Positions 1-64,000 of a stretch of DNA of 64,000 nt are shown piece by piece. The translations under genes were made by a program, and so were the position numbers. The stretch's first letter is position 1. Each line of letters opens with the position of its first letter. The stretch is taken from NCBI RefSeq assembly GCF_013403985.1, contig NZ_JABFDF010000001.1:310001-374000 (forward strand), read 5' to 3'. A model generated the notes under the pieces. The model saw nothing but the letters and a program-made list of their open reading frames with translations. It was not told the origin of the DNA and searched no databases. The DNA is from Winogradskyella ludwigii. Lineage in GTDB: Bacteria > Bacteroidota > Bacteroidia > Flavobacteriales > Flavobacteriaceae.

Positions 1-102
1 GCAAGCTATAAAAACAACTATGGAATTCCCAATATAGAATTTGGTATAGTTAAGAATGCATTAGTAGTAAGAACTAGTGAACTCGAGCTTGAAGGTTATT
101 AA
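1..102 (+). CDS. C-terminal fragment of an unidentified protein (possibly subtilase-like)
   Basis: An open frame enters from the left edge in frame 1 and stops with TAA at 100-102, giving 33 residues. It contains NNYGIPNIEFG, which loosely recalls the G-x-G-I-P-(N/D) stretch near the end of the catalytic domain of S8 subtilases. The fragment is too short for a firm assignment. A strong terminator follows 12 bases after the stop, which supports a real gene end. No T9SS sorting domain is visible in the part seen. Confidence 0.4.
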   Translation, partial: ASYKNNYGIPNIEFGIVKNALVVRTSELELEGY

Positions 103-114
103 CTCGTAAACAAA

Positions 115-148
115 AAAAGCCAAACTAAAATCAATTAGTTTGGCTTTT
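115..148. terminator. Bidirectional intrinsic terminator
   Basis: A perfect 14-bp stem (arms 115-128 and 135-148, core AGCCAAACTAA, 6-base loop) has A-runs on its left arm and T-runs on its right arm, so it can terminate transcription from both sides. It sits between two convergent genes, the fragment ending at 102 and the nuclease ending at 169. Confidence 0.85.
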
Positions 149-168
149 CAATTTATGTGATATATCAT

Positions 169-2130
169 TTAATCTACAACAACCTTCTTAATTACAGAAC
201 GGTTATCGTTAGTTAACTTTATAAGATATATTCCTGAAGTAACATCTAAATCTATGGAATCTTCAACAGATTGATATTGCGCTAAAAGTTTTCCTTCTAT
301 AGAATAAACCTCAACATCTGCTTTAGAATTTAAACCTGAAAAATATATGCGTCCTGTTGTAGGATTAGGAAACACAGCAATATTAAGTTCTGTATTATCA
401 GTTATACTTAATGATTGATCCCATTCTTCACCAATCATATTTCCCCAAATATATTCTACTAGATCTGGCTGATCTATAAATGGACTTCTATTTCTCTGCC
501 AATTGTAAACCACATTATTTCTATTCATCTCAAAATCATCAGGTGGATCATTTCTATGCCAATCTAACAATGTTGCTAAATCACCAAATTCACCAACAAT
601 ACCATCAGGAAAACCATTTACAATTTCTAAACCATTGTAACGTACAGCCATATAAAAAACACTTCTTGCAACATCTCCTTTAAATTTACCTAAAGTTCCT
701 GTTGGACCGTTGTATTCTCCATAAAACTGATTATTTCTAGTACTATTCTCAGGGCCATCTGCAGCTCTTAACGCATGCGCATCTGAGTTTCCATGACGTA
801 ACGAATCTGCTTTAGTTGTCCAAAAAACATCAATACCATCTGCAACTTCATCTTCTTCAATACTAAAAAATCCACCTCTAGACCTAGGAAAAGTATGTTC
901 TCTATTCCATTTACCTGTACTTAAAGAAGTTGTTTGATAATCTAACTTAGCTCTCCCCTCTTCCAAATACACTAACCAAACCTCATTACTATTTTCTGGG
1001 TTTTGGTCTGCCTCCTTTAATATATCAATAACATCTGTATAGGTTTGTGCTCTAACTGTAGACGGATCTGCAATGATATCTTGTAGCGCTTGTCTCAATG
1101 CCACATCTGATAAACCATCTAAACTATTATAATACCCATCAGACTGGGTACTTTCTACAATGCCATAAGTTGGATTTATAGGTGTTCCCCAAGCTGCAAC
1201 TGTAAAATCATTATCTACAACTCTAATTTCAACAGCTCCGTTAGAAGCTACAATTGGTTCAATTAAATCTAAAAATCTAATTTTTAAAACCTCATCACCT
1301 TCATCATCAGCATCATCTATCAACGTAATAGTTGTAGTTGTTATGTTCTCACCTGCTAAAATTGTTAGACTCGTATTTCCTGTAAAATCAGATGTATCAA
1401 ACCCAAAATCACTTAAACTAATCGTGAAGTTTAAATCTGAAGTCAAATTTGTTTCTGCTGTGAATGTAATATCAAAAACATCTCCTTCTCCATATTGTGT
1501 GTCATCTATAGAAATAGCGATAGGATTAATTGCGATACCAGAGCCATCATTTTCTCTTCTTGGTGTTGGTGTTGCCGCAGAAAATGTTACAACCCCTCCT
1601 CCATCTACGTAACGCTGAATCGATTTTGGATTTGCATTGGTTCCATTATCATTATACTGTTCCGTTTGCCCAAGCTTAGTTAATAAACCTGTAGCGTCAG
1701 AATCGTTTGTACCATAAACCATAGCATCAATCAAATTAGTTTGACTTGCTACTGTCTCTTCTGGAAAATCACTAATAGAAGCTTGATAAATTCCTACAGC
1801 ATCTGGTCCATTCTGTATCACATTCTCAGACATTAATGATTGTGGAAAAGGAGACACATTACTGCTACCAATTACTAATAACCCATTAATATCTGTAGTT
1901 AATCCATTTAAGTCGTAAGTATAATAACTACTATCTCCTCCGCTAGACGAACCATTAAAGTATACTAATATATAACCATCAGTAGAAAAATATGGGGTTT
2001 CAGATTTTAATTCAATAAACTCATGAGTATCTATACTCGGAGTATCAGGATCTAATTCATTGATCAGTAAAACTTGAGACCAACTTAATCCTGAAATTAA
2101 TAACAATACCAGTAAAGTAATTCTTTTCAT
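169..2130 (-). CDS. Secreted endonuclease I-family protein with lamin-tail-like, Calx-beta-like and T9SS sorting domains
   Basis: 653 residues. A signal peptide (about 1-18, ending SWSQ) precedes a lamin-tail-like beta domain (about 20-185), a Calx-beta-like segment (about 200-310) and an EndA/NucM-type His-Me finger nuclease domain (about 335-565). The nuclease motif WNREHTFPRSRG spans 408-419, with H412 as the expected catalytic histidine, followed by H452, N466/N467 and the family-typical NRSPFIDQPDLVE. The last about 70 residues (IAVFPNPTTG onward, ending IKKVVVD) are a type A T9SS C-terminal sorting domain. Inferred role: cell-surface or secreted DNA/RNA degradation, exported through the GldKLMN machinery encoded at 34-39 kb. 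It is monocistronic and shares a terminator with the gene on its right end. Confidence 0.88.
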   Translation of the reverse strand: MKRITLLVLLLISGLSWSQVLLINELDPDTPSIDTHEFIELKSETPYFSTDGYILVYFNGSSSGGDSSYYTYDLNGLTTDINGLLVIGSSNVSPFPQSLMSENVIQNGPDAVGIYQASISDFPEETVASQTNLIDAMVYGTNDSDATGLLTKLGQTEQYNDNGTNANPKSIQRYVDGGGVVTFSAATPTPRRENDGSGIAINPIAISIDDTQYGEGDVFDITFTAETNLTSDLNFTISLSDFGFDTSDFTGNTSLTILAGENITTTTITLIDDADDEGDEVLKIRFLDLIEPIVASNGAVEIRVVDNDFTVAAWGTPINPTYGIVESTQSDGYYNSLDGLSDVALRQALQDIIADPSTVRAQTYTDVIDILKEADQNPENSNEVWLVYLEEGRAKLDYQTTSLSTGKWNREHTFPRSRGGFFSIEEDEVADGIDVFWTTKADSLRHGNSDAHALRAADGPENSTRNNQFYGEYNGPTGTLGKFKGDVARSVFYMAVRYNGLEIVNGFPDGIVGEFGDLATLLDWHRNDPPDDFEMNRNNVVYNWQRNRSPFIDQPDLVEYIWGNMIGEEWDQSLSITDNTELNIAVFPNPTTGRIYFSGLNSKADVEVYSIEGKLLAQYQSVEDSIDLDVTSGIYLIKLTNDNRSVIKKVVVD

Positions 2131-2689
2131 TTCTTTTTTTTTACAAAGATAGTTTTATTATTAAATCTAACTGTTAAGTCTAAATTAATTACAAAAAAAG
2201 GTTGAAATAAAACATGAAATTTGTCATGAAAAAAAAATCAAAAAAAGACAAAAGCATAAAATTTGAAGGATTATAGCACAAAATCCCTCTACGATTAACG
2301 AAACAGCTCTAAAAACACCCTAGAAATATAACAAATAATAACCATAAATAGCATTTTAGATTACAAATGTTAATTTAATTATAGACAAGTCACAAAATAT
2401 AGAAATACTTATGCTTTATTTTGTTACACATTAGAATTCAAATTCATCGATTTTTATAAAAACATTTGGAGAAGTAGCTGTTTAGATGATATATTGAAAA
2501 CTCAATCAAACGAACAACCAATTTTATTAACCTCTAAAACCAAAAAATTATGATGACACTAACTAAATTGATTATTGAAATAATATTAGCAATAATCTAA
2601 ACCAACCAAACCACCAATCAAAAAAACGTAAGACTTAGTTCTAGAATAAGTTTTACTACTTTTGTTAAAGATTTATTATTCAACAGTAC
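2131..2689. other. Long AT-rich non-coding stretch
   Basis: About 560 bases upstream of the nuclease gene and before the 50-codon gene at 2690. I see no recognisable gene, RNA or strong hairpin. The only open frame of note is 2550-2600 on the plus strand, which would encode a 16-residue hydrophobic peptide beginning MMTLTKLII. It has no supporting signal and is not called as a gene. The stretch probably holds the nuclease promoter, but I cannot place it. Confidence 0.5.
2635..2664 (+). promoter_or_regulatory. Promoter for the 50-codon gene at 2690
   Basis: A perfect Bacteroidota -7 box TACTTTTG (2657-2664, consensus TAnnTTTG) is preceded at 18 bases by TTAG (2635-2638), a one-mismatch -33 element. 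The predicted transcription start, near 2671, leaves a leader of about 19 bases before the ATG at 2690. Confidence 0.5.
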
Positions 2690-2842
2690 ATGAAAATTAA
2701 AATCTTTAGATTTTTGGCTAAACTTAATAAAGCCGTACTCCCTTCTTATTCTAAAAAACAGTTAGATCTTAGCAAAGCGAATAAATTTCAATTGGCTATG
2801 ATAGGTTGGCGTGTTTATGTAACCAAAAATGCTTTAGGATAA
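2690..2842 (+). CDS. Small conserved-looking flavobacterial protein, 50 aa
   Basis: ATG at 2690 to TAA at 2840-2842. The product starts MKIKIFRFLAKLNKAVLPSY and continues with a basic, amphipathic sequence containing SKKQLDLSKANKF and a final hydrophobic WRVYVTKNALG. I recall near-identical small proteins in many flavobacterial genomes, often labelled SsrA-binding protein without obvious homology to SmpB, so that name should not be trusted. A good promoter lies directly upstream. The protein is basic and has no signal peptide or membrane span. Function unknown. Confidence 0.65.
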   Translation: MKIKIFRFLAKLNKAVLPSYSKKQLDLSKANKFQLAMIGWRVYVTKNALG

Positions 2843-3026
2843 AACACTGTAGCTTTAAACTTTTCATTAAGAAAATACTCAAGTGAGTACTATATTTTCT
2901 TTTGAAGTCCTTTTAAAAGCCTTGTATAAATCACCAATTCAGTGTAAATACAATCACTAAATAATAGATTATATTTTAGTTTTTAAGATAAAAAAACTTT
3001 TGTTTTTGCTATTCCGTAAAACGAAA

Positions 3027-3056
3027 AAAGCCCATTTCAGTGAAGAAATGGACTTT
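3027..3056 (-). terminator. Terminator of tRNA-Arg
   Basis: The stem CCATTTC (3032-3038) pairs with GAAATGG (3045-3051) and is extended by AAAG/CTTT across one mismatch. On the minus strand a T6 run follows. It lies 9 bases beyond the 3' end of the tRNA. Confidence 0.75.
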
Positions 3057-3065
3057 GTGCTCTTG

Positions 3066-3139
3066 TGACCTCGACTGGATTCAAACCAGTAACCTCTTGA
3101 GCCGTAATCAAGTGCGCTATTCAGTTGCGCCACGAGGCC
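3066..3139 (-). tRNA. tRNA-Arg (anticodon ACG)
   Basis: Read on the minus strand, all four arms fold. The acceptor is GGCCTCG/CGAGGTC (one G-U), the D stem GCGC/GCGC, the anticodon stem CTTGA/TCAAG with loop TTACGGC (anticodon ACG), and the T arm ACTGG/CCAGT with loop TTTGAAT. The discriminator base is A and CCA is not encoded. The ACG anticodon is the one normally edited to ICG by TadA. It is a lone tRNA. Confidence 0.95.
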
Positions 3140-3212
3140 TTTTTTTAAGTGGGTGCAAATATAATACTTTTATTAAATAACAACCAAATTATTTTTTCAA
3201 AATTCTTATTCT

Positions 3213-3220
3213 TATTTTTG
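3213..3220 (+). promoter_or_regulatory. -7 box upstream of the Crp/Fnr regulator gene
   Basis: TATTTTTG is a perfect match to TAnnTTTG and ends only 4 bases before the ATG at 3225. Transcription would start at or almost at the start codon, implying a leaderless or near-leaderless mRNA unless translation begins at the in-frame ATG at 3252. No Crp-like palindrome is seen at the position where the two downstream promoters have one. Confidence 0.45.
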
Positions 3221-3224
3221 AAGT

Positions 3225-3860
3225 ATGATTTCAAAAGAACTTCTCGAACCGATGAGCTACTTATTCGATAATGAAATAATCGATAGTATTGCTCTTGTTG
3301 CCTCTTTAAAAACGTACAAAAAAGCAGATATCATTATTGATATAGGTCAAGACTTAAATTTCATCCCATTACTAGTTAGTGGAAATATTAAAGTTTTAAG
3401 AGAGGATAGTCATGGAGACGAACTTTTATTATATGTCTTAGAAGCAGGAGATACGTGTGCCATGTCACTAACATGCTGTATGTCTAAATCTATTAGTAAA
3501 ATACGCGCTATAGCAGATGAAGATGTTTCGGTTATAATGATACCAATTGCAAACATGAAATTATGGTTTAATTCTAACGAAAGTTGGAGAAGTTTTATAT
3601 TACAAAGTTATCAGGTTCGTTTTGACGAAATGCTAGAAACTATAGACACCCTAGCTTTTATGAAAATGGACGAGCGCTTGTTTAAATATCTTACAGACCA
3701 AGTTAAACTATCTTCTTCAACCAGTTTAGAAGTTACACACCAAGAAATCGCTGAAGATTTAAACACGTCTAGAGTGGTCATTTCTCGCCTATTAAAACAA
3801 TTAGAACGCGAAAACAAAATTGAACTTGGTAGAAACAAGATTTTAGTCCTCGACTTTTAG
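3225..3860 (+). CDS. Crp/Fnr-family transcriptional regulator, likely sulfur-responsive
   Basis: 211 residues with an N-terminal cyclic-nucleotide-binding-like sensor domain (about 25-115), a dimerisation helix (about 118-150) and a C-terminal winged helix-turn-helix (about 165-208, THQEIAEDLNTSRVVISRLL). The sensor domain has three close cysteines, C78, C84 and C85 (AGDTCAMSLTCC), and no Fnr-type N-terminal iron-sulfur cysteine set, so thiol or persulfide chemistry is a plausible signal (inference). In the recognition helix R183 and R188 match Crp R180 and R185, but Crp E181 is replaced by V184. The gene lies directly upstream of the sulfur-handling genes, and Crp-like palindromes precede both of their promoters. 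An alternative start at 3252 is possible. Confidence 0.9.
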   Translation: MISKELLEPMSYLFDNEIIDSIALVASLKTYKKADIIIDIGQDLNFIPLLVSGNIKVLREDSHGDELLLYVLEAGDTCAMSLTCCMSKSISKIRAIADEDVSVIMIPIANMKLWFNSNESWRSFILQSYQVRFDEMLETIDTLAFMKMDERLFKYLTDQVKLSSSTSLEVTHQEIAEDLNTSRVVISRLLKQLERENKIELGRNKILVLDF

Positions 3861-3873
3861 TCACTTTTGTAAC
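3860..3873. promoter_or_regulatory. Putative Crp/Fnr operator of the YeeE/YedE transporter unit
   Basis: GTCAC-TTTT-GTAAC is an imperfect palindrome centred at 3866.5, exactly 28.5 bases before the first base of the -7 box at 3895. The right half read outward (TGTTACAA) fits the same half-site pattern TGTKAYAA as the operator at 5706. It begins on the last base of the regulator's stop codon. Confidence 0.55.
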
Positions 3874-3894
3874 ATAGTCTTAATTATAGAATCC

Positions 3895-3902
3895 TATTTT
3901 TG
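3895..3902 (+). promoter_or_regulatory. -7 box of the sulfur transporter operon
   Basis: TATTTTTG matches TAnnTTTG perfectly. No -33 TTTG is correctly spaced; its place is taken by the palindrome at 3860-3873, as expected of an activator-dependent promoter. The predicted start is near 3909, 8 bases before the ATG at 3917. Confidence 0.55.
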
Positions 3903-3916
3903 TATCAAATTAATCA

Positions 3917-4474
3917 ATGGAATATATTTTACAACCATGGCCATGGTATGTCTCAGGGCCAATTATAGCAATTATAATGTACCTTCTACTTTATTTTGGA
4001 AGAACATTTGGAATGTCCTCGAACCTAAGAACGCTATGTGCTATTGGAGGTGCAGGAAAACATTCTGATTTTTTTAAATTCGACTGGAAAAGCCAAAGAT
4101 GGAACTTGGTCGTAGTACTAGGAGCTATCTTAGGAGGTTTTATTGCTCATTATTATTTATCTGAACCCGCTGCTATAGATCTTAGCGATGCTACAATTAT
4201 AGATTTAAAAACTCTTGGATTTACTGATATTGGTAATAGTTTACTACCTCCAGAATTATTTAGTTGGGAGGCTGTTTTTAGTATTAAAGGTATACTCATA
4301 TTAATCGTTGGTGGTTTTTTAGTTGGTTTTGGTACGCGCTACGCAGGTGGTTGTACTTCTGGCCACGCTATTACAGGATTAAGTAGTTTACAATTACCAT
4401 CATTAATTGCTGTAATAGGTTTCTTTCTAGGTGGCTTAATAATGATTCATCTTATTTTTCCAATACTCTTTTAA
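3917..4474 (+). CDS. YeeE/YedE-family (TsuA-type) sulfur-compound permease, first half
   Basis: 185 residues with about five hydrophobic helices. The family signature GFGTRYAGGCTSGHAITGLS lies in the second half, and its cysteine is the substrate-relay residue in thiosulfate transporters of this family. Bacteroidota typically encode the permease as two consecutive short proteins rather than one of about 350 residues, and the next gene supplies the other half. Inferred role: uptake of thiosulfate or a related sulfur species across the inner membrane. Two bases separate it from the next gene, so co-translation is likely. Confidence 0.88.
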   Translation: MEYILQPWPWYVSGPIIAIIMYLLLYFGRTFGMSSNLRTLCAIGGAGKHSDFFKFDWKSQRWNLVVVLGAILGGFIAHYYLSEPAAIDLSDATIIDLKTLGFTDIGNSLLPPELFSWEAVFSIKGILILIVGGFLVGFGTRYAGGCTSGHAITGLSSLQLPSLIAVIGFFLGGLIMIHLIFPILF

Positions 4475-4476
4475 CC

Positions 4477-4893
4477 ATGGGCAAGTATATAAAATTCTTT
4501 ATCGTCGGTATTCTTTTCGGCATTGTACTAGTAAAGTCTGAAGCCGTCTCATGGTATCGTATTTTTGAAATGTTTAAATTTCAATCGTTTCATATGTATG
4601 GAATCATAGGCACAGCAGTAATCACAGGTATAACTTTATTATTAATTGCAAAACTGCTTAAAGTAAAAAACATTGAAGGATCATTTTTACAAGTACCATT
4701 AAAAGAAAGTGGTTTTAAACGTTATATTATAGGAGGAACAATTTTTGGATTAGGTTGGGCGCTGTGTGGCGCATGTCCTGGACCAATGTATATTCTTATT
4801 GGAACTGGTGTTCCTTCCATACTCATTGTTATTGCAGCGGCTTTATTGGGCACGTTTGTTTATGGTATAGTTAAAGATAAATTACCGCATTAA
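4477..4893 (+). CDS. YeeE/YedE-family (DUF6691-like) permease, second half
   Basis: 138 residues with four hydrophobic helices and the conserved GWALCGACPGPMYILIGTG motif, with two cysteines near the pore in this family. The first half starts with a typical hydrophobic anchor (KYIKFFIVGILFGIVLVKS). It is expected to pair with the 185-residue protein just upstream to form one transporter. It starts two bases after its partner's stop and is followed, one base later, by the TauE/SafE gene. Confidence 0.88.
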   Translation: MGKYIKFFIVGILFGIVLVKSEAVSWYRIFEMFKFQSFHMYGIIGTAVITGITLLLIAKLLKVKNIEGSFLQVPLKESGFKRYIIGGTIFGLGWALCGACPGPMYILIGTGVPSILIVIAAALLGTFVYGIVKDKLPH

Positions 4894-4894
4894 A

Positions 4895-5698
4895 ATGGAT
4901 TTCGTTGAGATTATAGGATATATTGGAGCTTTAATTGTTGGACTTGTTTTGGGTCTAATAGGTGGAGGTGGCTCAATCTTGACCGTCCCAATATTAGTCT
5001 ATTTCTTAGGCTTTAGTCCAATAATTGCCACAAGCTATTCCCTTTTTGTTGTTGGTAGTACAGCTTTAGTTGGTACTGTAAGAAACATAAAGGAAAAGAC
5101 CATAGATTTTAAAACAGCTATAATATTTGCGCTTCCTTCAATAATCACAGTGTTCACAGTTAGAAGTATCGTTATACCTAACTTGCCTGAGGTTATATTT
5201 TCAATTGGCAATTTTTCACTTACCAATTCACTTTTTATTATGTTGTTATTTGCATTGATCATGCTTTTAGCTGGTTGGTCTATGATAAAATCGAAAACAA
5301 TTGCTAGTGATACAGAAATCAGAGATTATGATAATAACCATTATATTGCTATTGGTACACAAGCCATAGGAATTGGAGCTCTAGCAGGATTAGTTGGTGC
5401 AGGAGGCGGATTCTTAATAGTGCCAGCTTTAGTGCTTTTAGTAAAATTACCCATAAAAAAAGCGATTAGCACCTCTTTGTTTATCATATCTATTCAATCG
5501 TTAATAGGCTTTTTAGGTGACTTAAAAACGCTGACCATAGATTGGCGTTTCTTAATAACATTCACTATTTTCTCTATTATTGGTATTTTTATTGGATTGG
5601 CTTTTTCTAAAAAAATTAGTGCAAAAGGATTAAAAAAAGGATTTGGCTATTTCACCTTAGTAATGGCTGTTTATATCGTTTACAAAGAACTTTTTTAA
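4895..5698 (+). CDS. TauE/SafE-family sulfite/sulfonate exporter
   Basis: 267 residues, eight predicted membrane segments in two homologous halves. Each half opens with the glycine-rich family motif (GLIGGGGSILTVPILVYFLG near the start, GLVGAGGGFLIVPALVLL in the middle). Members export sulfite, sulfoacetate or related anions, and a tauE gene also accompanies cstB in the Staphylococcus aureus cst locus. Here it would remove sulfite or other products of persulfide oxidation (inference). It is the last gene of the first transcription unit; the next gene has its own promoter and operator. Confidence 0.88.
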   Translation: MDFVEIIGYIGALIVGLVLGLIGGGGSILTVPILVYFLGFSPIIATSYSLFVVGSTALVGTVRNIKEKTIDFKTAIIFALPSIITVFTVRSIVIPNLPEVIFSIGNFSLTNSLFIMLLFALIMLLAGWSMIKSKTIASDTEIRDYDNNHYIAIGTQAIGIGALAGLVGAGGGFLIVPALVLLVKLPIKKAISTSLFIISIQSLIGFLGDLKTLTIDWRFLITFTIFSIIGIFIGLAFSKKISAKGLKKGFGYFTLVMAVYIVYKELF

Positions 5699-5705
5699 CA
5701 CACTT

Positions 5706-5721
5706 TGTGACAATTATCACA
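5706..5721. promoter_or_regulatory. Crp-type operator upstream of the CstB-like gene
   Basis: TGTGA-CAATTA-TCACA is a perfect match to the classic Crp palindrome TGTGA-N6-TCACA. Its centre (5713.5) is 28.5 bases before the -7 box at 5742, about -42 from the predicted start, the class II activator position. It is the best candidate target for the regulator encoded at 3225-3860. Confidence 0.7.
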
Positions 5722-5741
5722 TTTCAAAAACGCAAGTTTCG

Positions 5742-5749
5742 TAAATTTG
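5742..5749 (+). promoter_or_regulatory. -7 box of the persulfide dioxygenase operon
   Basis: TAAATTTG matches TAnnTTTG. No TTTG -33 element is present at the usual spacing; the palindrome at 5706-5721 covers that region. The predicted start near 5756 leaves a leader of about 14 bases before the ATG at 5770. Confidence 0.6.
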
Positions 5750-5769
5750 CACCACAATAAATCGTAACT

Positions 5770-7176
5770 ATGAAAATTGAACAATTATATACAGGTTGTT
5801 TAGCACAGGGTGCTTATTACATTGAATCTGACGGTGAGGTTGCTATAATTGATCCTCTTAGAGAAATACAACAGTATATAGATAAAGCAAAAGTTGATAA
5901 CGCAAAAATTAAATATATTTTAGAGACGCATTTTCATGCCGATTTTGTTTCAGGACATGTTGATTTGGCTAAGAAAACAGGAGCAACTATTGTTTTTGGA
6001 CCTGGAGCATTAACCGAATATAATATTCATTCTGCTAAAGATGGTGAAGAATTAAAACTAGGAAAAGTAACGATCAAAGTTTTACACACTCCAGGACACA
6101 CTTTAGAATCTGCAACGTATTTATTGAAAGATGAAAATGGTAAAGATCATGCTATATTTTCTGGTGATACCTTATTCTTAGGAGATGTTGGTCGCCCCGA
6201 TTTAGCAATCAAATCTGACTTAACTAAAGAAGATTTAGCAGGTATGCTTTTTGATTCGTTAAGAACTAAAATTATGCCTTTGGCAGACGATGTTATTGTT
6301 TATCCTGCTCATGGAGCGGGTTCTGCTTGTGGTAAAAATTTAAGTAAAGAAACTGTTGGTGTTTTAGGAGAACAGAAAAAGACCAATTACGCATTACGTG
6401 CAGATATGACTAAAGCTGAATTTGTAAAAGAAGTTTTAGATGGTATTGCGCCTCCACCTCAATACTTTGCAAAAAATGCGTTGTTGAATAAAATGGGTTA
6501 TGATGATTTTGATACTGTTTTAAAAACAGGTGATATTGCACTTAATCCTGAAGAGTTTGAAGCTATCGCAAATCAGGAATCTGCTTTGGTTTTAGATGTA
6601 AGATCTCAAGCCGATTTTATTAAAGGTCACATTCCTAATTCTATTTTTATAGGATTAAATGGTGGTTTTGCTCCTTGGGTTGGCGCTTTAATTAAAGATA
6701 TTAAACAACCTATAATTTTAGTTGTTCCTGAAGGAAAATCTGCCGAAGCCGTTACACGTTTATCGCGTGTTGGTTACGATAATACTTTAGGCTATCTCAA
6801 TGGTGGCTTAGAAGCTTGGCAAGAAGCAGGAAAAGACATAGACACTTTAGAGTCTATATCTGCAGAAGAATTTGCCAATAGAGCAAAATCTGAAACACTC
6901 AATATTTTAGATGTACGTAAAGATGGAGAATACCAAGCATCGCATTTAGAAGATGTTCAACATTTATCATTAGATGTTATTAATGAAAAAATGAAAGACC
7001 TCAGCAAGGATAAAACCTACTACGTGCATTGTGCTGGTGGTTATCGTTCTGTTATTGCTGAATCTATTTTAAAAGCAAGAGGTTTTAATAACCTGATTGA
7101 TGTAGAAGGCGGATTTGCTGCAATTAAAAATACGGATTTAAAAACGACGGACTTTGTTTGTCCATCAACCTTATAA
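5770..7176 (+). CDS. CstB-like persulfide dioxygenase-rhodanese fusion
   Basis: 468 residues in three domains. The metallo-beta-lactamase persulfide dioxygenase (about 1-230) has HFHADF (H54, H56, D58), H110, D133 and H181. A first rhodanese homology domain (about 255-355) has E321 where the loop cysteine should be, so it is catalytically dead. A second rhodanese (about 362-460) has HCAGGYRS with C421. C187 in AHGAGSACGKN matches the extra cysteine near the dioxygenase site of CstB. The domain order with a pseudo-rhodanese in the middle is that of S. aureus CstB, which converts low-molecular-weight persulfides to thiosulfate. It is the first gene of the second sulfur operon. Confidence 0.92.
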   Translation: MKIEQLYTGCLAQGAYYIESDGEVAIIDPLREIQQYIDKAKVDNAKIKYILETHFHADFVSGHVDLAKKTGATIVFGPGALTEYNIHSAKDGEELKLGKVTIKVLHTPGHTLESATYLLKDENGKDHAIFSGDTLFLGDVGRPDLAIKSDLTKEDLAGMLFDSLRTKIMPLADDVIVYPAHGAGSACGKNLSKETVGVLGEQKKTNYALRADMTKAEFVKEVLDGIAPPPQYFAKNALLNKMGYDDFDTVLKTGDIALNPEEFEAIANQESALVLDVRSQADFIKGHIPNSIFIGLNGGFAPWVGALIKDIKQPIILVVPEGKSAEAVTRLSRVGYDNTLGYLNGGLEAWQEAGKDIDTLESISAEEFANRAKSETLNILDVRKDGEYQASHLEDVQHLSLDVINEKMKDLSKDKTYYVHCAGGYRSVIAESILKARGFNNLIDVEGGFAAIKNTDLKTTDFVCPSTL

Positions 7177-7188
7177 ACCTATACTGTT

Positions 7189-7392
7189 ATGAAAAAAAAC
7201 ATGGGCACTTTAGATAAAGGTATTAGAATTGCTGCTGCAGTTATTATAGCCTTACTCTATTATTTTAATGTTATTGAAGGAACGTTAGCTTACGTCCTGA
7301 TGGCATTTTCAATTATATTCTTATTAACAAGCTTTATCAGCTTTTGTCCTTTATACACCTTATTTGGTTGGAACTCTTGTAAACTTAAATAA
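7189..7392 (+). CDS. DUF2892 (YgaP-like) small inner membrane protein
   Basis: 67 residues with two transmembrane segments (about 11-28 and 33-52) and the family-typical start MGTLDKGIRI and end FCPLYTLFGWNSCK. Proteins of this family occur alone or fused to rhodanese domains (E. coli YgaP) and are common beside sulfur-transfer genes. The two cysteines (in FCPLY and NSCK) are conserved features of the family. It lies 12 bases after the CstB-like gene and 8 before the HMA gene, so all three are almost certainly cotranscribed. Confidence 0.85.
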   Translation: MKKNMGTLDKGIRIAAAVIIALLYYFNVIEGTLAYVLMAFSIIFLLTSFISFCPLYTLFGWNSCKLK

Positions 7393-7400
7393 AAACAAAC

Positions 7401-7670
7401 ATGGAAAGCACTCTTAATATTCAAAACTTAAAATGTGGTGGCTGTGCAAATACTATTGTAACACAGTTATCTAAATTAGAAGGTATTTCTGAGGTTATTG
7501 TGAATAACGATACTGATGAAGTAAGTTTCACTTCCGTTTCTGAAAACGACATTACTATTGCAAAAGAAAAATTATCAGATTTAGGTTATCCTATTGTTGG
7601 TGATGCTAACTCGTTACCAAAGAAAGCAAAATCTTTTGTGAGTTGTGCTGTAGGTAGAATGACGAAATAA
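7401..7670 (+). CDS. HMA (heavy-metal-associated) domain protein
   Basis: 89 residues, cytosolic, with one ferredoxin-like HMA fold. The metal-binding loop is CGGC (C12 and C15) in NLKCGGCANT; the usual methionine two residues before the first cysteine is replaced by leucine. A third cysteine lies near the C-terminus (SFVSCAVGR). As the last gene of the operon it may handle copper or another thiophilic metal whose availability is changed by sulfide, or act in sulfur transfer (both inference). A terminator follows. Confidence 0.85.
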   Translation: MESTLNIQNLKCGGCANTIVTQLSKLEGISEVIVNNDTDEVSFTSVSENDITIAKEKLSDLGYPIVGDANSLPKKAKSFVSCAVGRMTK

Positions 7671-7696
7671 ATTTGATATTCATTTCATTTTATAAC

Positions 7697-7727
7697 ATAA
7701 AAAATCCCACTATTAGTGGGATTTTTT
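7697..7727. terminator. Bidirectional terminator between the sulfur operon and clpS
   Basis: The stem AATCCCAC/GTGGGATT with a 5-base loop is flanked by A6 and T6 runs, so it works for the HMA gene (plus) and for clpS (minus, stop at 7730). Confidence 0.85.
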
Positions 7728-7729
7728 AT

Positions 7730-8002
7730 TTAAACTATTTCTGCACTTAGTCCTGCTTGTAGAAGCTTAGAACATCGTGGTTCTAAATCCTCGTAAGAGC
7801 CAGTCTTAACAGTACACTTACCTTTGTAATGCACTAACAAAGCACATTGTTCCGCTTGTTCTGGCATGTGATCGCAGGCATAAATGAGCGTATCAATTAC
7901 ATGATCGAAGGTGTTGACCTCGTCATTAAATAATACAATTTCATTCTGTCTAATTTCTTCTTCTTGTAGAAGTAATTCTTCTGAATATTTTTCTTTTGTC
8001 AT
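7730..8002 (-). CDS. clpS: ATP-dependent Clp protease adaptor ClpS
   Basis: 90 residues. The core VLFNDEVNTFDHVIDTLIYAC carries the N-degron-binding motif with the D-N-D/E loop, and the C-terminal half has the alpha/beta ClpS fold ending AGLSAEIV. ClpS delivers N-end-rule substrates to ClpA or ClpC and ClpP. It is downstream of prmA on the same strand (58-base gap), a neighbourhood I recall as common in Flavobacteria. Confidence 0.92.
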   Translation of the reverse strand: MTKEKYSEELLLQEEEIRQNEIVLFNDEVNTFDHVIDTLIYACDHMPEQAEQCALLVHYKGKCTVKTGSYEDLEPRCSKLLQAGLSAEIV

Positions 8003-8060
8003 CCCTTTTGTCCTTTATAATTTTCGTTAAATAAAAATTATAGTTCAACTTAAGTTTATA

Positions 8061-8897
8061 CTAATTTATAAATTTTAACGAAACCCACTGACCTTTTTGT
8101 AGAGTTTCGCTCAATTTTAACATCTGTTTATTACATTCTGCCTCAATAATTGGGATATCTTCCTGGTAAAAACCACTTAAAAAAAGTGTCCCATTTTCAT
8201 TTAAACATTTGGCATAACTCTCAATATCTGCCAATAAAATATTTCTATTGATGTTAGCTATAATACTGTCGTATGTTTTGCCGTCTAACAACGTTGCATC
8301 TCCTTCGTAAACCGAAATATTATTACAATCGTTACGCTCTACGTTTTCTACACTGTTTAGGTAACACCAATTATCTATATCAATGGCATCGAGTTTTGTT
8401 GCTCCTACTTTTTCTGCTAAAATGGCTAAAACTCCAGTACCACAACCCATATCTAAAACCGACTTACCCTTAAAATCATTTTTTAGAATATGTTGAATCA
8501 TCATATGAGTGGTTTCATGATGTCCTGTTCCGAAACTCATTTTAGGCTCTATGATTAAATCGTATTTAGTATCTGGTTTCTCGTGAAATGGTGCACGTAC
8601 TGAAACCTCGTTATCTACAATTATAGGATTGAAGTTTTTCTCCCATTCTTCATTCCAGTTAGTTTGTTCTATTTCGTTAAAGTCGAATGTAATCTCAAAT
8701 TCATCTGACGTTAGAATATGAATGTCATCTAGGATATTGGCATTCCATTCTTCTTTTTGAATATAAGCTGTTACACCTTCTTCTGTTTCTACAAAACTTT
8801 CGAAACCTGCGTAACCGAGTTCTGCGATTATAATTTCGGTTGCTGGTTGTAACGGTTTTACTTTAAAATTGTAGCCTATGTATATTATGTTGGACAT
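8061..8897 (-). CDS. prmA: Ribosomal protein L11 methyltransferase PrmA
   Basis: 278 residues. An N-terminal substrate-recognition domain (about 1-110) precedes a class I SAM methyltransferase domain with motif I VLDMGCGTGVLAILAEKVGA and the DxxxANI-type stretch DSIIANINRNILL. It trimethylates L11 at the ribosomal stalk base. It starts at ATG 8895-8897 and is probably cotranscribed with clpS. Confidence 0.93.
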   Translation of the reverse strand: MSNIIYIGYNFKVKPLQPATEIIIAELGYAGFESFVETEEGVTAYIQKEEWNANILDDIHILTSDEFEITFDFNEIEQTNWNEEWEKNFNPIIVDNEVSVRAPFHEKPDTKYDLIIEPKMSFGTGHHETTHMMIQHILKNDFKGKSVLDMGCGTGVLAILAEKVGATKLDAIDIDNWCYLNSVENVERNDCNNISVYEGDATLLDGKTYDSIIANINRNILLADIESYAKCLNENGTLFLSGFYQEDIPIIEAECNKQMLKLSETLQKGQWVSLKFIN

Positions 8898-8975
8898 ATT
8901 TTGTTTTGAAATACGGTTTTTTATTTACGATTGGTGCTTAACATGTTTTACTCTATACAACTGTCTTTGGTTTGC

Positions 8976-9058
8976 ATGCGTTAGCGGTAGAAACGGCATC
9001 CTTTTTATTTGGTGGCTGAACGAAGTAGAAGCCAACGCATAAAAAGATATAGTGGATG
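8976..9058. repeat. Structured intergenic element, flavobacterial interspersed type
   Basis: The element begins ATGCGTTAGCGG (8976) and has two competing stem sets. ATGCGTT (8976-8982) pairs with AACGCAT (9034-9040). CATCC plus CTTTTTAT (8997-9008) pairs with ATAAAAAG (9039-9046) and, after a 7-base bulge, GGATG (9054-9058). I remember very similar GCGTTAG...CATCCTTTTT...AAAAAGATATAG elements between genes in many Flavobacteria (memory, not a search). It lies between prmA (diverging left) and tpiA (ending right), so it is downstream of tpiA. Function unknown; it could be a mobile or structural repeat, or a processed RNA. Confidence 0.55.
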
Positions 9059-9063
9059 ACGCG

Positions 9064-9134
9064 ACTTTTTACAACCCTGTTAGGCTTGTACCAAACTTGT
9101 TTTGGTATCTAAAACTAATAGGGTTGTAAAAAGT
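9064..9134. repeat. Long inverted repeat adjoining the structured element
   Basis: ACTTTTTACAACCCT (9064-9078) is exactly inverted at 9120-9134. Inside, TTAG/CTAA continues the pairing, and an apical hairpin TACCAAA/TTTGGTA closes it. The whole forms a long cruciform-like stem. A further hairpin CGCCCAACT/AGTTGGACG (9137-9166, one mismatch) follows, nearest the end of tpiA. Confidence 0.7.
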
Positions 9135-9186
9135 AACGCCCAACTTCACTAAAAATGAGTTGGACGCACTTTAATAATTTATTTTT

Positions 9187-9936
9187 TTAAAACGCATTAA
9201 CGATAGCGTAAAAATCTTCTGCTTTTAGAGCTGCTCCTCCAATTAAACCACCATCTACATCTGGCTTACCAAAAATTTCTTTAGCGTTTGCTGGTTTTAC
9301 ACTACCTCCGTAAAGGATAGACATATTATCTGCCACCTCGTTTCCGTATGTGTCTGCCAACGTTTTTCTAATAAACGCGTGCATATCTTGTGCTTGCTCA
9401 GGACTTGCTGTTTCTCCTGTTCCTATAGCCCAAACTGGCTCATATGCTAAAACGATATTTTTAAAAGCCTCTGCTCCTAAATGAAATAATGCATTTTTTA
9501 TTTGGCTCTCTACAACCGCTTCTTCGTTACCTGCTTTACGATCTGCTAATTCTTCTCCAAAACAGAAAATAATTCTAATATCGTTGGTTAAAGCGGCATC
9601 TACTTTTTTTGCTAATGACGCATCTGTTTCATTAAAATAAGCACGACGTTCGCTATGTCCAAGAATAACGGTTTGAATCCCGATGCTTTTTAACATACTT
9701 GCACTCACCTCTCCTGTATAAGCTCCGTTTTCTGCGAAGTGCATGTTCTGAGCCACAACTTCGATATCGTCTTGTCTTAACGACTGAAATGCGTGCCATA
9801 GGTTTGTAAATGATGGCGCGATCATTACCTCTGCATTAGACGTTTTAGTTTGACCTTTTAATTGTGTAATTAGCGTTTCTGTTTGCGCTAGATCATTATT
9901 CATTTTCCAGTTTCCGGCTACGATATTTTTTCTCAT
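9187..9936 (-). CDS. tpiA: Triose-phosphate isomerase
   Basis: 249 residues from the ATG at 9934-9936 (MRKNIVAGNWKMN). A longer open frame begins at 10053, but its extra 39 residues are not TIM-like and the promoter lies inside them. Diagnostic residues are the lysine in GNWKMN, the catalytic histidine in ILGHSERR, the catalytic glutamate in AYEPVWAIGTG and the phosphate-binding YGGSVKP. It interconverts dihydroxyacetone phosphate and glyceraldehyde 3-phosphate as a cytosolic dimer. Single-gene unit. Confidence 0.96.
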   Translation of the reverse strand: MRKNIVAGNWKMNNDLAQTETLITQLKGQTKTSNAEVMIAPSFTNLWHAFQSLRQDDIEVVAQNMHFAENGAYTGEVSASMLKSIGIQTVILGHSERRAYFNETDASLAKKVDAALTNDIRIIFCFGEELADRKAGNEEAVVESQIKNALFHLGAEAFKNIVLAYEPVWAIGTGETASPEQAQDMHAFIRKTLADTYGNEVADNMSILYGGSVKPANAKEIFGKPDVDGGLIGGAALKAEDFYAIVNAF

Positions 9937-9995
9937 AATGTTATGTATTAGCTTCTTAGAAAAGAAGTGTTTATTGACTTGTACTTTTATAATAC

Positions 9996-10003
9996 AAAAA
10001 TAA
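9996..10003 (-). promoter_or_regulatory. -7 box of tpiA
   Basis: Read on the minus strand this is TATTTTTG, a perfect TAnnTTTG box, 59 bases upstream of the tpiA ATG. This position argues for the short form of the protein. Confidence 0.5.
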
Positions 10004-10125
10004 GGTAAAAAGACCACACAAATCTTTTCTGAAAGCAGGAATAATGAGCGCAAACGTTATAGAAATGATGATTATGGTTTATTCGAAGTAATAATCTCGA
10101 AATTGAGATTATTTAAGAGCTTAAA

Positions 10126-11202
10126 TTAAGATAATTTTACTCTAGGATCGAGCCAAGCATATATAATATCTACAAAAATATTGATGGTAATAAAGATAAT
10201 GGCAATCACTAAAACGGCTCCCATTATTACTGGTAAGTCTAATGTATTTAGTGCGTTTACAATTTCCTTGCCTAAGCCATTCCACCCAAAAATATACTCG
10301 ACAAAAACGGCTCCTGCTAGCATAGATGCAAACCAACCTGAAATTGCTGTAACCACAGGATTCAACGCATTTTTTACAGCGTGATTTTTTATCACTTGAA
10401 ATTCGCTTAATCCTTTTGCTCTAGCTGTTCGTATATAATCTTGATTGAGGACTTCTAATAATGAATTTCGCATTAATTGAATAACAACAGCCAAAGGTCT
10501 AATGCCTAAAACTATGGCTGGAAGGATTAAATTTTTCCATTTAATGGTCATTTTTTCTCCAAAGTCGTCAAGCTCATACAAACTGCCTGTCATCTCTAAG
10601 TTGGTGTATTTGTGCAATACGAAACCAAATAGCCATGCAAATAAAATGGCACTAAAAAAGGATGGTACACTCATGCCAAATGTGCTTAAAATCTGAATGG
10701 TTTTATCTATCCAAGTATCTTTGTATAAGGCTGAAATGATTCCGAAAATAACACCTAAAATAATGGCTATAACTATTGCAGAAACCGCCAGAACAAACGT
10801 ATTTGGCATTGTTTCTTTAATAACTTGGGTTACTTTTTTGCCTTGCTTGGTAAAGGATTCTCTTAAATATGGTGCTTTAAGTACTGTAGTTGTGTTGCCA
10901 ATTGTAAAAAGTGGTGCTGCTGTATATTTATTAGGACTTAAATGTGTGTAATCCTTTGGTGTGTTTGAGTGAAATGATAGTGGTGATAAATCATTTAAGT
11001 AATACAAAAACTGAGTACCAATAGGTTTATCAAAACCGTATTTCTGTTTTACAGCCTGCACTTGATCTGCTGTTTGGTTTTGACCCAACATCATTTTTGC
11101 AGGATCTCCTGGCAGAATATTAAACAAAAAGAAAATGACTGTTATAACACCTATTAAAGTGATGAAAGCGTATAGTAGTTTATTTAAGAAATATCTTATC
11201 AA
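10126..11202 (-). CDS. DppB/OppB-type ABC transporter permease
   Basis: 358 residues. The N-terminal membrane anchor ends with the family signature FNILPGDPAKMMLGQN, followed by a periplasmic stretch (about 45-130) and a binding-protein-dependent permease domain with five further helices. The EAA loop is YIRTARAKGLSEFQVIKNHAVKNALNPV. Dipeptide/oligopeptide and nickel uptake systems need a DppC partner, ATPases and a binding protein, none of which is adjacent. It begins one base after the DoxX/BT_3928 gene ends, so the two are translationally coupled. The partner subunits are presumably encoded elsewhere. Confidence 0.9.
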   Translation of the reverse strand: MIRYFLNKLLYAFITLIGVITVIFFLFNILPGDPAKMMLGQNQTADQVQAVKQKYGFDKPIGTQFLYYLNDLSPLSFHSNTPKDYTHLSPNKYTAAPLFTIGNTTTVLKAPYLRESFTKQGKKVTQVIKETMPNTFVLAVSAIVIAIILGVIFGIISALYKDTWIDKTIQILSTFGMSVPSFFSAILFAWLFGFVLHKYTNLEMTGSLYELDDFGEKMTIKWKNLILPAIVLGIRPLAVVIQLMRNSLLEVLNQDYIRTARAKGLSEFQVIKNHAVKNALNPVVTAISGWFASMLAGAVFVEYIFGWNGLGKEIVNALNTLDLPVIMGAVLVIAIIFITINIFVDIIYAWLDPRVKLS

Positions 11203-11203
11203 A

Positions 11204-12364
11204 TTATAGTTCTATATCTTCAATATCATTCCAATGTGCTTTATTTACCACAGTTCCCTTGTTTAAAATAACAATTCCAGGACTAGCACGCACAATAGTT
11301 TTAATCACTTTTTCGTCACACAGGTAAAAATCGAAATTAAGCTTATAATCTGCTTTTAGATTGGCTTTTAGTTGATTCCCTGAAGATGTTAATCCAATTA
11401 CGGTATAACCCTTTTTAGTGGCTTGGTCTGTAAATGCTTTTAATTTTGCGATACCTTCTGCTTCACCTGTTGCAATATTATACATCGCAATAATTATTAA
11501 TTTTTCTTTCTCTAGGAAGAATTCTGTTAGATCTTCGTCTTCAGATTCTATAGAAAAATCTTGAATTGGTGGTACATAACCTTCATCTATCATTTTAGTT
11601 TCTACACCAACATATTCTCCATCTACTTTTGGGTAGCTTCCGTTAGTTACAAACTCCTCTTCTTCTCCATTGACATTAAATGTCCATGTATATTCTGTAA
11701 CTGCTTTAGCTGCATTTTCTGGTGTTGCCATACCTTCTTGAAAATTAGCTCCAATTTTATAAGCTCTAAAATCTATTGAAGGCAAATGCATTAAAACATG
11801 ATAACCAAACCACAGTGACACTATAAAACTTAATAATGCTATAACTGTTGTTGGTAATTTTGTGAATAACGGTTTAATGTGTTTTTGTCCAATAAATAAA
11901 ATTACTATAAGAACTAAAAGCACCAAATCTTTATTGAAACTTTCAAAAGGGGTTAATTTTAGAGCATCTCCAAAACAACCACAATCTTGAACTTTCATCT
12001 GACTAGAGTTAAATGCTTCCCAAGATGAAAAGTCTAAAAAACTAACTCCTTGCGGTACGTAGCCTGTTAAATATGTGTATCCTGTTAGAAATGTAAAAAA
12101 CACAATCATTAAGAGTAAACTCCAAACCGTAAATTTTGGTTTGTAACCTAATAATAAAAATACACCAATAACCACTTCGAATACCACAACAATTACTGAA
12201 ATACCAAGCGCATAAGGAATTAAAAACTCAAGGTTTAAAACCTCTGCCGCAAAATAATCTTGCAACTTATAAGAAAATCCTAAAGGATCATTAAGCTTAA
12301 TAAATCCTGAGATAATGAAAAGTATTCCTGTAAATATTCGGCTTAATTGTACAATGTATTTCAT
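11204..12364 (-). CDS. BT_3928-like DoxX-domain membrane protein with a thioredoxin-like C-terminal half
   Basis: 386 residues from the ATG at 12362-12364 (MKYIVQLSRIFTG). A TTG start 12 codons upstream is possible but less likely. The N-terminal half is a four-helix DoxX/MauE-like membrane domain containing FIISGFIKLNDPLGFSYKL and a QDCGCFGD loop typical of the family. After about residue 210 comes a soluble, probably periplasmic domain with thioredoxin-like secondary structure (FLEKEKLIIIAMYNI ... ASPGIVILNKGTVVNKAHW) but no CxxC. Function unproven; redox support at the membrane is a guess from the DoxX family. Confidence 0.82.
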   Translation of the reverse strand: MKYIVQLSRIFTGILFIISGFIKLNDPLGFSYKLQDYFAAEVLNLEFLIPYALGISVIVVVFEVVIGVFLLLGYKPKFTVWSLLLMIVFFTFLTGYTYLTGYVPQGVSFLDFSSWEAFNSSQMKVQDCGCFGDALKLTPFESFNKDLVLLVLIVILFIGQKHIKPLFTKLPTTVIALLSFIVSLWFGYHVLMHLPSIDFRAYKIGANFQEGMATPENAAKAVTEYTWTFNVNGEEEEFVTNGSYPKVDGEYVGVETKMIDEGYVPPIQDFSIESEDEDLTEFFLEKEKLIIIAMYNIATGEAEGIAKLKAFTDQATKKGYTVIGLTSSGNQLKANLKADYKLNFDFYLCDEKVIKTIVRASPGIVILNKGTVVNKAHWNDIEDIEL

Positions 12365-12376
12365 TTCCTTATTATC

Positions 12377-12419
12377 ATTCCTGCTTTTGACCTTTCTCAA
12401 TAAAAACTACAGCAGGAAT
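12377..12419. repeat. Palindromic element, ATTCCTGC family
   Basis: ATTCCTGCT (12377-12385) and AGCAGGAAT (12411-12419) form a 9-bp stem with a 25-base loop, immediately upstream of the BT_3928-like gene. The stem sequence is shared with the palindrome at 19814-19833. Confidence 0.5.
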
Positions 12420-12490
12420 CTGTTTTAGTTTGTTTTCTTGATTATTTTAATATGAATCCGATTACGATAAACCACTAACATTTAGCTCCA

Positions 12491-13033
12491 TTAATTAGAT
12501 TCACCTAAGTGAATTAAAGCAAAAATCGCATAGTTAATCATATCCTGATAATTAGCATCGATGCCTTCACTAACAATAGTTTTACCAGCATTGTCTTCTA
12601 TTTGCTTAACGCGTAATAATTTTTGTAAAATTAAATCCGTTAACGAACTTACACGCATATCTCTCCAAGCTTCTCCGTAATCATGGTTTTTATCTAACAT
12701 TAATTGCTTAGTTAGTGCAATTTTTGCATCGTATAATTCGGTAGCGTCTTCTGTGTTTAAATCGGGTTGTTCAACCACACCTTTTTCTAGTTGAATTAGT
12801 GCCATTAAACAATAATTTATAATACCAATAAACTCACTTACTTCTCCTTCATCTACTTTTCTAACTGCATTTTGCTGTAAACCTCTAATGCGTTGCGCTT
12901 TTATAAAAATCTGATCGGTTAATGATGGTAATCTTAAAATTCGCCATGCACTACCATAATCACTCATTTTATTCACAAAAAGTGCTCTACATTTAGCGAT
13001 AACTGCATCGTATTGTTTTGAAGTATCTTGCAT
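12491..13033 (-). CDS. DUF1599 domain protein
   Basis: 180 residues made of two similar halves, each with a (K/N)-x-(D)YG-x-(A)WR motif: SDYGSAWRILRLPSLTDQ near residue 20-45 and HDYGEAWRDMRVSSLTDL near 120-145. The DUF1599 family has been computationally linked to nucleotide modification; its activity is not known. The gene diverges from folP, a pairing I recall as common in Flavobacteria. Confidence 0.85.
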   Translation of the reverse strand: MQDTSKQYDAVIAKCRALFVNKMSDYGSAWRILRLPSLTDQIFIKAQRIRGLQQNAVRKVDEGEVSEFIGIINYCLMALIQLEKGVVEQPDLNTEDATELYDAKIALTKQLMLDKNHDYGEAWRDMRVSSLTDLILQKLLRVKQIEDNAGKTIVSEGIDANYQDMINYAIFALIHLGESN

Positions 13034-13128
13034 TTATTACATTATAATTTCCGTAAATTTCGGACAAATAAATTAAAAGTTCAAGGTTTGAGGTTTAAAG
13101 TTTTCTTAATGCCTTTTTGAGATGAAAT

Positions 13129-13956
13129 ATGAATATAAATTGTAAAGGAAAATTAATAGATTTATCGACTCCAAAAGTGATGGGAATCCTTAACGTGACT
13201 CCAGATTCATTTTTTGATGGTGGAAAATACAAGGATGAAATTGGTATTTTAAATCAGGTGGAAACCATGCTGAATCACCAAGCTACTTTTATAGATATTG
13301 GTGGTTACAGTTCTAGACCAAATGCTGCTGATGTTGGTGAAACGGAAGAGTTAAATCGTGTTATCCCTGTTATAGAATTAATTTTAAAGCATTTTCCGGA
13401 AACCTTAATTTCTATTGATACGTTTAGAAGTAATGTCGCTAAACAAAGTATAGACGCTGGAGCGGCTTTGGTCAATGATATTTCTGCAGGACAATTAGAC
13501 TCTAATATGCTAGCAACCGTTGGAAAATTAAGCGTGCCTTACATTATGATGCATATGAAAGGCAATCCTAAAACAATGCAACAACAAACGCAATATGATG
13601 ATTTAACTAAAGATATTATCGCCTATTTTGCTGAACGTATTGCTGCTGCACACCAAGAAAAAATAAATGATATTATTATAGATCCTGGCTTTGGCTTCTC
13701 AAAAACATTGGATCAAAATTTTCAATTATTAAATCAACTAGAGCTACTTCAACTAATAGACCAACCAATTTTAGCTGGTATTTCTAGAAAATCTATGATT
13801 TATAAAACTTTAAATTCAACATCTAAAGAAGCATTAAACGGAACAACGGCTTTACACATGGTTGCTTTACAAAAAGGAGCTAAACTATTACGTGTTCATG
13901 ATGTAAAAGAAGCCATGGAATGCATTACACTTTTTAACCAACTGAAATCTAATTAA
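13129..13956 (+). CDS. folP: Dihydropteroate synthase
   Basis: 275 residues, TIM-barrel pterin-binding enzyme. Motifs in order: MGILNVTPDSFFDGGKY (pterin/diphosphate binding), FIDIGGYSSRPNA, the SIDTFRS strand, DISAG, MHMKGNPKTMQ, DPGFGFSKT and the closing RVHDVKEA. It condenses 6-hydroxymethyl-dihydropterin diphosphate with p-aminobenzoate in folate synthesis and is the sulfonamide target. Two bases separate it from the next gene. Confidence 0.96.
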   Translation: MNINCKGKLIDLSTPKVMGILNVTPDSFFDGGKYKDEIGILNQVETMLNHQATFIDIGGYSSRPNAADVGETEELNRVIPVIELILKHFPETLISIDTFRSNVAKQSIDAGAALVNDISAGQLDSNMLATVGKLSVPYIMMHMKGNPKTMQQQTQYDDLTKDIIAYFAERIAAAHQEKINDIIIDPGFGFSKTLDQNFQLLNQLELLQLIDQPILAGISRKSMIYKTLNSTSKEALNGTTALHMVALQKGAKLLRVHDVKEAMECITLFNQLKSN

Positions 13957-13958
13957 CT

Positions 13959-14639
13959 ATGCGCTTTATATATTTACTCATCATTATATGCTGTTTTAGC
14001 TGTAATAACGAACGTGTTTTACTACTACCCGAAATTAAAAATGCAGAAATCACAGAAGTCTTAGACGTGTCTCCTGCCTATATTTTTTATGATGAAACAC
14101 AACCCGATTCCACATTGTTAAATCGAAAGAATTTAATTATTACAACAAATTGGCTTATTAATGTAGATAAGCGATTAACATTAGCGCAAGCGATTCCGCA
14201 TATAAAATTTCTACAAGACAAAAAGCGAAATGCCGAAATGCACAAAAATGAAGATGCTAAAAATTATTTTACTTGTAATGATACAAGCATTAAGAACCTA
14301 GGATTTTTGGAGTTTACTGAAATAAACTATGCTAAAAAAGATACGAGTAATTATTGGGTAAGAAAAAACAATATTTATAAAAAAAACCATCTAGAAATAC
14401 ATTTTATAGATGATACAAATGCCTTCATTGAAGGTATCATTAACAATCAAGTTCAACCACAATTGAAATTTACAGATCTATTAAAAACAATTCGTCAAAT
14501 AGTAAAAGAAGATTCAGTAACGTTAGTTTGTAACTTTAATGAAAAATTAAAATTCGAGGATTATATTTCTATAAAATCAAAATTATCAAAAATTGAATCT
14601 AACAAGATCAATATTGATTATAACGAATTCATATACTAA
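13959..14639 (+). CDS. Predicted lipoprotein of unknown function
   Basis: 226 residues. A short hydrophobic signal (RFIYLLIIICCF) ends in CFSC, giving a lipobox-like site with C15 as the lipidated residue. The rest is soluble, lysine-rich and mixed alpha/beta, without a motif I recognise. It follows folP by two bases and precedes the cdaA promoter, so it is probably cotranscribed with folP. Confidence 0.75.
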   Translation: MRFIYLLIIICCFSCNNERVLLLPEIKNAEITEVLDVSPAYIFYDETQPDSTLLNRKNLIITTNWLINVDKRLTLAQAIPHIKFLQDKKRNAEMHKNEDAKNYFTCNDTSIKNLGFLEFTEINYAKKDTSNYWVRKNNIYKKNHLEIHFIDDTNAFIEGIINNQVQPQLKFTDLLKTIRQIVKEDSVTLVCNFNEKLKFEDYISIKSKLSKIESNKINIDYNEFIY

Positions 14640-14704
14640 AAAAGGAGACTTGTCAGTTTTCAAAAACCTTACAGGACACAAAATAAGAATTATTGATAAT
14701 CATT

Positions 14705-14738
14705 TTTTGCATCGCTTTAACATAAATTCTTAAATTAG
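14705..14738 (+). promoter_or_regulatory. Promoter of cdaA
   Basis: TTTTG (14705-14709), then 21 bases, then TAAATTAG (14731-14738), one mismatch from TAnnTTTG. The predicted start is about 10 bases before the TTG start codon of cdaA at 14755. Confidence 0.4.
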
Positions 14739-14754
14739 CAGAAACACCAACCAT

Positions 14755-15537
14755 TTGGAAAACTTACAACTTTGGGAATTTAGATTTATAGACTTCGTGG
14801 ATGTCTTCCTCGTGGCTATATTACTCTATTACATTTACAAGCTTGTAAAAGGTACAGTTGCCATTAATATCTTTATTGGAATTCTTATTATTTATTTTGC
14901 TTGGCGATTAACGGACTATCTTAATATGCACATGCTTTACAGCATTTTTGATGGTTTTATGAAAGTTGGTATTATTGCTTTGATTGTCGTGTTTCAGCCT
15001 GAAATTAGAAAATTCCTTTTAATGGTTGGCTCCACCAATATTGGAGGAAAAAATAATCTTTTTAAAAATTTTAAGTTTCTAAAAAACGACGACCAAACCT
15101 CTACAGATGTTGATGCCATTATTAATGCATGTCATAAAATGGGAACAACAAATACTGGCGCTTTAATTGTTATAGAACGTAATAACAACTTAGACTTTTT
15201 AACTGACACTGGAGATGCTATGAATATTTTAGTGTCACAACCTATTATAGAAAGTATCTTTTTTAAAAATAGTCCGCTGCACGATGGAGCTGTTATTATA
15301 GATAAAAATATAGTAAAAGCAACACGTGTTATTCTTCCTGTTAATAACGAAAAGAAAATCCCAGAACGTTTTGGCTTACGACATAGAGCTGCGATTGGTA
15401 TTACGGAAAAAACAGATGCCTTAGCACTTTGTGTGAGTGAAGAAACAGGACAGATTTCGTATATAAAAAATGGTGAATTTGAAATATTTAAGAACACCGA
15501 TGAATTGACTCAAAAAATTAAAGAGGATTTAGGCTAG
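14755..15537 (+). CDS. cdaA: Diadenylate cyclase CdaA
   Basis: 260 residues with a TTG start; no in-frame ATG or GTG lies just upstream. Three N-terminal membrane helices (about 13-30, 35-52, 70-85) are followed by the DAC catalytic domain with DGA at 177-179 and RHR at 209-211, both needed to condense two ATP into c-di-AMP. The neighbouring regulator genes of Firmicutes, cdaR and glmM, are absent. The stop TAG shares its last base with the GTG start of the next gene, so the first DUF3667 protein is translationally coupled to the cyclase. Confidence 0.94.
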   Translation: MENLQLWEFRFIDFVDVFLVAILLYYIYKLVKGTVAINIFIGILIIYFAWRLTDYLNMHMLYSIFDGFMKVGIIALIVVFQPEIRKFLLMVGSTNIGGKNNLFKNFKFLKNDDQTSTDVDAIINACHKMGTTNTGALIVIERNNNLDFLTDTGDAMNILVSQPIIESIFFKNSPLHDGAVIIDKNIVKATRVILPVNNEKKIPERFGLRHRAAIGITEKTDALALCVSEETGQISYIKNGEFEIFKNTDELTQKIKEDLG

Positions 15538-16325
15538 TGGATTGTAAAAACTGTAATAACACGCTTAGAGACACACAGAAATTCTGTGATGAATGTGGAG
15601 CGAAAATCATTCAGAATCGACTACAACCAAAAGTATTGGCTCAACAAGTAAATGAACAGTTTATTTCTATCGATAACAAATTCCTACGAACCTTTGTTCA
15701 CCTTTTTAAACAACCAGAAACTGTAATTGTAGGCTATATTGATGGTACTCGAAAAAAGTACATTGATGTATTGCAGTATTTTGCAATTTCATTGACTTTT
15801 GCCGGAATTCAGGTGTTTTTAATGACCACATTCTTTAAAGAAGCTATTGATACCGATTTGCTTACACTAGAAAATTTGTTTAGAAGTATTCCTAAGGATA
15901 AAAACAATCCTATGAGTACTATGGATTTTGATGGCTTTAATAAATACCAAACTATTATCTATATTATTACTGTTCCATTTTCTGCATTATCAACTTGGCT
16001 TGCTTACTTCATTGCTGGAAAAAGACAATTTAATTTCACAGAGCATTTGGTCTTAAACCTTTATTATAATGCACAAATTATTATAGTTACAGTAATCTTG
16101 AGTATTTTATTTTTATTCTTAGGTCTTAATTACTTTGTAGTAATCGGAGTAATCACTGTGCTTAACTTTGCCTATTTATTTTACCTATTAAAACGCATAT
16201 ACAAAACCACATTCTGGTATAGTGTCCTGTATTTTTTATTAGTTGGTGCAGTCTATACCATAATTACTACGATACTGAGTGTTTTAGGTGTTATAATCGG
16301 TTTTATAATAGCATTTAAGAGTTAA
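15537..16325 (+). CDS. DUF3667 membrane protein (first copy)
   Basis: 262 residues from a GTG that overlaps the cdaA stop codon by one base. It opens with a zinc ribbon (DCKNCNNTLRDTQKFCDECGAK, two CxxC knuckles) joined by a cytosolic linker containing GYIDGTRKKYIDVLQYF to about five membrane helices. Function of DUF3667 is unknown. The coupling to cdaA suggests a membrane protein linked to c-di-AMP or envelope stress (inference). Confidence 0.85.
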   Translation: MDCKNCNNTLRDTQKFCDECGAKIIQNRLQPKVLAQQVNEQFISIDNKFLRTFVHLFKQPETVIVGYIDGTRKKYIDVLQYFAISLTFAGIQVFLMTTFFKEAIDTDLLTLENLFRSIPKDKNNPMSTMDFDGFNKYQTIIYIITVPFSALSTWLAYFIAGKRQFNFTEHLVLNLYYNAQIIIVTVILSILFLFLGLNYFVVIGVITVLNFAYLFYLLKRIYKTTFWYSVLYFLLVGAVYTIITTILSVLGVIIGFIIAFKS

Positions 16326-16329
16326 ATAA

Positions 16330-17175
16330 ATGAATTGTAAAAATTGCCATACCAAGCTTGAAGAGAACGATGACTATTGCAAAAATTGTGGTGGTAAAGT
16401 AATACGAAATAGGTTAACAATTAAAAATCTATTTGAACATGTAAGCTCTACCTTCTTAAATTTAGATAATACATTTTTACTCACTTTTTTAAATCTTTTC
16501 AAAAAACCTGAAGATGTTATTGGTGGTTTTATAAATGGTACTCGAAAACGCTATATTAATCCAATTAATTATTTAGCCTTAGCAATAACAATTGGAGGAA
16601 TCTACATGATTATCCTAAATAAGTACTTCCCTAACCAACTTATAGAAATGTCTTCTGCAGGTATAAAAGAACAAGAAGTTTTTGCTGCAAAATTCATGTC
16701 TGGCGTTAAAGATTATTACTCTTTATTTATGGTGCTTTTAATTCCGTTTTATGCTTTAATTTCTAGATTAGTATTTATAAATAAAAAAGAATTTAACTAT
16801 ACCGAACATTTGGTAATGGTAATGTATATGGTTGCACAGTTCTCTTTAATTAGTTCTTTTTTAAACTTATTATTATTTCTGCTTCAATTACCAGCTAGTA
16901 TTTTAAGTAGCGGAAGTATCTTTTTTCAAATAGCCTTTTTTGGGTATTGTTATAAACGATTATATAAATTATCCATTCCAGATATTATCTTAAGAACTTT
17001 AATCTTTTTGGGCATTTTATTAGTCCTTATGATTATTCTTACTATTATGGCTGTGATAATAGGCATTATGTTTAAAGATTCTGTTTTTATGCAAGATCTC
17101 ATAGAACTACAGAAAGGTGCGTTTGAAGCTGGACAAAAAGCAGCAGAAGCAGCTGCAGCAGCCAAAAATAAATAA
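16330..17175 (+). CDS. DUF3667 membrane protein (second copy)
   Basis: 281 residues, paralogous to the preceding protein. It shares the N-terminal zinc ribbon (NCKNCHTKLEENDDYCKNCGGK), the GFINGTRKRYINPINYLALA linker and the multi-helix membrane region. It differs by an Ala/Lys-rich C-terminal tail (KGAFEAGQKAAEAAAAAKNK). The two genes are four bases apart, consistent with a local duplication and possibly a hetero-oligomer. Confidence 0.85.
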   Translation: MNCKNCHTKLEENDDYCKNCGGKVIRNRLTIKNLFEHVSSTFLNLDNTFLLTFLNLFKKPEDVIGGFINGTRKRYINPINYLALAITIGGIYMIILNKYFPNQLIEMSSAGIKEQEVFAAKFMSGVKDYYSLFMVLLIPFYALISRLVFINKKEFNYTEHLVMVMYMVAQFSLISSFLNLLLFLLQLPASILSSGSIFFQIAFFGYCYKRLYKLSIPDIILRTLIFLGILLVLMIILTIMAVIIGIMFKDSVFMQDLIELQKGAFEAGQKAAEAAAAAKNK

Positions 17176-17182
17176 GCAAATT

Positions 17183-18949
17183 TTATGCCACCTCAGGCTT
17201 TAAAAACTGAACTTCATAAAGGTTTTTGTAGTAACCACTTTCTTTTTCTAGAAGGGATTTATGTGTTCCTATTTCTACGATTTCGCCAGCATCCATTACT
17301 ATAATTTTATCGGCTTGTTGTATGGTTGCTAATCGGTGCGCAATAACAATAGAAGTTCTTCCTTTAGTTATCTTGTCTGTAGCATCCTGTATTAATTGCT
17401 CTGAATACGAATCTACAGAAGATGTGGCTTCATCTAAAATTAAAATACTTGGATTAGTCACATAAGCTCTTAAAAACGAAATCAATTGACGTTGTCCTGA
17501 AGATAACATCACACCTCTTTCTTTAACATTATAATTATAACCACCCGGAAGACTAGAAATAAATTCATGAATTCCAATTGCTTTAGCAGCATTCACCACA
17601 TCTTGTTCTGTAATAGCCTCGTTATTTAAAGTTATATTATTAAGAATAGTATCTGCAAATAAAAATACATCTTGTAACACCACTGCTATCTGACTTCTTA
17701 GCGACGTTAAAGTCATATCCTTTATATCTGTATCATCAACTTTTATAGTTCCTGAACTAATATCGTAAAAACGATTCAATAAATTAATGATCGTAGATTT
17801 TCCTGCACCTGTTGCTCCAACAATTGCCACAGTCTCACCTTCATCTACATTAAACGAAATTCCTTTAAGAACTTCTTCATCTTTCACATAAGAAAACCGC
17901 ACATCTTTAAAAGTTATTCGACCTTTAAAATGAAGGGCTTCAATAGTCCCTGAATCATCAATATTTGAAGTGGTATCTAACACTTTAAAAACACGATCTG
18001 CAGCAACCATTCCCATTTGTAATGTGTTGAATTTATTTGCAATTTGATTTAAAGGCCTAAACAACATTGGAATAAACATGGTAAAGGCAATAAGATCTCC
18101 TAACGTTGCTGTTTGCCCTGATACCGCATTTATGCCACCATACCAAATTACAGCTCCCATAGTTAAAGATGAAATAAAATCTGCAATAGGAAAGAAGATT
18201 GAATTGTACCAAACTGTTTTTAACCATCCTTTCTTATGACGTTCATTTATAGCTTTAAAATTCCTGTACTCAGTATCTTCACGTGTAAATAACTGAAGGA
18301 TCTTCATACCAGTAACACGTTCTTGTACAAATGAATTTAGGTTAGATACTTCTGTACGTACATCTTCAAAAGCACGTTTCATATACTTTTGAAAAATATT
18401 AGTTGCTATTAAAACAAAAGGTAGCGTCACAATAACGATGAGACTCAACTTCCAGTTCATGTAAAACATAAAACCAGCAACAACTAACATTTTTAAGACA
18501 TCACTAAAAATCATAAATAGTCCTTGCCCAAAGATGTCTGCAATACGCTCCATATCTGTAACAGCTCTTGTAATTAAAACACCTACAGACGATTTATCAA
18601 AATACGTCATTTTAAATTTAAGCATGTGCTTAAATAACTTAACACGTATATCTCTAACCACGGACTGACCTAACCAACTTGCGTAATAAATGAAAAGTAA
18701 TTGAGAAATTACTTCCAATATTAAAAGGGTTAACATCACCACCATGTAAATAACAAAGCCATTATACTCTTTGTTTGCAATTTTGATATCTATAGCTTCT
18801 TTTAGAACATAAGGTCTAAAGGCACCAAATAATGCTAAACCAATGACGCAAAACAACGAAATCGTAAAAACTGTACGATACGGTTTTATGTACTGCAACA
18901 ATCGTGTAAACAACGATACATCAAATATTTTCTTTTCTTTTTTTGCCAT
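17183..18949 (-). CDS. MsbA/LmrA-type ABC exporter (fused permease and ATPase)
   Basis: 588 residues. Six-helix exporter membrane domain (about 20-320), then an ATPase domain with Walker A GATGAGKSTIINLL, Q-loop, signature LSSGQRQL, Walker B LILDEATSSVD and the switch histidine in IVIAHRLATI. A single polypeptide forms a homodimer. Family substrates range from lipids to drugs; no partner narrows it here. The signature is LSSGQ rather than LSGGQ, common in this subfamily. It is convergent with the DUF3667 genes, with only 7 bases between their stops. Confidence 0.9.
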   Translation of the reverse strand: MAKKEKKIFDVSLFTRLLQYIKPYRTVFTISLFCVIGLALFGAFRPYVLKEAIDIKIANKEYNGFVIYMVVMLTLLILEVISQLLFIYYASWLGQSVVRDIRVKLFKHMLKFKMTYFDKSSVGVLITRAVTDMERIADIFGQGLFMIFSDVLKMLVVAGFMFYMNWKLSLIVIVTLPFVLIATNIFQKYMKRAFEDVRTEVSNLNSFVQERVTGMKILQLFTREDTEYRNFKAINERHKKGWLKTVWYNSIFFPIADFISSLTMGAVIWYGGINAVSGQTATLGDLIAFTMFIPMLFRPLNQIANKFNTLQMGMVAADRVFKVLDTTSNIDDSGTIEALHFKGRITFKDVRFSYVKDEEVLKGISFNVDEGETVAIVGATGAGKSTIINLLNRFYDISSGTIKVDDTDIKDMTLTSLRSQIAVVLQDVFLFADTILNNITLNNEAITEQDVVNAAKAIGIHEFISSLPGGYNYNVKERGVMLSSGQRQLISFLRAYVTNPSILILDEATSSVDSYSEQLIQDATDKITKGRTSIVIAHRLATIQQADKIIVMDAGEIVEIGTHKSLLEKESGYYKNLYEVQFLKPEVA

Positions 18950-19026
18950 TTTATGTTGTTCCTATAGCTATAGGAATGGGTTCTGTATCTAATTTCCGGA
19001 CAACGGAAATCTAATTATTTGTTTTT

Positions 19027-19776
19027 CTATTGGTCTATTTTTATACTTTCTGGATAAACTATTTTCACCAAATACAAACCATGCGCTGGAACTGAAAAAC
19101 CAGCTTCACTTCTATTCTTTGACGTTATAATTTGATGTAAATCGTTAGCTTTCATTTTCCCTAAGCCAATATTTACCATGGTTCCTACAATTGCTCTCAC
19201 CATATTTCGTAAAAATCGATCTGCAGTAATCGTAAAAATCAACTGGTTTTCAGTCTTCGTCCAGAATGCTTCTTTAATATCACAATTATAAGTTTTTACA
19301 TCTGTATTGGTCTTAGAAAAGCATTGAAAATCTTTATACTCAAATAAGATTTTACAAGCATCGTTCATGGCTTCAACATCTAATGGTAAATGCACTAAGT
19401 ATGTAAAATCATAATTAAATACATTTTTAGCTGTCGAAATCTTATAATTGTAAGTTCTACTTGTCGCATAAAATCTGGCATGCATTTCTGGTTTCACCTC
19501 AAAAATAGAAGTCACAGCAATATCTTTAGGTAAAAATGAATTCAATTTATAAACCAAATCTTTTGATTTAATTTTCTGTTCAAAATCAAAATGAGCAAAC
19601 ATTTGAGACGCATGAACGCCTGCATCTGTTCTACCTGCTCCCATTATGGCAATCTTAGTATTTAAAATTGTACTCAGAGCTTTTTCTAAAACTTCTTGTA
19701 CACTGATTGCGTTGGGTTGATTTTGCCAACCATGATATGCTTTACCATTGTATGAAAGTTCGATGAAAAATCGCAA
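19027..19776 (-). CDS. truA: tRNA pseudouridine(38-40) synthase TruA
   Basis: 249 residues. The catalytic aspartate lies in MGAGRTDAGVHASQM; the start RFFIELSYNGKAYHGWQNQPN and later FLRNMVRAIVGTMVNIG are TruA hallmarks. It modifies uridines 38-40 in the anticodon stem-loop of many tRNAs. It is upstream of the ABC exporter gene on the same strand (77-base gap). Confidence 0.95.
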   Translation of the reverse strand: MRFFIELSYNGKAYHGWQNQPNAISVQEVLEKALSTILNTKIAIMGAGRTDAGVHASQMFAHFDFEQKIKSKDLVYKLNSFLPKDIAVTSIFEVKPEMHARFYATSRTYNYKISTAKNVFNYDFTYLVHLPLDVEAMNDACKILFEYKDFQCFSKTNTDVKTYNCDIKEAFWTKTENQLIFTITADRFLRNMVRAIVGTMVNIGLGKMKANDLHQIITSKNRSEAGFSVPAHGLYLVKIVYPESIKIDQ

Positions 19777-19813
19777 TAGAAATATTACTTTTGTTAAAGT
19801 GCAAAGATACTTT

Positions 19814-19833
19814 ATTCCTGCGAACGCAGGAAT
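19814..19833. repeat. Perfect palindrome, ATTCCTGC family
   Basis: ATTCCTGCG and CGCAGGAAT form a perfect 9-bp stem with a two-base loop. The same stem core occurs at 12377-12419. I recall this short palindrome as frequent between genes in Flavobacteria. It lies upstream of truA. Confidence 0.6.
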
Positions 19834-19982
19834 CTCGTTAACGTAATATTTAGAGTTAAAAAGAAACTCTAGAATTTATATTTAACAAAATCCAATAAGA
19901 CAAATAACATTTCACGGATAAGAAAAGGACATAAAATTCTTTTACAAGTGAATAAAAAGACCATAGTTTCTACAAACATAAA

Positions 19983-20477
19983 ATGAAAAAAATACTCCTT
20001 TTATCAGATACACATAGTTACATCGATGATGCCATTTTAAAACATGTAAAACAAGCCGATGAAGTTTGGCACGCAGGCGATATTGGTGATTTAGACGTTA
20101 CTGACGAAATTTCTAAGCTAAAACCCTTAAAGGCCGTTTACGGAAATATTGATGATGCTAAAGCAAGAACAGAATTCCCACTTAATAATAGATTTATGTG
20201 CGAAGGTGTTGATGTTTGGATAACGCATATTGGTGGATATCCTCCAAAGTACAACTCTAATGTAAAAGATGCTCTAGTTGCTAATCCGCCAGATCTTTTT
20301 ATTACAGGACATTCTCATATTTTGAAAGTAATGCCAGATAAAAAATTAGATCTATTACATATGAATCCAGGTGCTGCTGGTAAACATGGGTTTCATAAAG
20401 TTCGAACCATGTTACGATTTAAGATTGACGGCAAGAACATTAAAGATTTAGAAGTTATTGAATTTGAAAAACGATAA
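19983..20477 (+). CDS. YfcE/MJ0936-type metallophosphoesterase
   Basis: 164 residues covering the whole calcineurin-like fold. Metal ligands are seen in LLSDTHS, HAGDIGD, YGNIDD, ITHIGG and ITGHSHI. Family members are cytosolic phosphodiesterases of about this length with broad substrate range in vitro. Single gene with its own terminator. Confidence 0.92.
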   Translation: MKKILLLSDTHSYIDDAILKHVKQADEVWHAGDIGDLDVTDEISKLKPLKAVYGNIDDAKARTEFPLNNRFMCEGVDVWITHIGGYPPKYNSNVKDALVANPPDLFITGHSHILKVMPDKKLDLLHMNPGAAGKHGFHKVRTMLRFKIDGKNIKDLEVIEFEKR

Positions 20478-20482
20478 ATAAA

Positions 20483-20510
20483 AAAACCCAGACGGCAGAG
20501 TCTGGGTTTT
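20483..20510. terminator. Bidirectional terminator
   Basis: A perfect 11-bp stem AAAACCCAGAC/GTCTGGGTTTT with a 6-base loop separates the convergent phosphodiesterase (plus) and DUF4293 (minus) genes. Confidence 0.88.
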
Positions 20511-20533
20511 TCACACTAATTAAGATTCTAGTT

Positions 20534-20944
20534 TTATCGTAATCGATCTACAGATTTTACGAGATCTTCATCCTTTTTAATAGCCTTGTTAGCCAAGACT
20601 AAACACACAATAGAAAAAATAGGAAGAAGAATCCCAATACCTTTCTCAGAAACGTTAGTTTCTCCAGATAAATTTTGAGATTGATAAACAAAAATTCCTA
20701 GTAAAATTAAGTTTAATATTATATTAAGTCGTCCCAATACAAATTGAGATTTCCTGTCTTTAAATCTAAATATTGAAATCAAAGATAGTAATGCTGAGCC
20801 TAAAAACAAGCCTAAATACAAATAATTATCTAGAGCAAACACTTTAGCCTCTTCATTATTGGTCCATAAATGAAATACAAATATTAAGCCTGCAGAAATA
20901 ACAGCGGCTAAAAATAAATATAAGGTCTGAATACGTTGAATCAT
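20534..20944 (-). CDS. DUF4293 membrane protein
   Basis: 136 residues with four hydrophobic segments. The start MIQRIQTLYLFLAAVISAGL is characteristic of this Bacteroidota family. The C-terminus is short and charged. Function unknown. It is divergent from rho, which I recall as a conserved arrangement in Flavobacteria, so the two may share a control region. Confidence 0.82.
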   Translation of the reverse strand: MIQRIQTLYLFLAAVISAGLIFVFHLWTNNEEAKVFALDNYLYLGLFLGSALLSLISIFRFKDRKSQFVLGRLNIILNLILLGIFVYQSQNLSGETNVSEKGIGILLPIFSIVCLVLANKAIKKDEDLVKSVDRLR

Positions 20945-21184
20945 ATCTTTTATAACAAACTAATATTGACTTTTTGTTTTTAAATCTCTGCGAAATTAGC
21001 AGTTTATTTTTTAAAAAGATAGAAATTGTTTTAAAATAAAATTGTATTATTGCAGTAGAAAGAAGTAACGCTCTGAGTTGCATCCTTCTAATCTTCCACA
21101 TTAATCTCACTTTTTCTTACTTATATTTCATTTAGAAAATATTGAATTAATAATATCAAATTATAATACATATACAACATACGA

Positions 21185-22864
21185 ATGTTTGAAATTTCAC
21201 AGTTAAAAGCTAAAAAACTTCCTGAATTACAGGAGATAGCGAAAAAACTAAATGTACCAAAATACCGTACACAAAAAAAATTAGACTTGGTTTATCAAAT
21301 TTTAGATTACCAAGCGGCAAATCCTGATGTTGTTAAAGCTAAGGTAGCTACTGAAACACCATCAGAAGTAAAGCCAAAAGAAAGTAAACCAGCTGAAAAA
21401 CGTGCTAGAGTTACTCAAAAGCCGAAAGAGAATAAAGAACAAAAAACTTTAGATCTTAAGGAAACTACAGATAAAAAAGAGGAAGTAAAAACAGAACCTA
21501 AAGAGCGTAAGAAACCTAACCCTCGTAAACCTTTAGAGCGCAAACCTCAAGACAATAAATCGAAAACAGAAAAACCTGTTAACGATAAAACACCAAATAA
21601 ACCACAAGAACAGAAAAGACCTAATCCTCGTAAAGACGACAATAGACGTCCACAAAGCAAGGATAACAGACAACCTCGTTCTAAAGATGGTAATAAAAAT
21701 AATGGCAATAAGGATAGCAGAAATCGCTATCGCGAGCCAGATTTTGAATTCGATGCTATCATTGAAAGTGAAGGTGTATTAGATGTTATGCAAGATGGTT
21801 ATGGATTTTTAAGATCTTCGGATTATAATTACCTATCCTCTCCAGATGATATATATGTATCACAATCTCAAATCCGTTTATTTGGATTAAAAGTTGGTGA
21901 TACTGTTTTAGGAAATGTACGTCCGCCAAAAGAAGGTGAAAAATATTTCCCTTTAATAAAAGTGAGCAAAATTAATGGTCAAAGTCCAAATGTTGTCAGA
22001 GACAGAGTTGCTTTTGAACATTTAACACCATTATTTCCACAAGAGAAATTTAACATTGCAGAAAAGCAAGCAACGATTTCTACACGTATTATGGATTTGT
22101 TTGCTCCAATTGGTAAAGGACAACGTGGTATGATTGTATCGCAACCAAAAACGGGAAAAACAATGTTATTAAAGGATGTTGCCAATGCCATTGCAGCCAA
22201 CCATCCTGAAGTTTATCAAATGATTTTATTAATTGATGAACGCCCTGAAGAAGTTACAGACATGCAACGTAACGTACGTGGCGAAGTTATTGCTTCTACT
22301 TTTGATAAAGAAGCGCACGAGCACGTTAAGATTGCAAATATCGTTTTAGAAAAAGCAAAACGTTTAGTGGAATGTGGCCATGATGTGGTTATTCTTTTAG
22401 ATTCAATTACACGTTTAGCTAGAGCATATAACTCGGTACAACCAGCATCAGGTAAAATACTTTCTGGTGGTGTAGATGCTAATGCTTTACACAAACCAAA
22501 ACGTTTCTTTGGTGCAGCTCGTAACATAGAAAATGGTGGATCTTTAACCATTATTGCTACGGCATTAACTGAAACAGGTTCTAAAATGGACGAAGTTATT
22601 TTTGAAGAATTTAAAGGAACTGGTAACATGGAACTACAATTAGATCGTAAGATTTCTAATCGTCGTATTTATCCAGCTATCGATTTAACATCTTCTAGCA
22701 CGCGTCGTGATGATATTTTATTAGATGCTACTACAATTCAAAGAATGTGGGTAATGCGTAAGTATTTAGCAGATATGAATCCTGTGGAAGCTATGGAATT
22801 CATTAATGATCGTTTTAAACAAACTAGAAACAATGAAGAGTTCTTAATCTCTATGAATGGTTAA
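21185..22864 (+). CDS. rho: Transcription termination factor Rho
   Basis: 559 residues against about 420 in E. coli. The N-terminal Rho_N helical domain (about 1-45) is followed by a long Lys/Pro/Asn/Arg-rich low-complexity insert (about 50-190), the cold-shock-like primary RNA site (about 195-265, [13 protein letters not shown]) and the hexameric ATPase with Walker [11 protein letters not shown] and Walker [17 protein letters not shown]. The insert is typical of Bacteroidota Rho and may add RNA affinity or phase behaviour. The roughly 130-base leader, with a weak -7 box TATTATTG at 21045-21052, leaves room for autoregulation. Confidence 0.96.
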
Positions 22865-22888
22865 ACGCTTTCAAAATATATAACACTG

Positions 22889-22919
22889 AAAAACCTTGAA
22901 TTAATAGTTCAAGGTTTTT
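22889..22919 (+). terminator. Terminator of rho
   Basis: A 12-bp stem AAAAACCTTGAA/TTCAAGGTTTTT with a 7-base loop and a T-run ending at 22921. It also faces the convergent methyltransferase gene, whose stop is at 22961. Confidence 0.85.
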
Positions 22920-22960
22920 TTATGCTTGTTTGTTACAGGTCAAATATTAAATAATGACAA

Positions 22961-23419
22961 CTATACTCTTGGTTTATCAATACCACGATCGTACATTACA
23001 ATACTACCAGCTACAGAAACATTAAGACTTAATTGAGATTGAAACTTCACTAAAAAATGACTCTTCTCAATAGCTTTTTTAGACAAACCGTGATCTTCTG
23101 CGCCAAGCAAATAGACACAACGTCGAGTATGATTAAATGTTTCTAAAGGAATTGCTTTATCAGTTAATTCTACGCCAACAAGTCTAGCTCCTTTTGGTAT
23201 GTTTTTAAAGAAATCATCAAAACTTTCATAATGAAAATAAGGTATTGAAGCTACAGCATCATGTGTATCACAGGCTTGTTTAGCATAACGATTTCCAATT
23301 GTGAATATAAAACTAGCACCCAAATTTTGAGCAGATCTCCAAAGCACTCCAAGATTTTCTGGAGTCTTCCCATTTTGAATACCTATACCGAAGAATTCAT
23401 TTTTTAAATTATCATTCAT
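22961..23419 (-). CDS. SpoU/TrmH-family RNA 2'-O-methyltransferase
   Basis: 152 residues, about the size of the bare SPOUT catalytic domain (TrmL size). Motifs: NLGVLWRSAQNLGASFIFTIG (motif 1), VYLLGAEDHGLS (motif 2) and SLNVSVAGSIVMYDR (motif 3, trefoil-knot SAM site). It probably methylates a tRNA ribose; the target cannot be told from sequence. It lies downstream of the initiator tRNA on the same strand. Confidence 0.88.
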   Translation of the reverse strand: MNDNLKNEFFGIGIQNGKTPENLGVLWRSAQNLGASFIFTIGNRYAKQACDTHDAVASIPYFHYESFDDFFKNIPKGARLVGVELTDKAIPLETFNHTRRCVYLLGAEDHGLSKKAIEKSHFLVKFQSQLSLNVSVAGSIVMYDRGIDKPRV

Positions 23420-23470
23420 TCTATAAAATTAAAAAAGGAATTTTTAATTATTCAAAAAAACTCATAAAAA

Positions 23471-23496
23471 AAGCCTCTCAATTTCTTGAAAGGCTT
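23471..23496 (-). terminator. Terminator of the initiator tRNA
   Basis: AAGCCTcTCAA pairs with TTGAaAGGCTT with one internal mismatch. On the minus strand it is followed by TTTTT, 12 bases beyond the tRNA 3' end. It separates the tRNA from the SpoU gene. Confidence 0.75.
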
Positions 23497-23507
23497 GTCT
23501 TACTTAG

Positions 23508-23580
<73 letters not shown>

Positions 23581-23699
23581 ATGTGTATTCAAAAAACGAT
23601 TATCTTAGCTTTTAACTTTCGGTTCATAATGCCGACATATCGTTTTGGGACTGCAAAGATAATACTTTATTTCTATTACCAAAGATAAAACATAAAAAA

Positions 23700-23724
23700 A
23701 ACGCTAAATTTTATTTTTAGCGTT
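23700..23724 (-). terminator. Terminator of the LRR gene
   Basis: AACGCTAAA/TTTAGCGTT with a 7-base loop, followed on the minus strand by T8. It is 26 bases beyond the stop of the gene ending at 23750. Confidence 0.82.
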
Positions 23725-23749
23725 ATTTTTTATGAAATTATGTTAGACA

Positions 23750-24592
23750 TTAATCATCATCTTCCTCATCATCTAAAGTAGCTAATGCCCCTTTTCTATT
23801 AACATCATCTAAATCGAAATTTACAATATTTGGTAATTTATCTTTTAAAGCTGCAAAATTACCTTTAAACTGATTCTGCCCTAATAGTAATGTATTTAGG
23901 TTTGTTAGTTGCGCTAACTCATTTGGTATATCTCCGTAAAATGCATTGTTTGATAATATTAGTTCTTCCAAGTCTTTAAGCTCTCCTAGTGAAGAAGGAA
24001 TGTTCCCCAATAAACTATTATCAAAAACACTTAGTACTTTTAACGATTTTAAACGTGATAAGCTTGATGGTAATCTTCCTATTAATTGATTGCTACTTAA
24101 CATTAAACTCTCTAAATTAGTTAGATCTCCAATAGAAGCAGGAATCTCACCAAAGAAATCATTGTTATATAACTCTAGAGATTTTAAGTTTTTAAGATTT
24201 CCAATATTTGAAGGAATTGCACCATTAAATGCATTAGAAAATAATTTTAAATCTTCCAAATTAATCATACTTACTAAAGTACCTGGTAATTGGCCACTTA
24301 GTTTATTAAATGATAGATTAAGAGATTTTAAATGTGATAATTTTGAAATTGATTCAGGAAGATTCCCTACCAACCCGTTGAAACTTAAATTTACAGCAAT
24401 TACGTTATCTCCTTCTAGAGTTACACCATACCAGTTTGAAATTGGCTGATCTAAATCCCAAGATTGTCTCCAAGAGTCTCCATTGGTTGTATTGTATAAG
24501 TCTACAAGTGCTGCTTTCTGATCCTCAGAAACACCTGCAAAAGAAAATAATGAAATTAAACAGAATAGTAATGTTGTTTTTATAGTCTTCAT
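23750..24592 (-). CDS. Secreted leucine-rich-repeat protein
   Basis: 280 residues. A signal peptide (KTIKTTLLFCLISLFSFAG) precedes a capping region (SEDQKAALVDLYNTTNGDSW, as in plant-type LRR_NT) and about eight 23-24-residue LRRs with the pattern LxxLxxLxLxxNxLxGxIP (about 65-255). The tail is very acidic (TLDDEEDDD). No T9SS sorting domain or lipobox is present, so it is probably periplasmic or outer-membrane loosely held. The repeat type is that of eukaryotic receptor ectodomains but is common in Bacteroidota, usually for protein binding. Single gene. Confidence 0.85.
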   Translation of the reverse strand: MKTIKTTLLFCLISLFSFAGVSEDQKAALVDLYNTTNGDSWRQSWDLDQPISNWYGVTLEGDNVIAVNLSFNGLVGNLPESISKLSHLKSLNLSFNKLSGQLPGTLVSMINLEDLKLFSNAFNGAIPSNIGNLKNLKSLELYNNDFFGEIPASIGDLTNLESLMLSSNQLIGRLPSSLSRLKSLKVLSVFDNSLLGNIPSSLGELKDLEELILSNNAFYGDIPNELAQLTNLNTLLLGQNQFKGNFAALKDKLPNIVNFDLDDVNRKGALATLDDEEDDD

Positions 24593-24721
24593 AATAGTAG
24601 ATTTTTGCGGAGGGACACAATAACACTACGAATATAATCACGATTACCACGAAATGCAAATTTTTTCGACGAACTACACAATTAAAAACAAGAGCCTAGT
24701 AAAATCAACACGCTAAAAATA

Positions 24722-24904
24722 TCACTGTTCTATATTTTCGGCATTAAAACTAATAATTTCTTGATTTTCAATAGTTATAGAAATCTGAATAGGATTACAG
24801 CAAATTTCACAATCTTCAATATAATTTTGATGACTTTGAGAGCCATCTACAAGCATTGAAATTTGCTCCCAACAGTATGGGCATTGAAAGAAATGCTCTT
24901 CCAT
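24722..24904 (-). CDS. CPXCG-motif zinc-binding protein
   Basis: 60 residues with two cysteine pairs, CPYC near the N-terminus and CEIC (plus an adjacent C) about 25 residues later, in the arrangement of the CPXCG family of small zinc ribbons. Here the usual G is W. Function unknown. It follows the TolC gene on the same strand with a 12-base gap and is probably part of the efflux operon. Confidence 0.82.
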   Translation of the reverse strand: MEEHFFQCPYCWEQISMLVDGSQSHQNYIEDCEICCNPIQISITIENQEIISFNAENIEQ

Positions 24905-24916
24905 TTTAGCTTCTAT

Positions 24917-26233
24917 TTAAAATTGAACATTTAATAATTCACCACTTATTTGAAGAATTTCTAACTCAGATAACTTGGCTGCAAACTTAGCTTCATTTCT
25001 ACTTAACTCTGCATTTAATAAATTGAGTTGTGCCTGTCTAAATTCGATAGAATTAACTTGCCCTAGTTTGAATTTTTCGCGTGTACGTTCAAAATTATTT
25101 TCAGCAGTTCTTATGTTTTTTTCCTGAATACTATAAATTTCTAACTTGTTCAAATAATTATCCCAAGCATTATTAAAGTCACGCTCTATACTTAAAAGAA
25201 TATTTTCTTTTTCTAATTTTTGAGTTTCTAAATTCACTCTGGCATTTCTAACAGTAGTAATCGTAGAACCTCCATCAAACAAATCCCAACTTAAATTTAA
25301 TCCACCAGACAAACCTGTATTAGTAGAAACAGAAACAAAGGAAGCCGCATTATTATTATTCTTGTTCCAACCATAAGTTCCTGTCAAACCAATTGTTGGT
25401 AAATATGCCGATTTACCAGAATTGATATCTAATGTAGATATAGCAATATTACTTTCAGTTTGTAATAAAGCTACATTCCTAGATTTTGCTTTTTGATATA
25501 AACTATCTTTTTGAAATTGTAATGTAAACTCAACTTCTGTTTCTACATCGTAATCTGTTGTATATGTTTTACCTAAAACAAGTTTTAAATCGCGTTTAGC
25601 ATTTTTGATATCTTGCTTAATATTAATGATATTAATACTATCGTTGTTAATATCAACTTCTGCATTTAACACTTCTAATTTTGTGTTCTGACCATATTCA
25701 AATTGATATTCTGCTCTTGTCAATCGATCTTTAGTAATATTTAAAGTCTCTTCTAATGTATTTAAATTGTCTGTTAATTGAGCAACATTATAATACACTG
25801 AAAATAATTGTATAATAGTATTCTCTATAGTTTCTCTAGCTTGAAGTTCTGATAACCTGTACTGTTCCTTTAATCTTTTATAATTATAGCGTCTGCCTAA
25901 CCCATCAAAAATTGTATAATCTAAACTGACACTCGCATTATAATTAGAACTTTCAGCTCCATTTAATACTGTAGTTGAACCATCAGAAAATTCAGCTTCC
26001 GTATTATCTAAATTATAGGTTGCTCCTGCACTACTAGATACCGTAGGTAAAAATTCAGTATTAAGAATGCTTTTATTATTCTCTGCCACTGAAACAGCGT
26101 TTTTTGCAATTTTAACTCCGTAATTATTTTCTAATGCTAATGCTACTGCTTCCTCTTTGGTTAAAACTTCTTGTGCTTTTACACTAAAGCAGTACATTAG
26201 AAGTAGCGTAATTAATTGATATTTAGTGCTCAT
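24917..26233 (-). CDS. TolC-family outer membrane efflux protein
   Basis: 438 residues from the ATG at 26231-26233 (MSTKYQLITLLLMYCFSVKA, a signal peptide); an open frame 9 codons longer lies inside the pump gene and lacks a better start. Two repeated OEP domains of long helices and beta strands are seen (LSVDTIF... hairpins and RDLKLVLGK). It forms the trimeric outer-membrane duct of the tripartite pump. It overlaps the end of the RND gene by 11 bases, so the two are translationally coupled. Confidence 0.92.
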   Translation of the reverse strand: MSTKYQLITLLLMYCFSVKAQEVLTKEEAVALALENNYGVKIAKNAVSVAENNKSILNTEFLPTVSSSAGATYNLDNTEAEFSDGSTTVLNGAESSNYNASVSLDYTIFDGLGRRYNYKRLKEQYRLSELQARETIENTIIQLFSVYYNVAQLTDNLNTLEETLNITKDRLTRAEYQFEYGQNTKLEVLNAEVDINNDSINIINIKQDIKNAKRDLKLVLGKTYTTDYDVETEVEFTLQFQKDSLYQKAKSRNVALLQTESNIAISTLDINSGKSAYLPTIGLTGTYGWNKNNNNAASFVSVSTNTGLSGGLNLSWDLFDGGSTITTVRNARVNLETQKLEKENILLSIERDFNNAWDNYLNKLEIYSIQEKNIRTAENNFERTREKFKLGQVNSIEFRQAQLNLLNAELSRNEAKFAAKLSELEILQISGELLNVQF

Positions 26234-29200
26234 TTTCTTCTTGTTGTTCTTTAATTGCACGTTCTACTTCTTCTTTTGTTACCTCTTTTCCTGTCGCTAA
26301 CCACTTACTCTTTGCTTTAATAGTATTACTAAAGGATAAAAATAAAGGCAGTACCAACAAGGTTAAGACTGTTGCATAAGCGATTCCGAATGAAATTGAA
26401 ATTGCCATTGGTTTTAAAAATTGTGCTTGTCTACTTTTTTCTAATAATAAAGGTGCTAGTCCTGCAATTGTTGTTAATGAGGTTAAGAAAATAGCTCTAA
26501 ATCTTGATTTCCCTGCTTCAGACAATGCCAGATCAAAGGTCATTCCTTCCTTTAAATTACTATTAAATTTTCCTATTAAAACCAATCCGTCATTAACCAT
26601 AATACCAATTAAAGCAATAATTCCTAAAAGGGATAAAATATTAACTGGAAAATCTAGTAACCAATGTCCCCAAGCTACAGCTGTTAAACTAAATGGAATT
26701 AACAGCAATAATAAAAAGGGTTGAGAATAACTTCTAAACGTAAATGCTATAGTGATATATATTAATAATAAAATAATTGGACCTGCAACTCCTAATGAAC
26801 TTGTTAGTTTATCTTTTTCTCTGTTCTGTCCTTCAAAAGACGCATTAATCGTTGGATATTTAGATTGTAATTGTGGAATAAATACCGTTTTAATATCGTC
26901 TATAATATCTGTATTACTTGTGCTAGGATCCTTTAAATCTGCATAAACCTGAATTTCACGTTTACCCTCTAAGTGATTTATTGCCACATCACCTCTCGCA
27001 ATGGTATAATCTGCAATATCCTTTAATGTTACGCGCTCTCCTGTTGGTGTCACAATTCGCATGGCATCTAAGTCATTGATTGAGCTTCTGTTCTCTTTAT
27101 CGTAACGAACCCAAACTTTAATTTCATCTTGACCACGTTGAAAACGCTGTGCTTGTGATCCAAAAAACCCTGAACGTACCTGAGCCATAACCGTTCTTAA
27201 ATCTAAGCCTAATAAATAAGCACTTTCCTTAAGTTCTAATCTTATCTCTTTTATACCAGCGGGATCATTATCTCCAATATCTTTAAGCAATGGATTAGAT
27301 TCCATATACTTTTTAAGTTCTGCTTTAGACGCTTTTAATTCTTCAATATTATTACTTAATAAGGATACCGAGACTGGGCTACCTCCAAAATTACCACCAG
27401 AACCATAAATTAAGCGTTCTGTACCAATTACTGGTCCTACTAATTCTTCTAAACGATCTGTAATTAAATTTGCTTTAATAGCATCTGGTCGTTCTTCTCC
27501 TGGTAATAAGTTAATTCTTAATCTTGCACTAGAACTACTACTAATATCTACAATGGTATTTTCAAATAACTGTTTACCTGTTCCTTTTAGATATTTCTCA
27601 GTTAATTCTTCATTTACAATAAATGCTTTATCTTCTATTAGAGAAATAATAGAATCAGTGATTTTCACATTTGTACCAGCAGGCATTACCAACTCTATAT
27701 TGGCCGCATCACTAGCCACTCTAGGAAATAATGTTACGCCAATAACACCTCCTCCAAGCGACCCAAATGTTAATACTAATAAAGCAACAAATACACCTAA
27801 TGAGAATAATTTATATTTTAATACACGCTCTAAAATAGGAGTATAGAGTTGGTCTCTTAAAAAAGCCATTAATCGATCACCACCATTATTAATAACTCTC
27901 ATAAATGAGAAAAACTGTTTTATTTTTGATGGATTCTCCTCAACTTTTTTAGCTCTCAATGCTTTCGAGTGCGCTAAGTGGGCTGGTAAAATAACAAGTG
28001 CTTCTACCAAAGAAACGACAAGCGTTAAAATTACAATAACAGCGACTTCACTAAAAAATTCACCAATCCTACTATCTAAAAAGAAGAATAATGAAAAGGC
28101 TAATAATGTTGTAATAATTGCAGAAACTACAGGTGGAATAACTTCCATTGTTCCATCTAGAGCCGCTTGTACTGGGCTCTTTCCTTTTTCGTAATGTTGG
28201 TAAATATTTTCGGCAATAACAATACCATCATCTACTAAAATACCAATAACGATTATCATTCCAAAAAGTGACAATACATTAATAGTTACATCAAACTGAG
28301 CGGCAAATATAAACATCCCTAAAAACGAAATAGGCAATCCAAAGGCAACCCATAATGCTAATCTTGTATTTAAAAATATAGACAGGAACAGTAATACCAA
28401 AATCATACCTACAATGGCGTTTTCTGTAAGTAATTGTGTACGTTGATTAAGTGTTATAGATAAGTCTCTTACTACATGTAACTGAACATTGGTATATTTT
28501 TGATTATATTCTTCAATAAATGTTTTTACCTTATCTGCAGACGTTATTAAATCTTCATTATTAGTACTTGTAATTGAAATACTTACAGATAATTCTTGAT
28601 TAAAATAAGTTGCATTTGGTGTTTCTGAAAACCGATCTCTAATAATAGCAACATCTTTTAAACGAATGACTTTACCATCGGGAGATGCTCTCACTATAAT
28701 ATTTGATAGCTCTGCACCATAATACTGTTTATTATTAGCTCTAATTAAATACTCTTCTGCAACCGTTTTTACATTTCCACCTGTAACAAGAATATTAGAA
28801 TTACTCACGGCTGAAGAAACCTCGTCAAATGTAAGATTGTAAGCTAGTAAATCTAATTCGTTAACTGCAATTTCTATTTCTTCTTCAGGAAAACCTGACA
28901 TTTCAATTTGAGAGATTCCATCTATAGCACGCAGATCAGTTTCAACTTGCCTTGCTAATTGCTTTAACGTCACCAAAGGAATATTTTTTCCACTTATGGC
29001 AAAAGAAATCGTTTCTCTAACGGCTTCTTGTTTGGATACCACCAAAGGTTCCATACCTGTTGGAAAAGAAGGCACTCTGTCTACCGCATTTTTAACTTCG
29101 AGAAGCATAAAATCTAGACTTTCCCCTTTTTCAATCTCTACAGTTATTGAGCCACTATTTTCTTGCGAAGTTGATGTGACTCTATCAACCCCTTTTAATC

Positions 29201-29420
29201 CTTTTAAATTATCTTCAATCTGAAGCACAATCCCTTCTTCAATTTCTTGAGGTGAAGCACCAGGATAAGCAATATTAACATTGATAATTTTAGACTCTGT
29301 AAGCGGAAAGAAAGATGACTTTAAAGACAATGCGCCAATAATCCCGAATACAAAAAATGCAATAATAAATATGTTTACTGCAACATGATACCTAATAAAA
29401 TATTCAATTAGTTTTCTCAT
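26223..29420 (-). CDS. RND-family efflux pump (AcrB-like inner membrane transporter)
   Basis: 1065 residues. Twelve membrane helices in two repeats, each with large periplasmic loops; the start MRKLIEYFIRYHVAVNIFII is typical of HAE1-type pumps. The proton-relay aspartates are in GILVDDGIVIAEN of helix 4. Later GIIALIGIMVNDGLVLIGKF marks the second repeat. It exports drugs, dyes or lipids using the proton gradient; specificity cannot be read. It is the middle gene of adaptor-pump-TolC; its ATG shares one base with the adaptor stop. Confidence 0.93.
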   Translation of the reverse strand: MRKLIEYFIRYHVAVNIFIIAFFVFGIIGALSLKSSFFPLTESKIINVNIAYPGASPQEIEEGIVLQIEDNLKGLKGVDRVTSTSQENSGSITVEIEKGESLDFMLLEVKNAVDRVPSFPTGMEPLVVSKQEAVRETISFAISGKNIPLVTLKQLARQVETDLRAIDGISQIEMSGFPEEEIEIAVNELDLLAYNLTFDEVSSAVSNSNILVTGGNVKTVAEEYLIRANNKQYYGAELSNIIVRASPDGKVIRLKDVAIIRDRFSETPNATYFNQELSVSISITSTNNEDLITSADKVKTFIEEYNQKYTNVQLHVVRDLSITLNQRTQLLTENAIVGMILVLLFLSIFLNTRLALWVAFGLPISFLGMFIFAAQFDVTINVLSLFGMIIVIGILVDDGIVIAENIYQHYEKGKSPVQAALDGTMEVIPPVVSAIITTLLAFSLFFFLDSRIGEFFSEVAVIVILTLVVSLVEALVILPAHLAHSKALRAKKVEENPSKIKQFFSFMRVINNGGDRLMAFLRDQLYTPILERVLKYKLFSLGVFVALLVLTFGSLGGGVIGVTLFPRVASDAANIELVMPAGTNVKITDSIISLIEDKAFIVNEELTEKYLKGTGKQLFENTIVDISSSSSARLRINLLPGEERPDAIKANLITDRLEELVGPVIGTERLIYGSGGNFGGSPVSVSLLSNNIEELKASKAELKKYMESNPLLKDIGDNDPAGIKEIRLELKESAYLLGLDLRTVMAQVRSGFFGSQAQRFQRGQDEIKVWVRYDKENRSSINDLDAMRIVTPTGERVTLKDIADYTIARGDVAINHLEGKREIQVYADLKDPSTSNTDIIDDIKTVFIPQLQSKYPTINASFEGQNREKDKLTSSLGVAGPIILLLIYITIAFTFRSYSQPFLLLLLIPFSLTAVAWGHWLLDFPVNILSLLGIIALIGIMVNDGLVLIGKFNSNLKEGMTFDLALSEAGKSRFRAIFLTSLTTIAGLAPLLLEKSRQAQFLKPMAISISFGIAYATVLTLLVLPLFLSFSNTIKAKSKWLATGKEVTKEEVERAIKEQQEENEH

Positions 29421-30559
29421 TATTGAATAGAATCAGAAGTTGAAGTTTTACTTTTAGCAGCCTTTACATGCATTCCTGCATAAGCACCTGGAACAGGTTT
29501 TCTTAGAATAACAGTTCCGTTTGGCACATTCTTTAAAACCACTTTTTCATTAGAAAAATGCACTGGTTTTACAGAAATAACATCTAACAAACTATCGTTT
29601 ATTACATACACCTCTTGACTGTCTAACAATAAATTTCTATCTATTTCAATAGCATTTTCAATCTTCTCGGCGTTTAAGTTGGCTTCAAGATACATGCCTT
29701 CTTTTAAATCTGGATGTTTTACTTCAATGTATACGGTTATGGTTTGAGTAGTTGCATCAATACTTCCGTTTACACGAGAAACACTACCATTGTAAGTTTT
29801 TGTTTTATCTAAGCTAGATAAACTCACACTCTCACCTTCTTTTAAAACATCTGCAAAAGATTTACTGATAGCAACTTCCATTTCGTAAACAGCAGGATTA
29901 ATAAATTCCCCTAATTTCTGTCCGCTTCTAACAAAAGTACCTTCTGTAACTAGAGCTTCGGTTAGAATCCCTGAGAATGGCGCTGTAATCCTGTACTTAG
30001 TTAAACGTTGTTCTAGCGTTTTAACATTGTAATAAGCGCTTACAATACCACGACCTGTGATGAAGTAATTTTCTTTTTCTCCTGAAATTTCTGGTAATTT
30101 AGGTGTCGATTTATTTAAGTCGAATCCATTTAAATAAGCTTGCCATTTAGGATAAACATCAGAGAAATCTAATCGTAAATCTGGCATTATAGCAGCGATA
30201 CTATTATATAATTCACTTTTAGAAGATTGCACAGTTGCGTAGTACTCAGATGCATCTAAACGAATTAACGTTTCTCCTTTATTGAATTTTTCTCCAGGTT
30301 TAAAAAGTTTTGAACCCGTTTTAAAAATACCTTGAACTTCAGAATACAACTCAACACGTTGTTTTGCAGTCAGGTTACCGTTTGCAGAAATCACGATAGG
30401 AATTGTTCCGTTTGTAACAGTATCTATAAGGACTGTTTTAACCACCTTTGGAATAACAGGTTTAGGCTTATGTTTGTTGTCAATTAAGCTTTTGGCAAAA
30501 ATAAAGGCACCTACAATTAAGGCAATACCTAAAACAGATAATATAATTTTTCTTAGCAT
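29420..30559 (-). CDS. RND efflux periplasmic adaptor (MFP/HlyD-like)
   Basis: 379 residues with an N-terminal anchor (about 5-25), a biotinyl/lipoyl half-motif around LYSEVQGIF, a short helical hairpin, the second lipoyl half (YRITAPFSGILTEALVTEGTFVRSGQKLGEF) and beta-barrel and membrane-proximal domains. It bridges the pump and the TolC duct. It is the first gene of the operon and has a TAnnTTTG box 24 bases upstream. Its stop overlaps the pump start. Confidence 0.92.
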   Translation of the reverse strand: MLRKIILSVLGIALIVGAFIFAKSLIDNKHKPKPVIPKVVKTVLIDTVTNGTIPIVISANGNLTAKQRVELYSEVQGIFKTGSKLFKPGEKFNKGETLIRLDASEYYATVQSSKSELYNSIAAIMPDLRLDFSDVYPKWQAYLNGFDLNKSTPKLPEISGEKENYFITGRGIVSAYYNVKTLEQRLTKYRITAPFSGILTEALVTEGTFVRSGQKLGEFINPAVYEMEVAISKSFADVLKEGESVSLSSLDKTKTYNGSVSRVNGSIDATTQTITVYIEVKHPDLKEGMYLEANLNAEKIENAIEIDRNLLLDSQEVYVINDSLLDVISVKPVHFSNEKVVLKNVPNGTVILRKPVPGAYAGMHVKAAKSKTSTSDSIQ

Positions 30560-30582
30560 AATGATATTGGTCGTCAGTAATC

Positions 30583-30590
30583 TGCAAAGC
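30583..30590 (-). promoter_or_regulatory. -7 box of the RND efflux operon
   Basis: Minus strand TAGCTTTG, a perfect TAnnTTTG, placed so that transcription would begin about 16 bases before the adaptor ATG. No adjacent regulator gene is seen. Confidence 0.45.
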
Positions 30591-30632
30591 TAACTTTATC
30601 ATTATGTGAATTCGTTAAAGTATTCTTAATAT

Positions 30633-32543
30633 TTAAGAGGAAATCTTGTCTAAATCAGCTTGGACCAATTCCCAATCGTTCATTAATTTCTCTAACGACT
30701 TTTTCTTCTTTTGGTACCCATCAAAAAACTTTGGATCTGACGCTGTTTTATCGTAATCAGTGGCTAGCTTAGTATCATCGGTTTTTATATCTTTTTCAAG
30801 TTGATTGATTTTAGATTCAATATTACTCAACTTATTATTTAAAGATTTTAATTTCTTTTGATCTTCGTAACTCTGCTTATTACTTTCCTTAGGTTTATTT
30901 GCTACAACGGTTCGTTTTTCGGCTTCTCTTAAATTTTCAAGATTACGTTGTTCTAAGTAAAAATCAATATCCCCTAGATACTGTTTGATATTTTGATCTT
31001 TAAATTCGTAAACCGTATCTGTTAAGCCTTGAAGAAAATCTCTATCGTGAGATACTAAGATTAACGTTCCTTCAAAATTCTGTAACGCTATTTTTAATAC
31101 ATTTTTAGATTTAATATCTAAGTGATTGGTTGGCTCATCCATGATAAGCACATTTAAAGGTTGTAACAATAATTTAGCTAGAGCCAAACGGTTACGTTCT
31201 CCACCAGAAAGTACTCTTACATACTTTTCTGCTTCAGATCCTCTAAATAAAAACGATCCTAAAATATCTCTAACTTTACTTCTGTTGGTTTCATTAGCAG
31301 CATCAATCATGGTATCCAAAACGGTTTTGTTTCCGTCTAAATATTCTGCTTGGTTCTGTGCGAAATACCCAATTTGTACGTTATGTCCTAAGTTTAAATT
31401 TCCTTGGTGCTCAATATCTCCAACAATAATTTTAGCTAGTGTTGATTTTCCTTGACCATTCTGACCAACAAAGGCCGTTTTCATATTTCTAGGAACAGAT
31501 AAGTTTACGTTATGTAAAACTTGTAAGTCTCCATATTTTTTAGAAATGTTATCAATTTCTACAACCACTTTTCCTGGTGTAATTGACACTGGAAAGTTTA
31601 GAGACATCACACTGTTATCATCCTCATCAACTTCAATACGATCAATCTTATCTAATTTTTTAATTAGAGATTGCGCCATTGTAGCTTTAGATGCTTTTGC
31701 TCTAAACTTCTCAATTAGCTTTTCGGTCTGTTGTATTTGTTTTTCTTGGTTTTTCTGCGCAGCTAATTGCTGAACCTTCATTTCCTTACGTAACTCTAAA
31801 AACTGTGTATACGGTTTATTATAATCGTAAATTCTACCTAATGAGATTTCGATAGTACGATTAGTTACATTATCTAAAAACATTTTATCGTGAGATACAA
31901 TAACAACGGCTCCTGTTATGGTTTTTAAGAAATTCTCTAACCAAATAATAGATTCTATATCTAAGTGGTTAGTGGGCTCATCTAAAAGTAATAGATCGTT
32001 ATTTTGAAGTAAAAGTTTTGCTAATTCAATTCGCATTCTCCATCCACCAGAAAAGGTATCCGTTAACTTATCAAAATCTTCACGTTTAAACCCTAAACCT
32101 TGAAGAATTTTTTCCGTTTCACCTTGGTAATTATAACCTCCTAATATTTCGTATTGATGCTGAACATCATTTAAATCTACCATTAATTGATGATACACTT
32201 CACTTTCGTAATCTGTACGCTCAGCCAATTGAATGTTAATATCTTCGAGTTGCGCTTCGCATTTCTTAATTTCTTTAAATGCTTGATACGACTCTTCCAA
32301 TACTGTTTTCCCTAAATCAAAATCAATATCTTGCTTTAAGAATCCAATTCTCATGTCTTTATCAGCAGCAATTTGACCTGTATCTTGTTCTTGTTCTTTA
32401 GATAAAATCTTTAGCATAGTAGATTTACCTGCTCCGTTTTTACCAATTAAGCCAATACGATCGCCAAGACCTAGTTTGAATGTAATTTCTTCAAAAAGGT
32501 ATTCTCCTTGAAATGATATAGAAAGGTTATGGATATTTAACAT
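30633..32543 (-). CDS. ABC-F family ATPase (Uup/YdiF-like)
   Basis: 636 residues, two ABC domains and no membrane segment. Walker A GKNGAGKSTM and GQNGQGKSTL; signatures FSGGWRMR and LSGGERNR; both Walker B motifs read DEPTNHLD. Between them is the charged ABC-tran_Xtn linker (about 240-310), and a coiled-coil C-terminal domain follows (about 560-636). ABC-F proteins act on ribosomes (translation factors or antibiotic protection). The length and C-terminal coiled coil are closest to the Uup/YdiF groups. Confidence 0.9.
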   Translation of the reverse strand: MLNIHNLSISFQGEYLFEEITFKLGLGDRIGLIGKNGAGKSTMLKILSKEQEQDTGQIAADKDMRIGFLKQDIDFDLGKTVLEESYQAFKEIKKCEAQLEDINIQLAERTDYESEVYHQLMVDLNDVQHQYEILGGYNYQGETEKILQGLGFKREDFDKLTDTFSGGWRMRIELAKLLLQNNDLLLLDEPTNHLDIESIIWLENFLKTITGAVVIVSHDKMFLDNVTNRTIEISLGRIYDYNKPYTQFLELRKEMKVQQLAAQKNQEKQIQQTEKLIEKFRAKASKATMAQSLIKKLDKIDRIEVDEDDNSVMSLNFPVSITPGKVVVEIDNISKKYGDLQVLHNVNLSVPRNMKTAFVGQNGQGKSTLAKIIVGDIEHQGNLNLGHNVQIGYFAQNQAEYLDGNKTVLDTMIDAANETNRSKVRDILGSFLFRGSEAEKYVRVLSGGERNRLALAKLLLQPLNVLIMDEPTNHLDIKSKNVLKIALQNFEGTLILVSHDRDFLQGLTDTVYEFKDQNIKQYLGDIDFYLEQRNLENLREAEKRTVVANKPKESNKQSYEDQKKLKSLNNKLSNIESKINQLEKDIKTDDTKLATDYDKTASDPKFFDGYQKKKKSLEKLMNDWELVQADLDKISS

Positions 32544-32610
32544 AAGTATATTTGAGTATTACAATTGCGTTTTACGTTACAATTGTTACAATGCTTCAGT
32601 ATTAATATTT

Positions 32611-32618
32611 TATCTTTG
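32611..32618 (+). promoter_or_regulatory. -7 box of the DUF983 gene
   Basis: TATCTTTG fits TAnnTTTG and places the start near 32625, about 31 bases before the ATG at 32656. It is in the 112-base divergent region shared with the ABC-F gene. Confidence 0.45.
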
Positions 32619-32655
32619 CATTGTCTTCGAAAATGCAAAAGTAAAGGTTTTAGTT

Positions 32656-33042
32656 ATGATTAGAAAAGGAATGAAACTTTATAGTATTCTTTTTGGTGTT
32701 TGTCCAAAATGTCACCAAGAATCGATGTACGTAAACAAAAACCCTTATGTACTCTCTGAAGTTATAAAAATGAAAGAAACTTGCTCTCATTGTAAAACAA
32801 AATATGAGATAGAGCCTTCGTTTTTCTATGGTTCTATGTACGTGAGTTATGGTGTTGGTATTGCCTTTGCTGTAGCTGCATTTATTATTAGCTACAATAT
32901 ATTAGAATCTAATTTAACCATAGCATTTATTGCAATTGTAGCCACTCTAATTGGTTTTGCTCCTATTATAATGCGTTTATCTCGTAATATTTGGATTAAT
33001 ATTTTTATGAGTTATGATAAAAATCTTGTAAAAGAGAAATAA
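32656..33042 (+). CDS. DUF983 membrane protein with zinc ribbon
   Basis: 128 residues. Two cysteine knuckles, CPKC (near residue 17) and CSHC (near residue 43), precede two membrane helices (about 65-85 and 90-110). DUF983 is unassigned; related proteins occur near cytochrome oxidase genes in other bacteria. Here it stands alone, divergent from the ABC-F gene. Confidence 0.85.
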   Translation: MIRKGMKLYSILFGVCPKCHQESMYVNKNPYVLSEVIKMKETCSHCKTKYEIEPSFFYGSMYVSYGVGIAFAVAAFIISYNILESNLTIAFIAIVATLIGFAPIIMRLSRNIWINIFMSYDKNLVKEK

Positions 33043-33133
33043 CATAACGCTCTATAAGCAAGTATATAACTACCCAGTAATATTGAATAAACTATTCTTC
33101 TTAAGCCGCATACTGAAAAATCGAGGAATACTT

Positions 33134-34180
33134 CTATGAGTTGAAACGATTAACATCAATTTCAACATCTAAAGCTTGGTCATTTTCAATAAAATTAAAA
33201 AGTTCTTTTGCTACATAAGGTGAAATCATAACACCTCTAGAACCTAATCCATTAAGAATATACAGATTTTTAAATTCAGAATGTCTACCTACTAATGGTC
33301 GTCTATCTTTTACTGTCGGTCTTATCGCTGCTTCATGTTTTACAACAGTAACATCACAATCTATAAAGGTTTTTAATTTTGTAAGTAACTCTTCTTTACC
33401 TTCCTCTGTTGGCGTTTTGGTTTTATCTTTCCAATTATAAGTAGAACCTACAGTATATAAATCATCTCCAAGCGGAATGATAAATACCGAAGCCTTAATC
33501 GCATAATCCATTTTTAAATCGGGTGCTTTTACTGTAAGCACTTCTCCTTTTGTACCTTCAAGTGGAATAGTTTTGAAATACGGATTCTGCTTTACACCAA
33601 AACCTTCGGCAAAAATTAGATGCTTAGCTTTAAGATTTCCGTATTGAATAGAATTATTTTCAAAATGAATTTGATCATGTTGAAATTCAACTTCACTCAA
33701 ACAATCATGTTGTTTTAAAAATATCTTGTAACTTGTTATAAGCATTTCAGTATCAATTCTACCAGCATTTAGCACTTCTCCAAAACCAAAAGATGCATCT
33801 ACAGAAGGATTAGAATTTTTTATGAGGTCAGAAGACAGATAAGGTTCTATATTAGGCTTATCCATAGCGCTAAACCATCGGTTTTGTTCTTCTATTGAAG
33901 AGAAACGTCTTAGGATTTGAAGCTTATAATCGACCTTAATACCTAACTCTTTTTCAATTTTCGCATAAACAGGAAGTGCAATACTCATCTGTTCTTTAGC
34001 TTTCCAAACGGCAGAAAATCGTTTAAGAATAACAGGGTTATAGAGTCCTGCTGCAACTAAAGACGACTTTTGAGAATTGTTATCAAAGACCACAAATGTT
34101 TTATTATTACTTCTTAATTTCTCACAAAATGCAATACTTGCTAACCCACAACCTACTATAATATAATCGACTTCTTTCAT
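33134..34180 (-). CDS. FAD-dependent oxidoreductase (DadA/ThiO type)
   Basis: 348 residues. The Rossmann dinucleotide motif at the start is VGCGLASIAFCEKL (GxGxxx), and the FAD-binding C-terminal segment contains RPTVKDRRPLVGRH and LYILNGLGSRGVMISPYVAKEL, typical of DAO-family oxidases and of the MnmC C-terminal half. The substrate is unknown; amino-acid or tRNA-modification oxidation are the family options. No operon partner. Confidence 0.85.
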   Translation of the reverse strand: MKEVDYIIVGCGLASIAFCEKLRSNNKTFVVFDNNSQKSSLVAAGLYNPVILKRFSAVWKAKEQMSIALPVYAKIEKELGIKVDYKLQILRRFSSIEEQNRWFSAMDKPNIEPYLSSDLIKNSNPSVDASFGFGEVLNAGRIDTEMLITSYKIFLKQHDCLSEVEFQHDQIHFENNSIQYGNLKAKHLIFAEGFGVKQNPYFKTIPLEGTKGEVLTVKAPDLKMDYAIKASVFIIPLGDDLYTVGSTYNWKDKTKTPTEEGKEELLTKLKTFIDCDVTVVKHEAAIRPTVKDRRPLVGRHSEFKNLYILNGLGSRGVMISPYVAKELFNFIENDQALDVEIDVNRFNS

Positions 34181-34286
34181 AATAGCAAAAGTAAAAAAGT
34201 ATAACTGATAAATGGTTTCTTTAATTATAGATTATGAATTTAAAAATATTCATATAACGCTATGTTTTGAATTTTAGGCATAAAAA

Positions 34287-34310
34287 AACGCCCACTTAAA
34301 AGTGGACGTT
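34287..34310 (-). terminator. Terminator of the gldKLMN operon
   Basis: AACGcCCACTT pairs with AAGTGGaCGTT across one mismatch. Read on the minus strand it ends in T7, 24 bases after the gldN stop at 34334. Confidence 0.83.
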
Positions 34311-34333
34311 TATATATTTTATGTTAGAACTAA

Positions 34334-35245
34334 TTAGTAGCTCCACATATCTTGTTCAAAGTTTCTAATCTTGTCTTTGATACGTTCAGACTCTAAAAGC
34401 TGCATTAATGCATTTTCTGCAACATACTCCTTAACCTCTCTATCACCATAAACATTTTCTTCTTTGTAGATTACTCCACTAAAACGTCTACTGTTTAATA
34501 AATGATCGAAAGAAATAGGCACTGCACTATTCTTATTATTGAAAGCTTTTGCTTCATGAAGAATATCTCTTATTTCTGGAAAGAACACCCAATATAAACC
34601 GATTGGTTCTTTGTTAGCATCATCTTCAGAATCAATAAAATTCACATCTGGTGCTGCTGGTGCAATACCAAGAATACGAAATTTTAGTTCACCTTGACGT
34701 TTATCAAAATACCATAATCCTTTTACTAAATAAGAATTAATATCAGCTGGACCAATCTCTCTACGAATAACATACTCTTCAGGAATCAAAGATGTATCAG
34801 AAACACCTTCTGCGTTCATCCAATCAATTCCTTCATCTGTAATCTTTTCCGTTTTTAATGATGGAGCCAAATCTTCCATAGTACGTTCTTCAGTAAAATA
34901 TGAATCTGCGTACACTTTTGATATCGTACCATTTTTGATATTTTCCAATAAAACCATATATAATGATTTTCTATCATCACCTAAGTTATCTTCAATAGGA
35001 AAATATAATGGAAAGTTAGCACGTTCGTCTAAGACAATCTTCTCCCAAGTCATTTTTGAAAATAAGATATCTCTATCTCCGACATATCCATATTCTAAAG
35101 GCTTGTCGTTATCTAGAAGTAACTGCGCTTCAGTTTTCATACCTATTTCTTCAGGTATTTTTGCGTTTAGAACATTAGCTTGAGCGAACATTGTATTTGC
35201 TGCTAAAACTCCTATTCCGATACATAAAAAGCTTTTTAAATTCAT
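34334..35245 (-). CDS. gldN: Gliding motility/T9SS protein GldN
   Basis: 303 residues with a signal peptide (about 1-22, ending MFAQ). The body contains the GldN/PorN features (DRDILFSKMTWEKIVLDERANFP near residues 58-80, and KLRFRILGIAPAAPD-like GELKFRILGIAPAAPD). GldN and GldK build the periplasmic rings of the type IX secretion system beneath the outer membrane. It is last in gldK-gldL-gldM-gldN, 54 bases after gldM. Confidence 0.96.
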   Translation of the reverse strand: MNLKSFLCIGIGVLAANTMFAQANVLNAKIPEEIGMKTEAQLLLDNDKPLEYGYVGDRDILFSKMTWEKIVLDERANFPLYFPIEDNLGDDRKSLYMVLLENIKNGTISKVYADSYFTEERTMEDLAPSLKTEKITDEGIDWMNAEGVSDTSLIPEEYVIRREIGPADINSYLVKGLWYFDKRQGELKFRILGIAPAAPDVNFIDSEDDANKEPIGLYWVFFPEIRDILHEAKAFNNKNSAVPISFDHLLNSRRFSGVIYKEENVYGDREVKEYVAENALMQLLESERIKDKIRNFEQDMWSY

Positions 35246-35299
35246 CTTATTTTTATTATAATTTGGGATTTACTTTTATTGATACTTTAAAACTATCAA

Positions 35300-36880
35300 T
35301 TAGTTTGTTACTTCTGCAAATACAGGTGATACACCTTTTAATCTGTATTTAGCATTTCCTGTAATTTTAGCCTGAATATCAAAAATCTGAACGACATCAC
35401 CTTTACGTGCTTTACCTATTGCAGATTTTGCTTGGCTATTCATTTTAGTACCAGCAACAGAAACTGTAGGCTGTCCAGGAACTTTCATTTTAAACGATGT
35501 TACATTGATCGGTAAATCAAATACAAAATCATCTAACTTAGCTCCAATTGTACCTATTTCAATATTTCGTTTAGGTAGTTTTACAACCCCATCCTTACCA
35601 GAAATTGTTCCTGTAGGCTTTGGAATATCTTTAATTCTAAACGTCTTTTTATCACTTGCTGGAGTTCCATCATCTAAAGTTGCAGAAACATTAATTGTAA
35701 CTTCTCTACCTGTACCAGGATTCATTACATATTTACCACTACCTGTAGATTTAAGTCCTGCTCCTGTAGCTCTTACTTTATTATCAGGTACACCTGCAAA
35801 AGAGATAGTCATTGGGTTAGCAACACCACGATAAACAACGTTCATTTTGTCTGCAGAAATTGTTGCAGAGTTTGGTCTTGGCACTACTACGTACTGACCT
35901 GTGAAATCGATAGGTAAATCTTGACCTTTTTCAGAAAAAGTAAACTGACCTTTAATATCATGCTCACCAACATTACCTACTTTAAATTCGATACGTGCAG
36001 CTCCTGTAGAGTCAATTGCATTTTCTCTATTTAAATCTAATTCATCATCTCCAACTTTTAATTTTGTTGGGATTACATTAGCATACTTACCAAGAACAAC
36101 TCTACCTGTAAAAGTTTCACCTGCGAAAAAAGCATTTTTGTCTGGAATTACAATTGCTGTATAGTTTTTCAAAGATGTTACTTCATCTACTGTATTACCT
36201 AAAAACACATTGTAAAGGTTAGCTTCAGTAGCTTTAATATCATTTTGCATAGCTGTAAGCTTCGTGTATGATGCTACTGCTGGAAAACTCTTAAAGTTAT
36301 ATTCTAACCAACTTTGACTTTTACCTTCCTTGTTTTTCATTTCAGCTGTAGTGAAACGCGTTTCTAGAGTTTCTTTAGCTGGGTTAAAAGCTACATCTTC
36401 ACCTAAAACGGCTCTAATATCTGATTTGTACTTTTCAATTCTAGCAACAAACGCATCTCCTGGTTTTGTTAAACGATCTCCTGTAAACCATGCTTCATCT
36501 AATACAGTACCTTTATCCATCTTTTCAGCTGGTAATAGGCCTAATTCTTTATATTCTTCTGCATATCCACCTTTATCTAGAATCATTTTTTTCTGAGTCT
36601 CTAAAAATGTGTAAAATTCATCAGATAAAGAACTGATTTTTTTAGCATTATTATACGTTACACCAAATTCATTTGGTTTTTCTTCAGCTTGTTTTTCTAA
36701 ACCCTTTAATAAAGTTGTATTAGAATTTACAGCTAATTCATTTGCGTTTTCAAATTTCTTATCAAAAAGACTAAATGCTGATAATATCTCCTTACTTGCA
36801 GTCATTGCGATCATCGCAATAAATACTAGATACATAAGGTTAATCATTTTTTGTCTTGCGGACTGTTTTCCTCCTGCCAT
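35300..36880 (-). CDS. gldM: Gliding motility/T9SS protein GldM
   Basis: 526 residues. The N-terminus (GGKQSARQKMINLMYLVFIAMIAM) forms the single membrane helix, followed by a large periplasmic part with a helical D1 domain and three Ig-like domains (about 225-520). GldM dimers, rotated by the GldL pentamer, transmit proton-driven torque to the GldK/GldN rings. It starts 52 bases after gldL. Confidence 0.97.
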   Translation of the reverse strand: MAGGKQSARQKMINLMYLVFIAMIAMTASKEILSAFSLFDKKFENANELAVNSNTTLLKGLEKQAEEKPNEFGVTYNNAKKISSLSDEFYTFLETQKKMILDKGGYAEEYKELGLLPAEKMDKGTVLDEAWFTGDRLTKPGDAFVARIEKYKSDIRAVLGEDVAFNPAKETLETRFTTAEMKNKEGKSQSWLEYNFKSFPAVASYTKLTAMQNDIKATEANLYNVFLGNTVDEVTSLKNYTAIVIPDKNAFFAGETFTGRVVLGKYANVIPTKLKVGDDELDLNRENAIDSTGAARIEFKVGNVGEHDIKGQFTFSEKGQDLPIDFTGQYVVVPRPNSATISADKMNVVYRGVANPMTISFAGVPDNKVRATGAGLKSTGSGKYVMNPGTGREVTINVSATLDDGTPASDKKTFRIKDIPKPTGTISGKDGVVKLPKRNIEIGTIGAKLDDFVFDLPINVTSFKMKVPGQPTVSVAGTKMNSQAKSAIGKARKGDVVQIFDIQAKITGNAKYRLKGVSPVFAEVTN

Positions 36881-36932
36881 TTCTAACTAGTTTTAATTTT
36901 GAATTAATTAATTAAATCGATTATAAAACCAA

Positions 36933-37568
36933 TTAGTTTTTATTCATTGCAGTTAACATACCACCATATACACCATTTAACGATGAAAGGTTAGATGCTA
37001 AAGATTGCATTTGTTCTTTTAATTTAGTTGCATTTTCAACTGCTTCTTCATTAATTGTAGCTTGACGACTTGCACTTTCTACCTGTACTTTGTATAGGCT
37101 ATTTAAAGAAGCCATTTGAGCTGCTGCTAACGACATTTCTTCACTATATTTCTTTTGAGAAGCCATAGAATCAACAGTTGGAGAAATTCCTTTTGCTGCA
37201 CCTTCAAAGTTCTTAATACTATCACCTAAGCTTGCCATAAGCGCACCATCAATTTTAGCATCTTTTAATAAGTTATCTAATTTTTTAGACAATAAACCTT
37301 CAGCATCTTTAGGCGCTTCAATACTTTTCTTTTTTCCACCTAATGATTCACCACCAGCTAATTCTGGATATACTAATGACCAATCTAAATCATCTCCTTG
37401 TTTTTCAAATGCAGATATAGTAAATACAAGCGCTTCTACAATCATACCAATTGTAAGGATAAGGGATCCTCCTGGCCAGTGTTGAATTTTGAATAATGCA
37501 CCTACAATTACAATTGCTGCTCCAAGTCCATAGACCATATTCATTGTTGATAGTTTCTTTTTTGCCAT
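36933..37568 (-). CDS. gldL: Gliding motility/T9SS motor protein GldL
   Basis: 211 residues. Two membrane helices (about 10-28 and 35-55) surround KIQHWPGG; a conserved glutamate in the second helix (GMIVEALVF) is the proton-responsive residue of the motor. The rest is cytoplasmic and helical. GldL and GldM form the inner-membrane motor of gliding and T9SS. It is 84 bases after gldK. Confidence 0.97.
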   Translation of the reverse strand: MAKKKLSTMNMVYGLGAAIVIVGALFKIQHWPGGSLILTIGMIVEALVFTISAFEKQGDDLDWSLVYPELAGGESLGGKKKSIEAPKDAEGLLSKKLDNLLKDAKIDGALMASLGDSIKNFEGAAKGISPTVDSMASQKKYSEEMSLAAAQMASLNSLYKVQVESASRQATINEEAVENATKLKEQMQSLASNLSSLNGVYGGMLTAMNKN

Positions 37569-37652
37569 GATTTTAATTTTTTTTGTTTTTCGAAGGAGCC
37601 TTGGTTAAGTTTTGCTCAGTCTGGATTAATATTTAATTTAAGTTAAGTTTAA

Positions 37653-39005
37653 TTAGTTTGTTGCTGCATTTTTAGTCACTTCAGTTCCCATATAATCTTG
37701 AACTGTTCTAAAACCAATGTAGCTTCTTGCAGAATCTGCATATTCGTAATCTCTTGAGCTTACTTGTAAGTAATAAGCAACATCTTTCCAAGACCCACCT
37801 CTAACGACTTTACGTGCGTTATCTGGATCATTTACATTAGGATTAATTGATGATGCAAATTCATAAGATGCAGGATCATAAGAACCATTTACCCATTCAG
37901 ATACGTTACCTGCCATGTTGTACAAGTTGAAATCATTAGGATCATAAGAATCTGCTTCTACAGTATATAATGCTTGATCTGCAGCATAATCACCTCTTAA
38001 TGGTTTAAAGTTAGCCATAAAACAACCTCTGTCATTTTTAGTATAAGGTCCACCCCAAGGATAAGTTGCTCCTTGCAAGCCACCACGAGCAGCATATTCC
38101 CACTCTGCTTCAGATGGCAATCTGTAAGAGTTTACTTGCTGCATTCCTCTTTTCTTTCTATCACTGTTATGATATAAAGTTCTCCACTGACAAAACGCTT
38201 GTGCTTGTTTCCAAGACACACCTACAACAGGATAATCACCGTAAGCATCATGCCAGAAATAATCGTTATGCATTGGCTCGTTATATGAATAAGCGAAATC
38301 TCTAATCCAAGCTGTTGTATCTGGATAAATCTCAACTTCTTGTTGAATAATTACTTCAGAACGCTTTAAATCTCTATTCTTAGCAGCTTTCTGAATATCC
38401 ATATAAGTGTACTGGAATTTAAATTGTTTAACATCCCAAGTACGTTGTCCGTTGTAAGACTCTTCTAATGGTAAATACATACCATCCATCACTTCTGCAT
38501 ATAATTCATCTGGATAATCATCCGTACTGAATTGTAATTCTGCATCGCGATTAATTTTTCTTTGTTCGTTACCATAGGTATTAACCATATAGCTTTCATA
38601 AGCGTTTAGCTCTTCTGACTCAGCATCTACATATGCATACTCGCCTATATCTCCACTTCCTGGTGTCTTCCCTTCTAAGTCAGCCATCTCAGCTAATTTT
38701 AACCTTAGAGTAGAATCTCTTACCCATTCTACGAATTGACGATACTCACTGTTTGTGATTTCAGTCTCGTCCATATAAAATGCACGAACTGTCGCTGTTC
38801 TAGTTGGCGCATCTTGTACTCCAGCTAAATCATCATCTGATTTACCCATAATAAAAGCTCCACCTGGAACTAACGTCATACCATAGGGCTTTTCCGGATG
38901 CCACTTCTTACCTTGTACGCCTACTAATTGTCCGCGGTCTCCAGAATTACAACTGGCTACCATAATTAGTACTGCGGTTAGTAAAATAAACTTCTTAATA
39001 TTCAT
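37653..39005 (-). CDS. gldK: Gliding motility/T9SS lipoprotein GldK
   Basis: 450 residues. A lipoprotein signal ends in MVASC, so C19 is lipidated. The body is an FGE-sulfatase (formylglycine-generating-enzyme-like) fold with MTLVPGGAFIMGKSDDD, YPVVGVSWKQAQAFCQW, YRLPSEAEWEYAARGG and KVVRGGSWKD. It is structural in GldK/PorK rather than catalytic. First gene of the operon. Confidence 0.97.
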   Translation of the reverse strand: MNIKKFILLTAVLIMVASCNSGDRGQLVGVQGKKWHPEKPYGMTLVPGGAFIMGKSDDDLAGVQDAPTRTATVRAFYMDETEITNSEYRQFVEWVRDSTLRLKLAEMADLEGKTPGSGDIGEYAYVDAESEELNAYESYMVNTYGNEQRKINRDAELQFSTDDYPDELYAEVMDGMYLPLEESYNGQRTWDVKQFKFQYTYMDIQKAAKNRDLKRSEVIIQQEVEIYPDTTAWIRDFAYSYNEPMHNDYFWHDAYGDYPVVGVSWKQAQAFCQWRTLYHNSDRKKRGMQQVNSYRLPSEAEWEYAARGGLQGATYPWGGPYTKNDRGCFMANFKPLRGDYAADQALYTVEADSYDPNDFNLYNMAGNVSEWVNGSYDPASYEFASSINPNVNDPDNARKVVRGGSWKDVAYYLQVSSRDYEYADSARSYIGFRTVQDYMGTEVTKNAATN

Positions 39006-39047
39006 AGTAACTCTAGGTTAAATTAGTCCTTATTATTTTTGAGGTCG

Positions 39048-39078
39048 TAAACATATTTATATATTTCCGAATAAACAA
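39048..39078 (-). promoter_or_regulatory. Probable promoter of gldKLMN
   Basis: On the minus strand TTG (39076-39078), 20 bases, then TATGTTTA (39048-39055), one mismatch from TAnnTTTG. It gives a leader of about 36 bases to the gldK ATG. Confidence 0.4.
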
Positions 39079-39163
39079 CTTTTTTTCTATATTTTTTGCA
39101 CTTTACCCTCAAAATAAGCATTTCATCGATAAAAAAAATGTTAAAGTTCGATAAAGTGCTTAT

Positions 39164-40330
39164 TTAAAAGCTATTCTTCCTGTAAGCCTTATACCAACGC
39201 TCTGGTGTTTCACCTTGAGTAGCGCGCACATAATCGGAATGCATGCATGGTAATAACGTATGCTTTTTTAATTTATTATTAACATTTGGTAAAAATGGAA
39301 TTTCAATCCACCAACGTCCAGTTTTTAAACTTTTATAAAAAATTAATTCATCATCCTCAACCAAAACATTATACTTCTGACATGATTTTTCGTTATTAAA
39401 ATCATCATCTTTCATTCTGCAATTGACTCCTTCAATAAAATACCAAATCATTTGAGCCATTAGCATAGCAGTAGCACTATCATTTTTAGATCCATGATAT
39501 TCATAAATCCCAAACGAGGATACTTTATTACTAATACCGGCATATCTACTAATAGCGCAAATCTCCTTGCCAGAAAAACCATTTGGCGAGTACTTTTGGT
39601 TATCACTAACCTCTGAAGCTCTTACAGACTTTAAATCTACGGAAACAATATCTGCATCTCGCATTAAAGGTTCTACTTTGTTTATATCACCAGAAATTTC
39701 ACCTAGGCGATACGCTTCAAAATATAATTTTTCTATAAGATCTATCTCTTCTTGAGAATTAAAATAAGTTTGATAGCCAATGGTAGCATAGTTAAACAGG
39801 TTATATGGCTCTTCTACGATTACTTTACCAACATAACTATTATTTTTAATAGGAAGGTTAGCATCACCTAGATCAAAGTTTGAATCTACACTTACAACAT
39901 TAACCATTGGCATAAGAGAATCGTAAGCTCTATAATTAGCGTAAGTTAAATCTTGGCTTCCACCTATAACAATTGGAATGATTTTTTTCTCTACTAACAC
40001 AGTAATAGCTGTACGTATTGCAAAATAAGTATCTTCTACAGTTTCACCTGGTTCTATATCACCAAGATCTGCAAGTGTTGTGTGCCAATTACCCGGAAAC
40101 AACGTATAAAGTGTTTTACGTATCGTGTCAAAATTGATCTCAGCACCAATATAATTGACGTCATTTCTATTTTCTTTTACTCCAATAATAGCCATTTGAA
40201 CGTTATCCAAGTTTGGAATACCGTTTTGGCGTGAATGGATCTTAATTTTTTTTCCTAGCGCTTGCTGCGCTGTTAGTTCATTGTGAGCTAAAACCGCATC
40301 AGATACAGGCGTGAGAAAATTAAAATTCAT
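39164..40330 (-). CDS. Arginase-fold (formimidoylglutamase-like) protein with degenerate metal site
   Basis: 388 residues of the ureohydrolase/arginase fold. All three metal motifs are altered: GG(D/E)H is GGSQD (Q126), DAHxD is DSNFD (D149, N151, D153), and DxDxxD is DLKSVR (D232, K234, R237). A working two-manganese centre is therefore unlikely, despite the usual label formimidoylglutamase. The gene lies between topA (9-base gap upstream) and gldK, an order I recall from other Flavobacteria. A structural or regulatory role tied to the secretion system is conceivable (inference). Confidence 0.85.
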   Translation of the reverse strand: MNFNFLTPVSDAVLAHNELTAQQALGKKIKIHSRQNGIPNLDNVQMAIIGVKENRNDVNYIGAEINFDTIRKTLYTLFPGNWHTTLADLGDIEPGETVEDTYFAIRTAITVLVEKKIIPIVIGGSQDLTYANYRAYDSLMPMVNVVSVDSNFDLGDANLPIKNNSYVGKVIVEEPYNLFNYATIGYQTYFNSQEEIDLIEKLYFEAYRLGEISGDINKVEPLMRDADIVSVDLKSVRASEVSDNQKYSPNGFSGKEICAISRYAGISNKVSSFGIYEYHGSKNDSATAMLMAQMIWYFIEGVNCRMKDDDFNNEKSCQKYNVLVEDDELIFYKSLKTGRWWIEIPFLPNVNNKLKKHTLLPCMHSDYVRATQGETPERWYKAYRKNSF

Positions 40331-40339
40331 AAGTTACTA

Positions 40340-42883
40340 TTACTTTTTTGTCGTTGTTTTCTTCTTTGTTGCAGTTTTCTTGGCTGTAGTTTTCTTAACC
40401 GCTTTCTTTTTTACTGCTTTTTTCTTTTTGGGCGCATTTTTTTCAAGCAAAGCTTCTGCTTTAGCTAATGTCATTTTAGTGACATCAACGGTTTTAGCCA
40501 ACTCTAATTTTTGTTTGCCTTTAATAATGTTGTGTCTTCCCCATCTTGCCTTCTCTACTCTAACACCTGCGTCTTCCCAGTTATGAATAACTTTATCTAT
40601 CTCTTTCTGAATTTTTTCTTCAACTAGAGTAACAATGTCTTCTTCTGATAAGTTATCCCAATCGTATTTTTTATTTACATTGATAAATAAATTGTTCCAT
40701 TTTATAAATGGCCCAAAACGTCCTTTACCTTTTGTAACTTCAAGATCTTTATACATGTATATTGGAGCATCTGCTAATTCTTTCTCCTTTATATAAATTA
40801 AAGCTTCATCATACTCAACACTTAAAGGATCTACACCTTTAGGTAATGAAACGAATTTTTTACCAAACTTTACATAAGGTCCAAATCTCCCATTGTTTAC
40901 TTCAACTTCTTCATCTTTATAATGACCTAGTGCTTTTGGAAGCTTAAATAAGTCCATAGCCTCTTCAAAAGTGATAGTACCTAATTGTTGGTCTGGTGAT
41001 AAACTTGCATATTGAGAGTCCTCTTCGTCGTCTGGTGTACCTAATTGCACTAAAGGTCCAAATTTACCAAGTCTTACTAAAACTGTCCGACCTGTTTTGG
41101 GATCTGTACCTAATATACGTTCTCCTGATTCGCGTTCTGCATTTTCCTGTACATCTTGAACTTGTGGATGGAAGCCTTTATAAAAGTCTTTCATCATTTC
41201 ACGCCAATCTTGCTTCCCTTCAGCAATGTCATCAAAACGATCTTCAACTTTCGCTGTAAAATTGTAATCTAAAATGCTTTCAAAATGCTTAACTAAAAAC
41301 TCAGTAACAATAATTCCTATGTCTGTAGGTACCAACTTGCCTTTATTAGAACCTGTTTGTTCTGAAAGTGCGTTGTCGGTTATTTTTTGATCTTTTAAAA
41401 CTAATTGTTTGTAATTTCTTTCATCACCTTCATTAGTTCCTTTTTCGACATAGTTTCTATTCTGAATCGTAGAAATTGTTGGTGCATATGTAGACGGACG
41501 ACCAATACCTAACTCTTCTAATTGCTTTACCAAAGAAGCTTCTGTAAATCTTGCAGGTGGTCTTGTAAAACGTTCTGTTGCTGTGATAAATTTATTTTGA
41601 AGGGCTTCACCTACTTTTAAATCTGGCAAAATACCTTCTTGTTCCGCATCTTCATCATCTGTACCTTCTAAATAGACTTTAAGAAAGCCTTCGAAAGTTA
41701 TAATCTCACCATTAGCAGTAAATTGTTCTTTAACTTTATTCTCACTGTTAATTTGAACTTTAAGATTTGTACGTTCTAATTTAGCATCACTCATTTGTGA
41801 AGCAATAGCACGTTTCCATATTAAATCATACAATCTTGCTTGATCGCGTTCTGCATTTACAGTGTGATTTGAAAAATCCGTAGGTCGTATCGCTTCGTGA
41901 GCCTCTTGTGCTCCTTTAGATTTTCCTTTATAATTTTTTGGATTACTGTATTCTGATCCATAAGCTGAAATAATTTCTGTTTCAGCTCCTTTTTTAGCGT
42001 CGTTAGATAGATTAACACTATCTGTTCTCATATAGGTAATAAAACCAGCTTCATATAACCGTTGTGCATTAGTCATGGTTCTACTTACAGAAAAACCTAA
42101 TTTACGTGATGCTTCCTGTTGAAGGGTTGATGTTGTAAATGGTGCAGCAGCAGATTTTTTTGCTGGTTTTTTCTGTAAATCAGCAACTTCATAAGATGCT
42201 CCAATATTATCGTTTAGGAATTTTAAAGCTTCTTTTTCTGAATTAAAATTCTTTGGTAATTTGGCTTTAAATGAATTACCTCCTTCCGTTGTAAATTCGG
42301 CATCTATTCTATAAGATGCTTTAGCTTTAAAAGCTTGTACATCGCGCTCACGCTCTACGATTAAACGTACAGAAACAGATTGTACTCTACCTGCAGATAA
42401 GCCTCCTTTAACTTTTCGCCATAATACAGGAGACAATTCGTAACCAACAATACGGTCTAAAACACGTCTTGCTTGTTGCGCATCTACTAAGTTATAATCT
42501 ATAGTTCGTGGATTTTCAATTGCTTTGTTAATCGCCGTTTTAGTAATCTCGTGGAATACAATACGTTTGGTCTTTTTCTCATCGAGTTTTAGCGTTTCTG
42601 CTAAATGCCATGCAATCGCCTCTCCTTCGCGATCCTCATCACTAGCCAACCAAACCATGTCTGCCTTTTTCGCTAAATCTTTTAGCTTCTTAACAACATC
42701 CTTTTTGTCTTTGGAAATCTGATACTTAGGCATAAAATCTCCTTCTACATCTACTCCTAATTCTTTAGATGGTAAATCTGCAATATGTCCAAAACTGGAC
42801 TCTACCTTATACCCTTTTCCTAAAAATTTTTCAATAGTTTTAGCCTTTGCAGGTGACTCAACAATAACTAGATTCTTCGACAT
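40340..42883 (-). CDS. topA: DNA topoisomerase I
   Basis: 847 residues. The Toprim domain opens LVIVESPAKAKTIEKFLG with DEDREGEAIAWHL; the active-site tyrosine lies in FITYMRTDSVNLS. The C-terminal part has topo-C repeat units (LGKFGPLVQLG, NGRFGPYVKFG, GRFGPFIKW) instead of zinc fingers. It ends with a 30-residue Lys/Ala/Thr tail like histone H1 tails. It relaxes negative supercoils. First gene of a unit with the arginase-like gene. Confidence 0.96.
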   Translation of the reverse strand: MSKNLVIVESPAKAKTIEKFLGKGYKVESSFGHIADLPSKELGVDVEGDFMPKYQISKDKKDVVKKLKDLAKKADMVWLASDEDREGEAIAWHLAETLKLDEKKTKRIVFHEITKTAINKAIENPRTIDYNLVDAQQARRVLDRIVGYELSPVLWRKVKGGLSAGRVQSVSVRLIVERERDVQAFKAKASYRIDAEFTTEGGNSFKAKLPKNFNSEKEALKFLNDNIGASYEVADLQKKPAKKSAAAPFTTSTLQQEASRKLGFSVSRTMTNAQRLYEAGFITYMRTDSVNLSNDAKKGAETEIISAYGSEYSNPKNYKGKSKGAQEAHEAIRPTDFSNHTVNAERDQARLYDLIWKRAIASQMSDAKLERTNLKVQINSENKVKEQFTANGEIITFEGFLKVYLEGTDDEDAEQEGILPDLKVGEALQNKFITATERFTRPPARFTEASLVKQLEELGIGRPSTYAPTISTIQNRNYVEKGTNEGDERNYKQLVLKDQKITDNALSEQTGSNKGKLVPTDIGIIVTEFLVKHFESILDYNFTAKVEDRFDDIAEGKQDWREMMKDFYKGFHPQVQDVQENAERESGERILGTDPKTGRTVLVRLGKFGPLVQLGTPDDEEDSQYASLSPDQQLGTITFEEAMDLFKLPKALGHYKDEEVEVNNGRFGPYVKFGKKFVSLPKGVDPLSVEYDEALIYIKEKELADAPIYMYKDLEVTKGKGRFGPFIKWNNLFINVNKKYDWDNLSEEDIVTLVEEKIQKEIDKVIHNWEDAGVRVEKARWGRHNIIKGKQKLELAKTVDVTKMTLAKAEALLEKNAPKKKKAVKKKAVKKTTAKKTATKKKTTTKK

Positions 42884-43174
42884 TCTTAAAATTTTGCGTG
42901 TACAAATGTATATGAAAATTAAGTTACAATCCTAATTTGGTCGTAAATACAGTACATTTTATCGTAATCAATATATGAACAATAACAGAAAAAGCCTTAC
43001 AATTTGTAAGACTCCTACTGTTTATAAATATTTATAAATCATTTTTAATTCGTAAAAAGTATAAATTATTAAATAGAACCAATACACACTAAAAGCCACT
43101 GAATAAGAGTCCTTTTCTTTAAACCTTTAACATTGACAGTGATTCCTTTTATTTAAACCACATAAATGATGGTG
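42884..43174. other. Non-coding stretch between topA and the 262-aa membrane protein gene
   Basis: About 290 AT-rich bases. It holds the topA promoter at its left end, a small stem CTTACA/TGTAAG at 42996-43010 and an AT palindrome near 43020-43040. No gene or RNA is recognised. Confidence 0.5.
42903..42910 (-). promoter_or_regulatory. -7 box of topA
   Basis: Minus strand TACATTTG, a perfect TAnnTTTG, 19 bases before the topA ATG. Confidence 0.45.
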
Positions 43175-43963
43175 TTAAATTGTATTAAGATTTTCTATTC
43201 GCCTCATCTGTTCATTATCATCATCAAACCCAATAACCTCTTTATAAATTAAATAGGCTGGTAATTGACCAAATGAAGAGGTCACATAGACACCAAAACC
43301 ACACATTAAAAAGCCAATAATCATTCCTAAAAATCCAGCTACGAACATAAGCCCAAAAGAGATTAACCATTTTTTATGGCCAAGATCAAAACCTAATTTA
43401 ACAATTTCTGAAATAGACATATCAGGATTAAAAGCATAGACAGTAACAATAAACGAAAGAGGAACAAGAGCATATATAATAGGAAGAAAACACAAAAGTG
43501 TTGCTAAAACAGCAATACCAGTAAATACCATACCTAACTTAATTGTTTTGGCCAAATACGGTTTTTTAAAAAAATAAAAATAATCCTCTTTACCCAGCTG
43601 CTCTAGGTCTTTAAGTTTACATATGCGATAAAATGCAGCTTTTAAACCCAATCCAATAGCACTCATTGCTACAACCATAAAAATATAGGCTATTAAAACT
43701 ATAATTACCATTATAACACTCATTCCTGTGTCTCCATAGGAATCATAGCTACTATCAACGGTTAAAGCACTCATAAAACCAAAAAACAATAATGGTATAT
43801 AAACTATCATTATTACTGGTATTGCCAAAACCATATTAAGCAATAAAGTGACTAATCCTTGAACCCAAACTTTCTTAAAGAGTTCTACAGATTGATTAAA
43901 AAGCGTTCCAAAGTCCAATACTCTTGCGTTCTGAATACGGTTTTGCATTTCTGTGATGTTCAT
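43175..43963 (-). CDS. Multi-pass membrane protein of unknown function
   Basis: 262 residues. A soluble start (MNITEMQNRIQNARVLDFGTLFNQSVELFKKVW) leads into about five hydrophobic segments. The pattern resembles DUF975/GlpM-like membrane proteins of Bacteroidota that I cannot name. No catalytic motif. It is divergent from miaB. Confidence 0.7.
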   Translation of the reverse strand: MNITEMQNRIQNARVLDFGTLFNQSVELFKKVWVQGLVTLLLNMVLAIPVIMIVYIPLLFFGFMSALTVDSSYDSYGDTGMSVIMVIIVLIAYIFMVVAMSAIGLGLKAAFYRICKLKDLEQLGKEDYFYFFKKPYLAKTIKLGMVFTGIAVLATLLCFLPIIYALVPLSFIVTVYAFNPDMSISEIVKLGFDLGHKKWLISFGLMFVAGFLGMIIGFLMCGFGVYVTSSFGQLPAYLIYKEVIGFDDDNEQMRRIENLNTI

Positions 43964-44076
43964 TTCTATTGATATAATTTGATTTAATTGCCAAAAGAAA
44001 TCTATTTTCAGTTAATACTCAAAAAAATCATTGCTCAAACACCTTTTAAAGTATAATCAAATATTATAACTGCCAC

Positions 44077-44109
44077 TTTGTCACAATTTCTAAAATAGTA
44101 TTACCTTTG
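44077..44109 (+). promoter_or_regulatory. Promoter of miaB
   Basis: TTTG (44077-44080), 21 bases, TACCTTTG (44102-44109): both elements match the Bacteroidota consensus. The predicted start near 44116 gives a leader of about 54 bases that contains a short out-of-frame reading frame starting at ATG 44142. Confidence 0.65.
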
Positions 44110-44169
44110 CATTCCTATTTGGAGATTGCATTATAAAAACGATGAAATTCTTACTTTACGGAACATGTT

Positions 44170-45615
44170 ATGGAGAAAGTTATAGACGAAGAAAAACAAG
44201 GAAAATCCTTAATTTTAGATAAAAAAGAAGGTAACCAACGCAAACTATTTATAGAAAGCTATGGTTGCGCCATGAATTTTAGCGACAGTGAAATTGTAGC
44301 ATCTATTCTATCTGAACAAGGTTTTAACACTACACAAATCCTTGAAGAAGCAGATCTTGTATTGGTAAACACCTGCTCTATTAGAGATAAAGCAGAGCAA
44401 ACTGTTAGAAAACGACTACAGCATTATAACGCTGCAAAACGAACCAACCCAAAAATGAAAGTGGGTGTTTTAGGCTGTATGGCAGAGCGTTTAAAAACCA
44501 AATTTTTAGAGGAAGAAAAAATTGTAGATTTAGTTGTAGGACCAGATGCGTACAAAGATTTACCTAATCTCCTTGCTGAAGTTGATGAAGGAAGAGATGC
44601 TATTAACGTTATACTTTCTAAAGAAGAAACATACGGAGATATTTCTCCTGTCCGTCTAAACACCAATGGAATTACAGCTTTTGTTTCAATTACAAGAGGT
44701 TGTGATAACATGTGTACATTTTGTGTTGTACCATTTACACGTGGAAGAGAACGCAGTAGAGATCCGCAAAGTATTATTGAAGAAGTTAATGATTTATGGT
44801 CTAAAGGATTTAAAGAAATTACACTTTTAGGACAAAACGTAGATAGCTACCTTTGGTACGGAGGTGGTTTAAAGAAAGATTTTAACAACGCTTCTGAGCT
44901 TCAAAAAGCCACTGCTGTAAGTTTTGCTAATCTTTTAGAGCTATGTGCAAAAGCACAACCAAAAATGCGAATTCGATTTTCAACCTCTAATCCACAAGAT
45001 TTCACATTAGATGTTATTGAAACCATGGCAAAATACGATAACATATGTAAACACATCCATTTACCTGTGCAAAGCGGAAGCGATCGGATTCTAAAAGAAA
45101 TGAATCGTTTACATACACGTCAAGAATATTTTGAGCTTGTAGATAATATTAGACGTATAATTCCGGAATGTTCAATAAGCGTAGATTTAATTGCTGGATT
45201 CCCAACTGAAACTGAAGAGGATCATCAGGATACGTTATCATTAATGGAATATGTAAAATATAACTTTGGTTTTATGTTCACCTACTCTGAGAGACCAGGC
45301 ACCATGGCTGGGAGAAAAATGGAAGATGATGTCCCTGAAAAAGTAAAAAAGAGACGTCTAAGCGAAATTATTCTATTAGAACGAAAGTATAGCGAAATGA
45401 ACACGCGTGAAAACGTAAATAAAACCGTTGAGATCCTAATAGAAAAAGCCTCTAAAAAATCGGACTTACAATGGTCTGGAAGAACCTCTGATAATACAGT
45501 TGCTGTTTTCCCTAAAGAACATTATAAAATTGGAGATTTAGTTAATGTACTAATTACGGATTGTACAAGTGCAACGCTTATTGGAAAAGCGATTGACTAT
45601 TCTAAAAACAATTAA
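44170..45615 (+). CDS. miaB: tRNA-2-methylthio-N6-dimethylallyladenosine synthase MiaB
   Basis: 481 residues. The N-terminal UPF0004 domain contributes three cysteines ([24 protein letters not shown]), the radical-SAM core has [17 protein letters not shown] (CxxxCxxC), and a C-terminal TRAM domain follows. It carries a short insertion (about residues 236-258) after the NVDSYLW strand, usual in this phylum. It adds the methylthio group to i6A37. It is transcribed from a good promoter and leads the rightward run to groEL. Confidence 0.96.
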
Positions 45616-45666
45616 AATTATATTAATATTCTCATTTTGGTTATGAGAACAAAAAACAAATTTTCG

Positions 45667-46599
45667 ATGAAAAAATTAGCCTTAATAGTATTCATGCTAA
45701 CTCTCATAACATCTTGTAATACAGAACCATTAGATCCTGCTATAATTGAAGGTGGAGGTAACACAGGTGGAGGCAGTTCTAGTGAAAGTTCAGACTTAAC
45801 CCTTTCTGTTTATAATTTAGATACAGAAATAAGCTTGGTGTTTTTTGGACTTCCAATTGAAACAACAACCAACTCTAGTCTAACCATTAGTAATAACAAA
45901 ATTGTATCTGGCACACATGCTTTATCTGCTAACGGGAGTCCTTCCGAAAACGAAAATCAAGTTATAGAACGTAATGGTTCTGGTCAAATTGTTAGTGATA
46001 TCTCTGTTAATACAAGCGGAGTTACTACAAACGAAACTTTAATAAATTATACCAACGGTGTCATATCAAGTATAACTTATGATTATTACGAAGATGATGA
46101 GGACGATTATACATACAATTTCACTTATGACGGAAACACTATTACAAGAATCGAAGTTGGATCTAGTATTTCTACCGTATTTACAGTAGATGGTTCTGAC
46201 CGTGTTATAAAAAAAGAATCGTTTGATGGAGAGTTTTCTATTCAATTAGAAACTATAGCTTATAATGTTATTGGCAATATTACAAGCAGCACAACCTCCG
46301 GAGAAATTGATAGTAACACAATTTATCAATTTGACAATAATCTAAACCCACTAAAAGTAGTATACAGTGATAATTATCTATTAAACTTTTTAAATGATGA
46401 TTATTCTGATGAAATCGGAGGGCAAATAGCACAATTTCTTTCAACAAACAACTGGAACGGAGCTTCATTTAACGGAACCGTTTTTAACTTCAATTTAGAG
46501 TACAATTCTGCAGGAAGAATTATAAGTCGTGATATTGCTTACAACTTCGGACCAGAATTATCTTTTGAATTTAATGAAGTATTTAATTTTGTAAACTAA
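45667..46599 (+). CDS. Predicted lipoprotein with repetitive beta strands
   Basis: 310 residues from the ATG at 45667 (MKKLALIVFMLTLITSCNT, lipobox LITSC, C17); the open frame begins 10 codons earlier but those residues would disturb the signal. After a Gly/Ser-rich linker come repeated strand-rich units such as ITYDYYEDDEDDYTYNFTYDG and IYQFDNNLNPLKVVYSD, reminiscent of the YD/Rhs-like DUF4595 proteins of Bacteroidota. Function unknown. It lies 51 bases after miaB and 3 bases before the sigma-54 activator. Confidence 0.72.
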   Translation: MKKLALIVFMLTLITSCNTEPLDPAIIEGGGNTGGGSSSESSDLTLSVYNLDTEISLVFFGLPIETTTNSSLTISNNKIVSGTHALSANGSPSENENQVIERNGSGQIVSDISVNTSGVTTNETLINYTNGVISSITYDYYEDDEDDYTYNFTYDGNTITRIEVGSSISTVFTVDGSDRVIKKESFDGEFSIQLETIAYNVIGNITSSTTSGEIDSNTIYQFDNNLNPLKVVYSDNYLLNFLNDDYSDEIGGQIAQFLSTNNWNGASFNGTVFNFNLEYNSAGRIISRDIAYNFGPELSFEFNEVFNFVN

Positions 46600-46602
46600 A
46601 CT

Positions 46603-47868
46603 ATGGAATCTATTCAAGCCATAAAACAACGTTTTGGAATTATAGGTAACGATGCTAAGCTTAATCGTTCTATAGAAAAAGCGATACAAGTCTCACCAAC
46701 GGACATTTCTGTTTTAGTTACAGGAGAAAGTGGTGTAGGTAAAGAAAGTATCCCTAAGATTATACATCAATTATCACACAGAAAACACGGTAAATATATT
46801 GCTGTTAACTGTGGTGCCATTCCAGAGGGCACTATAGACAGTGAATTATTCGGCCATGAAAAAGGAGCATTTACAGGAGCTACGTCTACACGTTCTGGTT
46901 ATTTTGAAGTTGCAGATGGAGGGACTATTTTCTTAGATGAAGTTGGAGAATTACCATTAACAACTCAAGTCCGTTTACTACGTGTTTTAGAAAATGGAGA
47001 ATTTATAAAAGTAGGGTCTAGTAAAGTTCAAAAAACTGATGTTAGAATTGTAGCTGCAACAAACGTTAATATGTTTGAGGCCATAAAAAAAGAAAAATTC
47101 AGAGAAGATTTATATTACAGATTAAGCACTGTAGAAATTAACTTACCTCCATTAAGAGAACGTAAGGAGGATATTCACTTATTATTTAGAAAATTTGCTA
47201 GTGATTTTGCATTAAAGTATAAAATGCCCACGATTAAGTTAACAGACGATGCTGTAAATCTACTCATCAAATTTCGCTGGAATGGTAACATTCGTCAATT
47301 ACGAAATGTAGCAGAACAAGTATCTGTATTAGAACAAAACCGAACAATAAACGGTATTACGCTTCAACATTATTTACCAAATACAGGCAGTAATTTACCA
47401 GCTGTTGTAAATAATACAAAGTCTGAAAGTGATTTTAGTAGCGAACGCGAAATCTTATACAAAGTCTTATTTGACATGAAGAGTGATCTAAACGATCTTA
47501 AGAAACTCACCATGGAACTGATGAAAAAAGGAAGTGATTCTGATGTTCAAAAAGCCAATGAACATTTAATTGAAAAGATTTACGGAGAAGATAAAGAGGA
47601 AAAATTTGATACTACAATTGAAGATTTAGAAGTTTTAGCGCTTGGAGAACATCGTGAAGAAACCACTGAAGACACTTCTGAATTAGAAGACAAATATCAT
47701 TTTGCCGAAGAAATTGAAGAAGAGGAAACACTTTCATTACATGACAAAGAATTAGAATTAATTAAAAAATCTTTAGAACGTCATAGCGGAAAACGTAAAT
47801 TAGCAGCCGCAGAATTAGGTATTAGCGAGCGTACATTGTACAGAAAGATTAAGCAATTTGATCTTTAA
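46603..47868 (+). CDS. Sigma-54-dependent transcriptional activator without receiver domain
   Basis: 421 residues. The AAA+ domain begins almost at the N-terminus (Walker A GESGVGKE at 41-48, GAFTGA sigma-54 loop at 88-93, Walker [13 protein letters not shown] at 106-117). A long acidic linker (about 265-380) follows, and a Fis-type helix-turn-helix ends the protein ([24 protein letters not shown]). With no receiver or sensor domain it should be active constitutively or be controlled by another protein. Its position in an envelope/chaperone operon suggests a role in envelope homeostasis (inference). Confidence 0.92.
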
Positions 47869-47945
47869 TATAAGTTTAAGAACGCAGTAAGAATATTGAG
47901 CTTAAAAAATCGTTTATCTAGACAAAACGAACAAACACATATTAG

Positions 47946-48449
47946 ATGAAACCATATAAATACCTTTTTATAGTTGCTATTTGCCTCTTATCTTTTGGCT
48001 GTAAAGTAAATTATTCGTTTACAGGAATTACGGATATGCCAGAGTCCTTTCAAGTTAACTTTTTCCAGAATAATGCCGATTTAATTGAACCTGGATTAGA
48101 CCAATTATTTACAATCACTCTTCAAGATTACATCGTTAATCAAACAAGTGCTAGTTTAGTAAACTCTGGTGGAGAAGTTATTTACGAAGGAGAAATTGTT
48201 GAATATCGTGTTTCACCAATGACGGCAACTTCAGACAACACAGCAGCTCAAAACAGGTTAACTATTAGTGTTAATGTGCGTTATATTAACACTAAAGATT
48301 CAGAAAAAGATTTTGAAAAACGTTTCTCATTCTATTTTGATTACCCTGCAGCAGATCAACTTACTGGAAGTGTAAAAGACACTGCCTTAGACGAAATTTT
48401 AGAACGATTAACTCAAGATATTCTTAACGCTTCATTAGCAGATTGGTAA
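47946..48449 (+). CDS. lptE: LPS-assembly lipoprotein LptE
   Basis: 167 residues. Lipoprotein signal with LLSFGC (C19). The body has the LptE-like pattern found in Bacteroidota (NYSFTGITDMPESFQVNFFQNNA, then VEYRVSPMTATSDNTAAQNRLTISVNVRY). It would support the LptD channel that places LPS in the outer membrane. It is 77 bases after the sigma-54 activator and 3 bases before the next gene. Confidence 0.88.
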   Translation: MKPYKYLFIVAICLLSFGCKVNYSFTGITDMPESFQVNFFQNNADLIEPGLDQLFTITLQDYIVNQTSASLVNSGGEVIYEGEIVEYRVSPMTATSDNTAAQNRLTISVNVRYINTKDSEKDFEKRFSFYFDYPAADQLTGSVKDTALDEILERLTQDILNASLADW

Positions 48450-48452
48450 ATT

Positions 48453-49436
48453 ATGCAGCTTAGAGAACTCTCCCATTTATTACTGCACCCAGAAGCCGTT
48501 ACAGCATCTCAAACTGAAGAACTCTCTTCGGTTATTAAAGACTATCCTTATTTTCAACCGTTAAGAGCACTATACCTTAAAGGTTTAAAACAAAAGGAAA
48601 GCTACAAATACAATAATGCTTTAAAAGTCACAGCAGCACATACTACAGATCGTAGTGTATTATTCGATTATATTACTTCGGCTGTTTTCAATCAGAATGA
48701 AATATCCGAAAAAATCAAACAAAATATTGAGCACATAAGATCTATTGAAGTTAACGCTGTAGATGATATTTCAGTAAACAAAAGTGTAACTATAGATGAT
48801 GCTTTAAAACAACACATTAAGGCTACAGAAGGTGTTTTAGATCCTGGTTTGTTTGAGGTAAAACCCTTACCTAAACCAAAATTAGAAGTCAAAAAACCAA
48901 AAATTGAAGATTCTATTATAGCTGTAGATGTTAAAAACATAACAGCAGAAAAGGAACTAAACATTGGTAAACCTTTAGAATTTGATAAAACTGAAAATCA
49001 TTCATTTTCAGAATGGTTAAAAATTACAAGTTTTAAACCTATTGTTCGCGAGGAAATTGAAGAAGTAAAAGGTGAAGAAATAAAAGTGGAACCTATAGTG
49101 GAATCAAAAAAAGAAGATACTACTAAAGCTTTTGATGAAAAACTCACATCTCCTTTGCAAGATAAACTTGCAATTATAGATAAATTTATAACTGAGAATC
49201 CAAAGATTAAACCCATTACTAGCAACGCACCAAAACCAAAACTAGTTAACAATGACGATGCTATTTCGGACAGTCTAATGACCGAAACATTAGCTCGAAT
49301 TTATTTAGAACAAAAAAACTACGATAAAGCAATTCAATCTTACAAAATTTTAAGTTTGAAATATCCAGAAAAAAGTAGTTTCTTTGCACACCAAATAAAA
49401 TTGGTAAAAGAATTAAAAGACAATAACACAATATAA
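48453..49436 (+). CDS. TPR-like protein of unknown function
   Basis: 327 residues. An N-terminal helical part (RELSHLLLHPEAVTASQTEEL ... FQPLRALYLKGLK) is joined by a Lys/Glu/Pro-rich middle to a C-terminal tetratricopeptide-like segment (ETLARIYLEQKNYDKAIQSYKILSLKYPEKS). No signal peptide. It sits between lptE and secG, and I recall this order in Flavobacteria, but the function is not known. Confidence 0.75.
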   Translation: MQLRELSHLLLHPEAVTASQTEELSSVIKDYPYFQPLRALYLKGLKQKESYKYNNALKVTAAHTTDRSVLFDYITSAVFNQNEISEKIKQNIEHIRSIEVNAVDDISVNKSVTIDDALKQHIKATEGVLDPGLFEVKPLPKPKLEVKKPKIEDSIIAVDVKNITAEKELNIGKPLEFDKTENHSFSEWLKITSFKPIVREEIEEVKGEEIKVEPIVESKKEDTTKAFDEKLTSPLQDKLAIIDKFITENPKIKPITSNAPKPKLVNNDDAISDSLMTETLARIYLEQKNYDKAIQSYKILSLKYPEKSSFFAHQIKLVKELKDNNTI

Positions 49437-49437
49437 A

Positions 49438-49782
49438 ATGAGTGCATTTACAATATTTTTAGGACTAATAGTAATCGTTGCCTTTTTACTAATCGTAGTA
49501 ATTATGGTACAGAACCCTAAAGGCGGAGGTCTTTCTTCATCTTTTGGAGGTGGTGGAACCCAACAAATGGGTGGAGTAAAGAAAACTGGAGACTTCTTAG
49601 ACAAGAGTACATGGGTTTTAGCTACAGGATTAATTATTTTAATCTTAGCTTCTAACTTAACACTTGGATCAGGAGGTACAACAGAATCTAAAGCTTTAGA
49701 TACTAACGAACCTACAGATATGCCAATTTCTACACCTGCAGCAAACGATGCAGCAACAACAGACGGTACATCTGCAGAATAA
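49438..49782 (+). CDS. secG: Preprotein translocase subunit SecG
   Basis: 114 residues. Two membrane helices (about 1-22 and 52-72) flank the typical QNPKGGGLSSSFGGGG loop. A 35-residue Thr/Ala/Asp-rich C-terminal tail is longer than in E. coli. SecG is the accessory SecYEG subunit. It starts one base after the preceding stop and is followed by a terminator. Confidence 0.93.
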   Translation: MSAFTIFLGLIVIVAFLLIVVIMVQNPKGGGLSSSFGGGGTQQMGGVKKTGDFLDKSTWVLATGLIILILASNLTLGSGGTTESKALDTNEPTDMPISTPAANDAATTDGTSAE

Positions 49783-49809
49783 CAAAACGTTATCCTAATA
49801 TAAAACATC

Positions 49810-49832
49810 AAGCCAACTTTTTAAGTTGGCTT
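49810..49832 (+). terminator. Terminator after secG
   Basis: AAGCCAACTT pairs with AAGTTGGCTT and is followed by T8, separating the envelope run from groES. Confidence 0.88.
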
Positions 49833-49870
49833 TTTTTTATGCCTGACTTTTAGATATACACATCTGAAAC

Positions 49871-49902
49871 TTTGTCAGACTTTATGTCTTGGCATAATTT
49901 TC
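49871..49902 (+). promoter_or_regulatory. Promoter of groES-groEL
   Basis: TTTG (49871-49874), exactly 20 bases, TAATTTTC (49895-49902), one mismatch from TAnnTTTG. I find no CIRCE element, so HrcA control is unlikely here. The leader is about 43 bases. Confidence 0.55.
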
Positions 49903-49951
49903 GAACTAAAACCAATTATAAATTAATAAACAACTAAAAACATATAACAAA

Positions 49952-50227
49952 ATGGGCTTAAACATTAAACCTTTAGCAGACCGTGTTCTTGTAGAACCTA
50001 TGCAGGCTGAAACAAAAACGGCTTCAGGTATTATTATTCCAGATAATGCAAAAGAAAAACCTCAAAAAGGAACTGTTGTCGCTACTGGAAAAGGAACAAA
50101 AGACGAACCTATTACTGTCAAAGTTGGAGATACTGTACTTTACGGCAAATATGGTGGAACAGAGCTTAAACTTGAAGGCAAAGATTATTTAATGATGCGT
50201 GAAAGCGATATTTTGGCAATTATCTAG
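49952..50227 (+). CDS. groES: Co-chaperonin GroES
   Basis: 91 residues with the mobile loop ([24 protein letters not shown]), [33 protein letters not shown]. It caps GroEL. It is separated from groEL by 118 bases holding a large imperfect hairpin. Confidence 0.97.
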
Positions 50228-50231
50228 ATTG

Positions 50232-50330
50232 CTTTTAGTTATTGGCTGTTAGCCTTTAGCTCACTTTAAATAAAAAATCAATTTATAAATTATAACCTTC
50301 TAGTTAAAAGCTAAGTGCTGAAACTAAAAG
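50232..50330. repeat. Large imperfect inverted repeat between groES and groEL
   Basis: The 30-base arm 50232-50261 pairs with 50302-50330 on the same strand with few mismatches, several being G-U compatible in RNA. Each arm is built of degenerate heptamers of the kind NNTTAGC. The 40-base AT-rich loop ends 15 bases before the groEL ATG. It could stabilise or partly terminate the message (inference). Confidence 0.65.
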
Positions 50331-50342
50331 TTAAAAAATTAA

Positions 50343-51974
<1,632 letters not shown>

Positions 51975-52044
51975 TCCTCAGTAAGGATAAGCAAAGAACT
52001 CACTGCTACCAAAACTATTAGTGAGTATAAATATTATAAAGTTG

Positions 52045-52075
52045 AAAAGCCTTTGATGAGAATCAGAGGCTTTTT
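52045..52075 (+). terminator. Terminator after groEL
   Basis: AAAAGCCTtTGAT pairs with ATCAgAGGCTTTT around a 5-base loop, followed by a T-run. Confidence 0.82.
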
Positions 52076-52081
52076 CTTTTT

Positions 52082-52114
52082 AGACCTCGCAACTTTTAGA
52101 AACCTGTGAGGTCT
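52082..52114. repeat. Palindromic intergenic element, AGACCTC type
   Basis: AGACCTC (52082-52088) is inverted at 52108-52114, with further partial pairing (CA ... TG) inside. I recall this AGACCT(C/A)ACAGGTTTT-type palindrome as a common intergenic repeat in Bacteroidota. It lies just past the groEL terminator. Confidence 0.55.
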
Positions 52115-52180
52115 TTTACGTTGCCTAAAACCGAAATTTAAATTATATTCCTTAGATTTAGAAACCTAATTCACAATACA

Positions 52181-52834
52181 ATGGCAAAAACAACTTGGAA
52201 ATACACCTTAAGAGAAATCATTATTGTTATTATAGGAATTTCTATTGCCTTTAGCATGAATAAATGTGCCGAAAACGTAAAAGACAGTAAGCTCAAAAAT
52301 CAATATCTCACAAATCTTAAAAGTGATATAGAAGCAGATAAAATTCAACTCGAAAAAAATATTAAAGCTATAGATAAAAAAATAGCAATATGCGAAGATA
52401 TTATTCCTGTATTAAATTCTGAAAAGAACCAAGATATGCGCTTATTAAATAATATATTTGAAATCGTCAAATACGAGAATTTTAGACCTAAAAGTATCAC
52501 TTATAAAACTCTAATTAATTCTGGCGATTTAAAATTGATCGAAGATTTCAAGTTAAAAACAGTTATTCAGCAACACTATTCTGATTACGAAGAAATGGCA
52601 GATGCTTATATTAGACACACCAGCTTAATTAAAGATTATTTAGGCAACTATCTTGTAAATCATGCAGATTACGACCAAATTCAATATGGTAAAGATCCTT
52701 TTTTAGATGAAATTAAATTGAAAAACATTGTAAGAGCCTTACTAACTACATTTGACGAAAAGAAAAATGCAACAAAATTTAATGCTGAAAGTTGTGACAT
52801 TCTAATTGCAGAAATTGATTCTGCTTTAAAATAA
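52181..52834 (+). CDS. DUF6090-family membrane-anchored protein
   Basis: 217 residues. A single membrane helix near the start (TLREIIIVIIGISIAFSMNKCAENVKD) is followed by a helical domain with KLKNQYLTNLKSDIEADKIQLEKNI, the pattern of this Bacteroidota family (IxxGILIAxxxxN ... YLxxLxxDL). Function unknown. Single gene, convergent with the next. Confidence 0.78.
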   Translation: MAKTTWKYTLREIIIVIIGISIAFSMNKCAENVKDSKLKNQYLTNLKSDIEADKIQLEKNIKAIDKKIAICEDIIPVLNSEKNQDMRLLNNIFEIVKYENFRPKSITYKTLINSGDLKLIEDFKLKTVIQQHYSDYEEMADAYIRHTSLIKDYLGNYLVNHADYDQIQYGKDPFLDEIKLKNIVRALLTTFDEKKNATKFNAESCDILIAEIDSALK

Positions 52835-52851
52835 ACATTGCTTATATACAA

Positions 52852-53418
52852 CTACAAGGATTCTTTTTCTTCCTTATAAAGCGCTATTGCTTTTAGATAA
52901 TTTAGCGCTCCATTCATAGTCATATCATGAATAAAACCATCGAGTTTAGGGTGATTTTTATCAATCCAACTGACGAGAGTATCTTTTTGTTCCTGCCAAA
53001 TATCCCAATTTACACCTAAGCATTCTAATGATTCAATCTTTGAGATCTTATCAGAATTAAAAGATATTCTGTATTGACATGTAAGCGGATTGTTTTTTAA
53101 AAACTCATATTTAATAGAATTTGAAACTACAGTTGCCATGACCCAATCGTCTTCCTCTATTAATTCAACTATTTTATAAGATGTTCTAAATATGGAATCC
53201 CACTTAAATTCTTCATAATAACTATCCTGATTATAAGGCATAACGTAATCCCCTCCTATTACAGTAATACTATCATCTATAACTGTTTTTAACGCATTGT
53301 AATTAAATGCATCTCTAGCCTTATAGTAATTAGTTACAATTTCTTGATGGGTTACTTTTTCACTCTTACATGCTATTAAAAAACTTAAAAGTAATAGAAT
53401 AAAAATGGTCTTTTTCAT
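52852..53418 (-). CDS. Predicted lipoprotein, NTF2/SnoaL-like
   Basis: 188 residues. Lipoprotein signal LSFLIAC (C17), then a cone-shaped alpha+beta pattern starting HQEIVTNYYKARDAFNYNALKTVIDDSITVIGGDY, compatible with an NTF2-like fold. No catalytic residues are evident. Stops of this and the DUF6090 gene are 17 bases apart. Confidence 0.7.
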   Translation of the reverse strand: MKKTIFILLLLSFLIACKSEKVTHQEIVTNYYKARDAFNYNALKTVIDDSITVIGGDYVMPYNQDSYYEEFKWDSIFRTSYKIVELIEEDDWVMATVVSNSIKYEFLKNNPLTCQYRISFNSDKISKIESLECLGVNWDIWQEQKDTLVSWIDKNHPKLDGFIHDMTMNGALNYLKAIALYKEEKESL

Positions 53419-53534
53419 GGATTACATTTTTGATAATTAGTTATCAGCATCATCAGCTAAGTTCGTTCAAAATTTACAGAAAACCACCTCTATAACAAAA
53501 CACAATTAAAGTTATGAGACAACAAGACATAAAA

Positions 53535-53558
53535 AAGCCTGAATCTAAATTCAGGCTT
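53535..53558 (-). terminator. Terminator of the HMA gene
   Basis: A perfect 10-bp stem AAGCCTGAAT/ATTCAGGCTT with a 4-base loop, followed on the minus strand by T6, 13 bases after the HMA stop. Confidence 0.85.
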
Positions 53559-53570
53559 CTCTATTAACTC

Positions 53571-53945
53571 TTATTTTCCGTCTTCTTTCTTTTCTTTCGC
53601 ATGGTCATTCTTAACATCTTCGTCGCGATATAAACAACATGGATGCACAGAATGATATTGTTCGTCTGTTGCTTTAATTTCTTTAGTATCATGACCAACA
53701 GCAGCTACATTTTTAGAAATAGTTTTCACATCTGTTTTACGTCCATCATAAATTAACTTTAACTCATGTGTATCTACATTCCAAACTGCAGATTTTACTC
53801 CTTTGGTTCTAATTGCTGCTTTTTCAATACGCTCTTTACACATACCGCAAACACCATCTACTTCTATGTTTGCCTTTGCATTTTTGTTTTGAGCAAAAGT
53901 TAATGTTGTTACTAACAACGTAAATATTAAAATTACTGTTTTCAT
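53571..53945 (-). CDS. Periplasmic HMA-domain protein
   Basis: 124 residues with a signal peptide (about 1-19, ending TFAQ). The HMA fold has CGMC (C33, C36) in DGVCGMCKERIE. A C-terminal extension adds a histidine/cysteine cluster (YHSVHPCCLYRDED) and a charged tail. It should bind Cu or a similar metal in the periplasm. It lies 48 bases downstream of the TonB receptor on the same strand, so both probably serve one metal system. Confidence 0.85.
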   Translation of the reverse strand: MKTVILIFTLLVTTLTFAQNKNAKANIEVDGVCGMCKERIEKAAIRTKGVKSAVWNVDTHELKLIYDGRKTDVKTISKNVAAVGHDTKEIKATDEQYHSVHPCCLYRDEDVKNDHAKEKKEDGK

Positions 53946-53993
53946 ATTATTATATCTTTTTAGTTATACTATTCCTGTCGTCTCAGGCATTCT

Positions 53994-56231
53994 TTATTTT
54001 ATTCTAAATCGTAATCCTGCATAATACATACTTCCATAAATTGGGCCATACACAAAATTACTATCAAAATTTGAACCAAATGGATTATCTGGACTAATTA
54101 CAGGATTGTCTTGGCGCACGTTAGTAACATTCTCGCCTCCTAAATATACTTCAAATTTTGGAGAAAACACTTTAGTGACTTGCAAGTTCAAGGTTCCTAT
54201 AGTTGGTGTTCTATCTGCTACCTGAAATTGAGGAGCACTTATGTCTGTACTTGGAAAACGCTGAGAACTTAACCAATTATAGGTGGCATCAAACTTCCAT
54301 TGTGCACCATTACTGCTAACTTCTGTTTCGTAAGATGTGTTTGCAAACAAACGATGTTTTGGTACTAATGGTTTTTCTAATTGACCAGAATTATAATCCG
54401 TTTGAATATCATAATACTTGTAAGCCATACGTAAATCAAAATGTTCAAAAACATTATAATTAAATTCAAATTGAAAACTATTGGCATAACTATCGCCTTC
54501 TAAATTATAAAAATTAACTTCATATGGATTCTCCCAATCTACAACCACTTGATTCTGAAAATCTGTTCGGTAAAAATCAAAAGTAACGTCTGCTTTCCTG
54601 TCAAATAAATTAAAACCTTGCAAATAGCTAACTCCATAATTCCAAGCTATTTCAGGATCTAAACCGTAAATTTTACCATTCGAGTTTAAAATATTAATCT
54701 GTCTAGAGCTTGAAAACATATTCTGATTTTCTGCAAAAATATTAGCACTACGCTTTCCTCTTCCTATAGACGCTCTTAACGCCGATTTCTCCCAAGGTGT
54801 GTAACGCACATGCAAACGAGGCGTTACAAAAAAGCCCAATCTATTATGCTGGTCTACACGGACTCCTGTTGTTAATGATAGTTTATCTAAATTATCAAAA
54901 GCATACTCAAAAAATCCACCTACGGAATTTTCTGTTCGCTCATAGATGGTAGTATTTACAAGCTCATCATAATGATCATATGTAACACTTAATCCTGTTT
55001 TTATTTTATGTCTGGAATCTGATATAATTGAATTATATACCAAGTTGGAGTAAAAACTATTGTGTTTAATATCATAGATATTTAGCCCGAAATAAGAATC
55101 TTGTTGATGATGACTAAAAGCCGTTTGAAATCCAAGACTTTGGTAGGGAATTTCTGGATTTACATAACCTAATTTTGTTGTAACTTCAAAACGCTCTGTA
55201 TTAATTTCGCTTCCCCAAAAATTAGTAGTGCCTTTGTCTCTATCTGGATCAAAACTGAGTTGTCCTGCTTGTTTCTCATCATTAAGATATCTTAAATTAA
55301 TAAAGCTCACCACTCCTTTTTCAGGATTAGTGTATTGCCAACGGTTCATAACATTAATCTGATTATAGATTGGCATATCTAGAAAACCATCATTATTTAC
55401 ATCGTGCTTTTCTTGATGTGTATTACCATGTATGTATAAACCTGTGCTCCATTTGTCGGAAACTTCAGTATTAATATGGGTATTTAACTCTAAACGCTCA
55501 CTTGAAGCTCCGTAGAGGTTCACGAATAACTTATCGTCTGTAGAAGGTTTAACCATTTCAGCGTTAATTTGACCTGCAATACTCTCAAACCCATTAACCA
55601 CGCTGCCTGTACCTTTTGTAATCTGAATACTTTCTACCCAAGTACCAGGAATAAAACTTAAGCCATAAGCTTGAGAAGCACCACGTATCGCTGGTATATT
55701 TTCTGTTGCAATTAATATATAAGGTGAATTTAAACCTAACATTTTAATTTGCTTTGACCCTGAAATAGCATCGGAAAAATTAACATCTATTGAAGGATTG
55801 GTTTCAAAGCTCTCTGCCAAATTACAACAGGCTGCTTTTAAGAGTTCGTCACTAGTCACAGTAAAGGTATTTGCGGCTTTTAAGTACGATTTTCGGGTGG
55901 CTTGATTTCGAGATGTAATTTCTACCGCATCTAACTCTTCACTAGCCTGAAGCACATGTTTAATGTACTTGTTTTCATTAATGGTTAGTGTATCTGTTTT
56001 AAAACCAACATAACTAATTACTAACGCATTATACGAAAACTTATAAGGCAACGAAAACGTACCATCTTCATTTGTTATAGCGCCAATTGATGAGCCTAAC
56101 CAGTATACATTTGCGCCAGATAACGGCATTTCTTTAGTACTGCTTGTTTCTAAAACAATACCTTTTAATTGATCTTGCGCAGACGTAATTAGCGACAAGA
56201 ACATAATATTTATTAATAAAATTCTTTTCAT
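53994..56231 (-). CDS. TonB-dependent receptor (CarboxypepD_reg-like N-terminus)
   Basis: 745 residues. Signal peptide, then a carboxypeptidase-regulatory-like domain (about 22-105), a plug domain (about 110-240, with AACCNLAESFETNPSIDVNFSDAISGSKQIKMLGL) and a 22-strand barrel to the end (AGLRFRIK). The paired cysteines ACC in the plug are a hallmark of a Bacteroidota receptor group that occurs with HYC_CC_PP and HMA proteins. Substrate inferred to be a metal (copper-like) complex. Confidence 0.9.
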   Translation of the reverse strand: MKRILLINIMFLSLITSAQDQLKGIVLETSSTKEMPLSGANVYWLGSSIGAITNEDGTFSLPYKFSYNALVISYVGFKTDTLTINENKYIKHVLQASEELDAVEITSRNQATRKSYLKAANTFTVTSDELLKAACCNLAESFETNPSIDVNFSDAISGSKQIKMLGLNSPYILIATENIPAIRGASQAYGLSFIPGTWVESIQITKGTGSVVNGFESIAGQINAEMVKPSTDDKLFVNLYGASSERLELNTHINTEVSDKWSTGLYIHGNTHQEKHDVNNDGFLDMPIYNQINVMNRWQYTNPEKGVVSFINLRYLNDEKQAGQLSFDPDRDKGTTNFWGSEINTERFEVTTKLGYVNPEIPYQSLGFQTAFSHHQQDSYFGLNIYDIKHNSFYSNLVYNSIISDSRHKIKTGLSVTYDHYDELVNTTIYERTENSVGGFFEYAFDNLDKLSLTTGVRVDQHNRLGFFVTPRLHVRYTPWEKSALRASIGRGKRSANIFAENQNMFSSSRQINILNSNGKIYGLDPEIAWNYGVSYLQGFNLFDRKADVTFDFYRTDFQNQVVVDWENPYEVNFYNLEGDSYANSFQFEFNYNVFEHFDLRMAYKYYDIQTDYNSGQLEKPLVPKHRLFANTSYETEVSSNGAQWKFDATYNWLSSQRFPSTDISAPQFQVADRTPTIGTLNLQVTKVFSPKFEVYLGGENVTNVRQDNPVISPDNPFGSNFDSNFVYGPIYGSMYYAGLRFRIK

Positions 56232-56305
56232 TTCTTTGATTTATAAGTATAACTAATAACACATAAATATGTGCTTCCTTTTTTTAGTAAAGGGTTATAA
56301 TTAAA

Positions 56306-56719
56306 TCAAATAAGGTAAGTTTCATCTAAGAGCACTATGTCTTTGATGAGTATAGGTGGTGAGTAATCTTTATGAGGTATACTTAAGTTTTGTACTTCTT
56401 CAAAAAGATTGATATATGAATACGTATATGCAAATAAAACCTGCTTAAGTACAGGCTCCAAATCTTCAAAAGCATTTATTGTTAATTGATTAATACCTTC
56501 AATAACATCAATTTCGTCTTTACAACACGTTTTGTTTATGGTCTCAGACGTATCAAAATTAACCACATCATCAGCACATTTATCTGGTTCTGAAAATATG
56601 GCCACATCAATTAAAACATCTCCACAAAAATGCTTATCTATAGTTAAAGATAATGTAGACAATAGCACTAACAATGATAGCGCTATAGAAATAGTTTTAT
56701 ATGTGTATGAAAATTTCAC
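56306..56719 (-). CDS. HYC_CC_PP-family protein
   Basis: 137 residues. N-terminal hydrophobic segment (IALSLLVLLSTLSLTI), then DKHFCG (here HFC in place of HYC), CC in NKTCCKDE and a late PP in DYSPPI. These name-giving motifs suggest a small metal-binding periplasmic protein. It precedes the TonB receptor gene by 74 bases on the same strand. Confidence 0.82.
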   Translation of the reverse strand: MKFSYTYKTISIALSLLVLLSTLSLTIDKHFCGDVLIDVAIFSEPDKCADDVVNFDTSETINKTCCKDEIDVIEGINQLTINAFEDLEPVLKQVLFAYTYSYINLFEEVQNLSIPHKDYSPPILIKDIVLLDETYLI

Positions 56720-56768
56720 GATGCAAAGCTACAAAATTAATGAATTCATAATGTTAATTATTAAACTA

Positions 56769-57197
56769 TTAACGATTAAGCTTATAGTAATAGAAAGCTG
56801 GCAAGAGCAAAATTAATCCAATAGGTTGAATTAAAAAGCGTCTAATATTGAAAAACAAATAGTAATCTTCTTGATTCGGGTTTATTACAAAATATAAAAA
56901 CGGAATCAGCAATAAAACATAAGCGACAGCAAAGATTATTATCGAAAACTTGACAATACTTTTATCCTTAAAAATGAGATATAAAATTCCTAACGAAATT
57001 ACCGTATTCAATAAAAACCGAAATGTTGTAGACAACACCAGCTTTAACACTTCCCTCCTCGGACTATCTATATATAAGTAGTCGTTTTCAAAAAACGTTA
57101 AGTAAGGATCGTAAAACAGAACGTTTTCATAAGCTCTAATTAAGACTAGTAACAGCACTAATAATCCTACTAATATATAAGTAACTTTTTTATGCAT
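56769..57197 (-). CDS. Exosortase F-associated membrane protein
   Basis: 142 residues with four hydrophobic helices. It overlaps the end of xrtF by 8 bases, so the two are translationally coupled; this small protein is the standard companion of XrtF in Flavobacteria (family knowledge). No catalytic motif. Its role in XrtF-dependent processing is unproven. Confidence 0.82.
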   Translation of the reverse strand: MHKKVTYILVGLLVLLLVLIRAYENVLFYDPYLTFFENDYLYIDSPRREVLKLVLSTTFRFLLNTVISLGILYLIFKDKSIVKFSIIIFAVAYVLLLIPFLYFVINPNQEDYYLFFNIRRFLIQPIGLILLLPAFYYYKLNR

Positions 57198-57741
57198 TAG
57201 ATTTTACTTTTTTAGAGAATCGATTTACCCAAACCATCCAAAGTAAAAAAACAGTTCCGTAAATTAACATAGGAAATATAACGGTATGTAAAATTTCTCT
57301 TCTCCATGGATAATGATATAATCCAATAGATAAAATTACAATTCTAATTAAATTAAACGCATAAATAATAATACTACCAGCGAGACCGTAGAAAAAAGTA
57401 GTTTTAAACTTACCGGCAAAAGCCACAATAAAAGACAGAAACATAATAATAATACTTATACCATTACAACCTTCAATAACACGAGCCACGTACTTTCCAT
57501 TAATTATAATTTTAATTGAAGGCTCACTAGGATGTGCCACAATATCTGTTTGGTAATCAACACTATTTAACAAAGCATTAGTGTGCTCTGCCACTAAGTG
57601 TGTTAAGTAATCCGGATAAAATTTAGAACCGTCTGAGGCATTTAAATACACATTATAACCAATAGTTAAAACACCATAAACAGCTAAGAATGTAACTATA
57701 AAACGAATAACAGATTTATATTTTATTAAAAGTGATTTCAA
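57190..57741 (-). CDS. xrtF: Exosortase family protein XrtF
   Basis: 183 residues, about six membrane helices. The exosortase triad is complete: C92 in EGCNGIS, R133 in NLIRI and H152 in LHTVIFP. Exosortases cleave and possibly attach proteins carrying C-terminal sorting signals. No substrate with such a signal is encoded in the window. It is divergent from the GAF gene. Confidence 0.92.
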   Translation of the reverse strand: MKSLLIKYKSVIRFIVTFLAVYGVLTIGYNVYLNASDGSKFYPDYLTHLVAEHTNALLNSVDYQTDIVAHPSEPSIKIIINGKYVARVIEGCNGISIIIMFLSFIVAFAGKFKTTFFYGLAGSIIIYAFNLIRIVILSIGLYHYPWRREILHTVIFPMLIYGTVFLLWMVWVNRFSKKVKSNA

Positions 57742-57834
57742 ATAGTGTTTGTGTTAGATTGCTGTTAAATTTATAAAAAACTACATATTAAAATAGGGGT
57801 TTTTAGATACTTTTACAAAAATTTATTTTTACTC

Positions 57835-58293
57835 ATGAATTTACAAGACCTAAAACCCGAAATAAAATCGATTGTAGCACAAGAAAATCTTAGTGTAGAT
57901 CAACGCTTATTAAAGATTTGCGAAATTCTAGATACAAATATTAGCTACTATAATTGGGTTGGTTTTTATTTTAAAAACGGAGATAAGGACGAATTAAAAT
58001 TAGGACCTTACGTTGGGGAACCAACAGATCATATCATAATTCCGTTTGGAAAAGGTATTTGTGGACAAGTTGCTGTAAGCAATGAGAATTTTGTGGTTGC
58101 AGATGTGGCTGCTCAAGACAATTATATTGCATGCAGCATAACCGTTAAAGCCGAAATTGTAATCCCAATCTTTGTAAACGGAGAAAATATTGGACAAATA
58201 GATATAGACTCTAATACTCCAGATCCATTTACAGAAGCAGACGAAAGATTCTTAGAATTTGTTTGTAAAGAAGTTGCTTCAATATTAAAATAA
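57835..58293 (+). CDS. GAF-domain protein, free methionine-(R)-sulfoxide reductase type
   Basis: 152 residues, one GAF domain. It keeps the fRMsr pattern: IPFGKGICGQVA with C76 and DNYIACS with C100 (the position of the catalytic cysteine of E. coli YebR), followed by EIVIPIFVNGENIGQIDIDS. The middle cysteine is missing. It would reduce free Met-(R)-O; a simple sensory GAF protein is the alternative. Confidence 0.82.
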   Translation: MNLQDLKPEIKSIVAQENLSVDQRLLKICEILDTNISYYNWVGFYFKNGDKDELKLGPYVGEPTDHIIIPFGKGICGQVAVSNENFVVADVAAQDNYIACSITVKAEIVIPIFVNGENIGQIDIDSNTPDPFTEADERFLEFVCKEVASILK

Positions 58294-58322
58294 TTTTTTC
58301 GCTAAACAGCTGTAAAGAAAAA

Positions 58323-59576
58323 CTACATACCTGTTCTTATGGCTTCAACCGGATCTAATCTAGAAGCTCTTAATGCAGGAATCACTCCTGAAATAAGTCC
58401 AATTACCGAAGATATAAAAAATCCAAGAGCCATATTTTGAGGAGACAACACAAATTCGAAATCCTCAGTAAGACTACTTCCTATTATGGTACCAATCCAG
58501 ACTAGAAATAAACCTACGAGTCCACCAACTACAGCTAAGATAACGGCTTCAAATAAAAATTGAAATAATATAAATTTATTTTTTGCTCCTAAAGATTTCT
58601 GAATTCCAATTAGATTAGTCCGTTCCTTTACACTTACAAACATAATATTAGCTATACCAAAGCCTCCAACTAAAAGTGAAAAACCACTAATTACCCAACC
58701 TATTATATTTAAACTGCTAATAATACCATCAATTAAATTCTGTAAACCAGCTACAATGGTTATAAAAAACGAATTTATTTCGTCAGGCTTAATACCACGT
58801 TTATTTCTTAATACCTGAATAATTTCAGCTTTTAAACCATCAATATCGGCATCTTCTTTGGGTTTTATTATTACAATATTTCTAATGCTAGCATTATTAT
58901 CACCATATCTATTTCTAATATAATTAGCAGGAAGAAATATAGATTCGTCATTACTATCTCCAAATAAACCAGAGCCTTCTTTTTTTACAACTCCAATAAC
59001 TGTAAATTTCTGACCATACAAACGCACCTTTTTCCCAAGAGGTTCAAAGTCTCCAAAAAGCGCCTTTGCGATTTCCGAACCTATAACTACAACAGCTTTT
59101 CCCGAATTAGATTCAGATTCATTATAAAAACGGCCCTTTTCAAATTGTAATACTTGTATGTCACTAAACTCATGAGACACCACAACCGTATTTACACTAT
59201 TCACTTGCTCAGATTCATATCTAATATTTTCGCGCTTCACAAATTTTTGTAAGCCAATATGTTCAGCATCTCCTATTGAGGATTGCAAAGTTTTAAATTC
59301 GTTATAAGAAATTTCATCAAATGTTTCGCGTTTCCATCTTGGTACATCTGTTGGCCCAAAAGAAAAACTGGCCAAATACATGGTATTACTATCTAAAGAA
59401 CTTAATTGAGATGTTATTGTTTTGTCTAATGAATCTACTGCAGCCAGAACAGCAATAATAGAAAATATACCTACAGTTACACCTAATAGCGATAAAAAGG
59501 TCCTGAGTTTATTGTTACGAAGTGCATTTAAAGCAAACGAAAAACTCTCTTTTAGTAAACGTAAATAGACTAGCAT
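58323..59576 (-). CDS. MacB-like ABC transporter permease
   Basis: 417 residues. One N-terminal helix, a periplasmic MacB_PCD domain (about 55-260) and three C-terminal helices of the FtsX type (GGFGIANIMFVSVKERTNLIGIQKSLGAKN, with the end RASRLDPVEAIRTGM). It needs a separate ATPase, not adjacent here. It is probably a mechanotransmission exporter for lipoproteins or peptides. Confidence 0.88.
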   Translation of the reverse strand: MLVYLRLLKESFSFALNALRNNKLRTFLSLLGVTVGIFSIIAVLAAVDSLDKTITSQLSSLDSNTMYLASFSFGPTDVPRWKRETFDEISYNEFKTLQSSIGDAEHIGLQKFVKRENIRYESEQVNSVNTVVVSHEFSDIQVLQFEKGRFYNESESNSGKAVVVIGSEIAKALFGDFEPLGKKVRLYGQKFTVIGVVKKEGSGLFGDSNDESIFLPANYIRNRYGDNNASIRNIVIIKPKEDADIDGLKAEIIQVLRNKRGIKPDEINSFFITIVAGLQNLIDGIISSLNIIGWVISGFSLLVGGFGIANIMFVSVKERTNLIGIQKSLGAKNKFILFQFLFEAVILAVVGGLVGLFLVWIGTIIGSSLTEDFEFVLSPQNMALGFFISSVIGLISGVIPALRASRLDPVEAIRTGM

Positions 59577-59685
59577 TTATAAGTTCTTTTATAAGATTTT
59601 AAATATAGGACGTTTTCAACAATTTATTGTTACAAAAAACTGAAAGAAACTCAATTTAGCACAAAGCTATCGTTTTGAATATCCC

Positions 59686-59693
59686 TATTTTTG
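59686..59693 (+). promoter_or_regulatory. -7 box of purH
   Basis: TATTTTTG, a perfect TAnnTTTG, placing the start about 20 bases before the ATG at 59721. This also argues against the longer open frame that begins at 59691. Confidence 0.55.
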
Positions 59694-59720
59694 CACCATC
59701 TAAAAACACAACACAACATT

Positions 59721-61250
59721 ATGAGTAACAAAACCATTTCATCGGCACTAATTTCTGTATTTAGTAAAGATGGATTAGCACCAATTGTAAAAAAATTAAA
59801 CGACCTCAACGTCACCATTTATTCAACTGGAGGCACTGAGAAATTCATCAAAGACCTAGGTATTAAAGTTGTACCTGTAGAAGATGTAACATCTTATCCG
59901 TCTATACTTGGTGGACGCGTAAAAACACTTCATCCAAAAGTATTTGGAGGGATTTTAAATCGTCAGAATCACGAAGGTGATGTTGCTGAACTAAAAGAAT
60001 TTGACATTCCACAAATTGATGTAGTTATTGTAGATTTATATCCTTTTGAAAAAACAGTAGCTTCAGGAGCTGCTAATCAGGATATAATAGAAAAAATAGA
60101 TATTGGAGGTATTTCTTTAATTAGAGCTGCAGCTAAAAATTATGCCGATGTAACTTGCGTATCTTCAGTTGACGATTATGCTGAATTTTTAGAATTGTTA
60201 GAAACTAAAAATGGAGAGACATCTGAAGAAGACAGAAAACAATTTGCAGCAAAAGCATTTAATGTATCATCGCATTACGATTCTGCAATTTTCAATTACT
60301 TCAACAAAAACAATGAGATTCCATCATTAAAAATCTCTGAAAACAATGGAAAAGTTTTACGATATGGCGAAAACCCACATCAAAAAGGATTTTTCTTTGG
60401 TGATTTTGATGAAATTTTCACAAAACTTCATGGTAAAGAATTAAGTTATAACAATCTTTTAGATGTTGATGCAGCTGTCAATTTAATGCTAGAATTCAAA
60501 AACGACGCACCAACATTTGCCGTATTAAAACACAACAACGCTTGTGGGTTGGCTCAAAGAGACACCTTACACCAAGCTTATGTAGATGCTTTGGCAGGAG
60601 ATCCTGTTTCGGCTTTTGGTGGAGTTTTAATCAGTAATACTGAAATTGATGTTGCAACAGCAGAAGAGATTCACAAATTATTCTGTGAAGTGGTTATTGC
60701 ACCTTCATTTTCACCTGAAGCTTTAGACATTTTAAAAGGAAAGAAAAACAGAATCCTTTTAATTCTAAAAGATATTGAAATGCCACAAACCAACGTAAGA
60801 AGTTGTTTAAATGGTGTTTTAGTTCAGGATAGAAACAACATTACAGATACACTTGAAGGTTTAAAAGCAGTTACAAAAACAACCGCTACAACTCAAGAAT
60901 TAGACGATTTAATATTTGCTTCTAAAATTTGTAAACACACGAAATCAAATACAATTGTCTTAGTTAAAGGCAAACAATTATGTGCAAGTGGTACAGGACA
61001 AACTAGTAGAGTTGATGCTTTAAACCAAGCGATACACAAAGCGCAATCATTTAAATTTGATTTAAAAGGTTCGGTAATGGCGAGTGATGCATTTTTTCCT
61101 TTTCCAGACTGTGTAGAAATTGCAGATAACGCTGGTATTAGCGCTGTTATACAACCAGGTGGCTCTATAAAAGATCAATTAAGTATTGACTATTGTAATG
61201 AAAACAATGTGGCTATGGTAATGACAGGCACACGTCATTTCAAGCACTAA
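59721..61250 (+). CDS. purH: Bifunctional AICAR formyltransferase/IMP cyclohydrolase
   Basis: 509 residues from the ATG at 59721 (MSNKTISSALISVFSKDGL). The IMP cyclohydrolase domain (about 1-195; STGGTEKFIKDLG, GGRVKTLHPK) precedes the formyltransferase domain (LRYGENPHQKG, KHNNACGLA, SDAFFPFPD, ending VMTGTRHFKH). It carries out the last two steps of IMP synthesis. Single gene with terminator. Confidence 0.97.
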   Translation: MSNKTISSALISVFSKDGLAPIVKKLNDLNVTIYSTGGTEKFIKDLGIKVVPVEDVTSYPSILGGRVKTLHPKVFGGILNRQNHEGDVAELKEFDIPQIDVVIVDLYPFEKTVASGAANQDIIEKIDIGGISLIRAAAKNYADVTCVSSVDDYAEFLELLETKNGETSEEDRKQFAAKAFNVSSHYDSAIFNYFNKNNEIPSLKISENNGKVLRYGENPHQKGFFFGDFDEIFTKLHGKELSYNNLLDVDAAVNLMLEFKNDAPTFAVLKHNNACGLAQRDTLHQAYVDALAGDPVSAFGGVLISNTEIDVATAEEIHKLFCEVVIAPSFSPEALDILKGKKNRILLILKDIEMPQTNVRSCLNGVLVQDRNNITDTLEGLKAVTKTTATTQELDDLIFASKICKHTKSNTIVLVKGKQLCASGTGQTSRVDALNQAIHKAQSFKFDLKGSVMASDAFFPFPDCVEIADNAGISAVIQPGGSIKDQLSIDYCNENNVAMVMTGTRHFKH

Positions 61251-61263
61251 ATAGCTTACTTTT

Positions 61264-61306
61264 AGAACCCAAAATCGAGGTATAATTCACCTTAATTTTG
61301 GGTTCT
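61264..61306 (+). terminator. Terminator of purH
   Basis: A 12-bp outer stem AGAACCCAAAAT/ATTTTGGGTTCT encloses an inner AGGT/ACCT stem and is followed by T9. Confidence 0.88.
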
Positions 61307-61476
61307 TTTTTTTTACGTAAACATTTAGGCAACACATTGCTTTATCAATGTATAAAAAAAAACAAAAAAAGTTTCGCAATAAACATCTATAACCGTATAA
61401 ATAACGTATATTTTATTACTTTTACTGATAGTCTTAAAAAAAGACGAGAATAACCCGAAATAATTAAGAATAGCAC

Positions 61477-62505
61477 ATGGGATTTTTTGATTTCCTAACG
61501 GAAGAAATAGCCATAGATTTAGGAACCGCAAATACACTGATAATCCACAATGACAAAGTTGTTGTTGACAATCCATCGATAGTAGCAAGAGACCGCATTA
61601 GCGGAAAAATTATAGCCGTTGGTAAAGAAGCCAACATGATGCAAGGAAAAACGCACGAAAACATTAAAACCATTCGTCCATTGAAAGATGGTGTAATTGC
61701 AGATTTTGATGCTTCGGAGCAGATGATTAGCATGTTTATTAAAAACATACCTGCACTGAAGAAGAAGTTTTTTAATCCTGCATTACGCATGGTGGTTTGT
61801 ATTCCTTCTGGAATTACAGAAGTAGAAATGCGAGCTGTAAAAGAATCTTGTGAGCGTGTTAACGGAAAAGAAGTTTATTTAATACATGAACCAATGGCTG
61901 CTGCTATTGGTATTGGCATAGATATTATGCAACCAAAAGGAAACATGATTGTTGATATTGGAGGTGGTACCACTGAGATCGCCGTGATTGCCCTTGGAGG
62001 TATTGTTTGTGACAAATCTGTAAAAGTTGCAGGAGATGTATTTACAAATGATATTATCTATTACATGAGAACACAGCACAACTTGTATGTTGGAGATAGA
62101 ACTGCTGAAAAAATCAAGATTCAAATTGGTGCTGCTACTGAAGATTTAGAATTACCTCCAGAAGATATGAGCGTTCAAGGACGAGATTTATTAACAGGAA
62201 AACCAAAACAAGTTCAAATTTCATTCAGAGAAATTGCGAAAGCATTAGACAAATCAATCTTACGTATTGAAGATTCTGTAATGGAAACCTTATCTCAAAC
62301 ACCTCCAGAATTAGCTGCAGATATTTACAATACAGGAATATACTTAGCAGGTGGTGGCTCAATGCTTAGAGGTTTAGATAAACGTTTATCTCAAAAAACA
62401 GATTTACCTGTTTATATCGCAGAAGATCCATTAAGAGCTGTTGTAAGAGGTACCGGAATCGTACTTAAAAACTTACCTAAATACAAAAGCGTATTGATTA
62501 AATAA
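61477..62505 (+). CDS. mreB: Rod-shape determining protein MreB
   Basis: 342 residues of the actin-like fold: DLGTANTLI (phosphate 1), DIGGGTTEIAVIALGG (phosphate 2), IYLAGGGSMLRGL (adenosine), and IPSGITEVEMRAVKESCE. It forms membrane-bound filaments that guide the elongasome. A weak promoter (TACTTTTA at 61417-61424) lies upstream; mreC follows after 10 bases. Confidence 0.97.
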   Translation: MGFFDFLTEEIAIDLGTANTLIIHNDKVVVDNPSIVARDRISGKIIAVGKEANMMQGKTHENIKTIRPLKDGVIADFDASEQMISMFIKNIPALKKKFFNPALRMVVCIPSGITEVEMRAVKESCERVNGKEVYLIHEPMAAAIGIGIDIMQPKGNMIVDIGGGTTEIAVIALGGIVCDKSVKVAGDVFTNDIIYYMRTQHNLYVGDRTAEKIKIQIGAATEDLELPPEDMSVQGRDLLTGKPKQVQISFREIAKALDKSILRIEDSVMETLSQTPPELAADIYNTGIYLAGGGSMLRGLDKRLSQKTDLPVYIAEDPLRAVVRGTGIVLKNLPKYKSVLIK

Positions 62506-62515
62506 GCCATAACTA

Positions 62516-63337
62516 ATGCAACAAATTTTTAATTTTGTTATAAGAAACAAAACCTTTCTGTTGTTTTCTTTGCTTTTTAGTATTGCCTTAGCTTTAACCA
62601 TTCAATCGCATTCTTATCATAGGAGTAAATTTATAAATTCAGCCAACGGTTTAACTGGAGGTGTTTATGGTACCATGAATTCTGTGGACCAATATTTCAA
62701 CTTGAAAATTAAAAACGATATTCTAGCTGAAGAAAACAAACGTTTAAGAGAGCAATTACTTAATACTAATATCGCAACGGATTCTTCATTTATTGATAGT
62801 ACATACTCCAAAGGAAAATATAGAATTACGATTGCAGACGTTTATAAAAACAGTTATTCTTTAACCAATAACTATCTTACATTAAACAAAGGTAAAAACG
62901 ATAGTATTAAAAGAGATTTCGGAGTTATGACTTCTAACGGGATTATTGGAATAATTGATAATACCTCTAAAAATTATTCGACTACACTGTCTATATTAAA
63001 TTCAAAAAGTAGAATTAATGCTAAAATTAAATCTACTAATCATATTGGTTCTTTAACATGGAATGGTGAATCCCCTATTTATGTTCAACTTGAAGATGTT
63101 TCTCAGTTTGCTCCCGTAAAAGTCGGAGATACTATTGAAACAGGAGGGGAATCTTCAATTTTCCCAAAAGGAATTGGTATTGGTACCATTACTAGTTTTG
63201 AAAGTGATATTAGCGGAGATACGTATACCATTCAAGTCAAATTATTTAATGATATGACCAATATTGGAGCGGTTTATATCGTAGAAAATTTAAACCGTAA
63301 CGAAATTCGTTCTTTAGAAAATAATACCAATGAATAA
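62516..63337 (+). CDS. mreC: Rod-shape determining protein MreC
   Basis: 273 residues. One membrane helix (about 12-30), a coiled coil (about 55-85, LKIKNDILAEENKRLREQLL) and a periplasmic double beta-barrel domain (about 95-265, MTSNGIIGIIDNTSKNYSTT). It links MreB with PBP2. It overlaps mreD by 8 bases. Confidence 0.94.
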   Translation: MQQIFNFVIRNKTFLLFSLLFSIALALTIQSHSYHRSKFINSANGLTGGVYGTMNSVDQYFNLKIKNDILAEENKRLREQLLNTNIATDSSFIDSTYSKGKYRITIADVYKNSYSLTNNYLTLNKGKNDSIKRDFGVMTSNGIIGIIDNTSKNYSTTLSILNSKSRINAKIKSTNHIGSLTWNGESPIYVQLEDVSQFAPVKVGDTIETGGESSIFPKGIGIGTITSFESDISGDTYTIQVKLFNDMTNIGAVYIVENLNRNEIRSLENNTNE

Positions 63338-63836
63338 CGTTACAGGCTTAAATATCGCTCGATTTATTTTGCTTCTGTTAGCGCAGGTGGTCATTTGTAA
63401 TCATATTGATTTCTTTGGTTATATTAATCCATACATCTATATTATATTCATTTTTCTATTTCCTATCAAAGAAGAACGATTAATGCTTTTATTAGTAAGT
63501 TTCTTGTTAGGTATGTTCGTCGATTTATTTTCAGACTCAGGTGGAGTGCATGCTGCAGCTGCTGTCTCATTAGCTTATGCCAGACCAGTACTTTTAAAAA
63601 GTTCATTTGGTATGTTGTACGAGCATCAAAGTATAAAGTTTACCACTACAGATATTGGTAGCTTAATCACATATATCACTTTAGGTACCGTTATTCATCA
63701 TTTAATATTATTCTCGCTAGAAATTTTTAACATTTCCAATATACTATTAATCTTAAAAAAGACGTTATTTTCTAGTATCTTCACTATACTCCTAAGTCTA
63801 TTATTAATAATATTATTTAGCCGAAACCGTAAATGA
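63330..63836 (+). CDS. mreD: Rod-shape determining protein MreD
   Basis: 168 residues, about five membrane helices. Family features: ARFILLLLAQVVICNHIDFFGYINPYIYI and LLVSFLLGMFVDLFSDSGGVHA. It is a membrane partner of MreC in the elongasome. Overlaps mreC (8 bases) and the next gene (ATGA, 4 bases). Confidence 0.93.
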   Translation: MNNVTGLNIARFILLLLAQVVICNHIDFFGYINPYIYIIFIFLFPIKEERLMLLLVSFLLGMFVDLFSDSGGVHAAAAVSLAYARPVLLKSSFGMLYEHQSIKFTTTDIGSLITYITLGTVIHHLILFSLEIFNISNILLILKKTLFSSIFTILLSLLLIILFSRNRK

Positions 63837-64000
63837 GAAAACTGCTATTATTAACAACTGTTATTCTTGTTGGTCTTGTATTTATTGCACGTTTATTTTA
63901 CCTTCAAGTTTATAACAATTCTGCTTACAATATATTTGAAGACACTGCCATTAGAAAAGAATACAATTATCCTAAACGTGGCTATGTTTATGACAGAAAC
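63833..64000 (+). CDS. mrdA: Penicillin-binding protein 2 (MrdA), N-terminal fragment
   Basis: 56 codons run to the right edge. An N-terminal anchor (RKLLLLTTVILVGLVFIARLFYLQV) leads to the start of the class B PBP pedestal (IRKEYNYPKRGYVYDRN, the R-G-x-I/V-Y-D-R-N motif). The ATGA overlap with mreD and the mreBCD context identify it as the elongation transpeptidase. The rest lies outside the window. Confidence 0.9.
   Translation, partial: MRKLLLLTTVILVGLVFIARLFYLQVYNNSAYNIFEDTAIRKEYNYPKRGYVYDRN

Follow-up and report, generated by a model that had tools for sequence, protein, structure and literature searches.

We identified a 211-residue Crp/Fnr-family protein of Winogradskyella ludwigii that, with reasonable probability, activates reactive-sulfur genes and probably does so by sensing persulfide at one cysteine, C78. 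The components of this reading differ in strength. That the protein regulates the sulfur genes downstream of it is very likely, that it does so as an activator is probable, and that reactive sulfur is sensed through C78 is a little better than an even bet. The gene lies in a window of 64,000 nucleotides, by which we mean the whole stretch of DNA analysed, and its features are collected in Table 1. The best named match to the protein comes from W. psychrotolerans (89% identity). A sequence-only reading of this DNA had described a Crp-fold protein with three clustered cysteines, and that description holds: the translated open reading frame contains three cysteines in total (C78, C84 and C85), all within AGDTCAMSLTCC, and Pfam assigned cNMP_binding (1.8e-7) and HTH_Crp_2 (4.3e-11), both above their curated cut-offs. 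An AlphaFold2 model (mean pLDDT 89) had Crp/Fnr folds as its top PDB matches, so that domains, model and structural matches all place the protein in the superfamily defined by a cNMP-binding fold and a Crp-type helix-turn-helix. No NCBIfam equivalog reached its cut-off among the matches listed. In the model, C78 stands immediately ahead of a helix spanning residues 79–86, and C84 and C85 lie within it.

Table 1. Features of the window that bear on the regulator and its predicted targets.
Feature	Position	Strand	Remarks and basis
tRNA-Arg (acg)	3065-3139	-	just 5' of the regulator gene
TATTTTTG, Bacteroidota -7 box of the regulator's own promoter	3213-3220	+	4 nt before the ATG; sequence
Crp/Fnr-family regulator, 211 aa	3225-3860	+	ATG start; Pfam, structure model, PDB matches
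Cys78 codon	3456-3458	+	near-invariant Cys, start of effector-pocket (phosphate-binding cassette) helix
Cys84 and Cys85 codons	3474-3479	+	C84 common to Proteobacteria and Bacillota; C85 seen only in Bacteroidota
Recognition-helix residues R183-V184-V-I-S-R188	3771-3788	+	alignment to Crp R180-E181...R185
Predicted operator AGTCACTTTTGTAACA	3859-3874	+	overlaps the regulator stop codon; site scan
TATTTTTG, -7 box of the yeeE promoter	3895-3902	+	28 nt from the operator centre; sequence
YeeE/YedE sulfur transport, half A (PF04143, Sulf_transp)	3917-4474	+	Pfam
YeeE/YedE sulfur transport, half B (DUF6691/PF04143)	4477-4893	+	Pfam
TauE/SafE sulfite exporter family	4895-5698	+	Pfam
Predicted second operator-like site TGTGACAATTATCACA	5706-5721	+	tauE-PDO gap; site scan
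TAAATTTG, -7 box of the PDO promoter	5742-5749	+	28 nt from the second site's centre; sequence
Persulfide-dioxygenase-like (PDO) metallo-beta-lactamase fused to two rhodanese domains	5770-7176	+	CstB-like architecture; Pfam
YgaP-like transmembrane protein (PF11127)	7189-7392	+	Pfam
HMA (heavy-metal-associated) protein	7401-7670	+	final gene of the apparent operon; Pfam
Predicted third site CGTTACAATTGTTACA	32575-32590	+	ahead of the DUF983 gene; TAnnTTTG box 32611-32618, 28 nt from centre
DUF983 protein (PF06170), predicted trans target	32656-33042	+	operator 32575-32590; Pfam

To place the cysteines, we counted E. coli CRP residue numbers on a profile alignment with 4bh9. C78 aligned with I70, and C84 and C85 with E77 and E78, which puts the cysteines at the position of Crp's cAMP-binding pocket. 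The residues E72, R82 and S83 of Crp, which we take to be the ligands of the cAMP phosphate, are not kept in the regulator; cAMP sensing was rejected because of this loss. We also rejected an FNR-type cluster. FNR senses oxygen through a [4Fe-4S] cluster held by four cysteines, three of them N-terminal, and the regulator has C78, C84 and C85 only, with FNR's four ligand positions absent. Pfam found no match in the regulator to the ArsR, CsoR or sigma-54 domains that characterize SqrR/BigR, CstR and FisR, respectively.

What the regulator does have in common with persulfide sensors is a conserved cysteine. The first 110 loci yielded 113 homologous regulators, of which 112 have C78, 98 have C84 and 101 have C85, and C78 was also found in 14 of 16 non-Bacteroidota plasmid loci, which were hand-picked from 27 and 287 records, all of plasmids. 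Thirteen of these 16 carried both C78 and C84, one carried C78 only, two (Lactiplantibacillus and Deinococcus) carried neither, and C85 occurred in none. The homologue counts and the non-Bacteroidota loci led us to reject the C78/C84/C85 triplet as the conserved unit; judged by sequence conservation, that unit is C78 in the first place and C78-x5-C84 in the second. A match at an E value of 0.001 or better was present in 151 of the 197 genomes searched (order level and below), a figure that takes in weak matches to other Crp/Fnr proteins.

The C-x5-C motif of C78 and C84 was found in Bacteroidota, Proteobacteria and Bacillota. Ten of the 16 non-Bacteroidota plasmid loci, all ten of them alphaproteobacterial and with C78 and C84, also had a sulfur cassette of varying completeness, which was missing from the other six. 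The alphaproteobacterial cassette comprises YgaP-like, YeeE, DUF6691, MBL-fold hydrolase, sulfur transferase/FAD oxidoreductase and SulP proteins, and in 9 of the 11 alphaproteobacterial loci retrieved the first annotated gene to follow the regulator was of the DUF2892/YgaP-like type. A family restricted to Flavobacteria was rejected on this recurrence of C78 and C84 in plasmid loci of Proteobacteria and Bacillota, which corrects the sequence-only reading, where such a sensor was placed in Flavobacteria. Two variants within the family deserve mention. One locus (L078) has tandem regulators (open reading frames at 2430- and 4124-) beside yeeE, of which one keeps C78; the second is 33% identical to the protein studied here, lacks cysteines in the motif and is possibly a non-sensing partner. 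A C78/C85 group (L085, L088, L090 and L105) lies near rhodaneses with lipoprotein-like starts and a porin-like protein, with an additional YeeE-like pair in L085 and L105, and is perhaps part of a surface sulfur-acquisition system.

The operon downstream of the regulator bears out the statement that the protein stands ahead of persulfide-handling genes, and this link extends from Flavobacteria to Alphaproteobacteria. CstB consists of a metallo-beta-lactamase and two rhodanese domains with a catalytic cysteine only in the last; the PDO-rhodanese encoded at 5770-7176 has these domains, and an HCAGGYRS loop in its last rhodanese domain only, and is thus of the CstB type. The two YeeE halves are related to the thiosulfate transporter TsuA, although their 36.9 bits against its model are far under the cut-off of 400. 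These halves and the TauE protein, together with cysteines at the cAMP-phosphate position of Crp, could suit a sensor in which thiosulfate or sulfite occupies the former phosphate pocket and C78 is either structural or S-sulfonated. We regard such a sulfur-oxyanion sensor as very improbable, given that the phosphate-binding arginine and serine of Crp are not kept and that PDO and SQR neighbours indicate a step upstream of sulfite.

To relate the cysteines to gene content, we counted as a sulfur neighbour any YeeE, PDO, rhodanese, SQR or TauE gene within 5 kb of the regulator. Such a neighbour was present at 210 of 249 C78 loci and at 3 of 58 C78-less Crp/Fnr loci, near-duplicates included. After clustering at 70% identity, it was present in 60 of 88 C78 clusters as opposed to 3 of 34 C78-less clusters (Fisher 2e-9), where the choice of cluster representative shifts the count by one (60/88 or 59/88). 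The commonest neighbours in the sulfur-linked loci, per 88 C78 clusters, were PDO (33), rhodanese (26), TauE (24) and YeeE (21–22); no sulfur neighbour was found in 28 of the 88. Since the rhodanese, SQR and similar profiles were made from Flavobacteriales neighbours, distant neighbours are undercounted. On the tree, only two changes of C78 are needed, and because C78 marks one clade, its link to sulfur genes is a single clade-level fact and not many independent events; the two independent pairs available showed no trend.

The second cysteine follows sulfur genes less closely. Sulfur neighbours occurred in 45 of 59 C78 clusters with C84 and in 15 of 29 without it (p 0.03), and six independent pairs on the tree showed no trend. 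As half of the clusters lacking C84 are sulfur-linked and the tree gives no trend, a polysulfide between C78 and C84 cannot be the universal mechanism. Conservation of the cysteines only beside cstB-like genes, the check put forward in the sequence-only reading, was rejected by the cluster counts and the tree pairs: 27 of 47 non-triplet C78 clusters are sulfur-linked and 8 of 41 triplet clusters had no sulfur neighbour that we found, so exclusivity fails, and what survives is a weak tendency of the triplet towards such genes (33/41 against 27/47, p 0.02). Some members with C78 only or with C78 and C85 still adjoin yeeE or rhodanese genes. Three clustered cysteines might instead be ligands of a metal such as Cu(I), or of an Fe-S centre, with the sulfur genes secondary, and the HMA protein that closes the operon would suit a metal sensor; a gene of the same cluster lies near the regulator in 22 loci, and Pfam confirmed one further member. 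We consider this reading improbable, as sulfur neighbours are kept in 9 of 18 C78-only and 6 of 11 C78/C85 clusters, the ligand positions of FNR are missing, and the gene table, itself incomplete, annotates no HMA product in the ten non-Bacteroidota loci with a sulfur cassette.

The gap between the regulator and the sulfur genes contains a palindrome, TGTAAC-N4-GTTACA, which is a predicted operator. Downstream of the regulator, 71 of the 156 sulfur-linked loci have a site scoring at least 9/10; the figure was 7 of 36 for the remaining C78 loci, 0.9% for dinucleotide shuffles and none of 51 for control loci. The 156-locus counts contain near-duplicates, and clustering gave 26/59 sulfur-linked, 5/29 other C78 and 0/34 C78-less clusters. 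The other 33 of these 59 sulfur-linked clusters lack a good site. Upstream of the regulator an operator is rare (5/156 versus 2/51 controls), which leaves autoregulation unsupported. The block upstream of the regulator is strongly conserved in the genus, with TATTTTTG at 3213-3220 in the consensus of 51 aligned upstream regions (among the 36 of them listed), and a -7 box ending so close to the ATG suggests that the regulator mRNA is perhaps leaderless.

A TAnnTTTG box lies within 60 nt in 61 of 92 loci that have a site, and in 58 of these 61 the box starts 28–29 nt from the centre of the site. This spacing puts the operator centre near -41, the position of a class II activator. The window contains four combinations of site and box, where 100 shuffles averaged 0.01, at 3859 (yeeE), 5706 (PDO), 32575 (DUF983 gene) and 33338. 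The last of these lies inside a gene on the opposite strand and is probably due to chance.

In the recognition helix, the profile alignment pairs R180, E181 and R185 of Crp with R183, V184 and R188, confirming the earlier observation that Crp E181 is replaced by V184. The regulator therefore departs from CRP, which combines Glu181 with TGTGA-N6-TCACA, and Val-184 members mostly have TGTAA-N6-TTACA. The third half-site base was A in 115 of 148 and G in 11 of 148 half-sites when residue 184 was Val, and G in 14 of 18 when it was Glu (Fisher 1e-10 for Val versus Glu, counted over half-sites that are not independent). On the tree, residue 184 and the G half-site could be compared in three independent pairs, with a mean of 2.8 concordant (p 0.25). 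All 12 Proteobacteria loci scanned have Glu at 184, and all 12 have the form GTGAC-N3-GTCAC, which 8.8% of shuffles also contain; the form was chosen after viewing the sequences, and the scan covered these 12 loci, without the four from Bacillota and Deinococcota. The proteobacterial operator (L191–L209) has a 3-nt spacer compared with 4 in Bacteroidota, which makes it an odd-length palindrome. At the level of sequence, then, the predicted difference in DNA preference from Crp is seen, with mostly TGTAA rather than TGTGA half-sites and a choice that tracks residue 184. One exception is the PDO promoter of Winogradskyella: despite Val at residue 184, its sites resemble TGTGA, with G-type half-sites (TGTGAC/GTCACA) in the majority, and a second Crp-like protein may be at work on this promoter.

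Genomes without the regulator offer a comparison. A close match to it is missing in 7 of 68 genus genomes; PDO is kept in all seven and yeeE in four. The yeeE operator was present in 13 of 25 loci with the regulator and in none of four without, and the PDO-promoter operator, at a score of 9–10/10, in 14 of 26 loci that have it and 2 of 6 that lack it; the 26 regulator loci are a selection and include a few from the same genome twice, and the two regulator-less genomes that keep the PDO site are 89% and 85% complete. Because a site of this quality is kept in two of six regulator-less loci, the owner of the PDO site is uncertain.

The unlinked DUF983 gene is present in all 68 genus genomes. Of 43 genomes that have a family regulator, 37 carry the operator at this gene, compared with one of the seven that have none (Fisher P 4e-4), and the lone regulator-less genome with the operator is 75% complete (P 7e-5 when left out); the 50 genomes of this comparison were 30 best matches and 20 chosen ones, and the sites of three, W. 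ludwigii among them, had been seen beforehand. Three of the seven regulator-less genomes have near-miss forms such as CGCTACAATTGTTACA at this position, which look like decayed operators. On the tree, two pairs fall on supported branches, a number too small for a test, and 0.8 of them are concordant. In another locus (L083), a DUF983-like gene lies directly 3' of the regulator. DUF983 may play a role in sulfur or thiol homeostasis.

We then searched the W. ludwigii genome for the site and found 35 instances with at most one mismatch, compared with 13 for the reversed pattern. Six of the 35 lie inside 23.4 kb of one sulfur/redox island (corrected P 1.4e-5; L315 and L316, C22 106000-144000). This island encodes an SQR-like FAD enzyme, cytochrome bd, a second PDO-rhodanese, a peroxiredoxin, cytochrome c, thioredoxin and TolC/HlyD. 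Five of its sites precede the TolC, SQR-like, cydA, peroxiredoxin and cytochrome c genes, and the sixth precedes an open reading frame without an assigned function. Another site in this genome stands at a lone rhodanese gene, ahead of its second possible start. The island holds no regulator of the C78 family; the family profile has one match in the genome, and none of the six other Crp/Fnr proteins read, of seven, has a cysteine at position 78. Seven comparable loci in six relatives have two to seven sites each, but five of the seven were chosen for their site clusters and one of the six relatives is regulator-less, with an assembly 75% complete. Forward matches exceeded the reversed control in 53 of 68 genus genomes, yet the seven regulator-less genomes also average 17.4 forward and 12.9 reversed, and genus-wide site counts gave no clean split between genomes with and without the regulator. 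Synteny, the operator and the trans sites agree with a probable control of persulfide-handling genes by this regulator.

The predicted targets bring in the strongest rival reading. Because peroxiredoxin, thioredoxin and cytochrome bd are among them, the protein might be a general thiol-redox (disulfide) sensor in which peroxide, disulfide stress, NO or oxygen oxidises C78 and whose oxidative-defence regulon overlaps the sulfur genes. Cytochrome bd and peroxiredoxin genes lie near alphaproteobacterial members as well, and a C78-only group in other Bacteroidota (L277 and L283–L286, with a CIMS or CVMS motif) has a thioredoxin gene within 5 kb and no other gene of the sulfur set. We nonetheless judge general redox sensing unlikely: PDO, rhodanese, TauE and YeeE are the commonest neighbours in the sulfur-linked loci and recur in Alphaproteobacteria, and cytochrome bd fits sulfide too. 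In the excerpted text of a study of Acinetobacter (PMC7315123), sulfide induces cydAB, and a yeeE-yedE-pdo2 operon is repressed by the persulfide sensor BigR; both observations fit a sulfur reading.

In our preferred reading, that of an activator responding to persulfide, sulfide oxidation might yield persulfide or polysulfide, which might modify C78 in the pocket that holds cAMP in Crp. In most members C84 (or C85) might then resolve the modified C78 to a di- or polysulfide link, and C78-only members might form a C78 persulfide or an inter-subunit bond instead. Modification of C78 could mimic ligand binding and so bring about the DNA-binding form, and the dimer would bind the predicted operator and activate from about -41 as a class II activator.

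PrfA and Vfr are Crp/Fnr proteins. Both are reported to respond to glutathione in the excerpts of PMC7315123, and by analogy the regulator might sense a low-molecular-weight thiol, with C78 in a mixed disulfide or with no bond. This is the least likely of the alternatives, as the neighbours handle sulfane sulfur and nothing favours a thiol ligand in particular.

Taken across phyla, the persulfide reading could be generalized, and on this broader proposal we are evenly divided. It would make these proteins Crp/Fnr activators with a C-x5-C motif, C78 being essential, that use the cAMP pocket as a thiol site for persulfide or polysulfide and drive one sulfide-detoxification cassette through TGTRAC/GTYACA, the half-site being set by residue 184 and the spacer being N4 in Bacteroidota and N3 in Proteobacteria. 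If this is true, a large and well-studied activator family includes a branch of its own for reactive-sulfur sensing by thiols; the cysteine motif of that branch spans three phyla or more, and the sulfur cassette two or more. It would also be a clean example of half-site choice being governed by recognition-helix residue 184. The defined operator and predicted regulon make the claim directly testable.

Among known proteins, E. coli CRP and cyanobacterial NtcA share the fold and helix-turn-helix of the window regulator. NtcA likewise has Arg-Val aligned at the recognition helix, and its site, GTA-N8-TAC, agrees with the operator found here. The two differ from the regulator in having a pocket for cAMP or 2-oxoglutarate in place of a cysteine pocket, and Crp has Glu181. 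The nearest solved structure by sequence is 3DV8 (7e-31), a structural-genomics entry for EUBREC_1222 of Eubacterium rectale whose title names no function; C78 and C84 are aligned in it and C85 is absent. CstR, which controls CstB-type genes, is a repressor with a CsoR fold.

Dedicated bacterial persulfide sensors, in the portions of the literature covered, belong to the ArsR, CsoR and sigma-54 families, with MarR-type proteins and OxyR also described. Among the matches listed from the open-access PMC literature, which leaves subscription papers and preprints outside its scope, no Crp/Fnr persulfide sensor was described. The Crp/Fnr fold and persulfide sensing are thus each known, and their union in a dedicated sensor of sulfur operons is not described in the open-access literature searched. 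RedB of Rhodobacter capsulatus, compared here by description, is a Crp/Fnr regulator with a conserved cysteine whose role is unreported in the text available from PMC9603517, and it indirectly represses sulfate assimilation according to that from PMC9603854; in the main texts, 'sulfide' is absent from the former and 'persulfide' from the latter. The closest published hint in the literature covered is the Crp-like A1S_1182 of Acinetobacter baumannii, which is, in the excerpts of PMC7315123, strongly persulfidated in sulfide-exposed cells. It is described there as close to E. coli Crp and Vfr (50% and 54%), with a cysteine opposite the ligand pocket rather than inside it; the same excerpts call the effect of persulfidation unknown and give no link to a sulfur operon. 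FisR resembles the window regulator in the sulfide-responsive activation of a PDO/SQR/TauE operon (PMC7315123, in part), but it is an AAA+ sigma-54 activator, for which the regulator has no such Pfam match. BigR/SqrR of the ArsR family is similar in being a dithiol sensor that controls a yeeE-yedE-pdo2 operon in Acinetobacter (PMC7315123, in part). It belongs to another protein family and has its cysteines at other sites, and BigR represses its operon, whereas the window regulator is placed as an activator.
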